Part shown: positions 1 through 44,369 of the stretch, in pieces
How positions within the stretch are numbered: the stretch's first letter is position 1
Layout of the letters: every line of letters begins with the position of its first letter
Assembly: GCA_030685015.1 (NCBI GenBank)
Contig: JAUXWS010000050.1
Span: 1 to 44,369, forward strand
Source: a bacterium
GTDB taxonomy: Bacteria; CAIWAD01
DNA length: 44,369 nt
Reading direction: 5' to 3'
Program-made: the position numbers and the translations under genes
The notes under the pieces: generated by a model
Seen by the model: the letters and a program-made list of their open reading frames with translations, nothing else
The model's database searches: none
Told to the model about the DNA's origin: nothing

Positions 1-213
1 GGGGAGCAGGTGATGGGCTGGTTGCGGGAGCTGTTCACGGGGCTCCATCTGAAGGTGAACGAGGCCAAGAGCGCGGTGGATCTGGCGATGCGCCGCAAGG
101 TGCTGGGCTACAGCTTCTGGCTGGGACCCGGCGGTGGGGTGAAGCGCCGGGTGGCCAAGAAAGCCCAGGACAAGCTGAAGGAGCGAGTGCGTCACACGAC
201 GCGGCGCATTTGA
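1..213 (+). pseudogene. ltrA-like: Truncated group II intron reverse transcriptase/maturase (C-terminal fragment)
   Basis: The frame is open from base 1, so the gene began upstream. The visible 70 residues contain LKVNEAKSAVD, RRKVLGYSF and KAQDKLKERVR. These match the block that follows the catalytic palm in bacterial group II intron RTs (typically LKVNxxKSxV...kFLGf.f...k.r...R). The frame ends at TGA 211-213 right after RHTTRRI. In full-length homologues more than 100 residues follow (the rest of the thumb, domain X and often more). The stop codon lies at the very base of RNA domain V, consistent with a deletion joining the RT to the intron tail. An internal GTG at 10 could only start a 67-residue peptide with no likely function. 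Identity as an RT fragment is well supported; non-functionality is inferred. Confidence 0.8.
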
Positions 214-288
214 ACCGCCCGGTGCGGACCCGCAGGCCGGGTGGTGTGGCAGGGGGTGCCGGGGATTCCCCGGCACCCCTATGCCGAT
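214..288 (+). ncRNA. Group II intron domains V and VI
   Basis: Domain V folds as a 9-bp stem (214-222 with 237-245, one G-U pair), a 2-nt GG bulge (235-236) and a 4-bp upper stem TGCG/CGCA closed by a GACC loop (227-230). This is the standard domain V layout. Domain VI follows as 248-251 with 282-285, then a perfect 12-bp stem (GGGGTGCCGGGG with its complement) and an ATT loop. G252 can pair with T280, leaving A281 unpaired 7 nt before the predicted 3' splice site after 288. This is where the lariat branch-point A sits in group II introns. The fold was drawn by hand. The structure looks intact even though the protein frame does not. Confidence 0.75.
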
Positions 289-314
289 CATCCACCCGAG
301 TCCACCGGTGGGTG

Positions 315-527
315 CTAGTCGATCTTGTGCACCCGCCGCCGGTCGATCTTCTGGGTATTGCAGATTTGCTTGATCAGCTCCAGATACTTGTCCGGCTCGG
401 GGAAGGCGATCAGTTGCATGATCTCAACCAGCTCGTTCTCGCGGGGATTGGCCTTGTCGGCCTCCGGCTCCCCGCCCTTGGCGTTTTCAACCTCCCCTTC
501 CCGCGGGCGGACCTTCTTCTCTGCCAT
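315..527 (-). CDS. Small charged protein of unknown function
   Basis: A 70-residue protein, rich in Lys, Glu and Arg, with no recognised family. The N-terminal 30 residues are highly charged and probably disordered (starting MAEKKVRPREGEVENAK). The C-terminal half (LVEIMQLIAFPEPDKYLEL onward) could form one or two amphipathic helices with a basic tail. The start is supported by a GAGGTG ribosome site 4 nt upstream on the minus strand. A TATATT at 593-598 (read on the minus strand) could be a -10 box, but I see no convincing -35. The gene converges on the intron remnant and is divergent from ridA. A CACCC/GGGTG hairpin with an internal CCACCGGTGG palindrome lies just past its stop. No function is proposed. 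Confidence 0.5.
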   Translation of the reverse strand: MAEKKVRPREGEVENAKGGEPEADKANPRENELVEIMQLIAFPEPDKYLELIKQICNTQKIDRRRVHKID

Positions 528-673
528 GCTGCACCTCGGATCCTGTTCTGCCTGACGGCAAGCCTCCCTTCACGTCGAGGAGGCCACGGCGCAATATACC
601 TCCAAACCGGTTGTGCCGCGCGCAGTGCCGTTGGCTGGGATCGCCCTGGGAAAAAGCTGCCGCTGTGCGGGGA

Positions 674-704
674 GACAGGCAGGAATTGGTAATTTCTGCC
701 TGTC
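674..704. promoter_or_regulatory. 14-bp inverted repeat upstream of ridA
   Basis: Bases 674-687 (GACAGGCAGGAATT) pair with 691-704 (AATTTCTGCCTGTC) through 14 consecutive positions, one of them a G-T wobble, around a 3-nt GGT centre. It ends 29 nt before the ridA start codon. In DNA it could be a dimer-binding operator; in RNA it would be a strong leader hairpin. No T-run follows, so a terminator is less likely. The rest of the 528-733 divergent gap shows no clear promoter apart from the weak minus-strand TATATT at 593-598. Confidence 0.5.
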
Positions 705-733
705 ATCAATGCGCCACATGCCACGGAGGCCCA

Positions 734-1126
734 GTGAAATCCACAGTCAACACGCCGCACGCGCCCGCCGCCATCGGACCCTACAGCCAGGGCACGATTT
801 GCCGCAGCGGAAGCAACCTGCTCTTCACAGCCGGGCAGATCGCCCTCAATCCGGTCTCGGGTGAACTGGTCGGCGACACGGTGGAGGCGCAAGCCCGCCA
901 GGTGCTGGAGAACCTTCGCGCCATCATCGAAGCGGCCGGCGGGTCCATGGGCAGCGTGCTCAAGGTCACGATCTACATGAAAAACATGCAGGACTACGCC
1001 AAAATCAACAAGGTCTACGCCACTTACTTCGACGAGCTGCCCCCCGCCCGCAGCGCCGTGGAGGTGTCCCGCCTGCCCCGCGACGTGCTGGTGGAAATGG
1101 AGGCGGTGGCGGAGCTGGAGCGCTAG
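734..1126 (+). CDS. ridA: RidA family enamine/imine deaminase
   Basis: A 130-residue protein, the usual length of RidA (YjgF/YER057c/UK114 family). RidA proteins hydrolyse reactive enamine/imine intermediates such as 2-aminoacrylate, released by PLP enzymes, to the ketoacid and ammonia in the cytosol. Visible family features are AIGPYSQG near the N-terminus, FTAGQIAL, and the C-terminal PPARSAVEVSRLPRDVLVEME, which carries the catalytic-site arginine (R in PPARS) and the final acidic residue. The GTG start at 734 is chosen because GGAGG lies at 725-729 and the protein then aligns from its normal N-terminus; upstream codons in frame would add an atypical extension. It overlaps the next gene by one base (TAGTG) and heads a run that includes purF. 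A PLP enzyme of the Cys/Met family lies further downstream at 12513. Confidence 0.93.
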   Translation: MKSTVNTPHAPAAIGPYSQGTICRSGSNLLFTAGQIALNPVSGELVGDTVEAQARQVLENLRAIIEAAGGSMGSVLKVTIYMKNMQDYAKINKVYATYFDELPPARSAVEVSRLPRDVLVEMEAVAELER

Positions 1127-1641
1127 TGCCGCGGCGGCTGCTGCTGGGACTCCTCGTGCTGATACCCCTCCTCGCCGCGGCCGAGGCGCCACGGGCGGCC
1201 GAGGTGGACAGCCTGTCCCTGCTCCAGGGGCGACGCGCCATGTGGCGCAGCGCCGCCCTGGGTGGCTGGGGCCAGGCCACCAACGGGCAATGGTTGAAAG
1301 CCCTGTTCTTCTCGGGGGCGGAACTCTCCATCGTGGCGGGCGCCGTGGGGCAGCACCGCGAGTGGCGTCACTGGCAGCAGCGGCGCCGGGAGGCGAGCGA
1401 CCCCCTCATGATCGACTTCACCATGCGCCGGGAGGACTTCTACCTGCGGGACCGCAACAAGCTCATCTGGTGGTGGATGTGGGTCAAGCTGGCCTCCGTC
1501 CTGGATGCCTACGTCAGCGGTTCCATGTCCAACTTCGACGCCGGCTGGGAGGAGAGGGGATCCGGGTCGGGCTGGTCGCTGGAACCGGTCGTCCTCGCCA
1601 CAGGGACGCCGGGGGTGGGACTGGCCATCCGGCTTCCTTGA
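1126..1641 (+). CDS. DUF5683-like exported protein
   Basis: A 171-residue protein with a GTG start that shares a base with the ridA stop. Residues 1-25 form a signal peptide (basic start, then LLLGLLVLIPLLAAAEAP). The core holds the pattern RRAMWRSAALGGWGQATNGQWLKA, resembling the DUF5683 signature (A..S...PG.GQ..N.qywKa). Two hydrophobic stretches follow (FFSGAELSIVAGAVG and LIWWWMWVKLASVLDAYVSG), and DAYV is also typical of that family. The last 40 residues look like a beta-strand-rich tail. DUF5683 proteins are envelope or membrane proteins of unknown role, common in FCB bacteria. The family call is by motif only. Confidence 0.65.
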   Translation: MPRRLLLGLLVLIPLLAAAEAPRAAEVDSLSLLQGRRAMWRSAALGGWGQATNGQWLKALFFSGAELSIVAGAVGQHREWRHWQQRRREASDPLMIDFTMRREDFYLRDRNKLIWWWMWVKLASVLDAYVSGSMSNFDAGWEERGSGSGWSLEPVVLATGTPGVGLAIRLP

Positions 1642-1669
1642 GCGGACAATGAAGCGGGAGGATGATGGC

Positions 1670-3061
1670 ATGCGGGAGGCGCAGGGCGCACGACCCGTCT
1701 GGGGCAGCCGACTGGGCTTCATCCTGGCCGCGGCGGGCAGCGCCATCGGGCTGGGCAACATCTGGAAGTTCCCCTACATCACCGGGGAGAACGGGGGCGG
1801 CCTCTTCGTCCTCATCTATCTGGGATGCGTGGCCCTGGTCGGTCTGCCCATCATGGTGGCCGAGGTCTTGCTGGGGCGGGCCAGCCGCCAGAGTCCGGTG
1901 GGCGCCTTCGAGAACCTGAGCGGCCGGCCCACCGCCTGGTCCTTCACGGGATGGCTGGGCGTGGGCGCCGGCTTCATCATCCTCTCCTATTACAGCGTGG
2001 TGGCCGGCTGGGCGCTCAACTACATCCTCCTCTCCCTGATGGACCGCTTCCGCCACCTGGACGCGCAGCAGACCGTGGCGGTCTTCGACCAGCTTTACTC
2101 CGCGGGCGACATCACCCTTTTCTGGCACCTGCTCTTCATGACGGCGACGGTGGGGGTGGTGATGGGCGGAGTGCGCCGGGGCATCGAGCGGGCCTGCCGC
2201 CTGCTCATGCCCGCCCTCTTCGTCATCATCGTCTTGCTGGTCGGCTACTCGGTCTTCCTGCCCAACCAGGGTTTCCTCAAGGCCCTCGATTTCACCTTCA
2301 CGCCCCACCCAGAGCTGCTCACCCGGCGCAGCGTGCTGGAGGCGTTGGGACACGCCTTCTTCACCCTTTCCCTGGGCATGGGCGCCATGCTCACCTACGG
2401 CTCCTATCTGGACGAGAAGGCCGACCTGGTGCGCAGCTCGGTGCAGGTGGTGGTGCTGGATTCCCTCATCGCCCTGCTCGCCTGCCTCATGGTCTATCCC
2501 GTGCTCTTCTCCTTCGGACTGCCGCCGGCGGCGGGTCCGGGCCTGGTCTTCAAGAGCCTGCCCATGCTGCTCTCGCAGCTGCCGGGCGGTCTCCTGCTCG
2601 CGCTCATGTTCTTCACGCTGATCGCCTTCGCCGCCCTCACCAGCGCCATCAGCCTGCTCGAGGTGGTGTCGGCCACATTGATCGACCGCCTGGGCTGGAC
2701 GCGGCAGCGCGCCGCCCTGGTGGCCGGCGGGCTCATCTGCGCCTTCGGCATCCCCAGCGCCCTCTCCGGCGACGGGCGCCTCTTCGGCGCCTGGGCGGAG
2801 ATCTTCGGCCACAATTTCTTCGACACGATGGACTACCTGGCCAGCAACTGGATGTTGCCCATGGGCGGTCTGGCCATCGCCCTCTACACCGGCTGGGTCC
2901 TGCCCGACAGCAAGCGGCGGGCGGCCTTCGGGGCGCCGGAGGGCGGCCGCGCCTATGGCGCCTTCGTCCTGCTGCTGCGCTGGGTGACCCCGGTGATGGT
3001 CCTGCTCGTCCTTCTCCACAAAATCGGCCTGCTGCAGCAACTGGGAGTGGTTGGTTCATGA
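1670..3061 (+). CDS. Neurotransmitter:sodium symporter (NSS/SNF) family transporter
   Basis: A 463-residue inner-membrane protein expected to take up an amino acid or similar solute with sodium. The first helix contains LAAAGSAIGLGNIWKFPY followed by ENGGG, the NSS signature that forms part of the sodium and substrate sites in LeuT. About eleven to twelve hydrophobic helices follow, including FTLSLGMGAMLTYGSY (family TM6 region) and LIAFAALTSAISLLEV (TM8 region, again sodium-site). ATG 1670 is chosen because GGGAGG lies at 1656-1661; an ATG at 1649 in the same frame would add 7 residues but has no good ribosome site. The stop overlaps the purF start by 4 nt. The substrate cannot be read from the sequence. 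Confidence 0.9.
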   Translation: MREAQGARPVWGSRLGFILAAAGSAIGLGNIWKFPYITGENGGGLFVLIYLGCVALVGLPIMVAEVLLGRASRQSPVGAFENLSGRPTAWSFTGWLGVGAGFIILSYYSVVAGWALNYILLSLMDRFRHLDAQQTVAVFDQLYSAGDITLFWHLLFMTATVGVVMGGVRRGIERACRLLMPALFVIIVLLVGYSVFLPNQGFLKALDFTFTPHPELLTRRSVLEALGHAFFTLSLGMGAMLTYGSYLDEKADLVRSSVQVVVLDSLIALLACLMVYPVLFSFGLPPAAGPGLVFKSLPMLLSQLPGGLLLALMFFTLIAFAALTSAISLLEVVSATLIDRLGWTRQRAALVAGGLICAFGIPSALSGDGRLFGAWAEIFGHNFFDTMDYLASNWMLPMGGLAIALYTGWVLPDSKRRAAFGAPEGGRAYGAFVLLLRWVTPVMVLLVLLHKIGLLQQLGVVGS

Positions 3062-4518
3062 GCTACATGCGCAGCCTGGGCGGCTACTGTGGCATCTTCG
3101 GGATCTATGGCGTGGACCAAGCAGCCTCCCTGGCCGTGCTGGGTCTCAACGCCCTCCAGCATCGGGGACAGGAATCCTGCGGCATCGTCTCGACGGAGGG
3201 CGGCCGCCTGCACCGGCGTATCGGCATGGGCCTGGTGGGGGAGGTCTTCAGCCGGCCCGAGCATGTGGCCGGCCTGCCCGGCACGGCCGCCATCGGCCAC
3301 ACGCGCTACTCGACGACGGGCAGCAGCGACTACCACAACATCCAGCCCATCCAGGTCATCACCAAGGACGGCGAGCTGGCCATGGCCCACAACGGCAACC
3401 TGACCAATTCCGTCGCCCTGCGCCGGGAGTTGGAGGCCGAGGGCGCCATCTTCCAGACGACGACGGACTCGGAGGTCATCCTGCATCTTCTGGCGCGCAG
3501 CCGCGGCGCCAGCTGGGAGGAGCGCATCCGCGAGGCCCTCTCCCGCCTCAAAGGGGCCTTCTCCCTCGTCTTCCTCAGCCCGGAGGGCATGGCCGTCGCC
3601 CGCGACCCGCTCGGTTTCCGTCCCCTGGCCATGGGCCAGCTGGAGGGCCACCCCGTCTTCGCCAGCGAATCCTGCGCCTTCGACATGATCGGGGCGCGCA
3701 CCCTGCGCGACGTGGAGCCCGGCGAGCTGCTCATGGTCAACGGCGGTCCGCTCCACAGCGTGCAGGTCACGCCCAGTCCGCGTCGCGCCCACTGCATCTT
3801 CGAGTTCGTCTACTTCAGCCGGCCGGACTCCAAGATCTTCGGCGAGAACGTGGACAAGACGCGGCGGAAGCTGGGCAAGGCCCTGGCCATCGAGCATCCC
3901 GCCGACGAGGCGGACATCGTCCTGCCCGTGCCCGACTCCTCCAACACGGCCGCCCTGGGTTACAGCCGGCGCAGCGAGGCCAAGTTCGAGCTGGGCCTCA
4001 TCCGCAACCACTACATCGGCCGCACCTTCATCCGTCCCGGGCAGCAAAGCCGCGTGGACGGCGTGCGCCTCAAGTTCAATGCCGTGGAGGGAGTGCTGCG
4101 GGACCGCCGCGTGGTCCTGGTGGACGACAGCGTGGTGCGCGGCACGACCATGCGCAAGCTGATCCTCCTGCTGCGGGAGGCGGGCGCCACCGCCGTCCAT
4201 GTGCGCATCGCCAGCCCGCCCGTGCGCCACCCCTGCTTCTATGGGATGGATTTCCCCGACGAGGACGAGCTGGCCGCCAGCGGCCGCGACGTGGAGGACC
4301 TGCGCATCCTGCTGGGGGCCGACTCCCTCAGCTACCTGAGCCAGGAGGGCATGCTGGCCGCCACGGGCATGGATCCCGGCTCCTTTTGCACCGCCTGCTT
4401 CTCCGGCGACTACCCGGAGGAGATCATTGACGCCGGGCTGCCCGCCGGAGTCCGCCTGCCCGCCCGGGACAGGCAGCCTGGCGGCGCCACCCCCCCACCG
4501 GAGGAGAGCCTTTCGTGA
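3058..4518 (+). CDS. purF: Amidophosphoribosyltransferase
   Basis: A 486-residue enzyme for the first committed step of purine synthesis: PRPP and glutamine to 5-phosphoribosylamine. The N-terminal Ntn glutaminase domain starts at Cys11 (GGYCGIFGIYG) behind a 10-residue leader that would be cleaved to expose the nucleophile. The phosphoribosyltransferase domain carries the PRPP loop VVLVDDSVVRGTT near residue 353. Four cysteines in HCIFEFVYF, PCFYGMDFP and FCTACFSGDYP match the [4Fe-4S] site of the B. subtilis-type enzyme. The ATG at 3058 overlaps the transporter stop (ATGA); ATG 3067 is an alternative giving a shorter leader. Its GTGA junction with the next gene suggests translational coupling. 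Confidence 0.97.
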   Translation: MSYMRSLGGYCGIFGIYGVDQAASLAVLGLNALQHRGQESCGIVSTEGGRLHRRIGMGLVGEVFSRPEHVAGLPGTAAIGHTRYSTTGSSDYHNIQPIQVITKDGELAMAHNGNLTNSVALRRELEAEGAIFQTTTDSEVILHLLARSRGASWEERIREALSRLKGAFSLVFLSPEGMAVARDPLGFRPLAMGQLEGHPVFASESCAFDMIGARTLRDVEPGELLMVNGGPLHSVQVTPSPRRAHCIFEFVYFSRPDSKIFGENVDKTRRKLGKALAIEHPADEADIVLPVPDSSNTAALGYSRRSEAKFELGLIRNHYIGRTFIRPGQQSRVDGVRLKFNAVEGVLRDRRVVLVDDSVVRGTTMRKLILLLREAGATAVHVRIASPPVRHPCFYGMDFPDEDELAASGRDVEDLRILLGADSLSYLSQEGMLAATGMDPGSFCTACFSGDYPEEIIDAGLPAGVRLPARDRQPGGATPPPEESLS

Positions 4519-4784
4519 GCGAGGAGACATTCCGATTGCCCGACGAACACCTGGAGACGGCCAAGCAGATCGCCACGGCCCATGTCCGTCGCCGCGGCTG
4601 CCGGGTCTGCTACGGCCGCGGCTGGATGGGCCTGGCCCAGGACAACACCATCGTCCTCTGCCACAAGTGCGTGGATGAGGAGGCGGCGCTGCAGGCCTGG
4701 AAGGAGCATGTCGCCGCCGTGCCCGAGTTGAGGGTCCACTACCCTGAATTCTTCACCGAGGCCGACGGGGGAGGCGAGGCATGA
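4515..4784 (+). CDS. Small CxxCxGxG zinc-finger-like protein
   Basis: An 89-residue cytosolic protein with GTG start, preceded by GGAGAG at 4501-4506 and overlapping purF by 4 nt. Residues 29-36 read CRVCYGRG, exactly the CxxCxGxG unit of DnaJ-type zinc fingers. A second pair, CHKC, follows about 20 residues later, so four cysteines could bind one zinc. The N-terminal part (LETAKQIATAHVRRRG) and the C-terminal part look helical. I do not recognise a named family. Its place between purF and a receiver gene suggests co-expression only. Confidence 0.7.
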   Translation: MSEETFRLPDEHLETAKQIATAHVRRRGCRVCYGRGWMGLAQDNTIVLCHKCVDEEAALQAWKEHVAAVPELRVHYPEFFTEADGGGEA

Positions 4785-5248
4785 GGCTGCTGATCGTGGA
4801 GGATGACGGCGGCAGCCGCACCATCCTCGAGGAGCATGTGGGCGCCCGCGGCTGGACGACCTGCTGCGCCGCCTCGCCCGTCCAGGCCGAACAGCTGCTG
4901 TCCGGCCGGGAGGTGGACCTGGTCTTGAGCGACATCCATCTGCCCGGCTCCAGCGGCACCGACCATATCCGCCGCTTTTGCGAGCGGGGCCTGCCCGTGG
5001 TGGTGATGACAGGCTTCCCCTCGCTGGAGACCTGCCTGGACAGCATGCGGCACGGCGCCGCCGGCTATCTGGTCAAACCCTTCAAGGTGGCCGAGTTCAT
5101 CGCCATCGCCGAGCGGGTGTTGGCCGAGCGGCGGCGCCTGGGGGACCTGGAGGCGCGGATCCGCCAGCTGGAGGCGGAGTTGGCCCGCCGGCCCTTGGAC
5201 TTTCCCACCACTGGAACAGGGCATGAGCCGGAAATGGAGAAGAGGTGA
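4781..5248 (+). CDS. Response regulator receiver protein with C-terminal coiled coil
   Basis: A 155-residue protein with a CheY-like receiver domain (about 1-115). The acidic pocket is E7, D8 and D9, the phospho-acceptor is D51 (LVLSDIHLP), the switch Thr is T77 (VVVMTGF) and the conserved Lys is K99 (YLVKPF). Residues 115-140 form a heptad-like helix (AERRRLGDLEARIRQLEAEL). There is no DNA-binding or enzymatic output domain. It overlaps the CxxCxGxG gene by 4 nt and the kinase gene by 4 nt, so it is the obvious partner of that kinase, either as a single-domain relay or through dimerisation by the coil. Confidence 0.9.
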   Translation: MRLLIVEDDGGSRTILEEHVGARGWTTCCAASPVQAEQLLSGREVDLVLSDIHLPGSSGTDHIRRFCERGLPVVVMTGFPSLETCLDSMRHGAAGYLVKPFKVAEFIAIAERVLAERRRLGDLEARIRQLEAELARRPLDFPTTGTGHEPEMEKR

Positions 5249-6468
5249 CCGGCAACGATCTGCACCCGGGCGGCGCCCCCGCCCACCTGCCGTCGGCCGA
5301 CGAGGAGCGGCGCACACCGGATCGCCAGGCGCTGGAGCTGCGCCTGGAGGAACTGGGCCGCGAGCTGGAGATCAAGGACCGCCTGCTCACCGGAAACCTC
5401 CTGCAGATGGAGCGCCTGGCCGGCAAGCTGCGGCAGATCCTCGCATCCATGTCCAGCGCCGTCCTCATGATCGAGCTGGACGGCTACCTGAGCGAGGCCA
5501 ACCCCAAGGCCCGCCTCCTGCTGGACATCCAGGACGATCTGCCCCTGCTCGCCTCCGCCGTGCTGCCCGAACCCTTGCAGAACATCGTCGACGAGGTGGT
5601 GGGCGAGGGGCGGCACGTCAGCCTGGACGCCCTCAACCTGGAGGGGTCGCGCGGCGTGCAGTGCCTGCGGGTTGACTGCCGCCTGGTGCGCGACGACGTG
5701 GGCAATCCCATCGGCGTGCTGCAGATCCTGGACGATCAGACGCACCTCATCCACATGGAGCGCCGCCTGGAGCACAGCCGAACGCTGGCCGCCCTGGGGG
5801 AGATGGCGGCCAGCGTGGCCCACGAGCTGCGCAATCCGCTGGGCGGCATCGGCGGATTCGCCGCCCTGCTCAAGGAGACCCTGCCCCCCGGCGGCGACGC
5901 CCACCGCTATGTGCTCAAGATCATCGAGGGGGTCAACGGCCTCAACAAGGTCGCCACCAACCTGCTGGCCTACACGCGGCCGGTGGATCCCCGCCTCCAG
6001 GTGCTGGACCTGCGCAGCCTGCTCCGGGAGGTGCTCTCCTTCATTCAGATCGAGGTGGAGCAGGAGCACATGCCCATCGAGCTGGAGATCGATCTGGGCC
6101 AGCACGAACTGCCCGTGCGCATGGATCCGGAGCTGATGCGGCAGTGCTTTCTCAACCTGCTCAAGAATGCGGCGCAGTGCTTTGAGGGAGGGCCTGGGCG
6201 GATGGGGTGCCGGGTCATCCCGCCGGAGGAGCCCTACAACCTGGAGCGCGTCACGGTGGAGGTCTGGGACAAAGGTCCGGGCATCCCGGATTCCCTCCAC
6301 GCCAAGCTGTTCAACCCCTTTTTCACCACCCGGGCCAAGGGCACGGGACTGGGACTGGCCATCGTGCGCAAGAACGTGGAGCTGCATGGCGGCGAGGTGT
6401 CGCTGCAGTCGCGGCCGGGGGAAGGCGCCTGTTTCAGCGTGCGCCTGCCTCTTTCGCGGGAGCTTTGA
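5245..6468 (+). CDS. Soluble PAS-domain sensor histidine kinase
   Basis: A 407-residue kinase with no membrane segment, so probably a cytosolic sensor. A coiled coil (about 30-65) leads into a PAS domain (about 65-170, from LRQILASMSSAVLMIELDGY). The HisKA domain has the phospho-acceptor H193 in SVAHELRNPLGGIGG. The HATPase domain has the N box NLLKNAAQC near residue 304, G1 KGPGIP, the F box NPFFTT, and G2 KGTGLGLAIV. The GTG start overlaps the receiver stop (GTGA). Architecture is of the NtrB/AtoS type, and an NtrC-type regulator lies 170 nt downstream, so two outputs (the short receiver and the NtrC protein) may be served. Confidence 0.92.
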   Translation: MTGNDLHPGGAPAHLPSADEERRTPDRQALELRLEELGRELEIKDRLLTGNLLQMERLAGKLRQILASMSSAVLMIELDGYLSEANPKARLLLDIQDDLPLLASAVLPEPLQNIVDEVVGEGRHVSLDALNLEGSRGVQCLRVDCRLVRDDVGNPIGVLQILDDQTHLIHMERRLEHSRTLAALGEMAASVAHELRNPLGGIGGFAALLKETLPPGGDAHRYVLKIIEGVNGLNKVATNLLAYTRPVDPRLQVLDLRSLLREVLSFIQIEVEQEHMPIELEIDLGQHELPVRMDPELMRQCFLNLLKNAAQCFEGGPGRMGCRVIPPEEPYNLERVTVEVWDKGPGIPDSLHAKLFNPFFTTRAKGTGLGLAIVRKNVELHGGEVSLQSRPGEGACFSVRLPLSREL

Positions 6469-6521
6469 TCTCCTGGTGGGGCGGGCCCGGCGTCGGAAGC
6501 GGCGGAAAGGGAGCAGGGAGA

Positions 6522-6590
6522 GGGATGGAAGGGCGGAAAGTGGGAGAGGGACGCGGCGGGCCGGGCGGGTTGCCCGGGCCTTCCATCTCC
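6522..6590 (+). promoter_or_regulatory. Nested hairpin and polypurine leader ahead of the NtrC-type gene
   Basis: The 169-nt gap between kinase and regulator contains a long purine-rich run (about 6495-6560). Bases 6522-6532 can pair with 6579-6589 (11 pairs, one G-T), enclosing a perfect 6-bp hairpin CCGGGC/GCCCGG (6561-6566 with 6572-6577, loop GGGTT). It could attenuate or stabilise the downstream message. There is no T-run, so simple intrinsic termination is doubtful. No sigma-54 or clear sigma-70 promoter was found here. Confidence 0.4.
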
Positions 6591-6637
6591 GCTGCTTCCA
6601 CCTGGATCCTCATGCTTAGTCCGGAGGAAGGGGCGTG

Positions 6638-8050
6638 ATGAGCGAGACAATGGGCGGCCGCAGCGTGCTGGTCGTGGACGACGAGAAGCTGATCCGCGAA
6701 CTGCTGGAGGAGGGTCTGGGGCGGCTGGGCTACAAGGTGCGCTGCGCCCCGGGCGGCCGCGAGGCCCTGGCCCATCTGGAGCAGGAGCCCTCCGAGGTCG
6801 TCCTCACCGACATCAAGATGGACGGGATGGACGGCTACGAGTTCCTGGAGGAGCTGCGTCGCCGCCTGCCGGAGCAGATGGTGATCATGATGACGGCCTT
6901 CGGCAGCGTGGACAGCGCCATCCGCGCCATCAAGCTGGGCGCCTTCGACTACATCCAGAAGCCGTGCATGGTGGCGGAGGTGGACCACCGGTTGCGCAAG
7001 GCTTTCGAGCATCGCGACCTGATCCAGGAGACGCGCATGTTGCGCGGACGGCTGGAGGGGCGCGAGGAGTTCGGCAAGATCGTCGCCCGCAACGCCGCCA
7101 TGAAGCAGATCTTCGACACGATCCGAACCGTCGCGCCCAGTGGCTCCACCGTCCTCATCCAGGGCGAGAACGGCACGGGCAAGGAGCTGGTGGCCCGCGC
7201 CCTGCACCACTACAGCAACCGCGCCGACAAGAAGTTCGTGGCCAAGAACTGCGCCGCCATCCCCGACGCCCTGCTGGAAAGCGAGCTTTTCGGCCACGTC
7301 AAGGGGGCCTTCACCGGATCGGTGGGGGACCGCAAGGGCATCTTCGAGGAGGCCGACGGCGGAACCCTCTTCCTGGACGAGATCTCGGAAATGCCGCTCA
7401 ACCTGCAGAGCAAGCTGCTCCGGGTCGTGCAGGAGGGCGTGCTCAACCGGGTGGGCTCCAACGAGGACATCAGCGTCGACGTGCGCCTGATCAGCTCCAC
7501 CAACCGGGACATCAAGACGGAAGTGCAGGAGGGGCGCTTCCGCCGCGACCTCTACTACCGCCTCAACGTCATCCCCATCCTGCTGCCGCCCCTGCGGGAG
7601 CGGGTGGACGACATCCCCCTGCTCGCCGAGCACTTCCTGCGCAAGTACGCCCAGCGCATGAACCGCCACATCGTCGGCATCGATGAAAGCGGGATGCGCG
7701 CCCTCATGTCGCGTCGCTGGGAGGGCAACGTGCGGGAGCTGGAGAACACCATCGAGCGCGCCGTGGTGATGGCCACGACCCCCATCCTCGACGCCGGCAG
7801 CTTCAAGCCCCTCGATCAACTGACCGAGGAAGGCGCCGACTTCGAGCTGCCCCTGGCCGACCTGACCGTCCACGAGATGGAGAAGCGGCTCATCCTGGCC
7901 ACCCTCAAGCGCTATGGCAACAACCGGACACGCACGGCGGAGGTGCTGGACATCAGCATCCGCACCCTGCGCAACAAGCTGAACGAGTACCGCGCCGCCG
8001 ATCCCGGCCTTTCGGCGATCATCGACAAAGGGGCGCCGGACGTGGAATGA
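6638..8050 (+). CDS. Sigma-54-dependent NtrC-family response regulator
   Basis: A 470-residue transcriptional activator. The receiver domain (1-120) has D14, D15 and phospho-acceptor D58 (LTDIKM), plus K near 107 (YIQKP). The AAA+ sigma-54 activation domain (about 150-380) has Walker A GENGTGKE near 176, the sigma-54 contact loop GAFTGS near 222 (usually GAFTGA; a Ser at the last place is tolerated in the family) and Walker B GGTLFLDE. The C-terminal Fis-type helix-turn-helix is AEVLDISIRTLRNKLNEY. A good ribosome site (GGAGGAAGG, 6623-6631) serves ATG 6638; a GTG at 6635 is equally in frame. It overlaps the cyclase gene by 4 nt. It requires RpoN, which is not in this window. Confidence 0.95.
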   Translation: MSETMGGRSVLVVDDEKLIRELLEEGLGRLGYKVRCAPGGREALAHLEQEPSEVVLTDIKMDGMDGYEFLEELRRRLPEQMVIMMTAFGSVDSAIRAIKLGAFDYIQKPCMVAEVDHRLRKAFEHRDLIQETRMLRGRLEGREEFGKIVARNAAMKQIFDTIRTVAPSGSTVLIQGENGTGKELVARALHHYSNRADKKFVAKNCAAIPDALLESELFGHVKGAFTGSVGDRKGIFEEADGGTLFLDEISEMPLNLQSKLLRVVQEGVLNRVGSNEDISVDVRLISSTNRDIKTEVQEGRFRRDLYYRLNVIPILLPPLRERVDDIPLLAEHFLRKYAQRMNRHIVGIDESGMRALMSRRWEGNVRELENTIERAVVMATTPILDAGSFKPLDQLTEEGADFELPLADLTVHEMEKRLILATLKRYGNNRTRTAEVLDISIRTLRNKLNEYRAADPGLSAIIDKGAPDVE

Positions 8051-10257
8051 CGCCCGCCGCGACGCCCAGCCCGGCCCCCGCCCGTGGTGCGCTGGGGCAC
8101 AAGAGCGCGCCACGCGCCCGGCGCTGGTGGATCGCCGCCCTGCTGGCCTTCCTGCTCGCCTGCCTGCTCCGCCTGGCGGACACGCAGCTCTTCGGCCTGG
8201 AGGCGCGCAGCCTCGACCTGCGCTTCCAGCTGCGCGGACCCCGCCCCGTCGACCACAGCCCACTGGTGCTGGTCACGGTGGACAACCGCAGCTACAAGGA
8301 TCTCAACCAGCGCTGGCCCTTTCCCCGCGGCCATTTCGCCCGTGCCCTGCGCAATCTGAAGCGCCTGGGCGTAGACCTCATCGTGCTCGACATCCAGTTC
8401 ACGGAGGAGGCGGCGGGCGACGAGGCCGGCCTGGCCGAGCTGGCCGCCGCCGTGCGCGACTGCGCCCCGGTCATCCTTTCCGGCGAGATGGTCTACGAGC
8501 GCAGCGGTTACCAGCGCCTGGACCGGCCACTGCCTGTATTGCTGGAGGCGGGCCAGCCCTGGGCCCTGGTCAATGACCTGATCGACCCGGACGGCGTCAG
8601 CCGCCTCTACCCGCTCTTCCTGCCGGCGCCGCTGGGCGGAGAGGCCCTGCCCAGCCTGGGCGCCCGCCTGCTGCTCAGCCTGGACTCGCTGGCCGGCCGC
8701 GGGGACGGCGCGCCCTTCGGCGCCCGGCGGGGCAAGCGGCTCGTGCTGGGCGCCCATCAGCCGCTGCTCGAGCCGGGTTGGGCCAACGCCATCCGCATCA
8801 ATTTCTATGGGCCGGGCGGCACCTGGACCCACTACTCCTTCTCCGACATCCTGGACGACGCCGACTTCACCCTGGCCGATCCCGACCAGGACACGGACTA
8901 CGTGGAGAGCCTGGCCGACACCGCGCTCTACCGCGCGCTGTGGGGCGACGATCCACATCCCTTCCTGGGGAGAGTGGCCTTGGTCGGGGTCAGCGCCACC
9001 GATCTCCACGACAACAAGCGCACGCCCTTCTTCAACTTCCAGGGCCAGCGCCGCCTGGTGCCGGGGGTGGAGGTGCACGCCCACGCCGTGCAGACCATGC
9101 TGGACGGCGCCTGGGTGCGCAATCCCCTGCCCGGCTGGTGGGCCGCCCTGCCCCTGGGCCTGCTCGCCCTGGCCGCCGCCTGGGTCACCGGGCGGATGGG
9201 TCCCCTGCGCGGCCTGCTCGCCCTGGTGGCGCTGGGAGTGGCCTGGCTGGCCGCCGGCCAGTGGGCCTTCGCCCGGCACGATCTCTGGCTGGAGACGGTG
9301 GCTCCCCTGTCGTCCCTGGCGGCGGCCTGGATGACGGGCGTTCTGCTGCAGTTCCTCCAGGCCCGGCGCGAGCGGGCCCAGATCCGCGGCATGTTCGCCC
9401 AGTATGTGCCGGAGGCGGTGGTGGCGGAGTTGATCCGCAACCCTGACAAGCTGGTGTTGGGGGGCGAGGAGCGCGAGATGAGCGCGCTCTTCTCGGACGT
9501 GGAGGGCTTCACCTCCATCTCGGAGCATTTGACGCCCACCCAGTTGGTGGAGCTGCTCAACGAGTACCTGACGGAGATGACACAGTGCGTCACGGACGAG
9601 GGCGGCATCATCGACAAGTATGAGGGCGACGCCATCATCGCCGAGTTCGGCGCGCCCCTGCCCTGCGCCGACCATGCCCAGCGCGCCGCGCGGGCGGCCT
9701 TGGCCATGCAGGAGCGGTTGGCCGGCCTGCGCCGGGACTGGGCCTTGCGCGGCAAGCCGCAGCTGAAGGCGCGGGTGGGCATCAACTCGGGCCTGATGGT
9801 CGTGGGCAACATGGGCAGCCGCCAGATCTTCGACTACACGGCGATGGGGGACGCCATGAACCTGGCCAGCCGCCTGGAGGGCGTCAACAAGTTCTACGGC
9901 AGCGCCATCCTTTTGTCGGGGGAGAGTTGGGCGCGGCTTGAGAGGGCCTTCCTGGGCCGCTGCCTGGACGCCATCCGTGTCAAGGGGCGGCGCGAGCCGG
10001 TCCAATTGTGGGAGCTGATCGCCCGCGCCGATGATGCGCGGGCCGCCACGCACCTGGAGAGCATCGGACGCTGGGACGCCGCCCGCGCCCACTACCTGGC
10101 CCGCGACTTCGCCGCCGCCGCCGCCGCCTTCGAGGCCCTGGCCGCCACCGATGCGGAGGACGGCCCCGCCCGCGTCCTGGCCGCCCGCAGCCGCGCCTTT
10201 GCCGCCGATCCTCCCTCCGCCGACTGGGACGGCGTGCAGACCATGCTGGACAAATGA
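8047..10257 (+). CDS. CHASE2-domain class III adenylate/guanylate cyclase
   Basis: A 736-residue membrane cyclase. A first membrane helix (about 27-45) is followed by an extracytoplasmic CHASE2 sensor (about 45-350; PLVLVTVDNRSY, WPFPRGHFARAL and GVDLIVLDIQF are typical). Three close-set membrane helices (about 360-440) lead to a class III catalytic domain (about 470-650). Metal-binding aspartates lie in FSDVEGFT and DKYEGDAI; the MGDAMNLASRLE segment holds the substrate-base Asp and the transition-state Asn and Arg. The C-terminal 70 residues, with an Ala run (GCC repeats at about 10110-10129), may be helical. An Asp in MGD favours ATP over GTP, but this is not proof. It is coupled by 4-nt overlaps to the NtrC regulator and to the acyltransferase. 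Confidence 0.93.
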   Translation: MTPAATPSPAPARGALGHKSAPRARRWWIAALLAFLLACLLRLADTQLFGLEARSLDLRFQLRGPRPVDHSPLVLVTVDNRSYKDLNQRWPFPRGHFARALRNLKRLGVDLIVLDIQFTEEAAGDEAGLAELAAAVRDCAPVILSGEMVYERSGYQRLDRPLPVLLEAGQPWALVNDLIDPDGVSRLYPLFLPAPLGGEALPSLGARLLLSLDSLAGRGDGAPFGARRGKRLVLGAHQPLLEPGWANAIRINFYGPGGTWTHYSFSDILDDADFTLADPDQDTDYVESLADTALYRALWGDDPHPFLGRVALVGVSATDLHDNKRTPFFNFQGQRRLVPGVEVHAHAVQTMLDGAWVRNPLPGWWAALPLGLLALAAAWVTGRMGPLRGLLALVALGVAWLAAGQWAFARHDLWLETVAPLSSLAAAWMTGVLLQFLQARRERAQIRGMFAQYVPEAVVAELIRNPDKLVLGGEEREMSALFSDVEGFTSISEHLTPTQLVELLNEYLTEMTQCVTDEGGIIDKYEGDAIIAEFGAPLPCADHAQRAARAALAMQERLAGLRRDWALRGKPQLKARVGINSGLMVVGNMGSRQIFDYTAMGDAMNLASRLEGVNKFYGSAILLSGESWARLERAFLGRCLDAIRVKGRREPVQLWELIARADDARAATHLESIGRWDAARAHYLARDFAAAAAAFEALAATDAEDGPARVLAARSRAFAADPPSADWDGVQTMLDK

Positions 10258-11138
10258 TGATGCGCGCCCTGCTTCTGGCTTGGTTGCGCCGCCGATCCTA
10301 CCGGACCGTGATCGTCCTGGGGGCGGTCGTCGGCTTCGTCTGGAGCTGGCTGCTGCCCTTCCGCCGCCGCCTCATCCTGGAGAACCTGGCCCTGGCCTTC
10401 CCCGCCTCGACGCCAGCCTGGCGGGAGCGCGTGCGGCGGGACTGCCTGCGCCATTTCGCCACAATGGGCTTCGAGCTGCTTTGGCTGCCCCGCATGGACG
10501 CCGCCTGGCGCGAGCGTCACATCCGCTTCCGCGACCCCGCCCTGCCCGCCCGACTGCTGGCCAAGGGCAAGGGCCTGATCGGCGTGGGCGGCCATTTCGG
10601 GAACTGGGAGGTGATGGGCATCGCCGTGGCCGGGCTGGGCGTGCCCGTCAGCTACATCGTCAAGCGCATCCACGACCCCTGGCTGGACGACGAGGTGAAC
10701 CGGGCGCGGCAGGGGCACGGAATCGAGATCGTCTTCACGCGGGAGGCTTCCCGCGGCGTGCTGCGGCACTTCCGGCGCGGCCGCCTCGTCGCTTTCCTGT
10801 CCGACCAGGATGCCCGCGGCCACGGGGTCTTCGTGCCCTTCTTCGGCCGCCCGGCCTCCACGCCCCGCGGCGCCGCCGTCTATGCCCTGCGCCTGGGCGT
10901 GCCGCTCATGTTCGTCTCCTGCCAGCGCCGGTCCGCCGGCGGATTCGAGGTGGAGTTAGTGGACGTGCCGGTCGAGCCGGACTGGACCCTGTGCGACGAG
11001 CATGTGGCCGCGCTCACCGCGCGCTACACCCTATTATTAGAGGAGAGGATCCGGGCCCACCCCGCCCAGTGGTTCTGGATGCATCGTCGCTGGAAGACGC
11101 AACCGGATGCCATGGACATGGGAAAATCAGCGATTTAA
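10254..11138 (+). CDS. LpxL/HtrB-family lysophospholipid/lipid A acyltransferase
   Basis: A 294-residue inner-membrane acyltransferase, the usual length of LpxL/LpxM. It adds a secondary acyl chain to a lipid A precursor or similar glycolipid. An N-terminal hydrophobic helix (about 17-35, TVIVLGAVVGFVWSWLLPF) is followed by RRRLILENLALAFP, typical of the family. The catalytic H(x4)E motif is HFGNWE near 113. DQDARGHGVFVPFFGRPASTPRG and PAQWFWMHRRWKT are also family blocks. Three consecutive ATG codons (10254, 10257, 10260) open the frame; the first overlaps the cyclase stop. Its 3' end runs into an unusually AT-rich patch, so the last eight residues may be a late change. Confidence 0.9.
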   Translation: MMMRALLLAWLRRRSYRTVIVLGAVVGFVWSWLLPFRRRLILENLALAFPASTPAWRERVRRDCLRHFATMGFELLWLPRMDAAWRERHIRFRDPALPARLLAKGKGLIGVGGHFGNWEVMGIAVAGLGVPVSYIVKRIHDPWLDDEVNRARQGHGIEIVFTREASRGVLRHFRRGRLVAFLSDQDARGHGVFVPFFGRPASTPRGAAVYALRLGVPLMFVSCQRRSAGGFEVELVDVPVEPDWTLCDEHVAALTARYTLLLEERIRAHPAQWFWMHRRWKTQPDAMDMGKSAI

Positions 11139-11225
11139 GTCGAATACATGAACTAGCAAATAATACTCGTCAAAATAGTGATAAAACCAAGTCAACTGAC
11201 CATTTATAGCATTGCATGAGTAATC
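11120..11225. other. AT-rich patch in a GC-rich chromosome
   Basis: From the last codons of the acyltransferase to about 11225 the composition drops sharply to AT-rich (for example GCAAATAATACTCGTC), unlike anything else in the window. A short AAATC/GATTT hairpin (about 11124-11136) sits at the acyltransferase stop. TTATAG at 11204-11209 could be a -10 for the downstream glycosyltransferase, but no -35 is visible at the right distance. I see no gene in 11139-11329. The patch may be a promoter region or a relic of foreign DNA. Confidence 0.5.
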
Positions 11226-11329
11226 GCATGGGGTTCGTCCCACCAGCAGGTCCCGCCCGGCATGGCCAGAGGCCGCACGAGGAGGCGGTGGTTCCGATCC
11301 AAGGCCGCGTCTGTTAGCTTGTTGACACC

Positions 11330-12376
11330 ATGCGCACGCTCGTGATCCACACCGCCTTTCCCGGCGACCTCATTCTGGCCACGCCGCTGTTGGACCGTCT
11401 CCGGCGGGACTCGGACCTGGAGTGGCTTGGCCTCCTCACCACGCCGGCCTGCGCGCCCCTCTTCAAAGGGGATCCCCGACTGGACGAGCTGCTCATCTAT
11501 GACAAAAGGGGGGGCGATCACGGCCTGGGTGGGTTCCGGCGCATCCTGGCGCGGATCCGGGCCAGCCAGGTGGACCGCGTCATCTGTCCGCACCGCAGCC
11601 TGCGCAGCAGCGCACTGGCCTGGTGGAGCGGCGCCTTTGAACGGTCCGGCTTTGACAGCGCCGTGGGCAGCCTGGCCTTCACCCAGCTCATCCATGACGA
11701 CCGCCGTCTGCATGAGACGGAGCGCAACGTGGCCCTGGGCGGTCCGATGGACTCCGAGATCCCGACACGTCCCTCGCTTCATCAGGATGTGTTGGAAGAG
11801 GCCTGCGTCCGTCAGCTCTTCGAGGAGCGCGGCCTTGTCCTGCCCGTGGCCCTGGCGCCGGCCTCGCTCTGGGCCACCAAGCGCTGGCCCGCCTCCCATT
11901 TCGGGCGCCTGGCGGACATGGTGATGGAGGCCACCCCCGCCGACATCATCCTGCTGGGAGGGCCGGCCGATCATGACTGCTGCGAGGAGGTGGCCGCCCA
12001 CGTCCATTCCTGCCGCCGCGGCCGAGTGCACAATCTGGCGGGCGTCCTGAGCCTGCGCGAGAGCTACCAGGCCCTGCGCCTCTGCCGCCTGGCCGTGGTC
12101 AACGACAGCGCCCCCCTGCATCTGGCCCAGGCCGCCGGCGTGCCCACCTTCGCCCTCTTCGGCTCCACCGTGCCCTCCTTCGGTTTCGGACCGCGCGGTC
12201 CCCATGACCGCGTCTTCCAACTGAAGCTGGAGTGCATCCCCTGCGGCATCCATGGCCGCCGCGCCTGTCCCCTGGGCACCCTGGCCTGCCTGGAGGAGCT
12301 GCGGCCCGAGCTTGTGCTGGAGGCGGTGGTCGAGGAATTCAACCGGCGCCGACCGGGGGGCGAGGGGGCGCCATGA
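11330..12376 (+). CDS. Glycosyltransferase family 9 (heptosyltransferase-like)
   Basis: A 348-residue GT-B enzyme of the ADP-heptose:LPS heptosyltransferase family (WaaC/WaaF/RfaQ type). It probably adds heptose or a related sugar to the lipopolysaccharide core at the inner face of the cytoplasmic membrane. The N-terminus RTLVIHTAFPGDLILATPLL corresponds to the family IRxsxiGDvvlttP block. The C-terminal half has RWPASHFGRLAD, ILLGGPAD and VVNDSAPLHLAQAAGVPTFALFGST, the donor-binding signature. A Cys-containing block LECIPCGIHGRRACP near the end is also common in the family. No strong ribosome site precedes ATG 11330. The sugar donor is not provable from sequence. Confidence 0.9.
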   Translation: MRTLVIHTAFPGDLILATPLLDRLRRDSDLEWLGLLTTPACAPLFKGDPRLDELLIYDKRGGDHGLGGFRRILARIRASQVDRVICPHRSLRSSALAWWSGAFERSGFDSAVGSLAFTQLIHDDRRLHETERNVALGGPMDSEIPTRPSLHQDVLEEACVRQLFEERGLVLPVALAPASLWATKRWPASHFGRLADMVMEATPADIILLGGPADHDCCEEVAAHVHSCRRGRVHNLAGVLSLRESYQALRLCRLAVVNDSAPLHLAQAAGVPTFALFGSTVPSFGFGPRGPHDRVFQLKLECIPCGIHGRRACPLGTLACLEELRPELVLEAVVEEFNRRRPGGEGAP

Positions 12377-12512
12377 CGAGGGTTCCCCTCACAGGCGTGG
12401 GTACGCCGCGTCCCATGCATGCCCTGCGCGAAGGGGCCGAGTCCGGCACTTCGCCGCCGGTTTGATCCAGCCCTCCTCCCATCACCCTATCACCTCCAAC
12501 TGGGAGCACGCC

Positions 12513-13793
12513 ATGAGCATGCACCGCCACTCTGCCCGCACCGGCCGGCCCTTCGCGCCGGAGACCCTGATGATGGGCTATGGATACGATCCCTTCCTTT
12601 CGGAGGGTTCGGTCAAGCCGCCCGTTTTTCTCACCAGCACCTTCGTCTTCCGCAATGCGGAGGAAGGCAAGCGCTATTTCCAGTGGGCCTACGGCCTGAA
12701 AGAGCGGGATCCCGCCTGCGACCCCGCCATGGGCCTCATCTATTCGCGCCTCAACAACCCGGATCTCGAGATCCTGGAAAACCGCCTGGCGACCTGGGAG
12801 CAGGCCGAGATGTGCCTGGCCTTCAGCAGCGGCATGTCCGCCATCACCACCACCATCCTTGCGCTGGTGGAACCGGGCCAGGAGATCATCAGCACCAATC
12901 CCGTCTACGGCGGCACCGACTTCTTCTTCGAGCATCTCTGTCAGCGCTGGAACATCCGCGTCCACCGCGTCTGCGCCGGCACCGACGCCCCGCGCGAGGT
13001 GGAGCGCATCCTGCGCGAGCGGGCCGGCCGCATCCGGCTCGTCTACATCGAGACGCCCTCCAACCCCACCATCTCCATGACCGACATCGACGCCCTGCGC
13101 CAGGTGATCCAGACGGCCGGCCAACCGCCCGCCGACTCCGAGATTCTCCTGATGGTGGACAACACCTTTCTGGGGCCGATCTTCCAGCAGCCCTTGACCA
13201 AGGGCGCCGACCTGAGCGTCTACAGCGCCACCAAGTTCATTGGCGGACACAGCGACCTGGTGGCCGGGGCCGTCATGGGCGCCAGCCGCCTGTTGAAGCC
13301 CGTCTCCATGCACCGGACGATCCTGGGCACCATGGCCGACCCCTTCACCAGCTGGCTGCTGATGCGCAGCCTGGAGACCCTTGCCATCCGCATGCGGCGG
13401 CAGGAGGAGAGCGCCGTGCGGCTGGCCGCCATGCTGAAGGCCCACCCTGCCGTGGAGCGCGTCTACTATCCGGGCCAGCTGGACGAGGTGCAGAACGCCA
13501 TCTGGCGCCGCCAGTGCAGCGGGTCGGGCAGCCTCATCGCATTTGACGTGAAGGGCGGCGAGGAGGAGGCCTTCCGCGTCCTCGACCAGGTGGAGATCTG
13601 CAAGCTGGCGGTCAGTCTGGGCGGCACTGAGTGTCTGATCGAGCATCCGGCGACAATGACCCATGCCGATCTGGACGAGGAGACGCGCCGGCTGGCCGGA
13701 ATCCACCCCTCCATGATCCGCGTGTCCGTTGGACTTGAACACTACGAGGATGTGGAGGCCGATCTGCGGGGCGCCCTCGACGTCCTCCTGTAG
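12513..13793 (+). CDS. Cys/Met metabolism PLP-dependent enzyme (cystathionine gamma-synthase/methionine gamma-lyase-like)
   Basis: A 426-residue trans-sulfuration-family enzyme. It has YSRLNNPDLEILENRLATWE, SSGMSAITTTILALVEPG, ETPSNPTISMTDI and the PLP lysine in SVYSATKFIGGHSDLVAG; the SLGGTECLIEHPATMTHA block is also diagnostic. The family contains beta- and gamma-lyases and synthases acting on cystathionine, methionine or homoserine esters, so the exact reaction is left open. The segment around residues 51-75 is longer than in classical MetB and resembles the methionine gamma-lyase-like branch. ATG 12513 has GGGAG at 12502-12506. It is preceded by a 136-nt gap after the GT9 gene and followed by a strong hairpin. 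Reactive enamines from such enzymes are RidA substrates. Confidence 0.9.
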   Translation: MSMHRHSARTGRPFAPETLMMGYGYDPFLSEGSVKPPVFLTSTFVFRNAEEGKRYFQWAYGLKERDPACDPAMGLIYSRLNNPDLEILENRLATWEQAEMCLAFSSGMSAITTTILALVEPGQEIISTNPVYGGTDFFFEHLCQRWNIRVHRVCAGTDAPREVERILRERAGRIRLVYIETPSNPTISMTDIDALRQVIQTAGQPPADSEILLMVDNTFLGPIFQQPLTKGADLSVYSATKFIGGHSDLVAGAVMGASRLLKPVSMHRTILGTMADPFTSWLLMRSLETLAIRMRRQEESAVRLAAMLKAHPAVERVYYPGQLDEVQNAIWRRQCSGSGSLIAFDVKGGEEEAFRVLDQVEICKLAVSLGGTECLIEHPATMTHADLDEETRRLAGIHPSMIRVSVGLEHYEDVEADLRGALDVLL

Positions 13794-13848
13794 GGCCAGT
13801 CAGCCAGGCCGGCGCCGGGACGGCGATCGGCGCAAGAAGGTGTCCAAC

Positions 13849-13880
13849 AAGCCGGCCATGCCCGCCCGCATGGCCGGCTT
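13849..13880 (+). terminator. 13-bp perfect hairpin after the PLP enzyme gene
   Basis: Bases 13849-13861 (AAGCCGGCCATGC) pair perfectly with 13868-13880 around a 6-nt loop (CCGCCC). TTTCC follows only weakly as a U-tract. It lies 56 nt past the stop of the PLP enzyme and is the likely end of that transcript; a regulatory hairpin is possible. The rest of 13794-13932 shows no gene. Confidence 0.55.
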
Positions 13881-13932
13881 TCCACTCTGGAACGGGCACC
13901 CGGCCGCCTCTGCCGTGGTTAGGCCCTCCCAA

Positions 13933-14129
13933 GCAGCCTGTCGGGCTTGGACCTTCGATGGGATTCGCGCCGAAGGCGCGCGCCCATGTCGAGGGCCATT
14001 CGGCGGGGATTTCGCGTCGCGATATGGCATTTGCTCGCAAGAAATTTGCGTCGAATGGGACCGGCCTGCCTGACGCTTGCGTCGGGCGGGGCGATGAAGA
14101 CCGCGAAGCGGCCAGGTCCGACAGGCTGC
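13933..14129 (+). repeat. MITE-like intergenic repeat, copy 1 (197 nt)
   Basis: This shares with 29581-29764 the same order of blocks: GCAGCCTGTCGGGCTTGGAC at the left end, GGCGGGGATTTCGCG, GCTCGCAAGAAAT, TCGAATGGGACCGGC, GGGGCGATGAAGACC, and GACAGGCTGC at the right end. By hand I count about 21 mismatches over 184 positions plus one 13-nt indel. The ends are imperfect inverted repeats (16 of 18 bases here). CAA flanks both ends, a possible 3-bp target duplication. Copy 1 has an extra palindrome (GCGCC/GGCGC, 13967-13979) that copy 2 lacks. A 9-bp hairpin with a TT loop lies at 68-76/79-87 of the 14000s. The element ends 18 nt before the comF start, upstream of its ribosome site. Confidence 0.85.
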
Positions 14130-14147
14130 CAAAGGCGGGAGGAGGCC

Positions 14148-14882
14148 GTGACACCCAGATTGCTTGATCCCCTCACTCTTCTGGCCTTTCCGGCCAGCTG
14201 CGACCTGTGCCGGACACCGCTGCGCAGCGACCACCGCTGGTCCCTGACCTTGCCCCACCGCGTCTGTCGGGAATGCTTGCGCCAGGCGATGGATCGCGCC
14301 GGTGCGCCGGCCTGGCGGCTGGGGGAGATGGCTGCCCGCGCCCTGCTTTGGTATGAGGGGCCGACCGTCGCCTGGGTGCGGGGGATCAAAGAGGGCGACG
14401 CGCGCGGCCTGCTGGCCGATTTGGCCGCGCTCTGGCCGCAAGCCCCCCTCGCCCTGCCGGTGGATTGCCTGCTTGTGCCCGTGCCGGCCGATCCCCTGCG
14501 CCGTCGCCAGCGCGGCGGGGATCATGTGCGGGAGCTGGCCAGGCTGTGGGGCCGAACCTGGCATCGCCCCGTGGCCAGTCTCCTCCGACGCCAGGGAGGT
14601 GTCAAGCAGCAGGGTTTGACCGCCGCCGAACGTCGGCGCAATCTGGCGGACCAGTACCGGGCCCGCCCCCTGACCTCCGGCTGGCGGGGTCGTCCCCTGG
14701 CCCTCATTGACGACGTCTGTACAACTGGTTCCACCCTGAGCCTCTGCCGCGACCTGTTGACGGCGGAGGGATTGGAGGTCCGGGCCGCCCTGACACTGGC
14801 TTCCGCCCCCCATCCCGGCTTGCGGGCCGACCGCCTGTGCGAGCTGGATCTGGCGGAAGTCCATGAGGGACTGGGCTCCTGA
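14148..14882 (+). CDS. comF: ComF family phosphoribosyltransferase-like protein
   Basis: A 244-residue protein of the ComFC/GntX family, a cytosolic protein linked to DNA uptake in naturally competent bacteria, with a phosphoribosyltransferase fold. The N-terminus has a zinc-finger-like pair (CDLC near 16 and CREC near 40). The C-terminal PRPP-type loop is LALIDDVCTTGSTL near 185. Family blocks VPVPADPLRRRQRGGDHV and KQQGLTAAERRRNL are present. The GTG start at 14148 follows GGGAGGAGG (14137-14145). The start codon lies directly beyond repeat copy 1, so its native promoter may be displaced or supplied by the repeat. Confidence 0.9.
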   Translation: MTPRLLDPLTLLAFPASCDLCRTPLRSDHRWSLTLPHRVCRECLRQAMDRAGAPAWRLGEMAARALLWYEGPTVAWVRGIKEGDARGLLADLAALWPQAPLALPVDCLLVPVPADPLRRRQRGGDHVRELARLWGRTWHRPVASLLRRQGGVKQQGLTAAERRRNLADQYRARPLTSGWRGRPLALIDDVCTTGSTLSLCRDLLTAEGLEVRAALTLASAPHPGLRADRLCELDLAEVHEGLGS

Positions 14883-14916
14883 CTCCAGGAAGTGGCTCCC
14901 GGGGGCCGCTCAACCT

Positions 14917-14944
14917 TTGATTAATGTGGCCGACATCCTAAGTT
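14917..14944 (+). promoter_or_regulatory. Possible sigma-70 promoter for the LysM transglycosylase operon
   Basis: TTGATT (14917-14922) and TAAGTT (14939-14944) are separated by 16 nt in the 192-nt gap before the transglycosylase gene. The boxes match the consensus at 4 and 3 positions. The region is less GC-rich than its surroundings. This is a weak call. Confidence 0.3.
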
Positions 14945-15074
14945 CCGGCTTCCAAACGCAGTTCGTAGCCACTTCGCCGGACTTGCAGCGGAACGCCGCC
15001 CAGTGTAGGCCCCATCGGTCGGGCACCGCCGCCTGCGGTCAATCTAACGGTACGGGATCGGGAGACGTGAACCT

Positions 15075-17387
15075 ATGTGGGAAGTCCGCAGGGGATGGGG
15101 GCAGCGTGTTGTGTTCGGCGCCGGCTTGGCCGTCCTGCTGTTCAGTTCCTGCCTGAAGCCTGCCTTCCATTCTCTCGAGGGCGAACCCGGTCCTGGGCAG
15201 GAGGCCCTGTCCAGCGAAGATGAGCAATACATCCTGCAAGGCCGCTACTCCAGGGCCCTGGCCCTGTCCCAGATCGGGAGCGATGCAACGGCGCTTGACT
15301 CGCTGCGTGCCCTCTTCTTCGACCTGCGACGGGAGGATGGCCGACTGGACTCCCTGCGCTGGAAGCTCCAGCTCCAGGTGACGCGGGAGATGGTCCGCCT
15401 CCTGGAGCGGACGGGTCCGGACCCCAAGTTCGAAGAGGGCTACTCTTCGCTGGATTTCCAACTCCAGTACCACAGCGACAGCTTGCGCGCCTTCGGTCCG
15501 ATGGCGAGGGATGCCTTGCGGGAGATGCTCGGAGAACAGGCGGCGGATCTGGAGGGGGATTCCCTGCTGGCCGAGGTGCTCGAAAGCCAGGATTCCTTCA
15601 CCATCCGCCATGAGCCCCTGCCCGACATTCCGGACTGCGACCGCCCCGAAGTGGACGGCATGGTGGAGTACTTCGTCAATGGCCGCGGCCGCAACTTCTA
15701 CCAGATCTGGCTGGATCGCTACCCCGACGTGGTGCCCCTCATTCTGCGCATCCTCCAGGAGGAGGGCATGCCCGCCGACCTCATCTATCTCGCCATGATC
15801 GAGTCCGGCCTCAAGATCAGCGCCACCAGCCGGGCCAAGGCGCGCGGCCCGTGGCAGTTCATCACGGGCACGGCCCACCTGTTCGATCTGCGGGTGGACT
15901 ATTGGATGGACGAGCGGCTGGACCTGGAGCGCTCCACGCGCGCGGCCTGCCGCTTCCTGCGCAAGCTCTATGCACGATATGACGATTGGTACCTGGCGAT
16001 GGCCGCCTACAACTGGGGACCCGGCCGCATCGACCGGGCCGTGGCGCGCGGCGCCCGTGACTACTGGAGCATTCCCAAGATGCCCAACGAGACGCGCAAC
16101 TACGTGCCCACCTACTTGGCGGCCCGCCGGGTCTTCCAGGACCTGGACGATCATGGCTTCAGCCTGGCGCCGCTGCCCGCGCCTCCGGAGATCGAGCCCT
16201 TGCCGATCAAGGGCTCCATTCCCCTGGCCCGCCTCTCCGACCTCTTCGCCATAGATGAGGAATGGATGCGCCAGTGGAACCACCACCTGGTGCAGGGCAG
16301 CACGCCCCCCAACGGCGGGCATGTCTACGTGCCGGCGGAACAGGCCGCCCTCTGCCAGGACCAACTGCGGGAGCTGCCCGAGTCGGTCTATTTGAAATGG
16401 GTGCGGCACAAGGTGAAGCGTGGCGAGAGCGTGAGTTCCGTCGCCCGGCACTACGGGGTCAGCGGCGAGGATCTGCGCCGCGCCAACAACTTGAGCGCAA
16501 AAGCCAAGTTGAAGGCCGGGCACACCTTGCAAATCCCGCTGGAATCCACCGGCCGCGGAGAAGGGGCGATCGCGTCCTCGCCGCGGGAGGGCGGCGGGGA
16601 GCGGCGGGCCGCCCTCACCCACCGGGTGCGCAGGGGCGAGACGCTCAGCGGTTTGGCCAAACACTACGGCATGTCGGTGGGCGAACTGGCGGCGGCCAAT
16701 GGACTGGGATCGAAGGCCAGGCTGAGGACGGGGCAATCCCTGCGCATTCCCGGCCGGACTCCGGACACGGGAGGCCGCGCCGTCGCGGGCGAGCAGGCTG
16801 AAGCGCGGGCCGCCTCCGGCGAGCGCACCGTGCATCAGATCCAGTCGGGGGAGACCCTGGACCAGATCGCTCGGCGGCATGGTCTCTCCGTGGCCGATCT
16901 TTCGGCCTGGAACGGGCTTTCAACCACGGTGATCCACCCCGGGCAGCAGCTGCGACTGACTGATCCCGGCGCATCCAGGCAGGACCGGGAGGTGGGCGCG
17001 GCCGGATCGTCTTCGACCAGCCAGGTGGCCGCCAGGGACGCGCGCCCCGAGCGCGTCCACGTGGTCAAGGCGGGCGAGACGGCGGGTTCCATCGCCCGGC
17101 ACCATGGCATTCGGTTGAACGACCTGATCAAGGCCAACCAGCTGGGCCGGAAGGCCACCATCCGGGTCGGGCAGCGCTTGCGCATTCCCGTCGCCGCCGG
17201 CGGCCACGGGCAGGCAAGCCCATCTGGACAACAGGTCATCCATGTGGTCAGGTCGGGAGAGAGCCTGTGGGGTCTGGCCAAGCATTACAAGGTCAAAGTG
17301 GACGACATACGCCGGTGGAACAACTTGCGTGGTAGCGATATCCACGCCGGCAGCCGCCTGGTGATCATCTTATCGGAGGAAGGATGA
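15075..17387 (+). CDS. MltD-like lytic transglycosylase lipoprotein with five LysM domains
   Basis: A 770-residue envelope enzyme that would cleave peptidoglycan glycan strands. A lipoprotein signal (AVLLFSSC, Cys26) suggests anchoring to a membrane in the periplasm. The GH23/SLT domain lies at about 200-370: the catalytic Glu is in AMIESGLK, followed by SRAKARGPWQFI and AAYNWGPGRIDRAV. Five LysM peptidoglycan-binding repeats follow, starting near HKVKRGES, HRVRRGET, HQIQSGET, HVVKAGET and HVVRSGES, with Gly/Ala-rich linkers between them. MltD of E. coli usually has two or three LysM, so five is long. The stop overlaps the HU/IHF gene by 4 nt. Confidence 0.92.
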   Translation: MWEVRRGWGQRVVFGAGLAVLLFSSCLKPAFHSLEGEPGPGQEALSSEDEQYILQGRYSRALALSQIGSDATALDSLRALFFDLRREDGRLDSLRWKLQLQVTREMVRLLERTGPDPKFEEGYSSLDFQLQYHSDSLRAFGPMARDALREMLGEQAADLEGDSLLAEVLESQDSFTIRHEPLPDIPDCDRPEVDGMVEYFVNGRGRNFYQIWLDRYPDVVPLILRILQEEGMPADLIYLAMIESGLKISATSRAKARGPWQFITGTAHLFDLRVDYWMDERLDLERSTRAACRFLRKLYARYDDWYLAMAAYNWGPGRIDRAVARGARDYWSIPKMPNETRNYVPTYLAARRVFQDLDDHGFSLAPLPAPPEIEPLPIKGSIPLARLSDLFAIDEEWMRQWNHHLVQGSTPPNGGHVYVPAEQAALCQDQLRELPESVYLKWVRHKVKRGESVSSVARHYGVSGEDLRRANNLSAKAKLKAGHTLQIPLESTGRGEGAIASSPREGGGERRAALTHRVRRGETLSGLAKHYGMSVGELAAANGLGSKARLRTGQSLRIPGRTPDTGGRAVAGEQAEARAASGERTVHQIQSGETLDQIARRHGLSVADLSAWNGLSTTVIHPGQQLRLTDPGASRQDREVGAAGSSSTSQVAARDARPERVHVVKAGETAGSIARHHGIRLNDLIKANQLGRKATIRVGQRLRIPVAAGGHGQASPSGQQVIHVVRSGESLWGLAKHYKVKVDDIRRWNNLRGSDIHAGSRLVIILSEEG

Positions 17388-17674
17388 ATCGTGAAGCCCT
17401 GGTCGAGGCGGTGACCGCCGCCTGCGGACTGTCCCGGGAGGAAGTCAAGGTTGTCCTGGAACAGTTCCTTGGCACAATTTCGGACGAACTGTGCAAGGGC
17501 GGGAGAGTCGAGCTGCGCGGCTTCGGCGTCTTCAGCATCCAGGAGCGGCGTCCCCGCCCGGCCCGCAACCCCCGCTCGGGAGAGACGGTCTGGCTGGAGG
17601 AGCGTCGCGTGGCCAGCTTCAAACCGGCCCAGAAGCTCAAACAACGCATTCAGGATAGTCAAAGCCAGGCATAG
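17384..17674 (+). CDS. HU/IHF-family DNA-binding protein
   Basis: A 96-residue nucleoid protein. The N-terminal helices (MNREALVEAVTAACGLSREE) dimerise. The beta arm contains VELRGFGVFSI and RPARNPRSGE, the conserved ARNP region with the minor-groove-intercalating Pro. The KPAQKLKQRI ending is typical of IHF-like proteins (usual length 90-100). It cannot be assigned to HU, IHF-alpha or IHF-beta from sequence alone. The ATG overlaps the transglycosylase stop, and the next small gene starts 16 nt downstream. Confidence 0.93.
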   Translation: MNREALVEAVTAACGLSREEVKVVLEQFLGTISDELCKGGRVELRGFGVFSIQERRPRPARNPRSGETVWLEERRVASFKPAQKLKQRIQDSQSQA

Positions 17675-17690
17675 TGGATAGGAGGCAAGC

Positions 17691-17780
17691 GTGCCCTGCG
17701 GAAAGAAGCGCAAGCGTCACAAGATCGCCACGCACAAGCGCAAGAAGCGGCTTCGCAAGAACCGCCACAAGAAGAAGTAG
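17691..17780 (+). CDS. AURKAIP1/COX24-domain small ribosomal protein
   Basis: A 29-residue, extremely basic protein beginning (V/M)PCGKKRKRHKIATHKRKK and ending RLRKNRHKKK. It matches the tiny AURKAIP1/COX24 (mS38-like) proteins annotated in Bacteroidetes and related phyla. Homology to mycobacterial bS22 is suggested by the domain family. It is expected to bind the 30S subunit. The GTG start has GGAGG at 17681-17685, 5 nt upstream. Its size means most gene finders skip it. It is the last gene before a hairpin terminator. Confidence 0.88.
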   Translation: MPCGKKRKRHKIATHKRKKRLRKNRHKKK

Positions 17781-17799
17781 GCGGTAGCTGAACCAGGTG

Positions 17800-17830
17800 G
17801 CCATGGGGGCGCTCCGCGTCTCCATGGCTT
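17800..17830 (+). terminator. Rho-independent-like terminator after the small ribosomal protein gene
   Basis: Bases 17800-17812 pair with 17816-17828 over 13 positions (two G-T pairs) with a TCC loop, followed by TTCTCATT. The stem includes GCCATGG/CCATGGC. It separates the transglycosylase-HU-COX24 unit from xseA. Confidence 0.7.
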
Positions 17831-17885
17831 CTCATTGCCGGCCTTCCGCTGCGCGCGCCGAGTTCCCACGCATCTCCGAGGCCTT

Positions 17886-19271
17886 GTGAGTCCGCTTCCG
17901 CCCAACCCCGACGGCGCCGGACAGGTCTGGAGCCTTTCCCGCCTCGCCCGTGAATTCACCGTCCGCCTCGAGGAGGAGTGGCCCGCCCTCTGGGTGCGGG
18001 GCGAGATCAGCGGCCTCAAGCTCCATGCCTCGTCGGGCCACCGCTATTTCACGCTGAAGGACGCCCAGGCCCAATTCTCCGCCGTCATGTGGCGGTCGCG
18101 GGCGGAGGGAGCGGTCGTGGCGCCGAGCGACGGCCTGCAGGTGGAGGCCCTTGTCCGATTGGTCTTCTACGCGCCGCGCGGCCAGCTCCAGCTGGATGTG
18201 CAGCGCCTGCGGGCGGCGGGTCGCGGCGATCTCATGCAGGCCTTCCTTGACCTGCGCGAGCGGCTGGCCCGCGAAGGCCTGTTCGACACGGGGCGCAAGC
18301 GTCCCCTCCCGCCCTTTCCGCGCCGCATCGGCTTGCTCACGGCCGAAGGCGGCGCGGCCCTGCAGGACCTGCTCAAGGTGCTGCGACGCCGCCAGCCGGG
18401 GCTGCGCTGCTTCCTGCTCCCCGTTCCGGTGCAGGGGCCGGCCTGCGGTCCGGTCCTGGCCCGCGGCCTGGTGCGCCTGTCGTCCTGGCCGGACCTGCGC
18501 CTTGACCTCATCATCGTGGGTCGGGGGGGCGGTTCCTTCGAGGACCTCTTCGGCTTCAACGACGAGGGACTGGTGCGCGCCATCGCCGCTTGTCCGGTGC
18601 CGGTCATCTCGGCGGTCGGCCATGAAATTGACACGACGCTGAGCGATCTTGCCGCCGACCTGCGCGCCCCCACCCCCTCGGCCGCGGCGGAGATGGCCGT
18701 GCCGGATGCCGGCGAATTGGAGCGGCGGCTGGAATCCCTGGCCGGCCGCCTGCGGGCCGCCTGCGCCGGCCGCTTGCGCAACCAAGCGCTGCGCCTCGCG
18801 GCGCTGCACACCCATCGCGCCCTGGCCGAGCCCCAGCGCCGCCTTCTGCAGGCGCGGCAGCGGGTGGATGAGCTGGGCGAGCGCCTGCCGGGCGCCCTGG
18901 CCCGCCTCCAGGCGGAGGCGGCGGGCCGCTTGCTGGGTTGGCCGCGCCGGCTGGCGACCCTGGCCGGACGTGCCATCCGCCAGGCGGAGGGAGATCTCGA
19001 GCAGAGGCGCCGGGACCTTGCGCGCGAGATGCAGCGCGGTCTGGAGGTTCGCCGTGGGCGGCTGGACGGGCTGGCCGCACGCCTGGAGCGGCTTGAGGCC
19101 GGTCGGCTGAAAGCCTGGGCCTTGCGCCTGGGCTTCGCGCTGGTCTGGGATGAGCAGGGCCGCCTCGTGCGGGGCCTGACCGGTCGAAAAGCGGGGGATA
19201 TCCTGCTCCTGGAGTTTCATGACGGCCACGCCGTGGCCGAGCTTCGTCAGATCGGGGAGGAGAGCCCATGA
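17886..19271 (+). CDS. xseA: Exodeoxyribonuclease VII large subunit
   Basis: A 461-residue subunit of exonuclease VII, which degrades single-stranded DNA from both ends and works in mismatch and damage repair. The N-terminal OB-fold domain has VWSLSRLAREFTVRLEEEWPALWVRGEISG and HRYFTLKD. The catalytic domain has FPRRIGLLTAEGGAALQD, DLIIVGRGGGSFEDLFGFNDE and PVISAVGHEIDTTLSDLAAD. The C-terminal third is a long Arg/Leu/Ala-rich coiled region that binds XseB. GTG 17886, preceded by GAGG, is chosen because a TTG at 17835 would begin within a few bases of the terminator hairpin. It overlaps xseB by 4 nt. Confidence 0.95.
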   Translation: MSPLPPNPDGAGQVWSLSRLAREFTVRLEEEWPALWVRGEISGLKLHASSGHRYFTLKDAQAQFSAVMWRSRAEGAVVAPSDGLQVEALVRLVFYAPRGQLQLDVQRLRAAGRGDLMQAFLDLRERLAREGLFDTGRKRPLPPFPRRIGLLTAEGGAALQDLLKVLRRRQPGLRCFLLPVPVQGPACGPVLARGLVRLSSWPDLRLDLIIVGRGGGSFEDLFGFNDEGLVRAIAACPVPVISAVGHEIDTTLSDLAADLRAPTPSAAAEMAVPDAGELERRLESLAGRLRAACAGRLRNQALRLAALHTHRALAEPQRRLLQARQRVDELGERLPGALARLQAEAAGRLLGWPRRLATLAGRAIRQAEGDLEQRRRDLAREMQRGLEVRRGRLDGLAARLERLEAGRLKAWALRLGFALVWDEQGRLVRGLTGRKAGDILLLEFHDGHAVAELRQIGEESP

Positions 19272-19519
19272 ACGAGGTGCCTGCCAGCTTCGAAGAGGCC
19301 ATGGAGCGCCTCGAGGCGCTGGTGCAGCGGCTGGAGGAGGGTGAGATCGGGCTGGAGGAAAGCCTGACGGCCTACCGCGAGGGGATGGACCTGCATCGCT
19401 TCTGCCAGGAGAGGCTGCGGCGCGTGGAGGAGGAGCTGCTGACCGTCCTGCGCGAGGAGGAGGCCACGGGCGCCGGGGACGGCGAGACGGACCTGCTCCG
19501 GTCCGGCGACGATGCCTGA
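19268..19519 (+). CDS. xseB: Exodeoxyribonuclease VII small subunit
   Basis: An 83-residue helical hairpin subunit of exonuclease VII. The family pattern SFEEAMERLEALVQRLEEGE, then GLEESLTAYREGM, is complete. A short acidic tail (EEEATGAGDGETDL) follows. It overlaps xseA (ATGA) and nadK (8 nt), so all three are translated as a unit. Confidence 0.94.
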   Translation: MNEVPASFEEAMERLEALVQRLEEGEIGLEESLTAYREGMDLHRFCQERLRRVEEELLTVLREEEATGAGDGETDLLRSGDDA

Positions 19520-20432
19520 GGGTCTGGGCGGCGGCTGGCGCCCCCCGGCGGGCGCCGTGGTGGGCATCCGCGGCACAGCCCGGCCGGAGGGCCTGCGTCA
19601 GATCTGGCCCGGGCTGCGGGAGGGCCTGGCCGCCGGCGGCTTGCGCTATCAGGCGGCCCGCGAGCTGGTCCAGCGCGCCCGGCTGCGCGACCAGGATCTG
19701 GCGGGTTGCCTGGAGGTCCGTCCGGAATCGGAGCTGGACGAGGGAGCCGACCTCATGCTCAGCGTGGGGGGGGACGGCTCCCTCCTGGCCGCCGTGGCCG
19801 AGCTGCGACGCGACCTGCCCGTGCTGGGACTGCACCTGGGCACCCGCGGCTACCTGACCGCCACCACCCCGGAGGAGCTGGCCGGCTGCCTGGGCGAGCT
19901 GGTCGCCGGGCAACTGCACGAGGAGCGGCGCATGATGCTGCGCGCCCTCGTGGCCGGCGAGGATGGCGCGGCCAGCCTGGTCGCCGACGCTCTCAACGAC
20001 GTGGTGATCAGCAGCGGGCTGCCCGGGCGGGTGGTCCGCCTGATGACCCGCATCGACGACGAGGTGCTCTTCCTGGTGACGGGCGACGGCCTCATCCATG
20101 CGACGCCGACCGGCTCCACGGCCTACAACCTGGGCGGGGGCGGTCCCATCCTCGATCCGATGATGGAGGCGATCGTGCTGACCCCCGTCATGCCACACAG
20201 CGTCAGTGTGAGGCCCATCGTCGTGGCGCCGGGCTCGCGCATCGAAACGGTGGTGCGCTCGCGGCACGGGCGCATGCTGCTGTCCGCCGACGGCCGGCTC
20301 AACCGGCCCCTGGCCGAGGGATCCGTCGTCCGGGTGGAGCGCTCGCCCCGCGTCGCCCGGCTGCTCAAGCGGGCGCGGCCGGGCTTCATCGGCGTGCTGC
20401 GGGGCAAACTGAAATGGAACGTGGAGGAGTGA
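19512..20432 (+). CDS. nadK: NAD kinase
   Basis: A 306-residue enzyme that phosphorylates NAD to NADP. The key blocks are present: SVGGDGSLL near 90, GLHLGTRGYLT near 115 (usually GxNxGxLGFL; the Arg is unusual), ALNDVVIS near 160, and GDGLIHATPTGSTAYNLGGGGPIL near 195. The ATG start lies inside the end of xseB. The N-terminal 15 residues (Gly/Pro-rich) are probably disordered. Confidence 0.93.
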   Translation: MPEGLGGGWRPPAGAVVGIRGTARPEGLRQIWPGLREGLAAGGLRYQAARELVQRARLRDQDLAGCLEVRPESELDEGADLMLSVGGDGSLLAAVAELRRDLPVLGLHLGTRGYLTATTPEELAGCLGELVAGQLHEERRMMLRALVAGEDGAASLVADALNDVVISSGLPGRVVRLMTRIDDEVLFLVTGDGLIHATPTGSTAYNLGGGGPILDPMMEAIVLTPVMPHSVSVRPIVVAPGSRIETVVRSRHGRMLLSADGRLNRPLAEGSVVRVERSPRVARLLKRARPGFIGVLRGKLKWNVEE

Positions 20433-20436
20433 GCGC

Positions 20437-21372
20437 GTGAATCTGCTGCGGCGCCTGAGCCAAGCCGTGAGCCGCACCCGCGAGGAGATCGGCGGCCGCC
20501 TGCGCGAGCTGCTGGGAACGGGCCGGCGGGTGGACGGGGAGATGCTGGCCGATCTGGAGGAGATCCTGCTGGGCGCCGACCTGGGGCCGGACACGGCCGA
20601 GCGCGTGGTGGCCGGACTGCGCGAGCGCATCCGCACCGACGCGGACACGCCGCTGGACCAGCTGATTGAGCAGGAGCTGCTGGCCCTGCTCAAGCCGGCG
20701 GAAGGGGCCGACGACGCGGGGGGGAACGCGCGGCCGCGGGTTGTCCTGGTGGTCGGCGTCAACGGCAGTGGCAAGACGACGACCACGGCCAAGCTGGCCG
20801 CCCAGGCCGTCGGGCAGGGCCGCCGCGTGCTGCTGGTGGCGGCCGACACCTTCCGGGCCGCCGCCGTGGAGCAGCTTGAGGTGTGGGCGGGCCGGGCCGG
20901 GGCGGATTTGATCAAGGCGGCGCCGGGGGCCGATCCCGCCGCTGTGGCCTTCGACGGCCTCAGCGCGGCGCTGGCCCGCGGCCACGACCTGGTCCTGGTG
21001 GACACGGCGGGCCGCCTGCATAACAAGAAGAACCTGATGACCGAACTGGACAAGATCCGCCGCGTGCTGGGGCGCCGCCTGCCGGGCGCGCCCCACGAGG
21101 TCCTCCTCGTGCTGGACGGCACCACCGGCCAGAACGCCCTGAGCCAGGCCCGCCTCTTCACCGAGGCCACCGGCGTGACGGGTTTGGTCCTCACCAAGCT
21201 GGACGGCACGGCGCGCGGGGGCATCGCCCTGGCCATCCACCAGGAGCTGGGCATTCCCGTGCGCTGGATCGGCGTGGGGGAGGGCCTGGCCGACCTGCAG
21301 CCCTTCGACCCGGCCCTCTATGCCCGCGCCCTGTTCGAGGGGCTGGGCGCGCTGGCGGAGGAGGGCCGATGA
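20437..21372 (+). CDS. ftsY: Signal recognition particle receptor FtsY
   Basis: A 311-residue SRP-receptor GTPase that docks ribosome-SRP complexes at the membrane. The N-terminal helices (RRLSQAVSRTREEIGGRLREL) correspond to the membrane-proximal part; the long acidic A domain of E. coli FtsY is missing, as in many bacteria. The NG domain has G1 GVNGSGKTTTTAKLA near 110, DTFRAAAVEQL, G3 DTAGRLHNK, and G4 TKLDGTARGG. The GTG start follows nadK by 4 nt and overlaps rimO by 4 nt. The ribosome site GGAGG lies in the nadK end. Confidence 0.96.
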   Translation: MNLLRRLSQAVSRTREEIGGRLRELLGTGRRVDGEMLADLEEILLGADLGPDTAERVVAGLRERIRTDADTPLDQLIEQELLALLKPAEGADDAGGNARPRVVLVVGVNGSGKTTTTAKLAAQAVGQGRRVLLVAADTFRAAAVEQLEVWAGRAGADLIKAAPGADPAAVAFDGLSAALARGHDLVLVDTAGRLHNKKNLMTELDKIRRVLGRRLPGAPHEVLLVLDGTTGQNALSQARLFTEATGVTGLVLTKLDGTARGGIALAIHQELGIPVRWIGVGEGLADLQPFDPALYARALFEGLGALAEEGR

Positions 21373-22688
21373 AGGCGCTCGCCGTCTATGTGCACACCGT
21401 CGGCTGCGCCAAGAACCTGGTGGACTCGGAGATCCTCCTGGGCCAGATGGGGGACGCGGTGCGGTTGGTGGAGGAAGGGGCGGCGGCCGACCTCATCATC
21501 GTCAACACCTGTGGTTTCATCGACGCGGCCAAGAGCGAGAGCATCGACGCCGTGATGGAGGCCGTCCGCCTCAAGGAGGAGCGGCCGGGGCGCCGCGTGG
21601 CGGTGATGGGCTGCCTGAGCGAGCGCTACCGGGACGAGATCCGCGCCGAGATCCCGGAGCTGGACGGCGTCTACGGCGTGGGCGAGTTCGGCGCCCTGCT
21701 GCGCGAGGCCGGCCTGCGGCCGGTCCAGCCCGGCGCGGGCGGCGACGACCTGGCCCTCTTCACGCGCCGCGTGCTGCTCAGTCCCGCCCACAGCGCCTAC
21801 CTGCGCATCTCCGACGGCTGCGACCAGCGTTGCACCTATTGCAGCATCCCCCTCATGCGGGGCCGCATGCGCTCCCGGCCCCTGGACGAGGTGCGGCGCG
21901 AGGCCGAGCACCTGGCCCGCCGCGGGGTCCAGGAATTGAACGTGATCGGGCAGGAGATCTCCAGCTACGGCCGCGACCTGGGCGGGCCGGACATCGTCCA
22001 GCTGCTGAGAGCGATCGACGACTGCGGCGTCCCCTGGATCCGCCTCTTCTACTCGCATCCGCCCCTGGTGGACGAGACCTTCGCCGACGCCATGGCCGGC
22101 TGCCGGCAGGTCCTGCCCTACCTGGATTTCCCGGTCGAGCATGTCAGCGGCCACGTGCTGCGGCGGATGGCCCGCCGCGGCGACGCGGAGACGATCGCGG
22201 CCCAGATCGCCATGCTGCGCTCCCGCGTGCCGGGCCTGGTCCTGCGCAGCTCCCTCATCACGGGTTTCCCGGGCGAGCGCGAGGAGGATTTCGCCGAACT
22301 GCTCGCCTTCCTGCGCGAGCATCCCTTCGAGCGGCTGGGCGTCTTCCTCTGGAGCCCCGAGGAGGGGACGCCGGCCGTCCGCCATGGGGACCAGGTCCCC
22401 CGCGAAGTGGCCGAGGCGCGCCGCGACCTCATCATGGAGGAGCAGATGGCGCGCTCGCTGGCGGCCAACCAGGTCCTGGTGGGAAGCCATGACCGCGTCC
22501 TGGTGGATGAGGTGGACACGGTGGCGGGCACCAGCCTGGCGCGCGGCTATCGGGACGCCCTGGACATCGACAACAGCGTGGAGGTGGCCGGTCGACACCA
22601 GCCCGGGACCTTTCTCGCGGTGGAGTACACCGACGCCCTGGAGTACGACCTCTTCGCCCGCCCGCTGCCGGAGACCGCCTGCGCATGA
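21369..22688 (+). CDS. rimO: Ribosomal protein S12 methylthiotransferase RimO
   Basis: A 439-residue radical SAM methylthiotransferase that modifies a conserved Asp of ribosomal protein S12. The N-terminal MTTase domain has three cluster cysteines (VGCAKN, NTCGF, MGCLSE). The radical SAM site is GCDQRCTYCSIP with three Cys. HPPLVDETF, PVEHVSGHVLRRM and SSLITGFPGE follow, and a C-terminal TRAM domain ends the protein. The IDAAKSES block favours RimO over MiaB. It overlaps ftsY and the GWxTD gene by 4 nt each. Confidence 0.95.
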   Translation: MKALAVYVHTVGCAKNLVDSEILLGQMGDAVRLVEEGAAADLIIVNTCGFIDAAKSESIDAVMEAVRLKEERPGRRVAVMGCLSERYRDEIRAEIPELDGVYGVGEFGALLREAGLRPVQPGAGGDDLALFTRRVLLSPAHSAYLRISDGCDQRCTYCSIPLMRGRMRSRPLDEVRREAEHLARRGVQELNVIGQEISSYGRDLGGPDIVQLLRAIDDCGVPWIRLFYSHPPLVDETFADAMAGCRQVLPYLDFPVEHVSGHVLRRMARRGDAETIAAQIAMLRSRVPGLVLRSSLITGFPGEREEDFAELLAFLREHPFERLGVFLWSPEEGTPAVRHGDQVPREVAEARRDLIMEEQMARSLAANQVLVGSHDRVLVDEVDTVAGTSLARGYRDALDIDNSVEVAGRHQPGTFLAVEYTDALEYDLFARPLPETACA

Positions 22689-24097
22689 GAGGAAGGGCCA
22701 TGTTCCGTCTGATCTGCCTCCTGTTGCTGGCTGGCGCCGTCCAGGCCCGGCCGGACATCTTCGCCAACCGCGAGTGGGAGCCGAACTTCCGCGTGCTGCG
22801 CAGCACGTTCCTGGAGCAGGTGGATGGCGCCGCCGGACCCGCCGAGCGCCAGGTCTTCACCTGCCTGCTGGAACTGAAGGACCTGCAGCTGAGGCGCTGC
22901 GACACGCCCGGCGCCTTGCCGGCCGCGCCGGACGACACGCTTCGAAGCCAGGCGGGCGGTTGCTACCGGGCGGAGTACGAGATCAGCCTGGAGGTCTTCT
23001 CGGGCAAGGGCCGGCGGCGGGTCAGCCGGGCCTCGCGCTACCACCACGAGGAATTCACCCTGGAGAGCAGCCGGCTGGAAGGGGTGGAACCCCGCCGCTG
23101 GCGCCATTTCCAGCTTGACCTACCCCCCGGCCGCTACACATGGTGGGTGGAGTTCCAGGATCTCAACTCCCGCCGCCACCTGCGGCGGGAGGGGGAGTTC
23201 CAGGTGCGCGACCTGTCCGGCGAGACGGCCGCCATCAGCGGGCTGTGGCTGCTGGCCGAAGCGGACAGCCTCGACCCCGATCCCCTCGCCGCGCGGCCCT
23301 TCGTCGAGGAGAAGGGCGGCGCCCACCCGCCCGAGCTGGTCGTCTATTATGAGGTGTGGAGCCGGAAGGAGCGGGAGCTGGAACTCAGCTCGCTCATCCT
23401 GGACCGTCGCGACCGGGAGCGCCACCGCCGCACCCTGGCGCGCGTCTACCCTGCCGGAGTGACCCACAACCTGCTGCGCGTGCCGCTGCACGAGCTGGGC
23501 AGCGGAGACTATCAGCTTGAACTGAGGCTGACCGAGCCCGCGGCAGACAAGAGCCCGCGCAAGGATCGCGGCAGGCGCAAGCGCCCGGCCAACCTGTCCT
23601 GGCAGGGCGACGAGAGTCTGCCGCAGGGCGACCCGCACCGCCGCAGCGCCCGGTTCACCGTGCGGTGGCGGGGGGAGCCGGTCAATCCCTCGGACCTGGA
23701 CCGGGCGGTGGAACAGCTGCGCTACGTCCTGCCCGTCCGCCGCTTCAAGGAACTGCAGGAGGCGCCCATGGGGCGCAAGAAGGCTCTCTTCGACGAGTTC
23801 TGGGTCTCGGTCGACCCCACCCCGGAGACGGACAGCAACGAGTTGATGGCCGAGTACTACCGGCGTGCCGAGTTCGCCGACCGCCGTTTCTCCTGGTCGC
23901 GCTTCGCGGGTTGGCGCAGCGACCGCGGGCGCATCTACATGATCCACGGCGATCCGGACCAAGTGGAGCGCTATGAGGGGGATCTGGACTATCCCGCCTG
24001 GGAGCGTTGGACCTACGAGGCGAGCGGCCGCGAGTTCATCTTCATGGATCGCCAGGGCTTCGGAGACTATCAGCTGGTCATCAACCCGGGGGATTGA
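22685..24097 (+). CDS. GWxTD-domain exported protein
   Basis: A 470-residue protein with a signal peptide (about 1-22, FRLICLLLLAGAVQA). Residues 350-468 form a GWxTD domain: RYVLPVRRFKELQ, ELMAEYYRRAEFADRRFSW, then GWRSDRGRIYMIHGDPDQVE (a variant of GWxTDRGrvyi.yGpPd, with Ser for Thr), and WTYEASGREFIFMD. The middle (about 120-330) looks beta-rich with a Lys/Arg-rich insert near 285. These domains are frequent in FCB and Acidobacteria genomes; their function is unknown. It overlaps rimO by 4 nt, and its stop shares a base with the ldcA start. Confidence 0.88.
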   Translation: MRGRAMFRLICLLLLAGAVQARPDIFANREWEPNFRVLRSTFLEQVDGAAGPAERQVFTCLLELKDLQLRRCDTPGALPAAPDDTLRSQAGGCYRAEYEISLEVFSGKGRRRVSRASRYHHEEFTLESSRLEGVEPRRWRHFQLDLPPGRYTWWVEFQDLNSRRHLRREGEFQVRDLSGETAAISGLWLLAEADSLDPDPLAARPFVEEKGGAHPPELVVYYEVWSRKERELELSSLILDRRDRERHRRTLARVYPAGVTHNLLRVPLHELGSGDYQLELRLTEPAADKSPRKDRGRRKRPANLSWQGDESLPQGDPHRRSARFTVRWRGEPVNPSDLDRAVEQLRYVLPVRRFKELQEAPMGRKKALFDEFWVSVDPTPETDSNELMAEYYRRAEFADRRFSWSRFAGWRSDRGRIYMIHGDPDQVERYEGDLDYPAWERWTYEASGREFIFMDRQGFGDYQLVINPGD

Positions 24098-25083
24098 TGA
24101 AGGCCCTGCGCATCCACGTGGTGGCTCCCGCCGGCCCGGTGGACGAGGCGCGCCTTGAGGCGGGCTTGGATTTCCTCCGCGGGCGGGGCATCGAGGTGGT
24201 GGAGGGTCGGTCCCTGCGTGGGCGTTGGGGTCATCTGGCCGGCCGCGACGGGGAGCGCGCCGCCGATCTGGTCCGGGCCTTGCTGGATCCAGCGGCCGAT
24301 GCCGTCTGGGCGGCGCGCGGCGGCTTCGGCGGCCTGCGCCTGTTGTCCCACCTCGATTGTCCCGAGCTGGCCGGGGCACGGCGACGCCCGCCTCTCATCG
24401 GCTACTCCGACCTGACCAGCCTGCAGAACTGCCTGGTTGGCCGGTTGGGCTGGCCCGCCTGGCACGCCCCCATGGTGGCCACCGAGCTGGGCGCTCCGCT
24501 GGACCCATGCAGCGAGGCGTCCCTCGATTTGATGCTGGCCTCCCTGCGCGGACAGGGCGCGGCCATCGCCGCCCGCCAAGCGGCGGACGGCGCCTGGAAT
24601 CTTGTGGAGGAGGAGGAGTTGGCGGATTGTCCCGCCCGTGTCGTGCTGGAAGCGGGCGGCGTCCGCCAGGTGCTGGGCCTGCATGGGACTTTCGTGTGGC
24701 AGGCGGGCACGGCGGAGGGGCCACTGGCCGGAGGCAACCTCAGCGTGCTGACCAGCCTCTTCGGCGGAAGTTGGGAGCCCTATCTGGGCGAGACCTGCCT
24801 CTTGCTCGAGGACCACGGCGAGTATCCCTTCCGCCTGGACCGGCACCTGGCCCAGTTGGCCAACCAGGGGGCCTTGCGCCGCGCCCGCGCCCTGCTGCTG
24901 GGTTCCTTCATCGATTGCGCGGAACCCGACCCCGCCAAGGTCACCTTCACGGCGGAGGAGCTGTTGCGCCACTACGCCGCCCAGGTGTCGGGTCCCGTCC
25001 TCGCCGGCCTCCCCTTCGGCCACCGCGCCCCGCGCCTTTCCCTCCCCATGCCGGGGCGCTGCCTTGTCACCGCCGTCCGCTGA
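24097..25083 (+). CDS. ldcA: LD-carboxypeptidase (peptidase S66)
   Basis: A 328-residue serine peptidase of the LdcA/MccF family, expected to remove the terminal D-Ala from murein tetrapeptides during peptidoglycan recycling. The nucleophile is in GYSDLTSLQ near 107; the catalytic Glu is in EDHGEYPFRLDR, and the His is in GLPFGHRAP. AARGGFGGLRLL near 70 matches the family oxyanion region. The start shares the A of TGA with the GWxTD gene (TGATG); no separate promoter is seen. It converges on the kinase gene with only 11 nt between stop codons. Confidence 0.92.
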   Translation: MKALRIHVVAPAGPVDEARLEAGLDFLRGRGIEVVEGRSLRGRWGHLAGRDGERAADLVRALLDPAADAVWAARGGFGGLRLLSHLDCPELAGARRRPPLIGYSDLTSLQNCLVGRLGWPAWHAPMVATELGAPLDPCSEASLDLMLASLRGQGAAIAARQAADGAWNLVEEEELADCPARVVLEAGGVRQVLGLHGTFVWQAGTAEGPLAGGNLSVLTSLFGGSWEPYLGETCLLLEDHGEYPFRLDRHLAQLANQGALRRARALLLGSFIDCAEPDPAKVTFTAEELLRHYAAQVSGPVLAGLPFGHRAPRLSLPMPGRCLVTAVR

Positions 25084-25099
25084 GGGGCTTCGCCTCAGG
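25079..25099. terminator. Hairpin containing both convergent stop codons
   Basis: CTGAGG (25080-25085) pairs with CCTCAG (25093-25098) around GGCTTCG. The plus-strand stop TGA (25081-25083) lies in one arm and the minus-strand stop (TCA at 25095-25097) in the other. With 6 bp and no T-run it would be a weak bidirectional terminator. Confidence 0.4.
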
Positions 25100-26633
25100 C
25101 CATGGACTTGCTGGGCGTCCAGTCGGCCGACTTGGCCGCAGGCGGGTCCAGGGGCAAGCGGATCCAGAAGCGGCTGCCCGCCTCCACCACGCTTTCCACC
25201 CCCACTTCGCCCCCCTGGGCCTGGACGGCGTGCTTGACGATGCTGAGGCCCAGACCCGTGCCGCCCACTTCCCGTGAGCGGGCCTTGTCCACGACGTAGA
25301 ATCGCTCGAAAATGCGGGGCAGGTGCTGCGCCGCGATGCCCCGTCCCTCGTCCTGCACCTCCAGCAGCAGGCCACGGCCCCGCTCCCCGTCCGCGAGCCG
25401 CGCCCGCATCGTCACGTCCGTGCGTGGACGGCCATAGCGCACGGCGTTGCTCAGCAGGTTGCCCAGGGCGCGCTCGAGCAGGGGCCGCACCACGGGCAGA
25501 GCCGGCGGCACCTCCGCCGCCACCTCCAGGCAGAGCCGGATCTCCGCCGCCCGGGCCAGCGGCTCGTGCTCCTCCAGCAGCTGCCCCAGCAAGGTGCGCA
25601 GATCGACCAGCTCCCGCGGGGGCAGTCCGGCGCCGGTCTGCCGCTCGATGCGGGAGAGGGCGAGCAGATCGTCGACGATCGCTTCCAGGCGGCCGGCCTG
25701 GCGCTCGATGACGCGCAGGAAACGATCCGCCGTGGCCTCATCGGCCGCAGCGCCGTCCAGCAGGGTCTCCACATAGCCGCGAATGGAGGTGACCGGCGTC
25801 TTCAGCTCGTGGGAGACGTTGGCGACGAACTCGCGGCGCAGCCGCTCCGCCGCGTTGGCCGCGCTCATGTCGCTGATCACGGCGAGCAGCAACTCGTTCC
25901 GCCCGGCGCCGCGCAGGGGCAGGGTCCAGACGCGTAGTTCGCGGCCGCTGCCGTCGGGCGGCAACTCTCCCTCGCTCTCACCCTCTTCCCAGCCCCGGAG
26001 GATGATCGCCAGCAGTACCTCGCGCCCGGGCAAGAGGTCGGCCAGGAGCGCGCCCACCGGATGCTCGCCCAAGTCCAGCAGGCGGCGGGCGGCCGGGTTG
26101 CAGCTGCGCACCCGGCCGCCGGCATCCAGGGCGAGCACGCCCTCCCTCATGCCGGCCAGCAGGGTGGCCTGTTCCAGGCGTTGGCGGTCCAGCGTGCGGA
26201 TCTGGCGCGACAGGGTCTGGGCCAGGCGGTTGACCGAGTCAGCCAGGACGGCCAGCTCGGCATGGTGCCGGTCGGCCGGCAGCCGGTGGTCCAGGTGGCC
26301 GGCGGCGATGCGGTCGGCGCCGTGGCGCAGCTCGGCCAGCTCGCGGCGCAGCAGCAGCCCCAGCCAGGCGGCGATGAGGGTGGCGAGGAGGAGGGCGCCC
26401 GCCGCCGTCGCCAGCAGGCTGGTCTGGATGCGTTGCAGTCCCTCCACCACGGTGGGGACGGTGGCCTCGGAAGCGGCGGAGCGCGACCAGGTGGGGTGCA
26501 GGGCGGCCTGCTCGCGCAGGACCTCGCCCGTCAGGCGGAACCCCTGCCAGGTGATGAGGACCAGTCCGACCAGACTGACCAGCATCATGGCCAGGAAGAG
26601 GTCGCGCACCAGGGAGCGGGCGCGGCCCTTCAT
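25095..26633 (-). CDS. PhoR-like membrane sensor histidine kinase
   Basis: A 512-residue kinase with two membrane helices (LFLAMMLVSLVGLVLITW near 12-30 and LLATAAGALLLATLIAAWLG near 75-95) and a short outer loop of about 45 residues. A HAMP segment, a PAS domain (about 165-255), HisKA (FVANVSHELKTPVTSIRGY, H275) and HATPase (NLLSNAVRYG, DEGRGI, FYVVDK, GGTGLGLSIV) follow. This is the layout of PhoR/WalK kinases. No response regulator is adjacent, so the partner is unknown. Its ATG overlaps the stop of the radical SAM gene by 4 nt, so it is translated from that transcript. Confidence 0.93.
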   Translation of the reverse strand: MKGRARSLVRDLFLAMMLVSLVGLVLITWQGFRLTGEVLREQAALHPTWSRSAASEATVPTVVEGLQRIQTSLLATAAGALLLATLIAAWLGLLLRRELAELRHGADRIAAGHLDHRLPADRHHAELAVLADSVNRLAQTLSRQIRTLDRQRLEQATLLAGMREGVLALDAGGRVRSCNPAARRLLDLGEHPVGALLADLLPGREVLLAIILRGWEEGESEGELPPDGSGRELRVWTLPLRGAGRNELLLAVISDMSAANAAERLRREFVANVSHELKTPVTSIRGYVETLLDGAAADEATADRFLRVIERQAGRLEAIVDDLLALSRIERQTGAGLPPRELVDLRTLLGQLLEEHEPLARAAEIRLCLEVAAEVPPALPVVRPLLERALGNLLSNAVRYGRPRTDVTMRARLADGERGRGLLLEVQDEGRGIAAQHLPRIFERFYVVDKARSREVGGTGLGLSIVKHAVQAQGGEVGVESVVEAGSRFWIRLPLDPPAAKSADWTPSKSMA

Positions 26634-29452
26634 GACGCCACCCCGGCGGCCAATGGATTCTGCCAGGCAAGCGCCGGCCAGGCGGGATCCGCCAGGACCT
26701 CGGTCCAGACGCCCTTCTCTTCCCGCCAGCCGGCGACGCGGAGCACGCCCACCGGCTTGAGGGCGGGCCCCAGGCACCAGTGGCACCACTCGTGCGGCTT
26801 GAGGGTGGCGCCGTCGCCTGTCCGGATGCGCAGGGCGAGGGCGGGGCGGCCCGCCTCGAGGTCGCCCCCGCCGGGACCGGCGGGCACAGGGATGATGCGG
26901 GCGGCGAGCAGGCGGGGGCCGGGGTCGACCTGGCGGCTTCTTCCCTTGCGCAGCACGACGAGGGGGAGGGGCGAGTCCAAGCGCCCGTCGAGCAGGCGCC
27001 GGTAATGCACAAGCAGGTCTTCGCCGACGGGCAGGGCGGGATCGTCGCTCTCGTCCGGGAGCTGCAGCAGCCAGTCGAATGCGGCGAGGACTTGGGCGAG
27101 CACGGGTTCCTCGGGGGCCGCCAACTCGGCCGCCACCGGTCGCCAGGTGCCGGGCGAGGCGGCCTGCAGCCGCGGGAGGAGCTGTGCCAGGTCCGGCTCC
27201 TCCGCCAGGCGGGCTTCGGCGTAGTCGGCCAGCGAGGCGGCGCCCATGGAGATGGCGGGAGCGAAGGAAACGACGGGATGGGGGCTGTAGCCCTGGCTGA
27301 ACCAGGGGCGCAGGCCGGCCCGGAGCAGGATCTGGGGCAGCAGGCGGACCAGGTCCAATTGCGTGAGGAGGCGGCCCTCGGCCAGGCGCTGGAAGCGCAA
27401 GCGCAGGCGCCAGGGCCGGCCCTGGTCCCACTCGTTGGGAGCGCGTCCGGCCCGGATGCGGGCCAGGGCCTCGTCGCGGGCGTTGGGACCCTCCCGGCGC
27501 AGGGGCTGGCGGGCGTCCAGCCGCTCCAGGTTGTCCAGGCGCTCCCGCCTCATCTGCGCCAGGTCGCAGGCCACGCCGCAGTGGTAGCAGACCAGGCGGC
27601 GCTGGTCGGCCGCGGCCTCGGCCAGGTTGGTGTGGTGGACCTGGAGGCCCACGGGTTTGCCGCAGGGCGGGCTGAGCCGGTGACGCAGGGCGCGCCGGTA
27701 TTCGGCGGCGAGGAAACCATCCTTCAGCCCGACGTCGATGTGGTCCCAGGGCAGGGCGGCGTCGAGGGGGAGGGTGTCGAGGAAGAGGCGCCGGTCGAGG
27801 CCCTGCTTCTCCTCCCAAGCGGTCAGGGCCTCCTGCCAGATCTCCCAATCCAGCTGCTCGTCCCAGGAATCGAAGCGGGCGCCGCGGCGCCAGGCGTCCT
27901 CGACCAGGTCGGCCACCCGCCGGTCGCCGCGTCCGATGATCGCCTCCAGGTGGCTGACGCGCAGATCGTGGCGGCGGAAGCGGAATCCCCGCGCCTGCGC
28001 CTCGCGCCGCAGATAGTCCTGCTTGCGCTCGATCTCCTCGAGGGAATCCATGGCGCACCACTGGAAGGGGGTGTGCGGTTTGGGCACATGGCTGCTGACC
28101 GAGACGGTGACCGTGACGGCGCGGTGGTGGCGGCGGCCGATCTCCACCGCCTGGCTTCCCATGTGCGCGATCCCGGCCAGATCATCCTCCGACTCCGTGG
28201 GCAGCCCCAGGATGAAATAGAGCTTCATCTTGGACCACCCGCGGGAGAAGACCCGCTCACAGGTGGCGAGGATGTCGGCCTCGCTGATGTTCTTGTTGAT
28301 GACGTCCCGCATGCGCTGGGTGCCGGCTTCCGGCGCGAAGGTGAGGCCCGTCGCCTTGACGCTGGCGATCTCGTCCAGCAGCTCCTCGGAGAGGCCGTAG
28401 GCGCGCAGGCTGGAGATGCCCAGCCCCACCTTGATCGGGCGGAGGCGCTCCATCACGCCGCGGATGAGCGGGGTGATGCAGGAGTAATCCGCCGTGGACA
28501 GGCTGGTGAGGCTGGCCTCCTCGTAGCCGCCCCTGCTCACGGCGCTGGCCACCGTCTCGATCACGGCCGCCGGATCGCGTTCGCGCACCGGGCGGTAGAT
28601 CATGCCCGCCTGGCAGAAGCGGCAACCCTCCGTGCAGCCGCGCGCGATCTCCACCGACATGCGGTCGAAGATGGCCTCGGTGACGGCCACCGGGCTGTCG
28701 TCGGGGAAGGGGAAGCGATTGATGTCCTCCACCAGGTTGCGCCCCACCCGGGCGGGCACGCCGTCAACCAGCGCTTGGCCCACGGCCAGCAGGCCGGACC
28801 TGTCGCACAGGCGCGTGTCATAGAGGGCGGGCACGTAGCACCCGCCCGCCCGCGCCAGCCGGACGAGGATCTCCCGCCGGGGGCGGCCGTGGGCGCGCAG
28901 CCGGCCGACCAGCCGCAGCAGGCGGGGCAGGGCCTCCTCGCCGTCGCCGATGACGAAGGCGTCGATGAAGGGGGCGATCGCCTCCGGGTGGGTGGCGCTG
29001 GGACCGCCGGCGATGACGAGGGGGTCGCGTTCGGCCCGGTCCGCCGACCGCAGCGGAATGCCGCCCAGGTCGAGCATGGTCAGCACGTTGGTGTAGGTCA
29101 TCTCGTACTGCAGGGAGAAGCCGACCACGTCGAAGGCGGAGAGGGGCAGGCGGTTCTCCAGGCTGATGAGGGGCAGGCCCGCCTCGCGCAGTTCCTGCTC
29201 CAGGTCCATCCAGGGACAGAAACAGCGCTCCATGGCGAGGTCCGCCTCCCGGTTGACCACCGAATAGAGGATCTTGGTGCCCAGGTGGCTCATCCCGATG
29301 TCGTAGAGGTCGGGGAAGCAGAGCACGAAGCGACAGGCGAGGGCGGGGTCCGCTGGATCCTTGACCACGGAGAAGACTTCGCCGCCCAAGTAGCGGGCGG
29401 GTTTCTCGACGCGCCTGAGCAGGGCGGCCCAGGGATGGGGGCTGGTGGACAT
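26630..29452 (-). CDS. Radical SAM protein, TIGR03960 fused to DUF2344/TIGR03936
   Basis: A 940-residue protein. The N-terminal 600 residues contain a B12-binding-like domain (FPDLYDIGMSHLGTKILY, VIAGGPSATHPE) and a radical SAM core with ARGCTEGCRFCQ near 270 (Cys-x3-Cys-x2-Cys), KVGLGISSLRAYGL and TFAPEAGTQRMRDVINKN. A CYHCGVACD linker with three cysteines lies near 620. The last 260 residues (WRLRLRFQRLAEGRLLTQLD, GYSPHPVVSFAPA) are the DUF2344 domain. In many bacteria this is one fused gene or two adjacent genes; the substrate is unproven. The start ATG (29452) has AAAGGA upstream on the minus strand; longer in-frame starts reach 29548 but have no ribosome site. Confidence 0.9.
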   Translation of the reverse strand: MSTSPHPWAALLRRVEKPARYLGGEVFSVVKDPADPALACRFVLCFPDLYDIGMSHLGTKILYSVVNREADLAMERCFCPWMDLEQELREAGLPLISLENRLPLSAFDVVGFSLQYEMTYTNVLTMLDLGGIPLRSADRAERDPLVIAGGPSATHPEAIAPFIDAFVIGDGEEALPRLLRLVGRLRAHGRPRREILVRLARAGGCYVPALYDTRLCDRSGLLAVGQALVDGVPARVGRNLVEDINRFPFPDDSPVAVTEAIFDRMSVEIARGCTEGCRFCQAGMIYRPVRERDPAAVIETVASAVSRGGYEEASLTSLSTADYSCITPLIRGVMERLRPIKVGLGISSLRAYGLSEELLDEIASVKATGLTFAPEAGTQRMRDVINKNISEADILATCERVFSRGWSKMKLYFILGLPTESEDDLAGIAHMGSQAVEIGRRHHRAVTVTVSVSSHVPKPHTPFQWCAMDSLEEIERKQDYLRREAQARGFRFRRHDLRVSHLEAIIGRGDRRVADLVEDAWRRGARFDSWDEQLDWEIWQEALTAWEEKQGLDRRLFLDTLPLDAALPWDHIDVGLKDGFLAAEYRRALRHRLSPPCGKPVGLQVHHTNLAEAAADQRRLVCYHCGVACDLAQMRRERLDNLERLDARQPLRREGPNARDEALARIRAGRAPNEWDQGRPWRLRLRFQRLAEGRLLTQLDLVRLLPQILLRAGLRPWFSQGYSPHPVVSFAPAISMGAASLADYAEARLAEEPDLAQLLPRLQAASPGTWRPVAAELAAPEEPVLAQVLAAFDWLLQLPDESDDPALPVGEDLLVHYRRLLDGRLDSPLPLVVLRKGRSRQVDPGPRLLAARIIPVPAGPGGGDLEAGRPALALRIRTGDGATLKPHEWCHWCLGPALKPVGVLRVAGWREEKGVWTEVLADPAWPALAWQNPLAAGVAS

Positions 29453-29560
29453 GTGTTCCTTTCCGCGGTCGGACGGCTGTTGCCGCCGCCGTCGTGCCGG
29501 CGCGGCACCGCCCCAGTCTCCGAAACGGGGACTGTTCCTGCAACGCACCCAGCGGCAGGC

Positions 29561-29570
29561 TTGCTAGATT
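29561..29570 (+). promoter_or_regulatory. Possible extended -10 upstream of repeat copy 2
   Basis: TTGCTAGATT contains TG-N-TAGATT (4 of 6 matches to the -10 box, with an extended TG). It is 10 nt before repeat copy 2 and points toward the Clp-like gene, so the repeat would lie in the transcribed leader. No -35 is clear. This is a weak call. Confidence 0.25.
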
Positions 29571-29580
29571 GGCCACACTG

Positions 29581-29764
29581 GCAGCCTGTCGGGCTTGGAC
29601 CTTCGATGGGATTCGTGCCCCTGTCGAGGGCCATTTGGCGGGGATTTCGCGATGCGTAATGGCAGTTGCTCGCAAGAAATCTGCGTCGAATGGGACCGGC
29701 AGGCTCGACGCGAGCGTCGGGTGGGGCGATGAAGACCTCGAAGCGGCAAAGCCTGACAGGCTGC
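29581..29764 (+). repeat. MITE-like intergenic repeat, copy 2 (184 nt)
   Basis: This is the second copy of the element at 13933-14129, in the same orientation and also just upstream of a plus-strand gene (32 nt before ATG 29796). Its terminal inverted repeat is GCAGCCTGTC plus a GGCTT core. The internal hairpin GCTCGACGC-GA-GCGTCGGGT occupies the place of GCCTGACGC-TT-GCGTCGGGC in copy 1: bases differ, pairing is kept through wobble changes. Flanks share only TG at each end, so a target duplication is unproven. The 13-nt difference between copies and the lack of a common open frame argue against coding. Confidence 0.85.
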
Positions 29765-29795
29765 TGGGCCCGATCATCCCATGGGAGAAGACAAG

Positions 29796-32033
29796 ATGTA
29801 CTTGAGCCCGGTACTCCAGGACTGGTTCACCCGTGCGGCGGCCGTGGCGCTCGAGTTCGGGCGCGGGGACTGGGGTCTGCCCGAACTGATGATCGCCTCC
29901 CTGCAGGACCCGGACAAGATCCTGGACACCTGGCAGGGGCTGCTCAAGGGCGATGAGCATCGCGAGGCGCTGCTGGCCCATTTCCGCCAATCCTCCAGCG
30001 CCGTGGCCGCCCAGGAGGCGGCCCGCGTCGCCGCGCCGGATGCCGGCGAGGAAGGGGAGGAAGAGGACGGCCTTGATGGTCTGCGCGAAGCGATGGCGGA
30101 CTACACGCCGCCCCCGGACGACACGGTGCTGAGCGTGCTGGCCAGCTGGCAGTCCGAGAAGGGCGAGGAGGAGCTGGAGGCCGACCACTTCCTGCAGCTG
30201 CTGCTCTTCAACTGGGACCAGCTCTACCCCCTCCCGCTGGAGAAGCTGGGCGTCGAGCTGGTGCGCCGCGCCGAAGGGGCCGCCGACTTCCTGCGGGCCA
30301 TGTTCTCCCCCGACCACGACCTCAACCGGCGCTACGGGGAGGATCCCATGCAGGGATTGCTGCCCTATCCGGAGTATTGCCGGGCGGCGATGGAGGTGCT
30401 GGTGCGCCGCTACCGCCAGAACCTGCTCATCTACGGGCAGCCCGGGGTGGGCAAGAGCATGGTGCTGCGGCGGCTGATCGAGGAGACGGCCGCCGGCCGC
30501 GTGCCCCGCATCTTCGCCGGCAAACGCTTCTTCGAGTTTCCCCGCGAGGTCTTCCTCAAGGACCTGCAGAGCCAGCAGGACCTGGCCAACCGCTTCGAAG
30601 TGCTGCGCCGCTTCCTGGAGCAGCACCCGGAGATCATCCTTGTCCTGGACGGCTTCCACCACTGGTTCGCCAACGCCACGCCGGTGATGCAGGACTTCCT
30701 CCAGCGCCTCTTCGGCCTGCTCCAGTTCAAGAGGCTGCACTTTGTCCTTCTGACCGACGTGGACTTCGTCAACCGGGTGATCAAGGTCAATCCCGTCTTC
30801 GAGGAGCTGCTCGCCCCGCTCTACATCAAGCCCCTGCCCCGTGGCGACGTGCTCCTGATCCTTGAGCAGGTCAAGGACAAGTTCGAGGAGCAGTACGGGG
30901 TGCCGCTGGACCGCGGCCAGCTGGAGCGCCTGGTGGAGATGGCCGATGAGCACGTGCGCACCAGCCAGTTCCCCAAGAAGGCGCTCATCCTCCTCGACGT
31001 CGCCCTCTCCATCCTTGCCTTGTCGGAGGACTCCTGCCCGCCCAATTGGGAATCCGTGCTGCGCCTGGCCCTGGGCCGCATCACCGGCCGCGAGGAGGCG
31101 GATTTCCCCGATCTGCAGGAGCGGCTGAGCCGCCTGGAGGAATTGCTCAGTTCGCGCATCATCGGCCAGGACGCCGCCATCCAGGAGGTGTGCCGCACGA
31201 TCCGCTTCACCAAGAGTGACCTGGACCTCAACCCGGAGCGGCCCGACGGCGTATTCCTCTTTGCCGGGCCAGCCGGCGTGGGCAAACAGCTCTTCGCCGG
31301 GGAGCTGTCGCGCATCCTCTACAACCGCGAGCCCTTCCTCGTGGAGATGAGCGAGTTCCAGGAGGCGGAGAGCCTGCAACTGATCGTGGGCCGGGTGCCC
31401 GGCGCCGAGGGTGGCTATCCTTTGCAGACCGTGTGGGAGCGCCTGCGGGCGGAGCCGCGGCGCGTCCTCATCCTCAAGAACATTGAATTCGCCGCGGGCG
31501 AGGTGCTGCACTATTTCCTGAAGAGCTTCGAGGAGGGCAGCCTGCGGGACGCCGCCGGCCAGCAGATGCCCGTCAACGAGACCACCGTCGTCCTGCTGTC
31601 CGATCTGGTCGGCTTCGAACACAAGGGCAGCATCGGCTTCCAGAGCCCTGAGGTGGGGCGCCTGAGTGAGGTCGTGCTGCGCGACTACTTCACGCCGGAG
31701 CTGCTGCGCGGCGTGGACAAGCTGGTCGTCTTCCAGCCGCTGGCGGAGGAGGATCTGCTGCGCATCCTGCGGGAGCGGATCGTGCCCGCCTTCCAGTCCA
31801 AGGTGGCCCGGCTGGGCCATGAGCTGGATGTCTCGCCCGACGTGTCCCAGTGGCTGGCCCACCAAGGCAGCAGGCAGGACGTGAGTGCCCGCAACGTGGA
31901 CCGCAAGTTCGAGGAGTTGGTGGCGGAACGGGTCAATGAGGAGATCCTGGCCTCCAACGGGAAGCCCATGCGGATCCAGGTCAGCCTGGCGGAGGGGAGG
32001 GTGCGGTTGGCGAGTCGGCCGGTGGGGTCCTGA
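29796..32033 (+). CDS. Divergent Clp-like double AAA+ protein with a degenerate second module
   Basis: A 745-residue protein laid out like ClpA/ClpC. An N-terminal helical region resembles a Clp N domain (AAAVALEFGRGDWGLPELMIASLQDPD). AAA+ 1 (about 195-400) has Walker A GQPGVGKS near 213 and a Walker B-like LVLDGFHHW near 285 (Gly replaces the catalytic Glu). AAA+ 2 (about 450-700) has Walker A GPAGVGKQ near 490. Its Walker B strand is VLILKNIEFA instead of the usual LLDEIEKA, sensor 1 is LLSDLVG instead of TSNLG, and the usual PPGYVGYEEGG pore loop is shortened to VPGAEGG. An SARNVDR sensor 2 remains. Threading and unfolding by module 2 look lost; a regulatory or structural role is inferred. 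ATG 29796 is chosen for its GGGAGAAG site (29783-29790); ATG 29781 would add five residues. Confidence 0.8.
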   Translation: MYLSPVLQDWFTRAAAVALEFGRGDWGLPELMIASLQDPDKILDTWQGLLKGDEHREALLAHFRQSSSAVAAQEAARVAAPDAGEEGEEEDGLDGLREAMADYTPPPDDTVLSVLASWQSEKGEEELEADHFLQLLLFNWDQLYPLPLEKLGVELVRRAEGAADFLRAMFSPDHDLNRRYGEDPMQGLLPYPEYCRAAMEVLVRRYRQNLLIYGQPGVGKSMVLRRLIEETAAGRVPRIFAGKRFFEFPREVFLKDLQSQQDLANRFEVLRRFLEQHPEIILVLDGFHHWFANATPVMQDFLQRLFGLLQFKRLHFVLLTDVDFVNRVIKVNPVFEELLAPLYIKPLPRGDVLLILEQVKDKFEEQYGVPLDRGQLERLVEMADEHVRTSQFPKKALILLDVALSILALSEDSCPPNWESVLRLALGRITGREEADFPDLQERLSRLEELLSSRIIGQDAAIQEVCRTIRFTKSDLDLNPERPDGVFLFAGPAGVGKQLFAGELSRILYNREPFLVEMSEFQEAESLQLIVGRVPGAEGGYPLQTVWERLRAEPRRVLILKNIEFAAGEVLHYFLKSFEEGSLRDAAGQQMPVNETTVVLLSDLVGFEHKGSIGFQSPEVGRLSEVVLRDYFTPELLRGVDKLVVFQPLAEEDLLRILRERIVPAFQSKVARLGHELDVSPDVSQWLAHQGSRQDVSARNVDRKFEELVAERVNEEILASNGKPMRIQVSLAEGRVRLASRPVGS

Positions 32034-32040
32034 CATGGAA

Positions 32041-32063
32041 GCGGCGGCCGCCCGGGCCGCCGC
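32041..32063. terminator. GC-rich hairpin between the Clp-like gene and rpmB
   Basis: GCGGCGGCC (32041-32049) pairs with GGCCGCCGC (32055-32063), loop GCCCG. It lies between the convergent stops of the Clp-like gene (32033) and rpmB (32085) and could end both transcripts, though no T-run follows on either side. Confidence 0.45.
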
Positions 32064-32084
32064 CCAATCGACTGTGCGCGCCGG

Positions 32085-32270
32085 CTACTTCTCGACCTTG
32101 CCGGCCTGGATGCAACAGGTGCAGATGCGCATCTTGCGGCGCTCCCCGTCGACGCGGGCGTGGACGGTCTGCAGATTGGGCAGGAAACGGCGCTTTGTAT
32201 GATTGTTGGCATGGGAGACGCGGTGACCGCTCATCGGGCCCTTGCCGCAGATCTGGCAAACTCGGCTCAT
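32085..32270 (-). CDS. rpmB: 50S ribosomal protein L28
   Basis: A 61-residue protein matching the shorter L28 form: [31 protein letters not shown], and the CTCCIQAGK ending. The CxxC near residue 5 and CxxCC-type ending (CTCC) make it a zinc-type L28. The ATG has GAGGT 6 nt upstream. It lies alone on the minus strand with its own promoter at about 32359-32387. Confidence 0.97.
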
Positions 32271-32358
32271 CGGGTACCTCAGCTGTTCTGCCTGGGCGGA
32301 TGGCCGGAGGCGCATCCTTTCGGCGCCGGCCGGACCTCTTCCCGGTTCAAGAGCGCTC

Positions 32359-32387
32359 AGTATAACAGTGAGGATGTGGGAACGCAA
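32359..32387 (-). promoter_or_regulatory. rpmB promoter
   Basis: On the minus strand, TTGCGT (32382-32387) and TATACT (32359-32364) are 17 nt apart. The -10 matches 5 of 6 consensus bases, the -35 3 of 6. Transcription would start near 32352, about 80 nt before rpmB. Confidence 0.5.
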
Positions 32388-32393
32388 GGCTTG

Positions 32394-32624
32394 TCAGGCA
32401 AGCGGGCCACCCAGGGTGCGGGACCAGGCCGCCAGGCGTCGCCGCAGGAGGAGTCGGGCCAGGGGCAGCAAGCGCCGCGCCGCGCCCGAGGCGCTCAGCC
32501 GCCAATGGTCCGCCGCCCGGTCCAGGCGCCAGTCCTGCATGCCATGCCGCCGGAAAAGGGCCTCCAACTCCCGCCGCAAACGCCTGTCCAGCAGATCCAC
32601 GATCATCTCCGCTTTGCCGGTCAT
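32394..32624 (-). CDS. Small basic protein of unknown function
   Basis: A 76-residue frame, Arg/Leu-rich, starting MTGKAEMIVDLLDRRLRREL and helical throughout. Codons from here on have the GC-rich third positions of the neighbours; upstream codons to an ATG at 32666 do not, so 32624 is preferred. No good ribosome site is visible. It lies just upstream of the rpmB promoter on the same strand. No family is recognised; it could be a real gene or a chance frame. Confidence 0.4.
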   Translation of the reverse strand: MTGKAEMIVDLLDRRLRRELEALFRRHGMQDWRLDRAADHWRLSASGAARRLLPLARLLLRRRLAAWSRTLGGPLA

Positions 32625-32787
32625 CGACCCACGCGATTGAGATGCCAGTTTCAAAGTGTTTTCCATCAAGGGGATGGCCCCCACGGGGTCATGCTATCTT
32701 GTTCCGCATTCTGGAAAACCCCTTTTCCGTGCCAAGGGGCGGGAACTCTGTCAAGCCAACTGGACTGCCGTTCAATGCGATTGACCT

Positions 32788-33882
32788 GTGTTTGAGCTGA
32801 CGCTGCGACTGGCTCGCCATGACACCCGCCTGTGGTTGGGACGGGACGGCGCCCCCATCCTCGCCGCGGATCTGGCCCGACGACCCCGGCCGCGCATGCT
32901 GCTTACCGACAACCAGGTGGCCCGCGCCCGCGCCCGGCAGCTGGAGGACCTGGTGGAGGGAAGCGACCTGCACCGTCTGGTCCTTCCCACGGGCGAGGCA
33001 AGCAAGAACAGCGCCAACCTGCTCACCGTGCTCGCCGAGATGGGCAGCCTGGGCCTGGAGCGGCATTCGCCCCTGGTGGCCTTCGGCGGCGGCGTGATCG
33101 GCGACCTGGGCGGCCTGGCCGCCTCCCTGTGGAAGCGGGGCGTGCCGCTCATCCTGGTCCCCACCAGCCTGCTGGCGATGGTCGACGCCTGCCTCGGCGG
33201 CAAGACCGCGATCAATTTCGGCGGACTGCGCAACGCGGTGGGCACCTTCTGGCCGGCCTGTCTGGTGGTGGTCGACCTGGATTGCCTCGACACCCTGCCG
33301 GCGCGGGAATGGGCCGGCGGGTTCGGGGAGCTGCTCAAGGCCGCCTGGTTGTCGGACGGAAGCTGGGCCAGCCGCCTCGAGCAGGATCCGGCCGGCCTCC
33401 TGCGCGCCGGCCACCCGGATCTGGCCGGGCACCTGAAGCGCGCCCTCCGCGTCAAGGCGGCCCTGGTGGAAGGGGACGAGTTCGAAGCGGGGGAGCGGGC
33501 TCTGCTCAATCTGGGCCACAGTTTCGCCCATGCGCTGGAGGCCCGGGGCGACGGGGAGCTGGGGCATGGCCAGGCCGTGCTCTTCGGCATGCTGGCGGCG
33601 GCGCGGGCCAGCCGCTTGACCGGCGCGGCGCCACCGGCCGCGGCCGATGAGATGGAGGAGCGCCTGCGGCGGGTGCTGGCCTCCCTCGGCTTGTTGCCCG
33701 CGCGGAAGCTGGTCCGGCTGTCGGTGGCGAACCTGATGAAAGCCATGACCCAGGACAAGAAGGTGCGGGAGGGCCGTCTGCGGCTGGTGCTGCCCGAGAC
33801 GCCCGGCCGCGCCCGCCTGCAGGACGTGGCGGGGGAGACGGTGGCCGAGGCATGGCGGCAATGGAAGGATCTGGTGAGATGA
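32788..33882 (+). CDS. aroB: 3-dehydroquinate synthase
   Basis: A 364-residue enzyme, converting DAHP to 3-dehydroquinate in the shikimate pathway (NAD and metal dependent). Family features are LPTGEASKN, the GGGVIGDLGGLAA dinucleotide motif near 97, VPTSLLAMVDACLGGKTAIN near 130, EWAGGFGELLKAAWL, and the metal-site His in NLGHSFAHALEA near 245, plus GQAVLFGM and DKK near the end. The GTG start is used since no upstream ATG in frame gives a better fit; the ribosome site is weak. It overlaps aroQ by 4 nt. Confidence 0.96.
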   Translation: MFELTLRLARHDTRLWLGRDGAPILAADLARRPRPRMLLTDNQVARARARQLEDLVEGSDLHRLVLPTGEASKNSANLLTVLAEMGSLGLERHSPLVAFGGGVIGDLGGLAASLWKRGVPLILVPTSLLAMVDACLGGKTAINFGGLRNAVGTFWPACLVVVDLDCLDTLPAREWAGGFGELLKAAWLSDGSWASRLEQDPAGLLRAGHPDLAGHLKRALRVKAALVEGDEFEAGERALLNLGHSFAHALEARGDGELGHGQAVLFGMLAAARASRLTGAAPPAAADEMEERLRRVLASLGLLPARKLVRLSVANLMKAMTQDKKVREGRLRLVLPETPGRARLQDVAGETVAEAWRQWKDLVR

Positions 33883-34340
33883 GACTGGATCTGGTCAATG
33901 GACCCAACCTCAACCGCCTGGGCCGGCGCCAGGTGGAGATTTACGGCGGCCACAGCCTGGATGAGATCGGGCAGGAACTGATCCGCGCCTTTCCGGAGGT
34001 CGGCTGGACCTTCTTCCAGAGCAACCACGAGGGGGCGCTGGTGGATCGCCTGCAATGGGCCGACGATCACGCCGACGGCCTCATCATCAATCCGGGCGGC
34101 CTCTCCCACACCAGTGTCGTGCTGCTGGACGCGCTGCTGGCGCTGCGCATCCCCATTGTCGAGGTGCATGTGAGCCAGGTGGCGGCCCGGGAGAGTTTCC
34201 GCCGGCGCCTGCTCACGGCCCGCGCCGCCACCGCCCTCGTCTGCGGCATGGGGCCGGCCGGCTATGCCGCGGCGGCCCGGCACCTGCTGTCACAATGGAA
34301 TGGATCCTCGCGGCAGGAGAAGGGAGGCGGCGCATGCTGA
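33879..34340 (+). CDS. aroQ: 3-dehydroquinate dehydratase, type II
   Basis: A 153-residue dehydroquinase, the usual type II length. It has LVNGPNLNRLGRRQVEIYGG with the catalytic Tyr, FFQSNHEGALVDRLQ, LIINPGGLSHTSVVLLDAL and IPIVEVHVSQVAARESFR. It is the next step after aroB in the pathway and is translationally coupled to it by an ATGA overlap. Its end overlaps the following gene (start 34334) by 7 nt. Confidence 0.96.
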   Translation: MRLDLVNGPNLNRLGRRQVEIYGGHSLDEIGQELIRAFPEVGWTFFQSNHEGALVDRLQWADDHADGLIINPGGLSHTSVVLLDALLALRIPIVEVHVSQVAARESFRRRLLTARAATALVCGMGPAGYAAAARHLLSQWNGSSRQEKGGGAC

Positions 34341-37045
34341 AAAAGCTGAGCATCCTGCTCCTGCCGGCCCTGGTGGCCGCGCCGGCCATCGCCGGAGAAG
34401 ACCCCTTCGCCCAGGCCCTGCAGCGGGCCGGTTTGCGGCCGGCGGACCTCGCCTTCCCGCTGCTGCCCGCCGAGCGTGACAGCCTGCGCCTGCGACGCGT
34501 GGACGAGGTGCTGATGGCCGGCCGCCGCCTGGACCATTGGGCCGACTCCCTCTGCCGGGCCCTGTCCAGCACGGGGGATCTGGCCGGGTTGGGTGCCCTC
34601 CTGCAGGGGGAGGTGGTGCGGGCGGGATCGCCTTCCGCCAAGTGGCCCCTGGCGGCGCCGGCGCCCCCCGCCTTTGCGGAAAGGGGGAACTGGGACGCCT
34701 GGATCCAGCGGCTGGGCGCGCTGGCCGGGCATCGGCTGCTCTCCGCCGCCGCGGTCGAAGTCCTGGAGCAGGACCTGTCCGACCTGCTGCAGGAGGATCC
34801 CGACCTGGGGGAGCGCAGCGTTTTCGAACTGGACAGCCTGCTGCGCTTGGCCGAGGCGGAGGCCCGCCGGCGCCAGGAGCGTCTCGAGCGGGCCGACCTG
34901 CCGGATGTGGCCCAGCTCCTGGCGATCCTGGCCGAGCTGGATGGCCTGCACCGGGATCTGCCCCTGCTCCGGGAGGCCGCGGCGGGGGAACGGGTGCGCG
35001 ACCACCCATGCTTCGGGCCGGTGCTCCATGCCGATGAGCGGGTGGCGATCGGCGCGGCCGGCCCCAACACCTGGCGGGGCGAGCTGCCGCCCATCATCAT
35101 CGACCTGGGCGGGGATGACCGCTACGAGGGACCGGTGGCCGTCACCCGCGGCGGGGTCAGCCTCCTCATCGATCTCGACGGGGACGACCACTACCTCTGC
35201 CGGGGCGAGATCGGACCCGCCGCCACTGTGGGCGGTCTCTCCCTGTTGCTGGACCTGGCCGGCAATGATCGCTACGAGGGCGAATTCGCCGCCCTGGGCG
35301 CCGCCCTGGGGGGCATGGCCCTGCTCGTGGACCATGGCGGCGACGATCACTACAGCGGCGACACCTTCTGCCTGGGGGCGGGCAGCCTGGGTATCGGCGT
35401 GCTGCTGGACGGCGGCGGCAACGACTTGTACCTGAGCAGCCTGTACGGGCAGGGCTTCGGCCACCTGGCCGGCCTCGGCCTGCTGCAGGATACGGACGGG
35501 CACGACCACTACCTGATGCAGCCCCGCTTCGTGGACCAGATCCGCTACGAGGACCACCACCTGACCCTGGGCCAGGGTTTCGGCTATGGCCAGCGTCCCG
35601 ACCTCTCCGGCGGCATCGGCCTCTTGCACGACCTGGGCGGGAACGACCTCTACAGCGCCGACATCTACGGACAGGGGGCGGCCTATTGGTGGTCGCTGGG
35701 CGCCCTGGTCGACCGCGCCGGCAACGATCGCTACCTCGCGTGGCAGTACGCCCAGGGGGCGGGGGTGCATCTGGCGGCGGGCCTGCTGCTCGACCAAGCG
35801 GGCCTGGACGTCTACCAGAGCCGCGGCGTCAGCCAGGGCTGCGGCCACGACCTGGCGCTGGGCTGGTTGCTGGACATGGCCGGCGACGACAGTTACGTGG
35901 CCTGGGACCTGAGCCAGGGCGCCGGCAGCGCCAACGGCTGCGGCCTCCTCACCGACCTGGCCGGTCAGGACCTCTACGCCATGCGGGGCCAGGCCAAACC
36001 GCGCGCTTACGGCGATCCCCGTCGCCGCACCGGGTCCATCGGTTTCTTCCTTGACGCCCAAGGAGAGGATCTCTACCTGGGGCCGGGCGCCAACGACAGC
36101 CTTTGGAGCGGCAGCCTGCGCGGCCTGGGGCAGGATTGGAGCGCCCCGGCGGCCGCGACGGTCGGGACTCCAGCCGCCGCTGAGCCGGTGAAGGGGCTGG
36201 ATTCCCTCTTCCGTGCCGACGACCGCGTGGAGCGGCTCTACGTCTGGGCCATCCGCCTGGAGCCCAAATGGTCCCGCGAGCGGGACTTGGCGCGCGCCGC
36301 CCTCAAGGAGCGGCCGGCCGACCTGGCCGGCCTGATCCGCCAGCGGCGCCTGATGGCCTCACGCATCAGCTGGGAGCGGCACGCCCTCAAGGACCTGGTG
36401 GCGGCCATGGGCGAGGCCGCCCTGCCCTTGCTGGTTGAGGCGGTGGAGCAGGAAATCCCGGGGACGGCGGGGGAGGAGCGCGAGGCGCGCCTGTCGGAGC
36501 GGGGCTTCGCCCTGTGGACTCTGTCCGAGACGCGGACCTTGGGCGAAGCCAGCCTCTTCGCGGACTGGTGGCGGCAGGGCGTCGGGCGGCAGGAGCCGGG
36601 TCAGGCCGCCCTGCTGCTGGAATGCCTGGCGGAGCGCGGCGGCGCGCCGGAGCCCCTGCTTGAAGGATTGGGCTGGCCCCACGCCGGGCTGCGCCGCTCG
36701 GCGGCCTGGGGACTGGGCCGGCTGCCCTCCACGGCGGTCGGGCGCGAGGCGCTGTTGACGGCCCTGGGGGACAGCGTCCTGGCCGTGCGCATCAGCGCCT
36801 TTGAGAGTCTGGCCCAGGACAGCCTGCTGGACGGCCGGCGCGTCGCCGCTGCCCTCTTCGACGAGGAGCGACCCTCCCTGGCGCGCCGGGAACTGGTCCG
36901 CCTGCTGGCCCGGCGGGACGGGCTCCTGGCTCGCCGCTTGGTGCCGCGCCTGGAGGCCGACCCCGTGCTGGCGGCCGAGACGGATTGGATCCGGGCCGGA
37001 CTGCCGCCGGAAGCGGCCCCGTCCCCCCGCCAGCGCCGTCCATGA
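34334..37045 (+). CDS. Exported 12-repeat (GxDxY/QGxG) protein with HEAT-like C-terminus
   Basis: A 903-residue protein of unknown function. Residues 1-20 are a signal peptide (KLSILLLPALVAAPAIA). Residues 25-250 look mostly helical with coiled stretches (LLRLAEAEARRRQERLERAD). Residues 254-585 hold 12 copies of a D-x-x-G-x-D-x-Y motif, from D257 to D574, most spaced 26-27 residues, and many followed by a Q-G-x-G segment (YGQGFGHLAGLGLL, YAQGAGVHLAAGLLL). The regular period suggests a beta-solenoid; the Asp/Asn-rich turns could bind calcium, but neither is shown. The last 200 residues (GWPHAGLRRSAAWGLGRLPS, LGDSVLAVRISAFESLAQ) resemble HEAT repeats. It overlaps aroQ and the flippase gene, so it is co-translated. 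Its place next to a flippase suggests an envelope role. Confidence 0.75.
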   Translation: MLKKLSILLLPALVAAPAIAGEDPFAQALQRAGLRPADLAFPLLPAERDSLRLRRVDEVLMAGRRLDHWADSLCRALSSTGDLAGLGALLQGEVVRAGSPSAKWPLAAPAPPAFAERGNWDAWIQRLGALAGHRLLSAAAVEVLEQDLSDLLQEDPDLGERSVFELDSLLRLAEAEARRRQERLERADLPDVAQLLAILAELDGLHRDLPLLREAAAGERVRDHPCFGPVLHADERVAIGAAGPNTWRGELPPIIIDLGGDDRYEGPVAVTRGGVSLLIDLDGDDHYLCRGEIGPAATVGGLSLLLDLAGNDRYEGEFAALGAALGGMALLVDHGGDDHYSGDTFCLGAGSLGIGVLLDGGGNDLYLSSLYGQGFGHLAGLGLLQDTDGHDHYLMQPRFVDQIRYEDHHLTLGQGFGYGQRPDLSGGIGLLHDLGGNDLYSADIYGQGAAYWWSLGALVDRAGNDRYLAWQYAQGAGVHLAAGLLLDQAGLDVYQSRGVSQGCGHDLALGWLLDMAGDDSYVAWDLSQGAGSANGCGLLTDLAGQDLYAMRGQAKPRAYGDPRRRTGSIGFFLDAQGEDLYLGPGANDSLWSGSLRGLGQDWSAPAAATVGTPAAAEPVKGLDSLFRADDRVERLYVWAIRLEPKWSRERDLARAALKERPADLAGLIRQRRLMASRISWERHALKDLVAAMGEAALPLLVEAVEQEIPGTAGEEREARLSERGFALWTLSETRTLGEASLFADWWRQGVGRQEPGQAALLLECLAERGGAPEPLLEGLGWPHAGLRRSAAWGLGRLPSTAVGREALLTALGDSVLAVRISAFESLAQDSLLDGRRVAAALFDEERPSLARRELVRLLARRDGLLARRLVPRLEADPVLAAETDWIRAGLPPEAAPSPRQRRP

Positions 37046-38598
37046 GCCTGACCCGCCAGAGCCTGCTGCTCAGCCTGGGACGCTCGGCCGCCAGCGCCGC
37101 GCGCCTGCTGGTCAACCTGGGCGTGGCGCGGCTCTTCGGCGAGCGGCTTGGCTTCACGGCGGAATACCAGAACATCTGGCTGGTGTTCAACACCAGCTAC
37201 ATGTTCTTCATCCTCAGCCTGCCCAGCGTGCTTTTCTACTTCTTCCCGCGGGCCCGGCCCGAGGAGCAGGCCAGGCTGATGGCCACCGTGCACCAGCTGC
37301 TGCTCGTCATGGGCCTGGTCTACGGGGCTCTGCTGTGGTGGGCCGCGCCCCGCCTCGCCGGCTTCTACCACATGCCGGAGCTGGCCGGCCATCTCAAGGT
37401 TTTCGCCCTCTACGGCGGGGCGATGGTCGCCGGCTCGGGGATGGAGTCCGTCTTCAACCTGCTGGGCCGCTTCCGTCTGCTGGCCGTCTGGTTGACGCTG
37501 GAAGCCGCGCTCTTCCTCCTGCTGGCCCTGGGACCCGTCGCCCTGGGCGCCCGACCCGAGCTTCTGCCCGAGATCGCCGACCGGCTGGCCGCCCTCTGGC
37601 CCGAGCTGGGCCGCGAAGGGGCGGGCATCCGGGCCGCCTGCTGGCTGCTGGGGATGATGGCCCTGGCCAAGTGGGCCGTATTCCAGGCCGCGCTCCTGGC
37701 CAGCCACCCCGAGTTGGCCTGGCGGCCCATCCGCTTCAGCCGGGAGCGTCTCAGGCCGCTGCTGGGCTACGCGCTGCCCATCACGGCCACGACCCTGGTG
37801 GCCTACCTGGCGGCTTACCTGGACAAGAACATCGTGGCGGCCTTCTTTGTCGACAAGGCCGTCTTCGCGCGCTTCCAGGCCGGCGCGCTGGAAGTGCCCT
37901 TCGTCTCCGTGCTGGTGGGGAGCGTGTCCGTCGTCATGTTGCCGCACATCTCGCGCCTGCAGCACGAGGGCCGGCTGCCGGAACTGGCCGACCTGCTGGC
38001 CGAGGGCGTGGAGAAGGTGGCCTGGCTGGTCTTCCCCATCTTCACCCTGCTCATGGTGCTGGCCGACCCGCTCTATGTGGCCTTGTGGGGCCCCTCCTAC
38101 GAGGCATCGGCCCTGCCCTTCCGCCTCTACCTGCTGCTCTTCCCGCTGCGCCTCATCTTCTACGGCCAGGTGCTCAACACGCTGGGCCTGCAGCGCTGGG
38201 TGCTGGGCACGGCGCTGGGCGACCTGCTGCTCAATGCCACCCTCTCCCTCTGGCTGGTGCGCCTGCACTGGGCGGGTCCGGCCTTGGCCACCGTTCTGGC
38301 CACCATCGCCGAAGTCGCAGTCTTCTGGTGGCTGCTGGGGCGGGGCCTGGGACTGCCCGTCACGCGCGTGTTCGTGCCCGGCCGCCTCTGGCGCATCGCG
38401 CGCCTGGCGCTGGTGGCCGGATTGGCGGCGCTGGGGGGGCGCCTGGCCGGCCGCGGCCCCTGGGAGATGATCCTGCTGGGCACCCTCAGTCACGGCGCGG
38501 TCTTCCTGCTGCTGGCCTGGCGGGCCGGATTGGGACAGTTCATCAAGGAGCGCCGGGATCGCTCCCGGGCCATCCGCGGCGGGGGAGGTGTCACATGA
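37042..38598 (+). CDS. Wzx/MATE-type oligosaccharide flippase
   Basis: A 518-residue polytopic membrane protein with about 12-14 hydrophobic helices. The N-terminal SARLLVNLGVARLFGERLG, then WLVFNTSYMFFILSLPSVLFYFFPRA, and the central DKNIVAAFF and SVSVVMLPHISRL fit the MVF/polysaccharide transporter (Wzx, MOP superfamily) pattern. Such proteins flip lipid-linked oligosaccharide repeat units outward. The sugar carried is unknown and no glycosyltransferase is adjacent. It overlaps the repeat-protein gene (ATGA) and the DUF1189-like gene (ATGA). Confidence 0.85.
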   Translation: MSLTRQSLLLSLGRSAASAARLLVNLGVARLFGERLGFTAEYQNIWLVFNTSYMFFILSLPSVLFYFFPRARPEEQARLMATVHQLLLVMGLVYGALLWWAAPRLAGFYHMPELAGHLKVFALYGGAMVAGSGMESVFNLLGRFRLLAVWLTLEAALFLLLALGPVALGARPELLPEIADRLAALWPELGREGAGIRAACWLLGMMALAKWAVFQAALLASHPELAWRPIRFSRERLRPLLGYALPITATTLVAYLAAYLDKNIVAAFFVDKAVFARFQAGALEVPFVSVLVGSVSVVMLPHISRLQHEGRLPELADLLAEGVEKVAWLVFPIFTLLMVLADPLYVALWGPSYEASALPFRLYLLLFPLRLIFYGQVLNTLGLQRWVLGTALGDLLLNATLSLWLVRLHWAGPALATVLATIAEVAVFWWLLGRGLGLPVTRVFVPGRLWRIARLALVAGLAALGGRLAGRGPWEMILLGTLSHGAVFLLLAWRAGLGQFIKERRDRSRAIRGGGGVT

Positions 38599-39374
38599 TT
38601 GGGGGCTTGCGGCGTCTGGTGGTGCCGTCCTGGCAACGGCAAAGGGCGGTGGACGAGGTGCGCTCGGGGCGCGGCATCGGGCTGGGACGGGTGCTGCTGG
38701 CGGCTTTGATCCTGACCTTGGCCATGAACCTCATGGTGATGAAGGTCCTGGACCGCCTCCTGGCCGAGGCGCCGGTCGTGGTGGAGCAGCTGCCTCTGCT
38801 CGGACTGCGGGACGGCAAGCTGTGGACGGAGCCGCCCCTGAGCGAGCCCCTCGTGCTGCTGGATCGAGGCGGCCATGAGTTCGCCATCATCGATCTGGAG
38901 GGACGCACCCGCCTGGAGGAGAGAGCCGCCCTCCTCATGGTCACGCGCACCCGGGTCCTGGTCAAGGGCGCCGAGGGGCGCATCCAGGCTTTTCCCCTGG
39001 GCGGGACGGGCCAGGGCGAGTCCCGCTTGGACCATGGCGACCTGCTTGCTTTGGCCAGCGGTCTGCGCTGGACCAGCCTCGTCCTTTCCCTCCCCTTCCT
39101 CTACGTGCTGAGCCTGGCCCTGCTGGCGGCCGAGCTGGGCCTGGCCGGCCTCTTCGCCCTGGTGCCCAACCTCCTCTACCGCCTGGGCCTGGACGGGGCG
39201 GCCCGCCTGCGCCTCGCCTCGCTCGGCCTCCTGCCCTCCACGGCCCTGGTCAGCGCCGCCATGCTGCTGGGCCTCTCCCGGGGCCTGCCCCTCCTTGCCC
39301 TGGCCCTCACCCTGGCCTGGATGCTGGCCCGCTGTCCCGCCCTCGCCGCCCCGCCGCCGGCGGAGCCCGACTGA
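38595..39374 (+). CDS. DUF1189-like membrane protein
   Basis: A 259-residue membrane protein. One helix near 30-50 (LGRVLLAALILTLAMNLMVM) is followed by an outer soluble part (about 55-150). This part contains LPLLGLRDGKLWTEPP, EFAIIDLEGRT and LLMVTRTRVLVKGAEGRIQAF, matching the DUF1189 order of short beta-strands. Three to four more helices end the protein, and a Pro-rich tail follows. The family function is not established. It is coupled to the flippase gene by a 4-nt overlap. Confidence 0.7.
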   Translation: MIGGLRRLVVPSWQRQRAVDEVRSGRGIGLGRVLLAALILTLAMNLMVMKVLDRLLAEAPVVVEQLPLLGLRDGKLWTEPPLSEPLVLLDRGGHEFAIIDLEGRTRLEERAALLMVTRTRVLVKGAEGRIQAFPLGGTGQGESRLDHGDLLALASGLRWTSLVLSLPFLYVLSLALLAAELGLAGLFALVPNLLYRLGLDGAARLRLASLGLLPSTALVSAAMLLGLSRGLPLLALALTLAWMLARCPALAAPPPAEPD

Positions 39375-39439
39375 GCCGGCCATTGCCCATCCCGACCAGT
39401 CTGGATAACTTGCAGCCACAGTCCCAACGGGTACCGCCC

Positions 39440-41212
39440 ATGCCGCTGCCGCCATCCGAGGAACTTCTGGTCCGCCTGCCATTGCGGCTGGCCATCGTGG
39501 ATGAACACCACCACGCGGTGGGCCTGGACGGCAAGCCGCTGCCCACGCCGGGGGCGATCCATGACGGCGACTGCCACCTCTGCACGCTGAGCGATGAAGA
39601 GTGCCCCATCCGCCTCAGCCTGCGCGACGGCCGGCGCCGTCATCTGCGGCTGCCTCCCCATCTCTGCGGCGGCGAGCATGGCATCGACCTGGACATCCTG
39701 CCCCTCAAGGGCGAACTGGCGGGGCATGTCCTGGTGGTCGAGCGGAATCTGGACGAGTCGAACCTCGAACTGAGCCGCACCGAGGTGGACCTCGAGCGGC
39801 AGCTGCGGCAGCTGGACATCCTCAACCAGGTGCTGGCCGCCCTGCAGCAGAGCCGCGACCTGGACCGCATCCTGCGCATCATCCTGGCCGGCCTCACCTT
39901 CGGCAAGGGGCTGGAATTCAACCGCGCCTTCTATTTCCACCGCCAGGGCGACGAGATCGTCGGCCGCCTGGCGGTCGGCCCCTTGAGCGGCGAGGAGGCC
40001 TCCCGCATCTGGATGCGCCACGACCTCAACCTGCTCAGCCTCTCCGAGCTTTTCCAACAGCTGGATGAGCAGGATGCGGACCGGCCCATCCAGCGCCACG
40101 TGGAAAGCCTGCGCTTCCACCTGGCCGCCGCCCCTCCCCAGCTCCGCCAGGCCCTCGAGCGTCCGGGCTGCACCTGCCTGCACATGCCGGAGCTGCGCGA
40201 GCCGGGTTCGGTCTGCCTGCTGGAGATGACGGGCAGCCAGGAGAGCTGGCTGGCGCCCGTGCGCGTCCCCATCTCGGGCGAGGCCGGGCAGCCGGAGGAG
40301 ACGCGGGGCTTCCTTTTGGTCGACAATGCCATCACCCAGCGGCCGCCCACCAGCGAGCATCTGGACGCCCTGGTCAGCTGCGCGCGCCACCTGGGCTTCG
40401 CCATCGAGCGGGCCCGGCTCAACCGCGAGCTGGACGAGCGGGTCAAGGAGCTGCAGGAGGCCAACGTCCAGCTGGACCGCCGTCAGGCCCAGCTGCTCAG
40501 CGCCGAGAAACTGGCCGCCGTCGGCCGCGTCACGGGCAACCTGGCCCATGAGATCAAGACGCCGCTCATGTCCATCGGCGGCTTCGCCCGCCTGCTCGTT
40601 CGCGAGCTGGAGGGCCTGGACAAGCCGCGGGAGCACGCCGAGCTGGTGCTCAAGGAATGCCGGCGCATCGAGCGCATCCTCGAGGCCCTGCTCGACTACG
40701 GCGCGCCCCAGATCCTGCGGCGGGACCGGGTGGATCTGCGCTCACGGGTGGAGCAGCTGGCGGAGCGCCTGGAGGAGAGTTTCCGCGAGCGGGGCATCAC
40801 CCTCGAGCTGGACCTGCCTGCCGAACCCTGCTGGGCCTTTGGCGACGTCTTGCGCCTGGACCAGCTGCTGCACATCCAGCTGCAGAACGTCCTGGACCTG
40901 AACGAGCCCCGCCGGGAGAACGGCCAGCGCTGCACGCGCCTGGCCGTCGGCTTGTCCTGCCACGAGGGCGAACTGCGGCTCGCCGTGGCCGACGACGGCC
41001 CCGGCGTTCCGCCATCCCTGCTTGACCGATTGTTCGAACCTTTCGTCAGCGGGCGCGACGGCGCCCTGGGCCTGGGCCTGGCCCAGGCCCGGGACATCGC
41101 CCGGCTGCACGAGGGGGAGATCCGGCTCGTCCAGCCTGGCCGGCTGGGGGGCGCGGAGTTCATCACCACTCTGCACGGGAGGAGCCATGGCCAGGATCCT
41201 GATCGCGGATGA
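39440..41212 (+). CDS. Soluble GAF-domain sensor histidine kinase with N-terminal Cys motif
   Basis: A 590-residue cytosolic kinase. The N-terminal 60 residues contain a PAS-like start and CHLC...C (DGDCHLCTLSDEECPI), plus HLCGG; such Cys clusters could bind metal or sense redox, which is not shown. A coiled coil (about 115-135) leads to a GAF domain (about 135-325). HisKA has H370 (NLAHEIKTPLMSIGG) and HATPase has ADDGPGVP, RLFEPFVSG and GALGLGLAQARDIARLH. ATG 39440 is chosen; a TTG at 39383 in frame would add 19 residues. Neither has a strong ribosome site. It overlaps the next receiver gene by 26 nt. Confidence 0.88.
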   Translation: MPLPPSEELLVRLPLRLAIVDEHHHAVGLDGKPLPTPGAIHDGDCHLCTLSDEECPIRLSLRDGRRRHLRLPPHLCGGEHGIDLDILPLKGELAGHVLVVERNLDESNLELSRTEVDLERQLRQLDILNQVLAALQQSRDLDRILRIILAGLTFGKGLEFNRAFYFHRQGDEIVGRLAVGPLSGEEASRIWMRHDLNLLSLSELFQQLDEQDADRPIQRHVESLRFHLAAAPPQLRQALERPGCTCLHMPELREPGSVCLLEMTGSQESWLAPVRVPISGEAGQPEETRGFLLVDNAITQRPPTSEHLDALVSCARHLGFAIERARLNRELDERVKELQEANVQLDRRQAQLLSAEKLAAVGRVTGNLAHEIKTPLMSIGGFARLLVRELEGLDKPREHAELVLKECRRIERILEALLDYGAPQILRRDRVDLRSRVEQLAERLEESFRERGITLELDLPAEPCWAFGDVLRLDQLLHIQLQNVLDLNEPRRENGQRCTRLAVGLSCHEGELRLAVADDGPGVPPSLLDRLFEPFVSGRDGALGLGLAQARDIARLHEGEIRLVQPGRLGGAEFITTLHGRSHGQDPDRG

Positions 41213-41552
41213 CGACGAATCGCTGAGACTGCTCTATCAGGAAGAGTTCTCCGCCGAAGGCCACGAGCTGCATTTCGCCGCCACCGGGCGCGAGGCCGTC
41301 GAACTGGCCCGCCAGGTGCGACCGGACCTCATCGTGATGGACATCCGCATGCCGGAGATGGACGGCCTGGAGGCGATGGGGCGCATCGTGGCCGAGGACA
41401 ACGAGGTCCCCGTCATCATCTACAGCGCCTTTCCGCACCACAAGGAGGATTTCTCCAGCTGGCTGGCGGACGCCTACCTGGTCAAGTCCATGGACCTGGG
41501 CGAGTTGAAGCGGACCATTGAGAGAACCTTGAGCGAGCGTGGCCGGCGCTGA
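41187..41552 (+). CDS. Single-domain response regulator
   Basis: A 121-residue CheY-like receiver. Acidic pocket D8, D9 and D10; phospho-acceptor D52 (LIVMDIRMP). The switch residue is Ser (IIYSAF) in place of the more common Thr, and the Lys is in YLVKSMDL, with Ser following where Pro is usual. GGAGG (41178-41182) precedes ATG 41187. It lies inside the end of the kinase gene and must be its partner. No output domain is present. Confidence 0.92.
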   Translation: MARILIADDDESLRLLYQEEFSAEGHELHFAATGREAVELARQVRPDLIVMDIRMPEMDGLEAMGRIVAEDNEVPVIIYSAFPHHKEDFSSWLADAYLVKSMDLGELKRTIERTLSERGRR

Positions 41553-41600
41553 TCGCCCGCCGCCCCGACAAGCAGCCAGACCCTACCAGAAAGGCATGTC

Positions 41601-44321
41601 ATGACCACCATCTGCCGGCTTTGGCTGGCGGCCCTCCTCGTGCTGGCCGGCCCGGCCGCCTGCGTCAAGGCCCATCCGGCCGCGCAGGGCGGCGATTACG
41701 ACGCCTTCTTCACCGTCAGCATCCCGGGTGGCGGGGCGCCGGAGAAGGGAAAGAAGGGGAAGGACGAGAAGCCCCCCTTCGCCGAAGTGGTGGAGGGGGC
41801 GGACACCCTTTCCGGCCTCTTCACGCTATACCACAAGCCCAAGACCGACCAGTGCTGGCTGGAAGTGCTGCCCACTCAGCTGGACCGGGACTACCTGCTC
41901 TCCTTCACCCAGGAGACGGGCGCGGGCGGCCGCGGCCTGGTCGCTGGCATGCCGGCCGGCCACATGGTCGTCCGCTTCGAGATGACCGGCCAGCGCCTGC
42001 GGCTCGTCCGCCGCAACCTGATGTTCCGTGCCACGGAGGACGGAGCGGCCGGGCGCATGGTGGAGCGCTCGGTGAGCGACCATCCGCTCACCGCCTTCAA
42101 GCTGGTCTCCCAGCCTGAACCGAAGCGGGGCTCCTGCCTGGTCCTCCTGGATGATTGGTTCTTCGACGATCCCCTGGGCACGGCCCAGCGCCTCAAGCGG
42201 ATCTTGGGCGCCGACTACGCCCCGGCCGACGGCATGGCGCGCTGGACCCGGCTGCAGGCCTATCCCGCCAACCTGGAACTGGGCACGATCACGGGCTTCC
42301 GCACCAAGAAAGCGGAGAGCGGCTGGAACCTGATGGAGGATCCCCGCTTCCTGGAGGTGGAGCTGCGGGCCAGCCTGTCGGAACTTCCGGCCAGCAGCTA
42401 TCAGCCGCGCCTGGCCGATGCGCGGGTGGGCTACTTCGAGACGGGTTGGCGCCTGTGGGGCGACGACGGGCTGGAGGATCCCATGATCCGCGTGGCCAAC
42501 CGCTGGCACCTGGAGAAGCAGGACCCCGCCACCGCCTTGTCGGAACCGGTCAAGCCCATCGTCTATTGGCTGGAGAACACCATACCGCCCGCCTACCGGG
42601 ACGCCGTGCGCCGCGGGGCCGAGCTGTGGAACCTGGCCTTCGAGCGGGCCGGCTTCCGGAACGCCTTTGTCGTGAAGCAGATGCCCGACGACGCCGAGTG
42701 GGACCCGGCGGACATCCGCTACAACGTCATCCGCTGGATCTCCTCGGCCGAGCCCTCTTTCGGGGCGATGGGCCCCAGCCAGGTCAACCCCTGGACGGGG
42801 GAGATCCTCAACGCCGACATCCTGATCGAGGCGGACATGGTGCGGCGGGTGGGCATCGCGCCGCTGGGGCACCGCGCCGATGGGCAGCCGCGGCTGGAGG
42901 AGGCGGAGCATCCCGCCGCCGGCGAGGGGCTGCTGGCCGCCCTGCAAGCCGAGGGCGAGGCCCTGGCCGCCGCCTGGCGCGACCCCGAGCTGCGGCAGGG
43001 CTGCCAAGCGGCCCGCTTCCTGACCGAGAGCGCCGCCCTGGCGGGGGCGCAACTGGCCGCCCAGGGCCGGCTCAAGGCGGGCGACCCCCTGCCCTGGCCC
43101 ATTGTCGAGCAATATTTGGTCTCCCTGGTGGCCCACGAGGTGGGACACACCCTGGGTCTGCGCCACAATTTCGCGGCCAGCGCCCTGCACGGCTTCGAGC
43201 AATTGTGGGACAGCAGCCTGACGGCGCGCATGGGTCTCGTCTCCTCGGTGATGGAGTACGACCCCGCCTGCGTGGCCGTGGAGCCGGAGCGGCAGGGCGA
43301 CTACCACACGCGCACCCTCGGCCCCTACGACCTCTACGCCATCGAGTGGGGCTACACGCCCACCGGGGCGGCGGATCCGGCCGCCGACGCCCTCGCCCTG
43401 CGACCACTCCTGGAGCGCAGCGCCAGCGACCCCGCCCTCCGCTACGGCACGGACGAGGACGCCTACGACGTGCGCGGCTGGGGCAGCGCCCTGGACCCCA
43501 CCATCCGCGTCTTCGACCTGTCCTCCGACGAGGAGGCCTGGACGCGGCACCAGTTGCGCCTGGCCCGCGCCCAGATGGCCGTGGCGCCGGACCTGGTGCT
43601 GAAGACGGGGGACGACCACCTGCTCTACCGGCGGGCCTGGGAGCGGGCCTTCTCCACCTGGTGGGGCAGTCTGCAACCCCTCGCCCGTTATCTGGGCGCC
43701 ATGCGTCTCAACCGGCAGCCCTGGGGCGCCGGCGGCGTGCCCCTCAGCCCCTGGCCGGCGGCCGAGCAGCACGCCATGCTGGAACTGTTGCTTGAGAACG
43801 CGCTCGATGCCGCCCCCTGGGCCGAGGCGGATGAGCGCCTCAGCCAGGCCGGACCCGGCTTCGGCTGGAGTTTCGACGCCTCGCGCTCGACCCCGCGCCA
43901 GGACATGCCTCTGCGTGCCATGTTGGCCCGCGAGCGGGAGCTGCTGCTGGGCGAACTCTTCTGCCCGGCCCGCCTCGCCCGCGCCGCGGAGCTGAACGCA
44001 CGCCGCCCCGGCGCCGGAATCGCCCTGCCCGAGGTCTTCACGGGGGTGCGCGACCGCATCTGGACCGGGCCGGCCACGCGGCTCGAGGAGCGCGACCTGC
44101 AGCGCATCCACGTCGGACTCCTGACCGAGCTGCTGCTGGACAAGCGCCTCACCCAGCTTCCGGCGGACGCCCGCCTGCTGGCCCGCTCCGACTTGGAGCG
44201 CATCCGCGAGCAGTTGGCCGGCTGGCAGAGAGGCGTGGCCGATCCCCTGCTGGCGCAGCACCAGAAGGACCTGGGCGAGCGCATCAGCCTGGCCCTGGCG
44301 CGGGAGCGGGAAAAGCTCTAG
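41601..44321 (+). CDS. Exported zinc-dependent metalloprotease (DUF5117/DUF4953 type)
   Basis: A 906-residue metallopeptidase. The N-terminal LWLAALLVLAGPAACVKA is a signal peptide; a Cys at 21 could be a lipobox but is preceded by PAA, an imperfect match. The N-terminal half (FTLYHKPKTDQCWLEVLP, DYLLSFTQETGAGGRG) fits the DUF5117 module. The catalytic zinc site is HEVGHTLGLRHNF near 513, with the Met-turn-like SSVMEYDP about 40 residues later and GPYDLYAIEWGY after. Such proteins are secreted or periplasmic in FCB bacteria; substrates are unknown. AAGG (41591-41594) precedes ATG 41601. The gap from the receiver gene is 48 nt, so it may be transcribed with it. Beyond the stop the last 48 nt show nothing. 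Confidence 0.9.
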   Translation: MTTICRLWLAALLVLAGPAACVKAHPAAQGGDYDAFFTVSIPGGGAPEKGKKGKDEKPPFAEVVEGADTLSGLFTLYHKPKTDQCWLEVLPTQLDRDYLLSFTQETGAGGRGLVAGMPAGHMVVRFEMTGQRLRLVRRNLMFRATEDGAAGRMVERSVSDHPLTAFKLVSQPEPKRGSCLVLLDDWFFDDPLGTAQRLKRILGADYAPADGMARWTRLQAYPANLELGTITGFRTKKAESGWNLMEDPRFLEVELRASLSELPASSYQPRLADARVGYFETGWRLWGDDGLEDPMIRVANRWHLEKQDPATALSEPVKPIVYWLENTIPPAYRDAVRRGAELWNLAFERAGFRNAFVVKQMPDDAEWDPADIRYNVIRWISSAEPSFGAMGPSQVNPWTGEILNADILIEADMVRRVGIAPLGHRADGQPRLEEAEHPAAGEGLLAALQAEGEALAAAWRDPELRQGCQAARFLTESAALAGAQLAAQGRLKAGDPLPWPIVEQYLVSLVAHEVGHTLGLRHNFAASALHGFEQLWDSSLTARMGLVSSVMEYDPACVAVEPERQGDYHTRTLGPYDLYAIEWGYTPTGAADPAADALALRPLLERSASDPALRYGTDEDAYDVRGWGSALDPTIRVFDLSSDEEAWTRHQLRLARAQMAVAPDLVLKTGDDHLLYRRAWERAFSTWWGSLQPLARYLGAMRLNRQPWGAGGVPLSPWPAAEQHAMLELLLENALDAAPWAEADERLSQAGPGFGWSFDASRSTPRQDMPLRAMLARERELLLGELFCPARLARAAELNARRPGAGIALPEVFTGVRDRIWTGPATRLEERDLQRIHVGLLTELLLDKRLTQLPADARLLARSDLERIREQLAGWQRGVADPLLAQHQKDLGERISLALAREREKL

Positions 44322-44369
44322 CAGGGCCGGCGCGGGGCGCGGCACTGCCACGGGCGGATGCAGCCGACC

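Follow-up and report, generated by a model that had tools for sequence, protein, structure and literature searches.

A gene at positions 29796-32033 (+ strand) of the window, the whole 44,369-nucleotide stretch of bacterial DNA that was analyzed, encodes a two-module Hsp100-like protein. By sequence, it has retained its AAA+ modules and a candidate ClpP-docking loop, and has lost the residues that serve ATP hydrolysis, triggering between subunits and the pulling of substrates. ATP-burning unfoldases are thought to feed ClpP. We refer to the window protein and its orthologs together as X, and we see an even chance that X is a conserved Hsp100/Clp pseudo-unfoldase that acts, most likely, as a partner of ClpP that is independent of ATP hydrolysis.

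The gene and its altered motor residues

The open reading frame at this locus extends from 29781 to 32033 (+), and would encode 750 amino acids from an upstream ATG at 29781. The ATG at 29796, giving a product of 745 amino acids, is the better-supported start because GGGAG is located approximately 8 nt upstream of it and the corresponding methionine is the first residue of the orthologs in genomes G002, G003 and G004. This bears out the open reading frame, and its start, given in a preliminary description of this DNA.

In searches of NCBIfam, the best match to the window protein was the ClpA model (2.7e-56), and the ClpB model matched at 1.5e-54, with both AAA+ modules (D1 and D2) covered. Both matches were far under the equivalog cut-offs (191 bits for ClpA, compared to a cut-off of 993). 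The protein also matched ClpB in the PDB (chain 1qvr, 4.5e-51) and the Pfam domains AAA_2 (1.1e-13), AAA_lid_9 (1.4e-8) and ClpB_D2-small (4.4e-5). The tandem pair of Clp-type AAA+ modules, together with AAA_lid_9 and ClpB_D2-small, constitutes the Hsp100/Clp class I architecture, and there is no M-domain between D1 and D2, as in ClpA. The N-terminal domain (29796-30305, +) is fast evolving, with 64% identity within the genus. Pfam Clp_N had no match in the window protein, and hhalign detected a weak match of this region to the first Clp_N repeat (P=0.0075). A structure predicted with AF2 from a two-sequence input was of low confidence (pLDDT 42 for the whole protein and 53 for D2). Foldseek with this D2 model ranked the D2 of ClpB/ClpC first, at a TM of ~0.4 and an rmsd of ~11, values that add little beyond the sequence.

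We aligned the motor motifs of the window protein, all on the + strand, with those of other Clp proteins. In D1, Walker A (GQPGVGKS, 30435-30458) is intact. Walker B (LVLDGFHHW, 30639-30665) keeps its Asp and has Gly in place of the catalytic Glu. Both Arg fingers are lost from the region NPVFEELLAPLY (30789-30824; canonical ALERRFQ), where Arg-Arg is replaced by Glu-Leu, and the pore Tyr is replaced by Ser. In D2, Walker A (GPAGVGKQ, 31266-31289) keeps its Lys and has Gln in place of Thr, the Thr/Ser being lost in all five orthologs. The Asp-Glu of D2 Walker B is replaced by Lys-Asn (VLILKNIEFA, 31464-31493, compared to VLLLDEIEKA in Clp); LKN is common to four of the five orthologs, and G001 has LED. 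Sensor 1 (LLSD, 31593-31604) has Asp for Asn. The Arg finger is replaced by Gly (LLRGVDK, 31701-31721; LRGVD versus LNRID), with GVDK common to three of five orthologs. The sensor-2 Arg is present in the window protein (SARN, 31884-31895) and in G003, and is lost in G002, G004 and G001. The D2 pore-loop region, GRVPGAEGGYPLQTV (31389-31433), has lost its aromatic pore residue.

The preliminary description had judged that the second module looks ATPase-dead on the basis of its Walker B, its sensor 1 and a Walker A ending in GKQ, and had noted the missing catalytic Glu in D1. These observations all hold, and its account of the motifs was essentially right except in one respect. The D2 pore loop, described as deleted, is remodelled at unchanged length in the window protein's genus (GRVPGAEGGYPLQTV versus GAPPGYVGFEEGGQL), and is shorter only in the orthologs from G004 and G001. 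The Arg fingers of D2 and D1, the D1 pore Tyr, the sensor-2 Arg and the conserved ClpP-docking IGF had been overlooked.

The same losses recur in relatives. X is present in all five genomes that represent the window's phylum in the set searched, with identities to the window protein of 75, 74, 47 and 33%. The ortholog with 33% identity is from another family, and the frame is open in the five genomes across the two families. Within the genus, dN/dS was 0.22-0.30 for X and 0.15-0.23 for ClpC; the values for X indicate purifying selection. X evolves faster than ClpC, with 75% identity within the genus compared to 87%. Using E. coli ClpA for reference positions, we found none of the following in any of the five X proteins: the D1 Walker-B Glu, either D1 Arg finger, the D1 pore Tyr, the D2 Walker-A Thr/Ser, the D2 Walker-B Asp and Glu, the D2 pore Tyr and the D2 Arg finger. 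The D2 sensor-1 Asn was present in one of five and the sensor-2 Arg in two of five. The Walker-A Lys was kept in three of five for D1 and in five of five for D2. Among 34 comparison Clps, the D1 Walker-B Asp, the D2 Walker-B Asp and Glu, and the Arg fingers were each kept in all 34, the D1 Walker-B Glu in 33, and all motor positions scored in 31 to 34. Because these Walker-B and Arg-finger positions are kept in 33-34 of the 34 comparison proteins, the losses are not due to chance. The Hsp100/Clp class I hallmarks that X does not share are Walker A and B with a catalytic Asp-Glu in both modules (the Glu is lost from both in all five proteins), the Arg fingers and the aromatic pore loops. The loss of unfoldase chemistry is well supported at the level of sequence. 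The preliminary description had read the protein as a pseudo-unfoldase and had proposed looking for the same losses in relatives, together with purifying selection; both were found, and they support that reading.

The neighbors of the gene are a divergent upstream gene for a radical-SAM protein, a convergent downstream rpmB, and aroB. With this arrangement on its two sides, the gene has no operon partner, and neither clpP nor another protease gene adjoins it. The synteny is common to the window genome and G004 and does not extend to G001. There is an intact ClpC in every genome with X, and the window genome (ClpC on contig C40) also carries an intact ClpB (C71). An additional long Clp of 1118 amino acids in the window genome (L017; G000:C59:65733-69086) has an intact D2, an MGF loop and a D1 in which Walker B and the Arg fingers are degenerate. 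Of the five genomes with X, the window genome is the only one in which this long Clp was found, and there is a similar protein (L097) in G121. Elsewhere in the window, a dispersed intergenic repeat of ~190 nt, 86-87% identical, occurs at 13933-14129 and at 29581-29764, the latter directly 5' of the pseudo-Clp gene. Genes for a histidine kinase, a sigma-54 response regulator and a CHASE2-adenylate/guanylate cyclase lie in a row at 5245-10254.

A candidate ClpP-docking loop

The stretch of X from D2 sensor 1 to the Arg finger, where ClpA and ClpC have their ClpP-docking loop, contains a candidate docking tripeptide. In the window protein it is part of SIGF (31629-31640, +), and the tripeptides of the five orthologs are IGF, MGF, MGF, MGF and VGF. 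Across these proteins, Gly619 and Phe620 are the sole invariant positions in the 34-residue loop (residues 603-636). The chance that two random invariant columns out of 34 would be this Gly and Phe is 1 in 561, in an argument framed after seeing the alignment. The docking role of this loop is established for ClpA, ClpX and ClpC (PMC9035409; PMC10149685). IGF loops dock at the H sites of ClpP, and ADEP binds the same sites and activates ClpP without a motor (PMC9035409). The dock was carried by 25 of the 34 comparison Clps; ClpB-type proteins with intact motors are without it (PMC10149685).

There was one strong match to clpP in each of the five genomes with X, and ClpP genes were found in all 14 other genomes with pseudo-Clps described below (19 of 19 in total). 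This co-occurrence says little about docking, given the length of the motif (three residues) and the near-universal presence of ClpP. We looked for ClpS in 12 genomes and found it in none; nine of the 12 had a ClpX-type zinc finger. This zinc finger was not found in the three genomes of family f70 (G072, G213 and G359), in which ClpP is present. The preliminary description had left the role of the protein open between scaffold, adaptor and regulator; with the [ILMV]GF loop conserved, a role associated with ClpP is likely.

Similar proteins in other phyla

We screened sets of 290 and 386 genomes from across the domain and checked the motifs of the proteins recovered, with similarity cut-offs under which weaker pseudo-Clps may have escaped detection. 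Three further groups were found. PS2 comes from five genomes of family f122; PS3, of family f100, is present in six of the seven genomes searched for its phylum; and PS4 comes from three genera of family f70. Complete phylum searches from the window genome (5 genomes), G261 (14) and G102 (7) gave sets that do not overlap, and f70 is outside all three; the four groups thus come from four phyla. The genes for PS2 that we inspected (L122, L123 and L124) adjoin a gyrA-like gene and an M23-type-peptidase-like gene, followed in two of the three by an amidohydrolase-like gene. Two of the PS4 genes (L129 and L130) adjoin a gene for a CvpA-like small membrane protein, and are near infC-rpmI-rplT-pheST in two genera. 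These neighbors were recognized by eye.

In a set of 18 pseudo-Clps (five X, five PS2, five PS3 and three PS4), the Walker-B Glu of D1 and D2, the D2 Arg finger and both pore Tyr were kept in none. The dock, [VILM]G[FY], was present in all 18, as was the D2 Walker-A Lys. The losses and the universal dock make a double dissociation across the four phyla at the level of these motifs. The extent of decay varies among the groups, since PS2 still has the D1 Arg fingers and the D2 Walker-A Thr/Ser; both PS2 and PS4 retain more of the D2 nucleotide site. The recurrence of this pattern of loss and retention suggests a class of motorless protease partners that has yet to be described. A literature search that covered few subscription papers brought up no earlier description of such a bacterial pseudo-Clp.

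The preliminary description had suggested that nucleotide might be bound in the first module only. This candidate was rejected because the D1 Walker-A Lys is not conserved: it is Arg in the orthologs from G004 (GSGRHA) and G001 (GSGRST). Judging from the motifs, D1 nucleotide binding is not a trait of the family; ATP binding in D1 is possible in the window genus, in which Walker A and the Walker-B Asp are kept. Given the invariant D2 Lys, D2 may hold a nucleotide with a structural role.

A phylogenetic tree was made from 406 columns under LG+C20 with all motif columns masked. X grouped with PS2 (support 97/90) and PS3 with PS4 (100/100), and the four groups were on a common branch together with one active long Clp, L019 (93/89). 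In AU tests, a single clade of all pseudo-Clps was compatible with the data (p 0.35), and the grouping of X with its own ClpC was rejected (p 8e-11). The pseudo-Clps possibly have a single origin, with long branches in play.

Possible roles of X and comparison with known systems

If the candidate loop functions as it does in active Clps, its hydrophobic-Gly-aromatic tripeptide on the D2 face would dock into the hydrophobic clefts on ClpP that are the binding place of ClpA, ClpC, ClpX and the ADEP antibiotics. X, which is predicted to be without ATPase activity, could then act as a cap, as a competitor or as a motor-free gate opener or substrate tether. It might occupy the ClpP face and keep motors off, serving as a brake or a sorting cap. 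Alternatively, it might open the ClpP gate and admit already unfolded proteins or peptides, cargo that would be chosen by its variable N-terminal region. Should X bind a nucleotide at all, the nucleotide would have a structural role.

Several other readings were considered. We give almost no credence to decay of a ClpC or ClpA copy in the window lineage as the origin of X. The faster evolution of X relative to ClpC would fit, but the frame is open in five genomes and two families, the replacement residues LKN and GVDK are shared, and X groups away from its own ClpC. A decayed local copy was rejected on the basis of the orthologs in all five genomes searched for the phylum, a dN/dS of ~0.2-0.3 and the AU test. 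It also seems improbable that X still hydrolyzes ATP through substitute residues. The invariant D2 Walker-A Lys, the intact D1 Walker A in the window genus and the fuller D2 nucleotide site of PS2 and PS4 would be in keeping with such activity; against it, the Walker-B Glu of both modules, the D2 Arg finger and the pore residues are absent from every member, and two of the five X proteins have Arg in place of the D1 Lys.

Two other possibilities keep X catalytically dead and assign it different partners. X could be an inactive member of mixed hexamers with the active ClpC of its genome or with a different Clp, in which it would tune or poison the ring; we consider this unlikely. Every genome with X has an intact ClpC, and the ring-building large and small AAA+ subdomains are recognizable in X. 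However, a pseudo-subunit in support of a partner typically retains an Arg finger, as is seen in LAP1 and LULL1 with Torsins (PMC5425593), whereas the Arg fingers of D1 and D2 are lost in all five X proteins, which speaks against a helper of the LAP1 type that completes the site of a partner; the tree also separates X from its own ClpC. A scaffold or adaptor independent of ClpP, built on a dead Hsp100 frame in the manner of SMXL/D53, with the GF loop a leftover or a different contact, is a rather unlikely alternative. Among Clp-like proteins, those of the SMXL group are atypical and have signaling roles (PMC9133912), and the neighbors of X have no link to proteolysis. The retained IGF speaks against a plain scaffold of the SMXL kind: IGF/L is absent from SMXL (PMC9133912), and the dock is kept in all 18 pseudo-Clps while the rest of the loop varies.

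We tentatively extend the ClpP-partner reading, with somewhat less than an even chance of its being correct, to pseudo-unfoldases of at least four bacterial phyla: these would form a deep class, possibly of single origin, that docks on ClpP and controls it without ATP. The proteasome has non-ATPase activators, and the pseudo-Clp class would be their ClpP counterpart. If so, several bacterial lineages would control ClpP through a partner that does not pull, the plug having been kept and the motor lost. X would also be a natural test of the effect of docking itself on ClpP, a question now approached with ADEP drugs.

X is like ClpA and ClpC in its two AAA+ modules, its lid and D2-small domains and the [ILV]G[FL] loop in the same place, and is like ClpA in the absence of a long M-domain; it differs from both in having no Walker-B Glu, Arg fingers or pore Tyr in either module. 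ClpI of the Actinomycetota is likewise a separate Clp class by sequence, with one subtype that has an LGF loop and one that does not, but it keeps the features for ATP hydrolysis that X has lost (PMC10149685). The plant proteins SMXL/D53/SMAX1 are similarly atypical and Clp/ClpB-like, with non-chaperone signaling roles; they have an EAR motif and a long M-domain and no IGF/L (PMC9133912), whereas X keeps IGF and has no M-domain. LAP1 and LULL1 are degenerate AAA+ partners, without nucleotide motifs, in the Clp/Hsp100-related Torsin system, and both donate an Arg finger (PMC5425593), in contrast to X, in which the canonical Arg-finger positions are lost. ADEPs offer a functional analogy only: they occupy the clefts in which IGF docks and activate ClpP without ATP (PMC9035409), but are small molecules that are evolutionarily unrelated to X.
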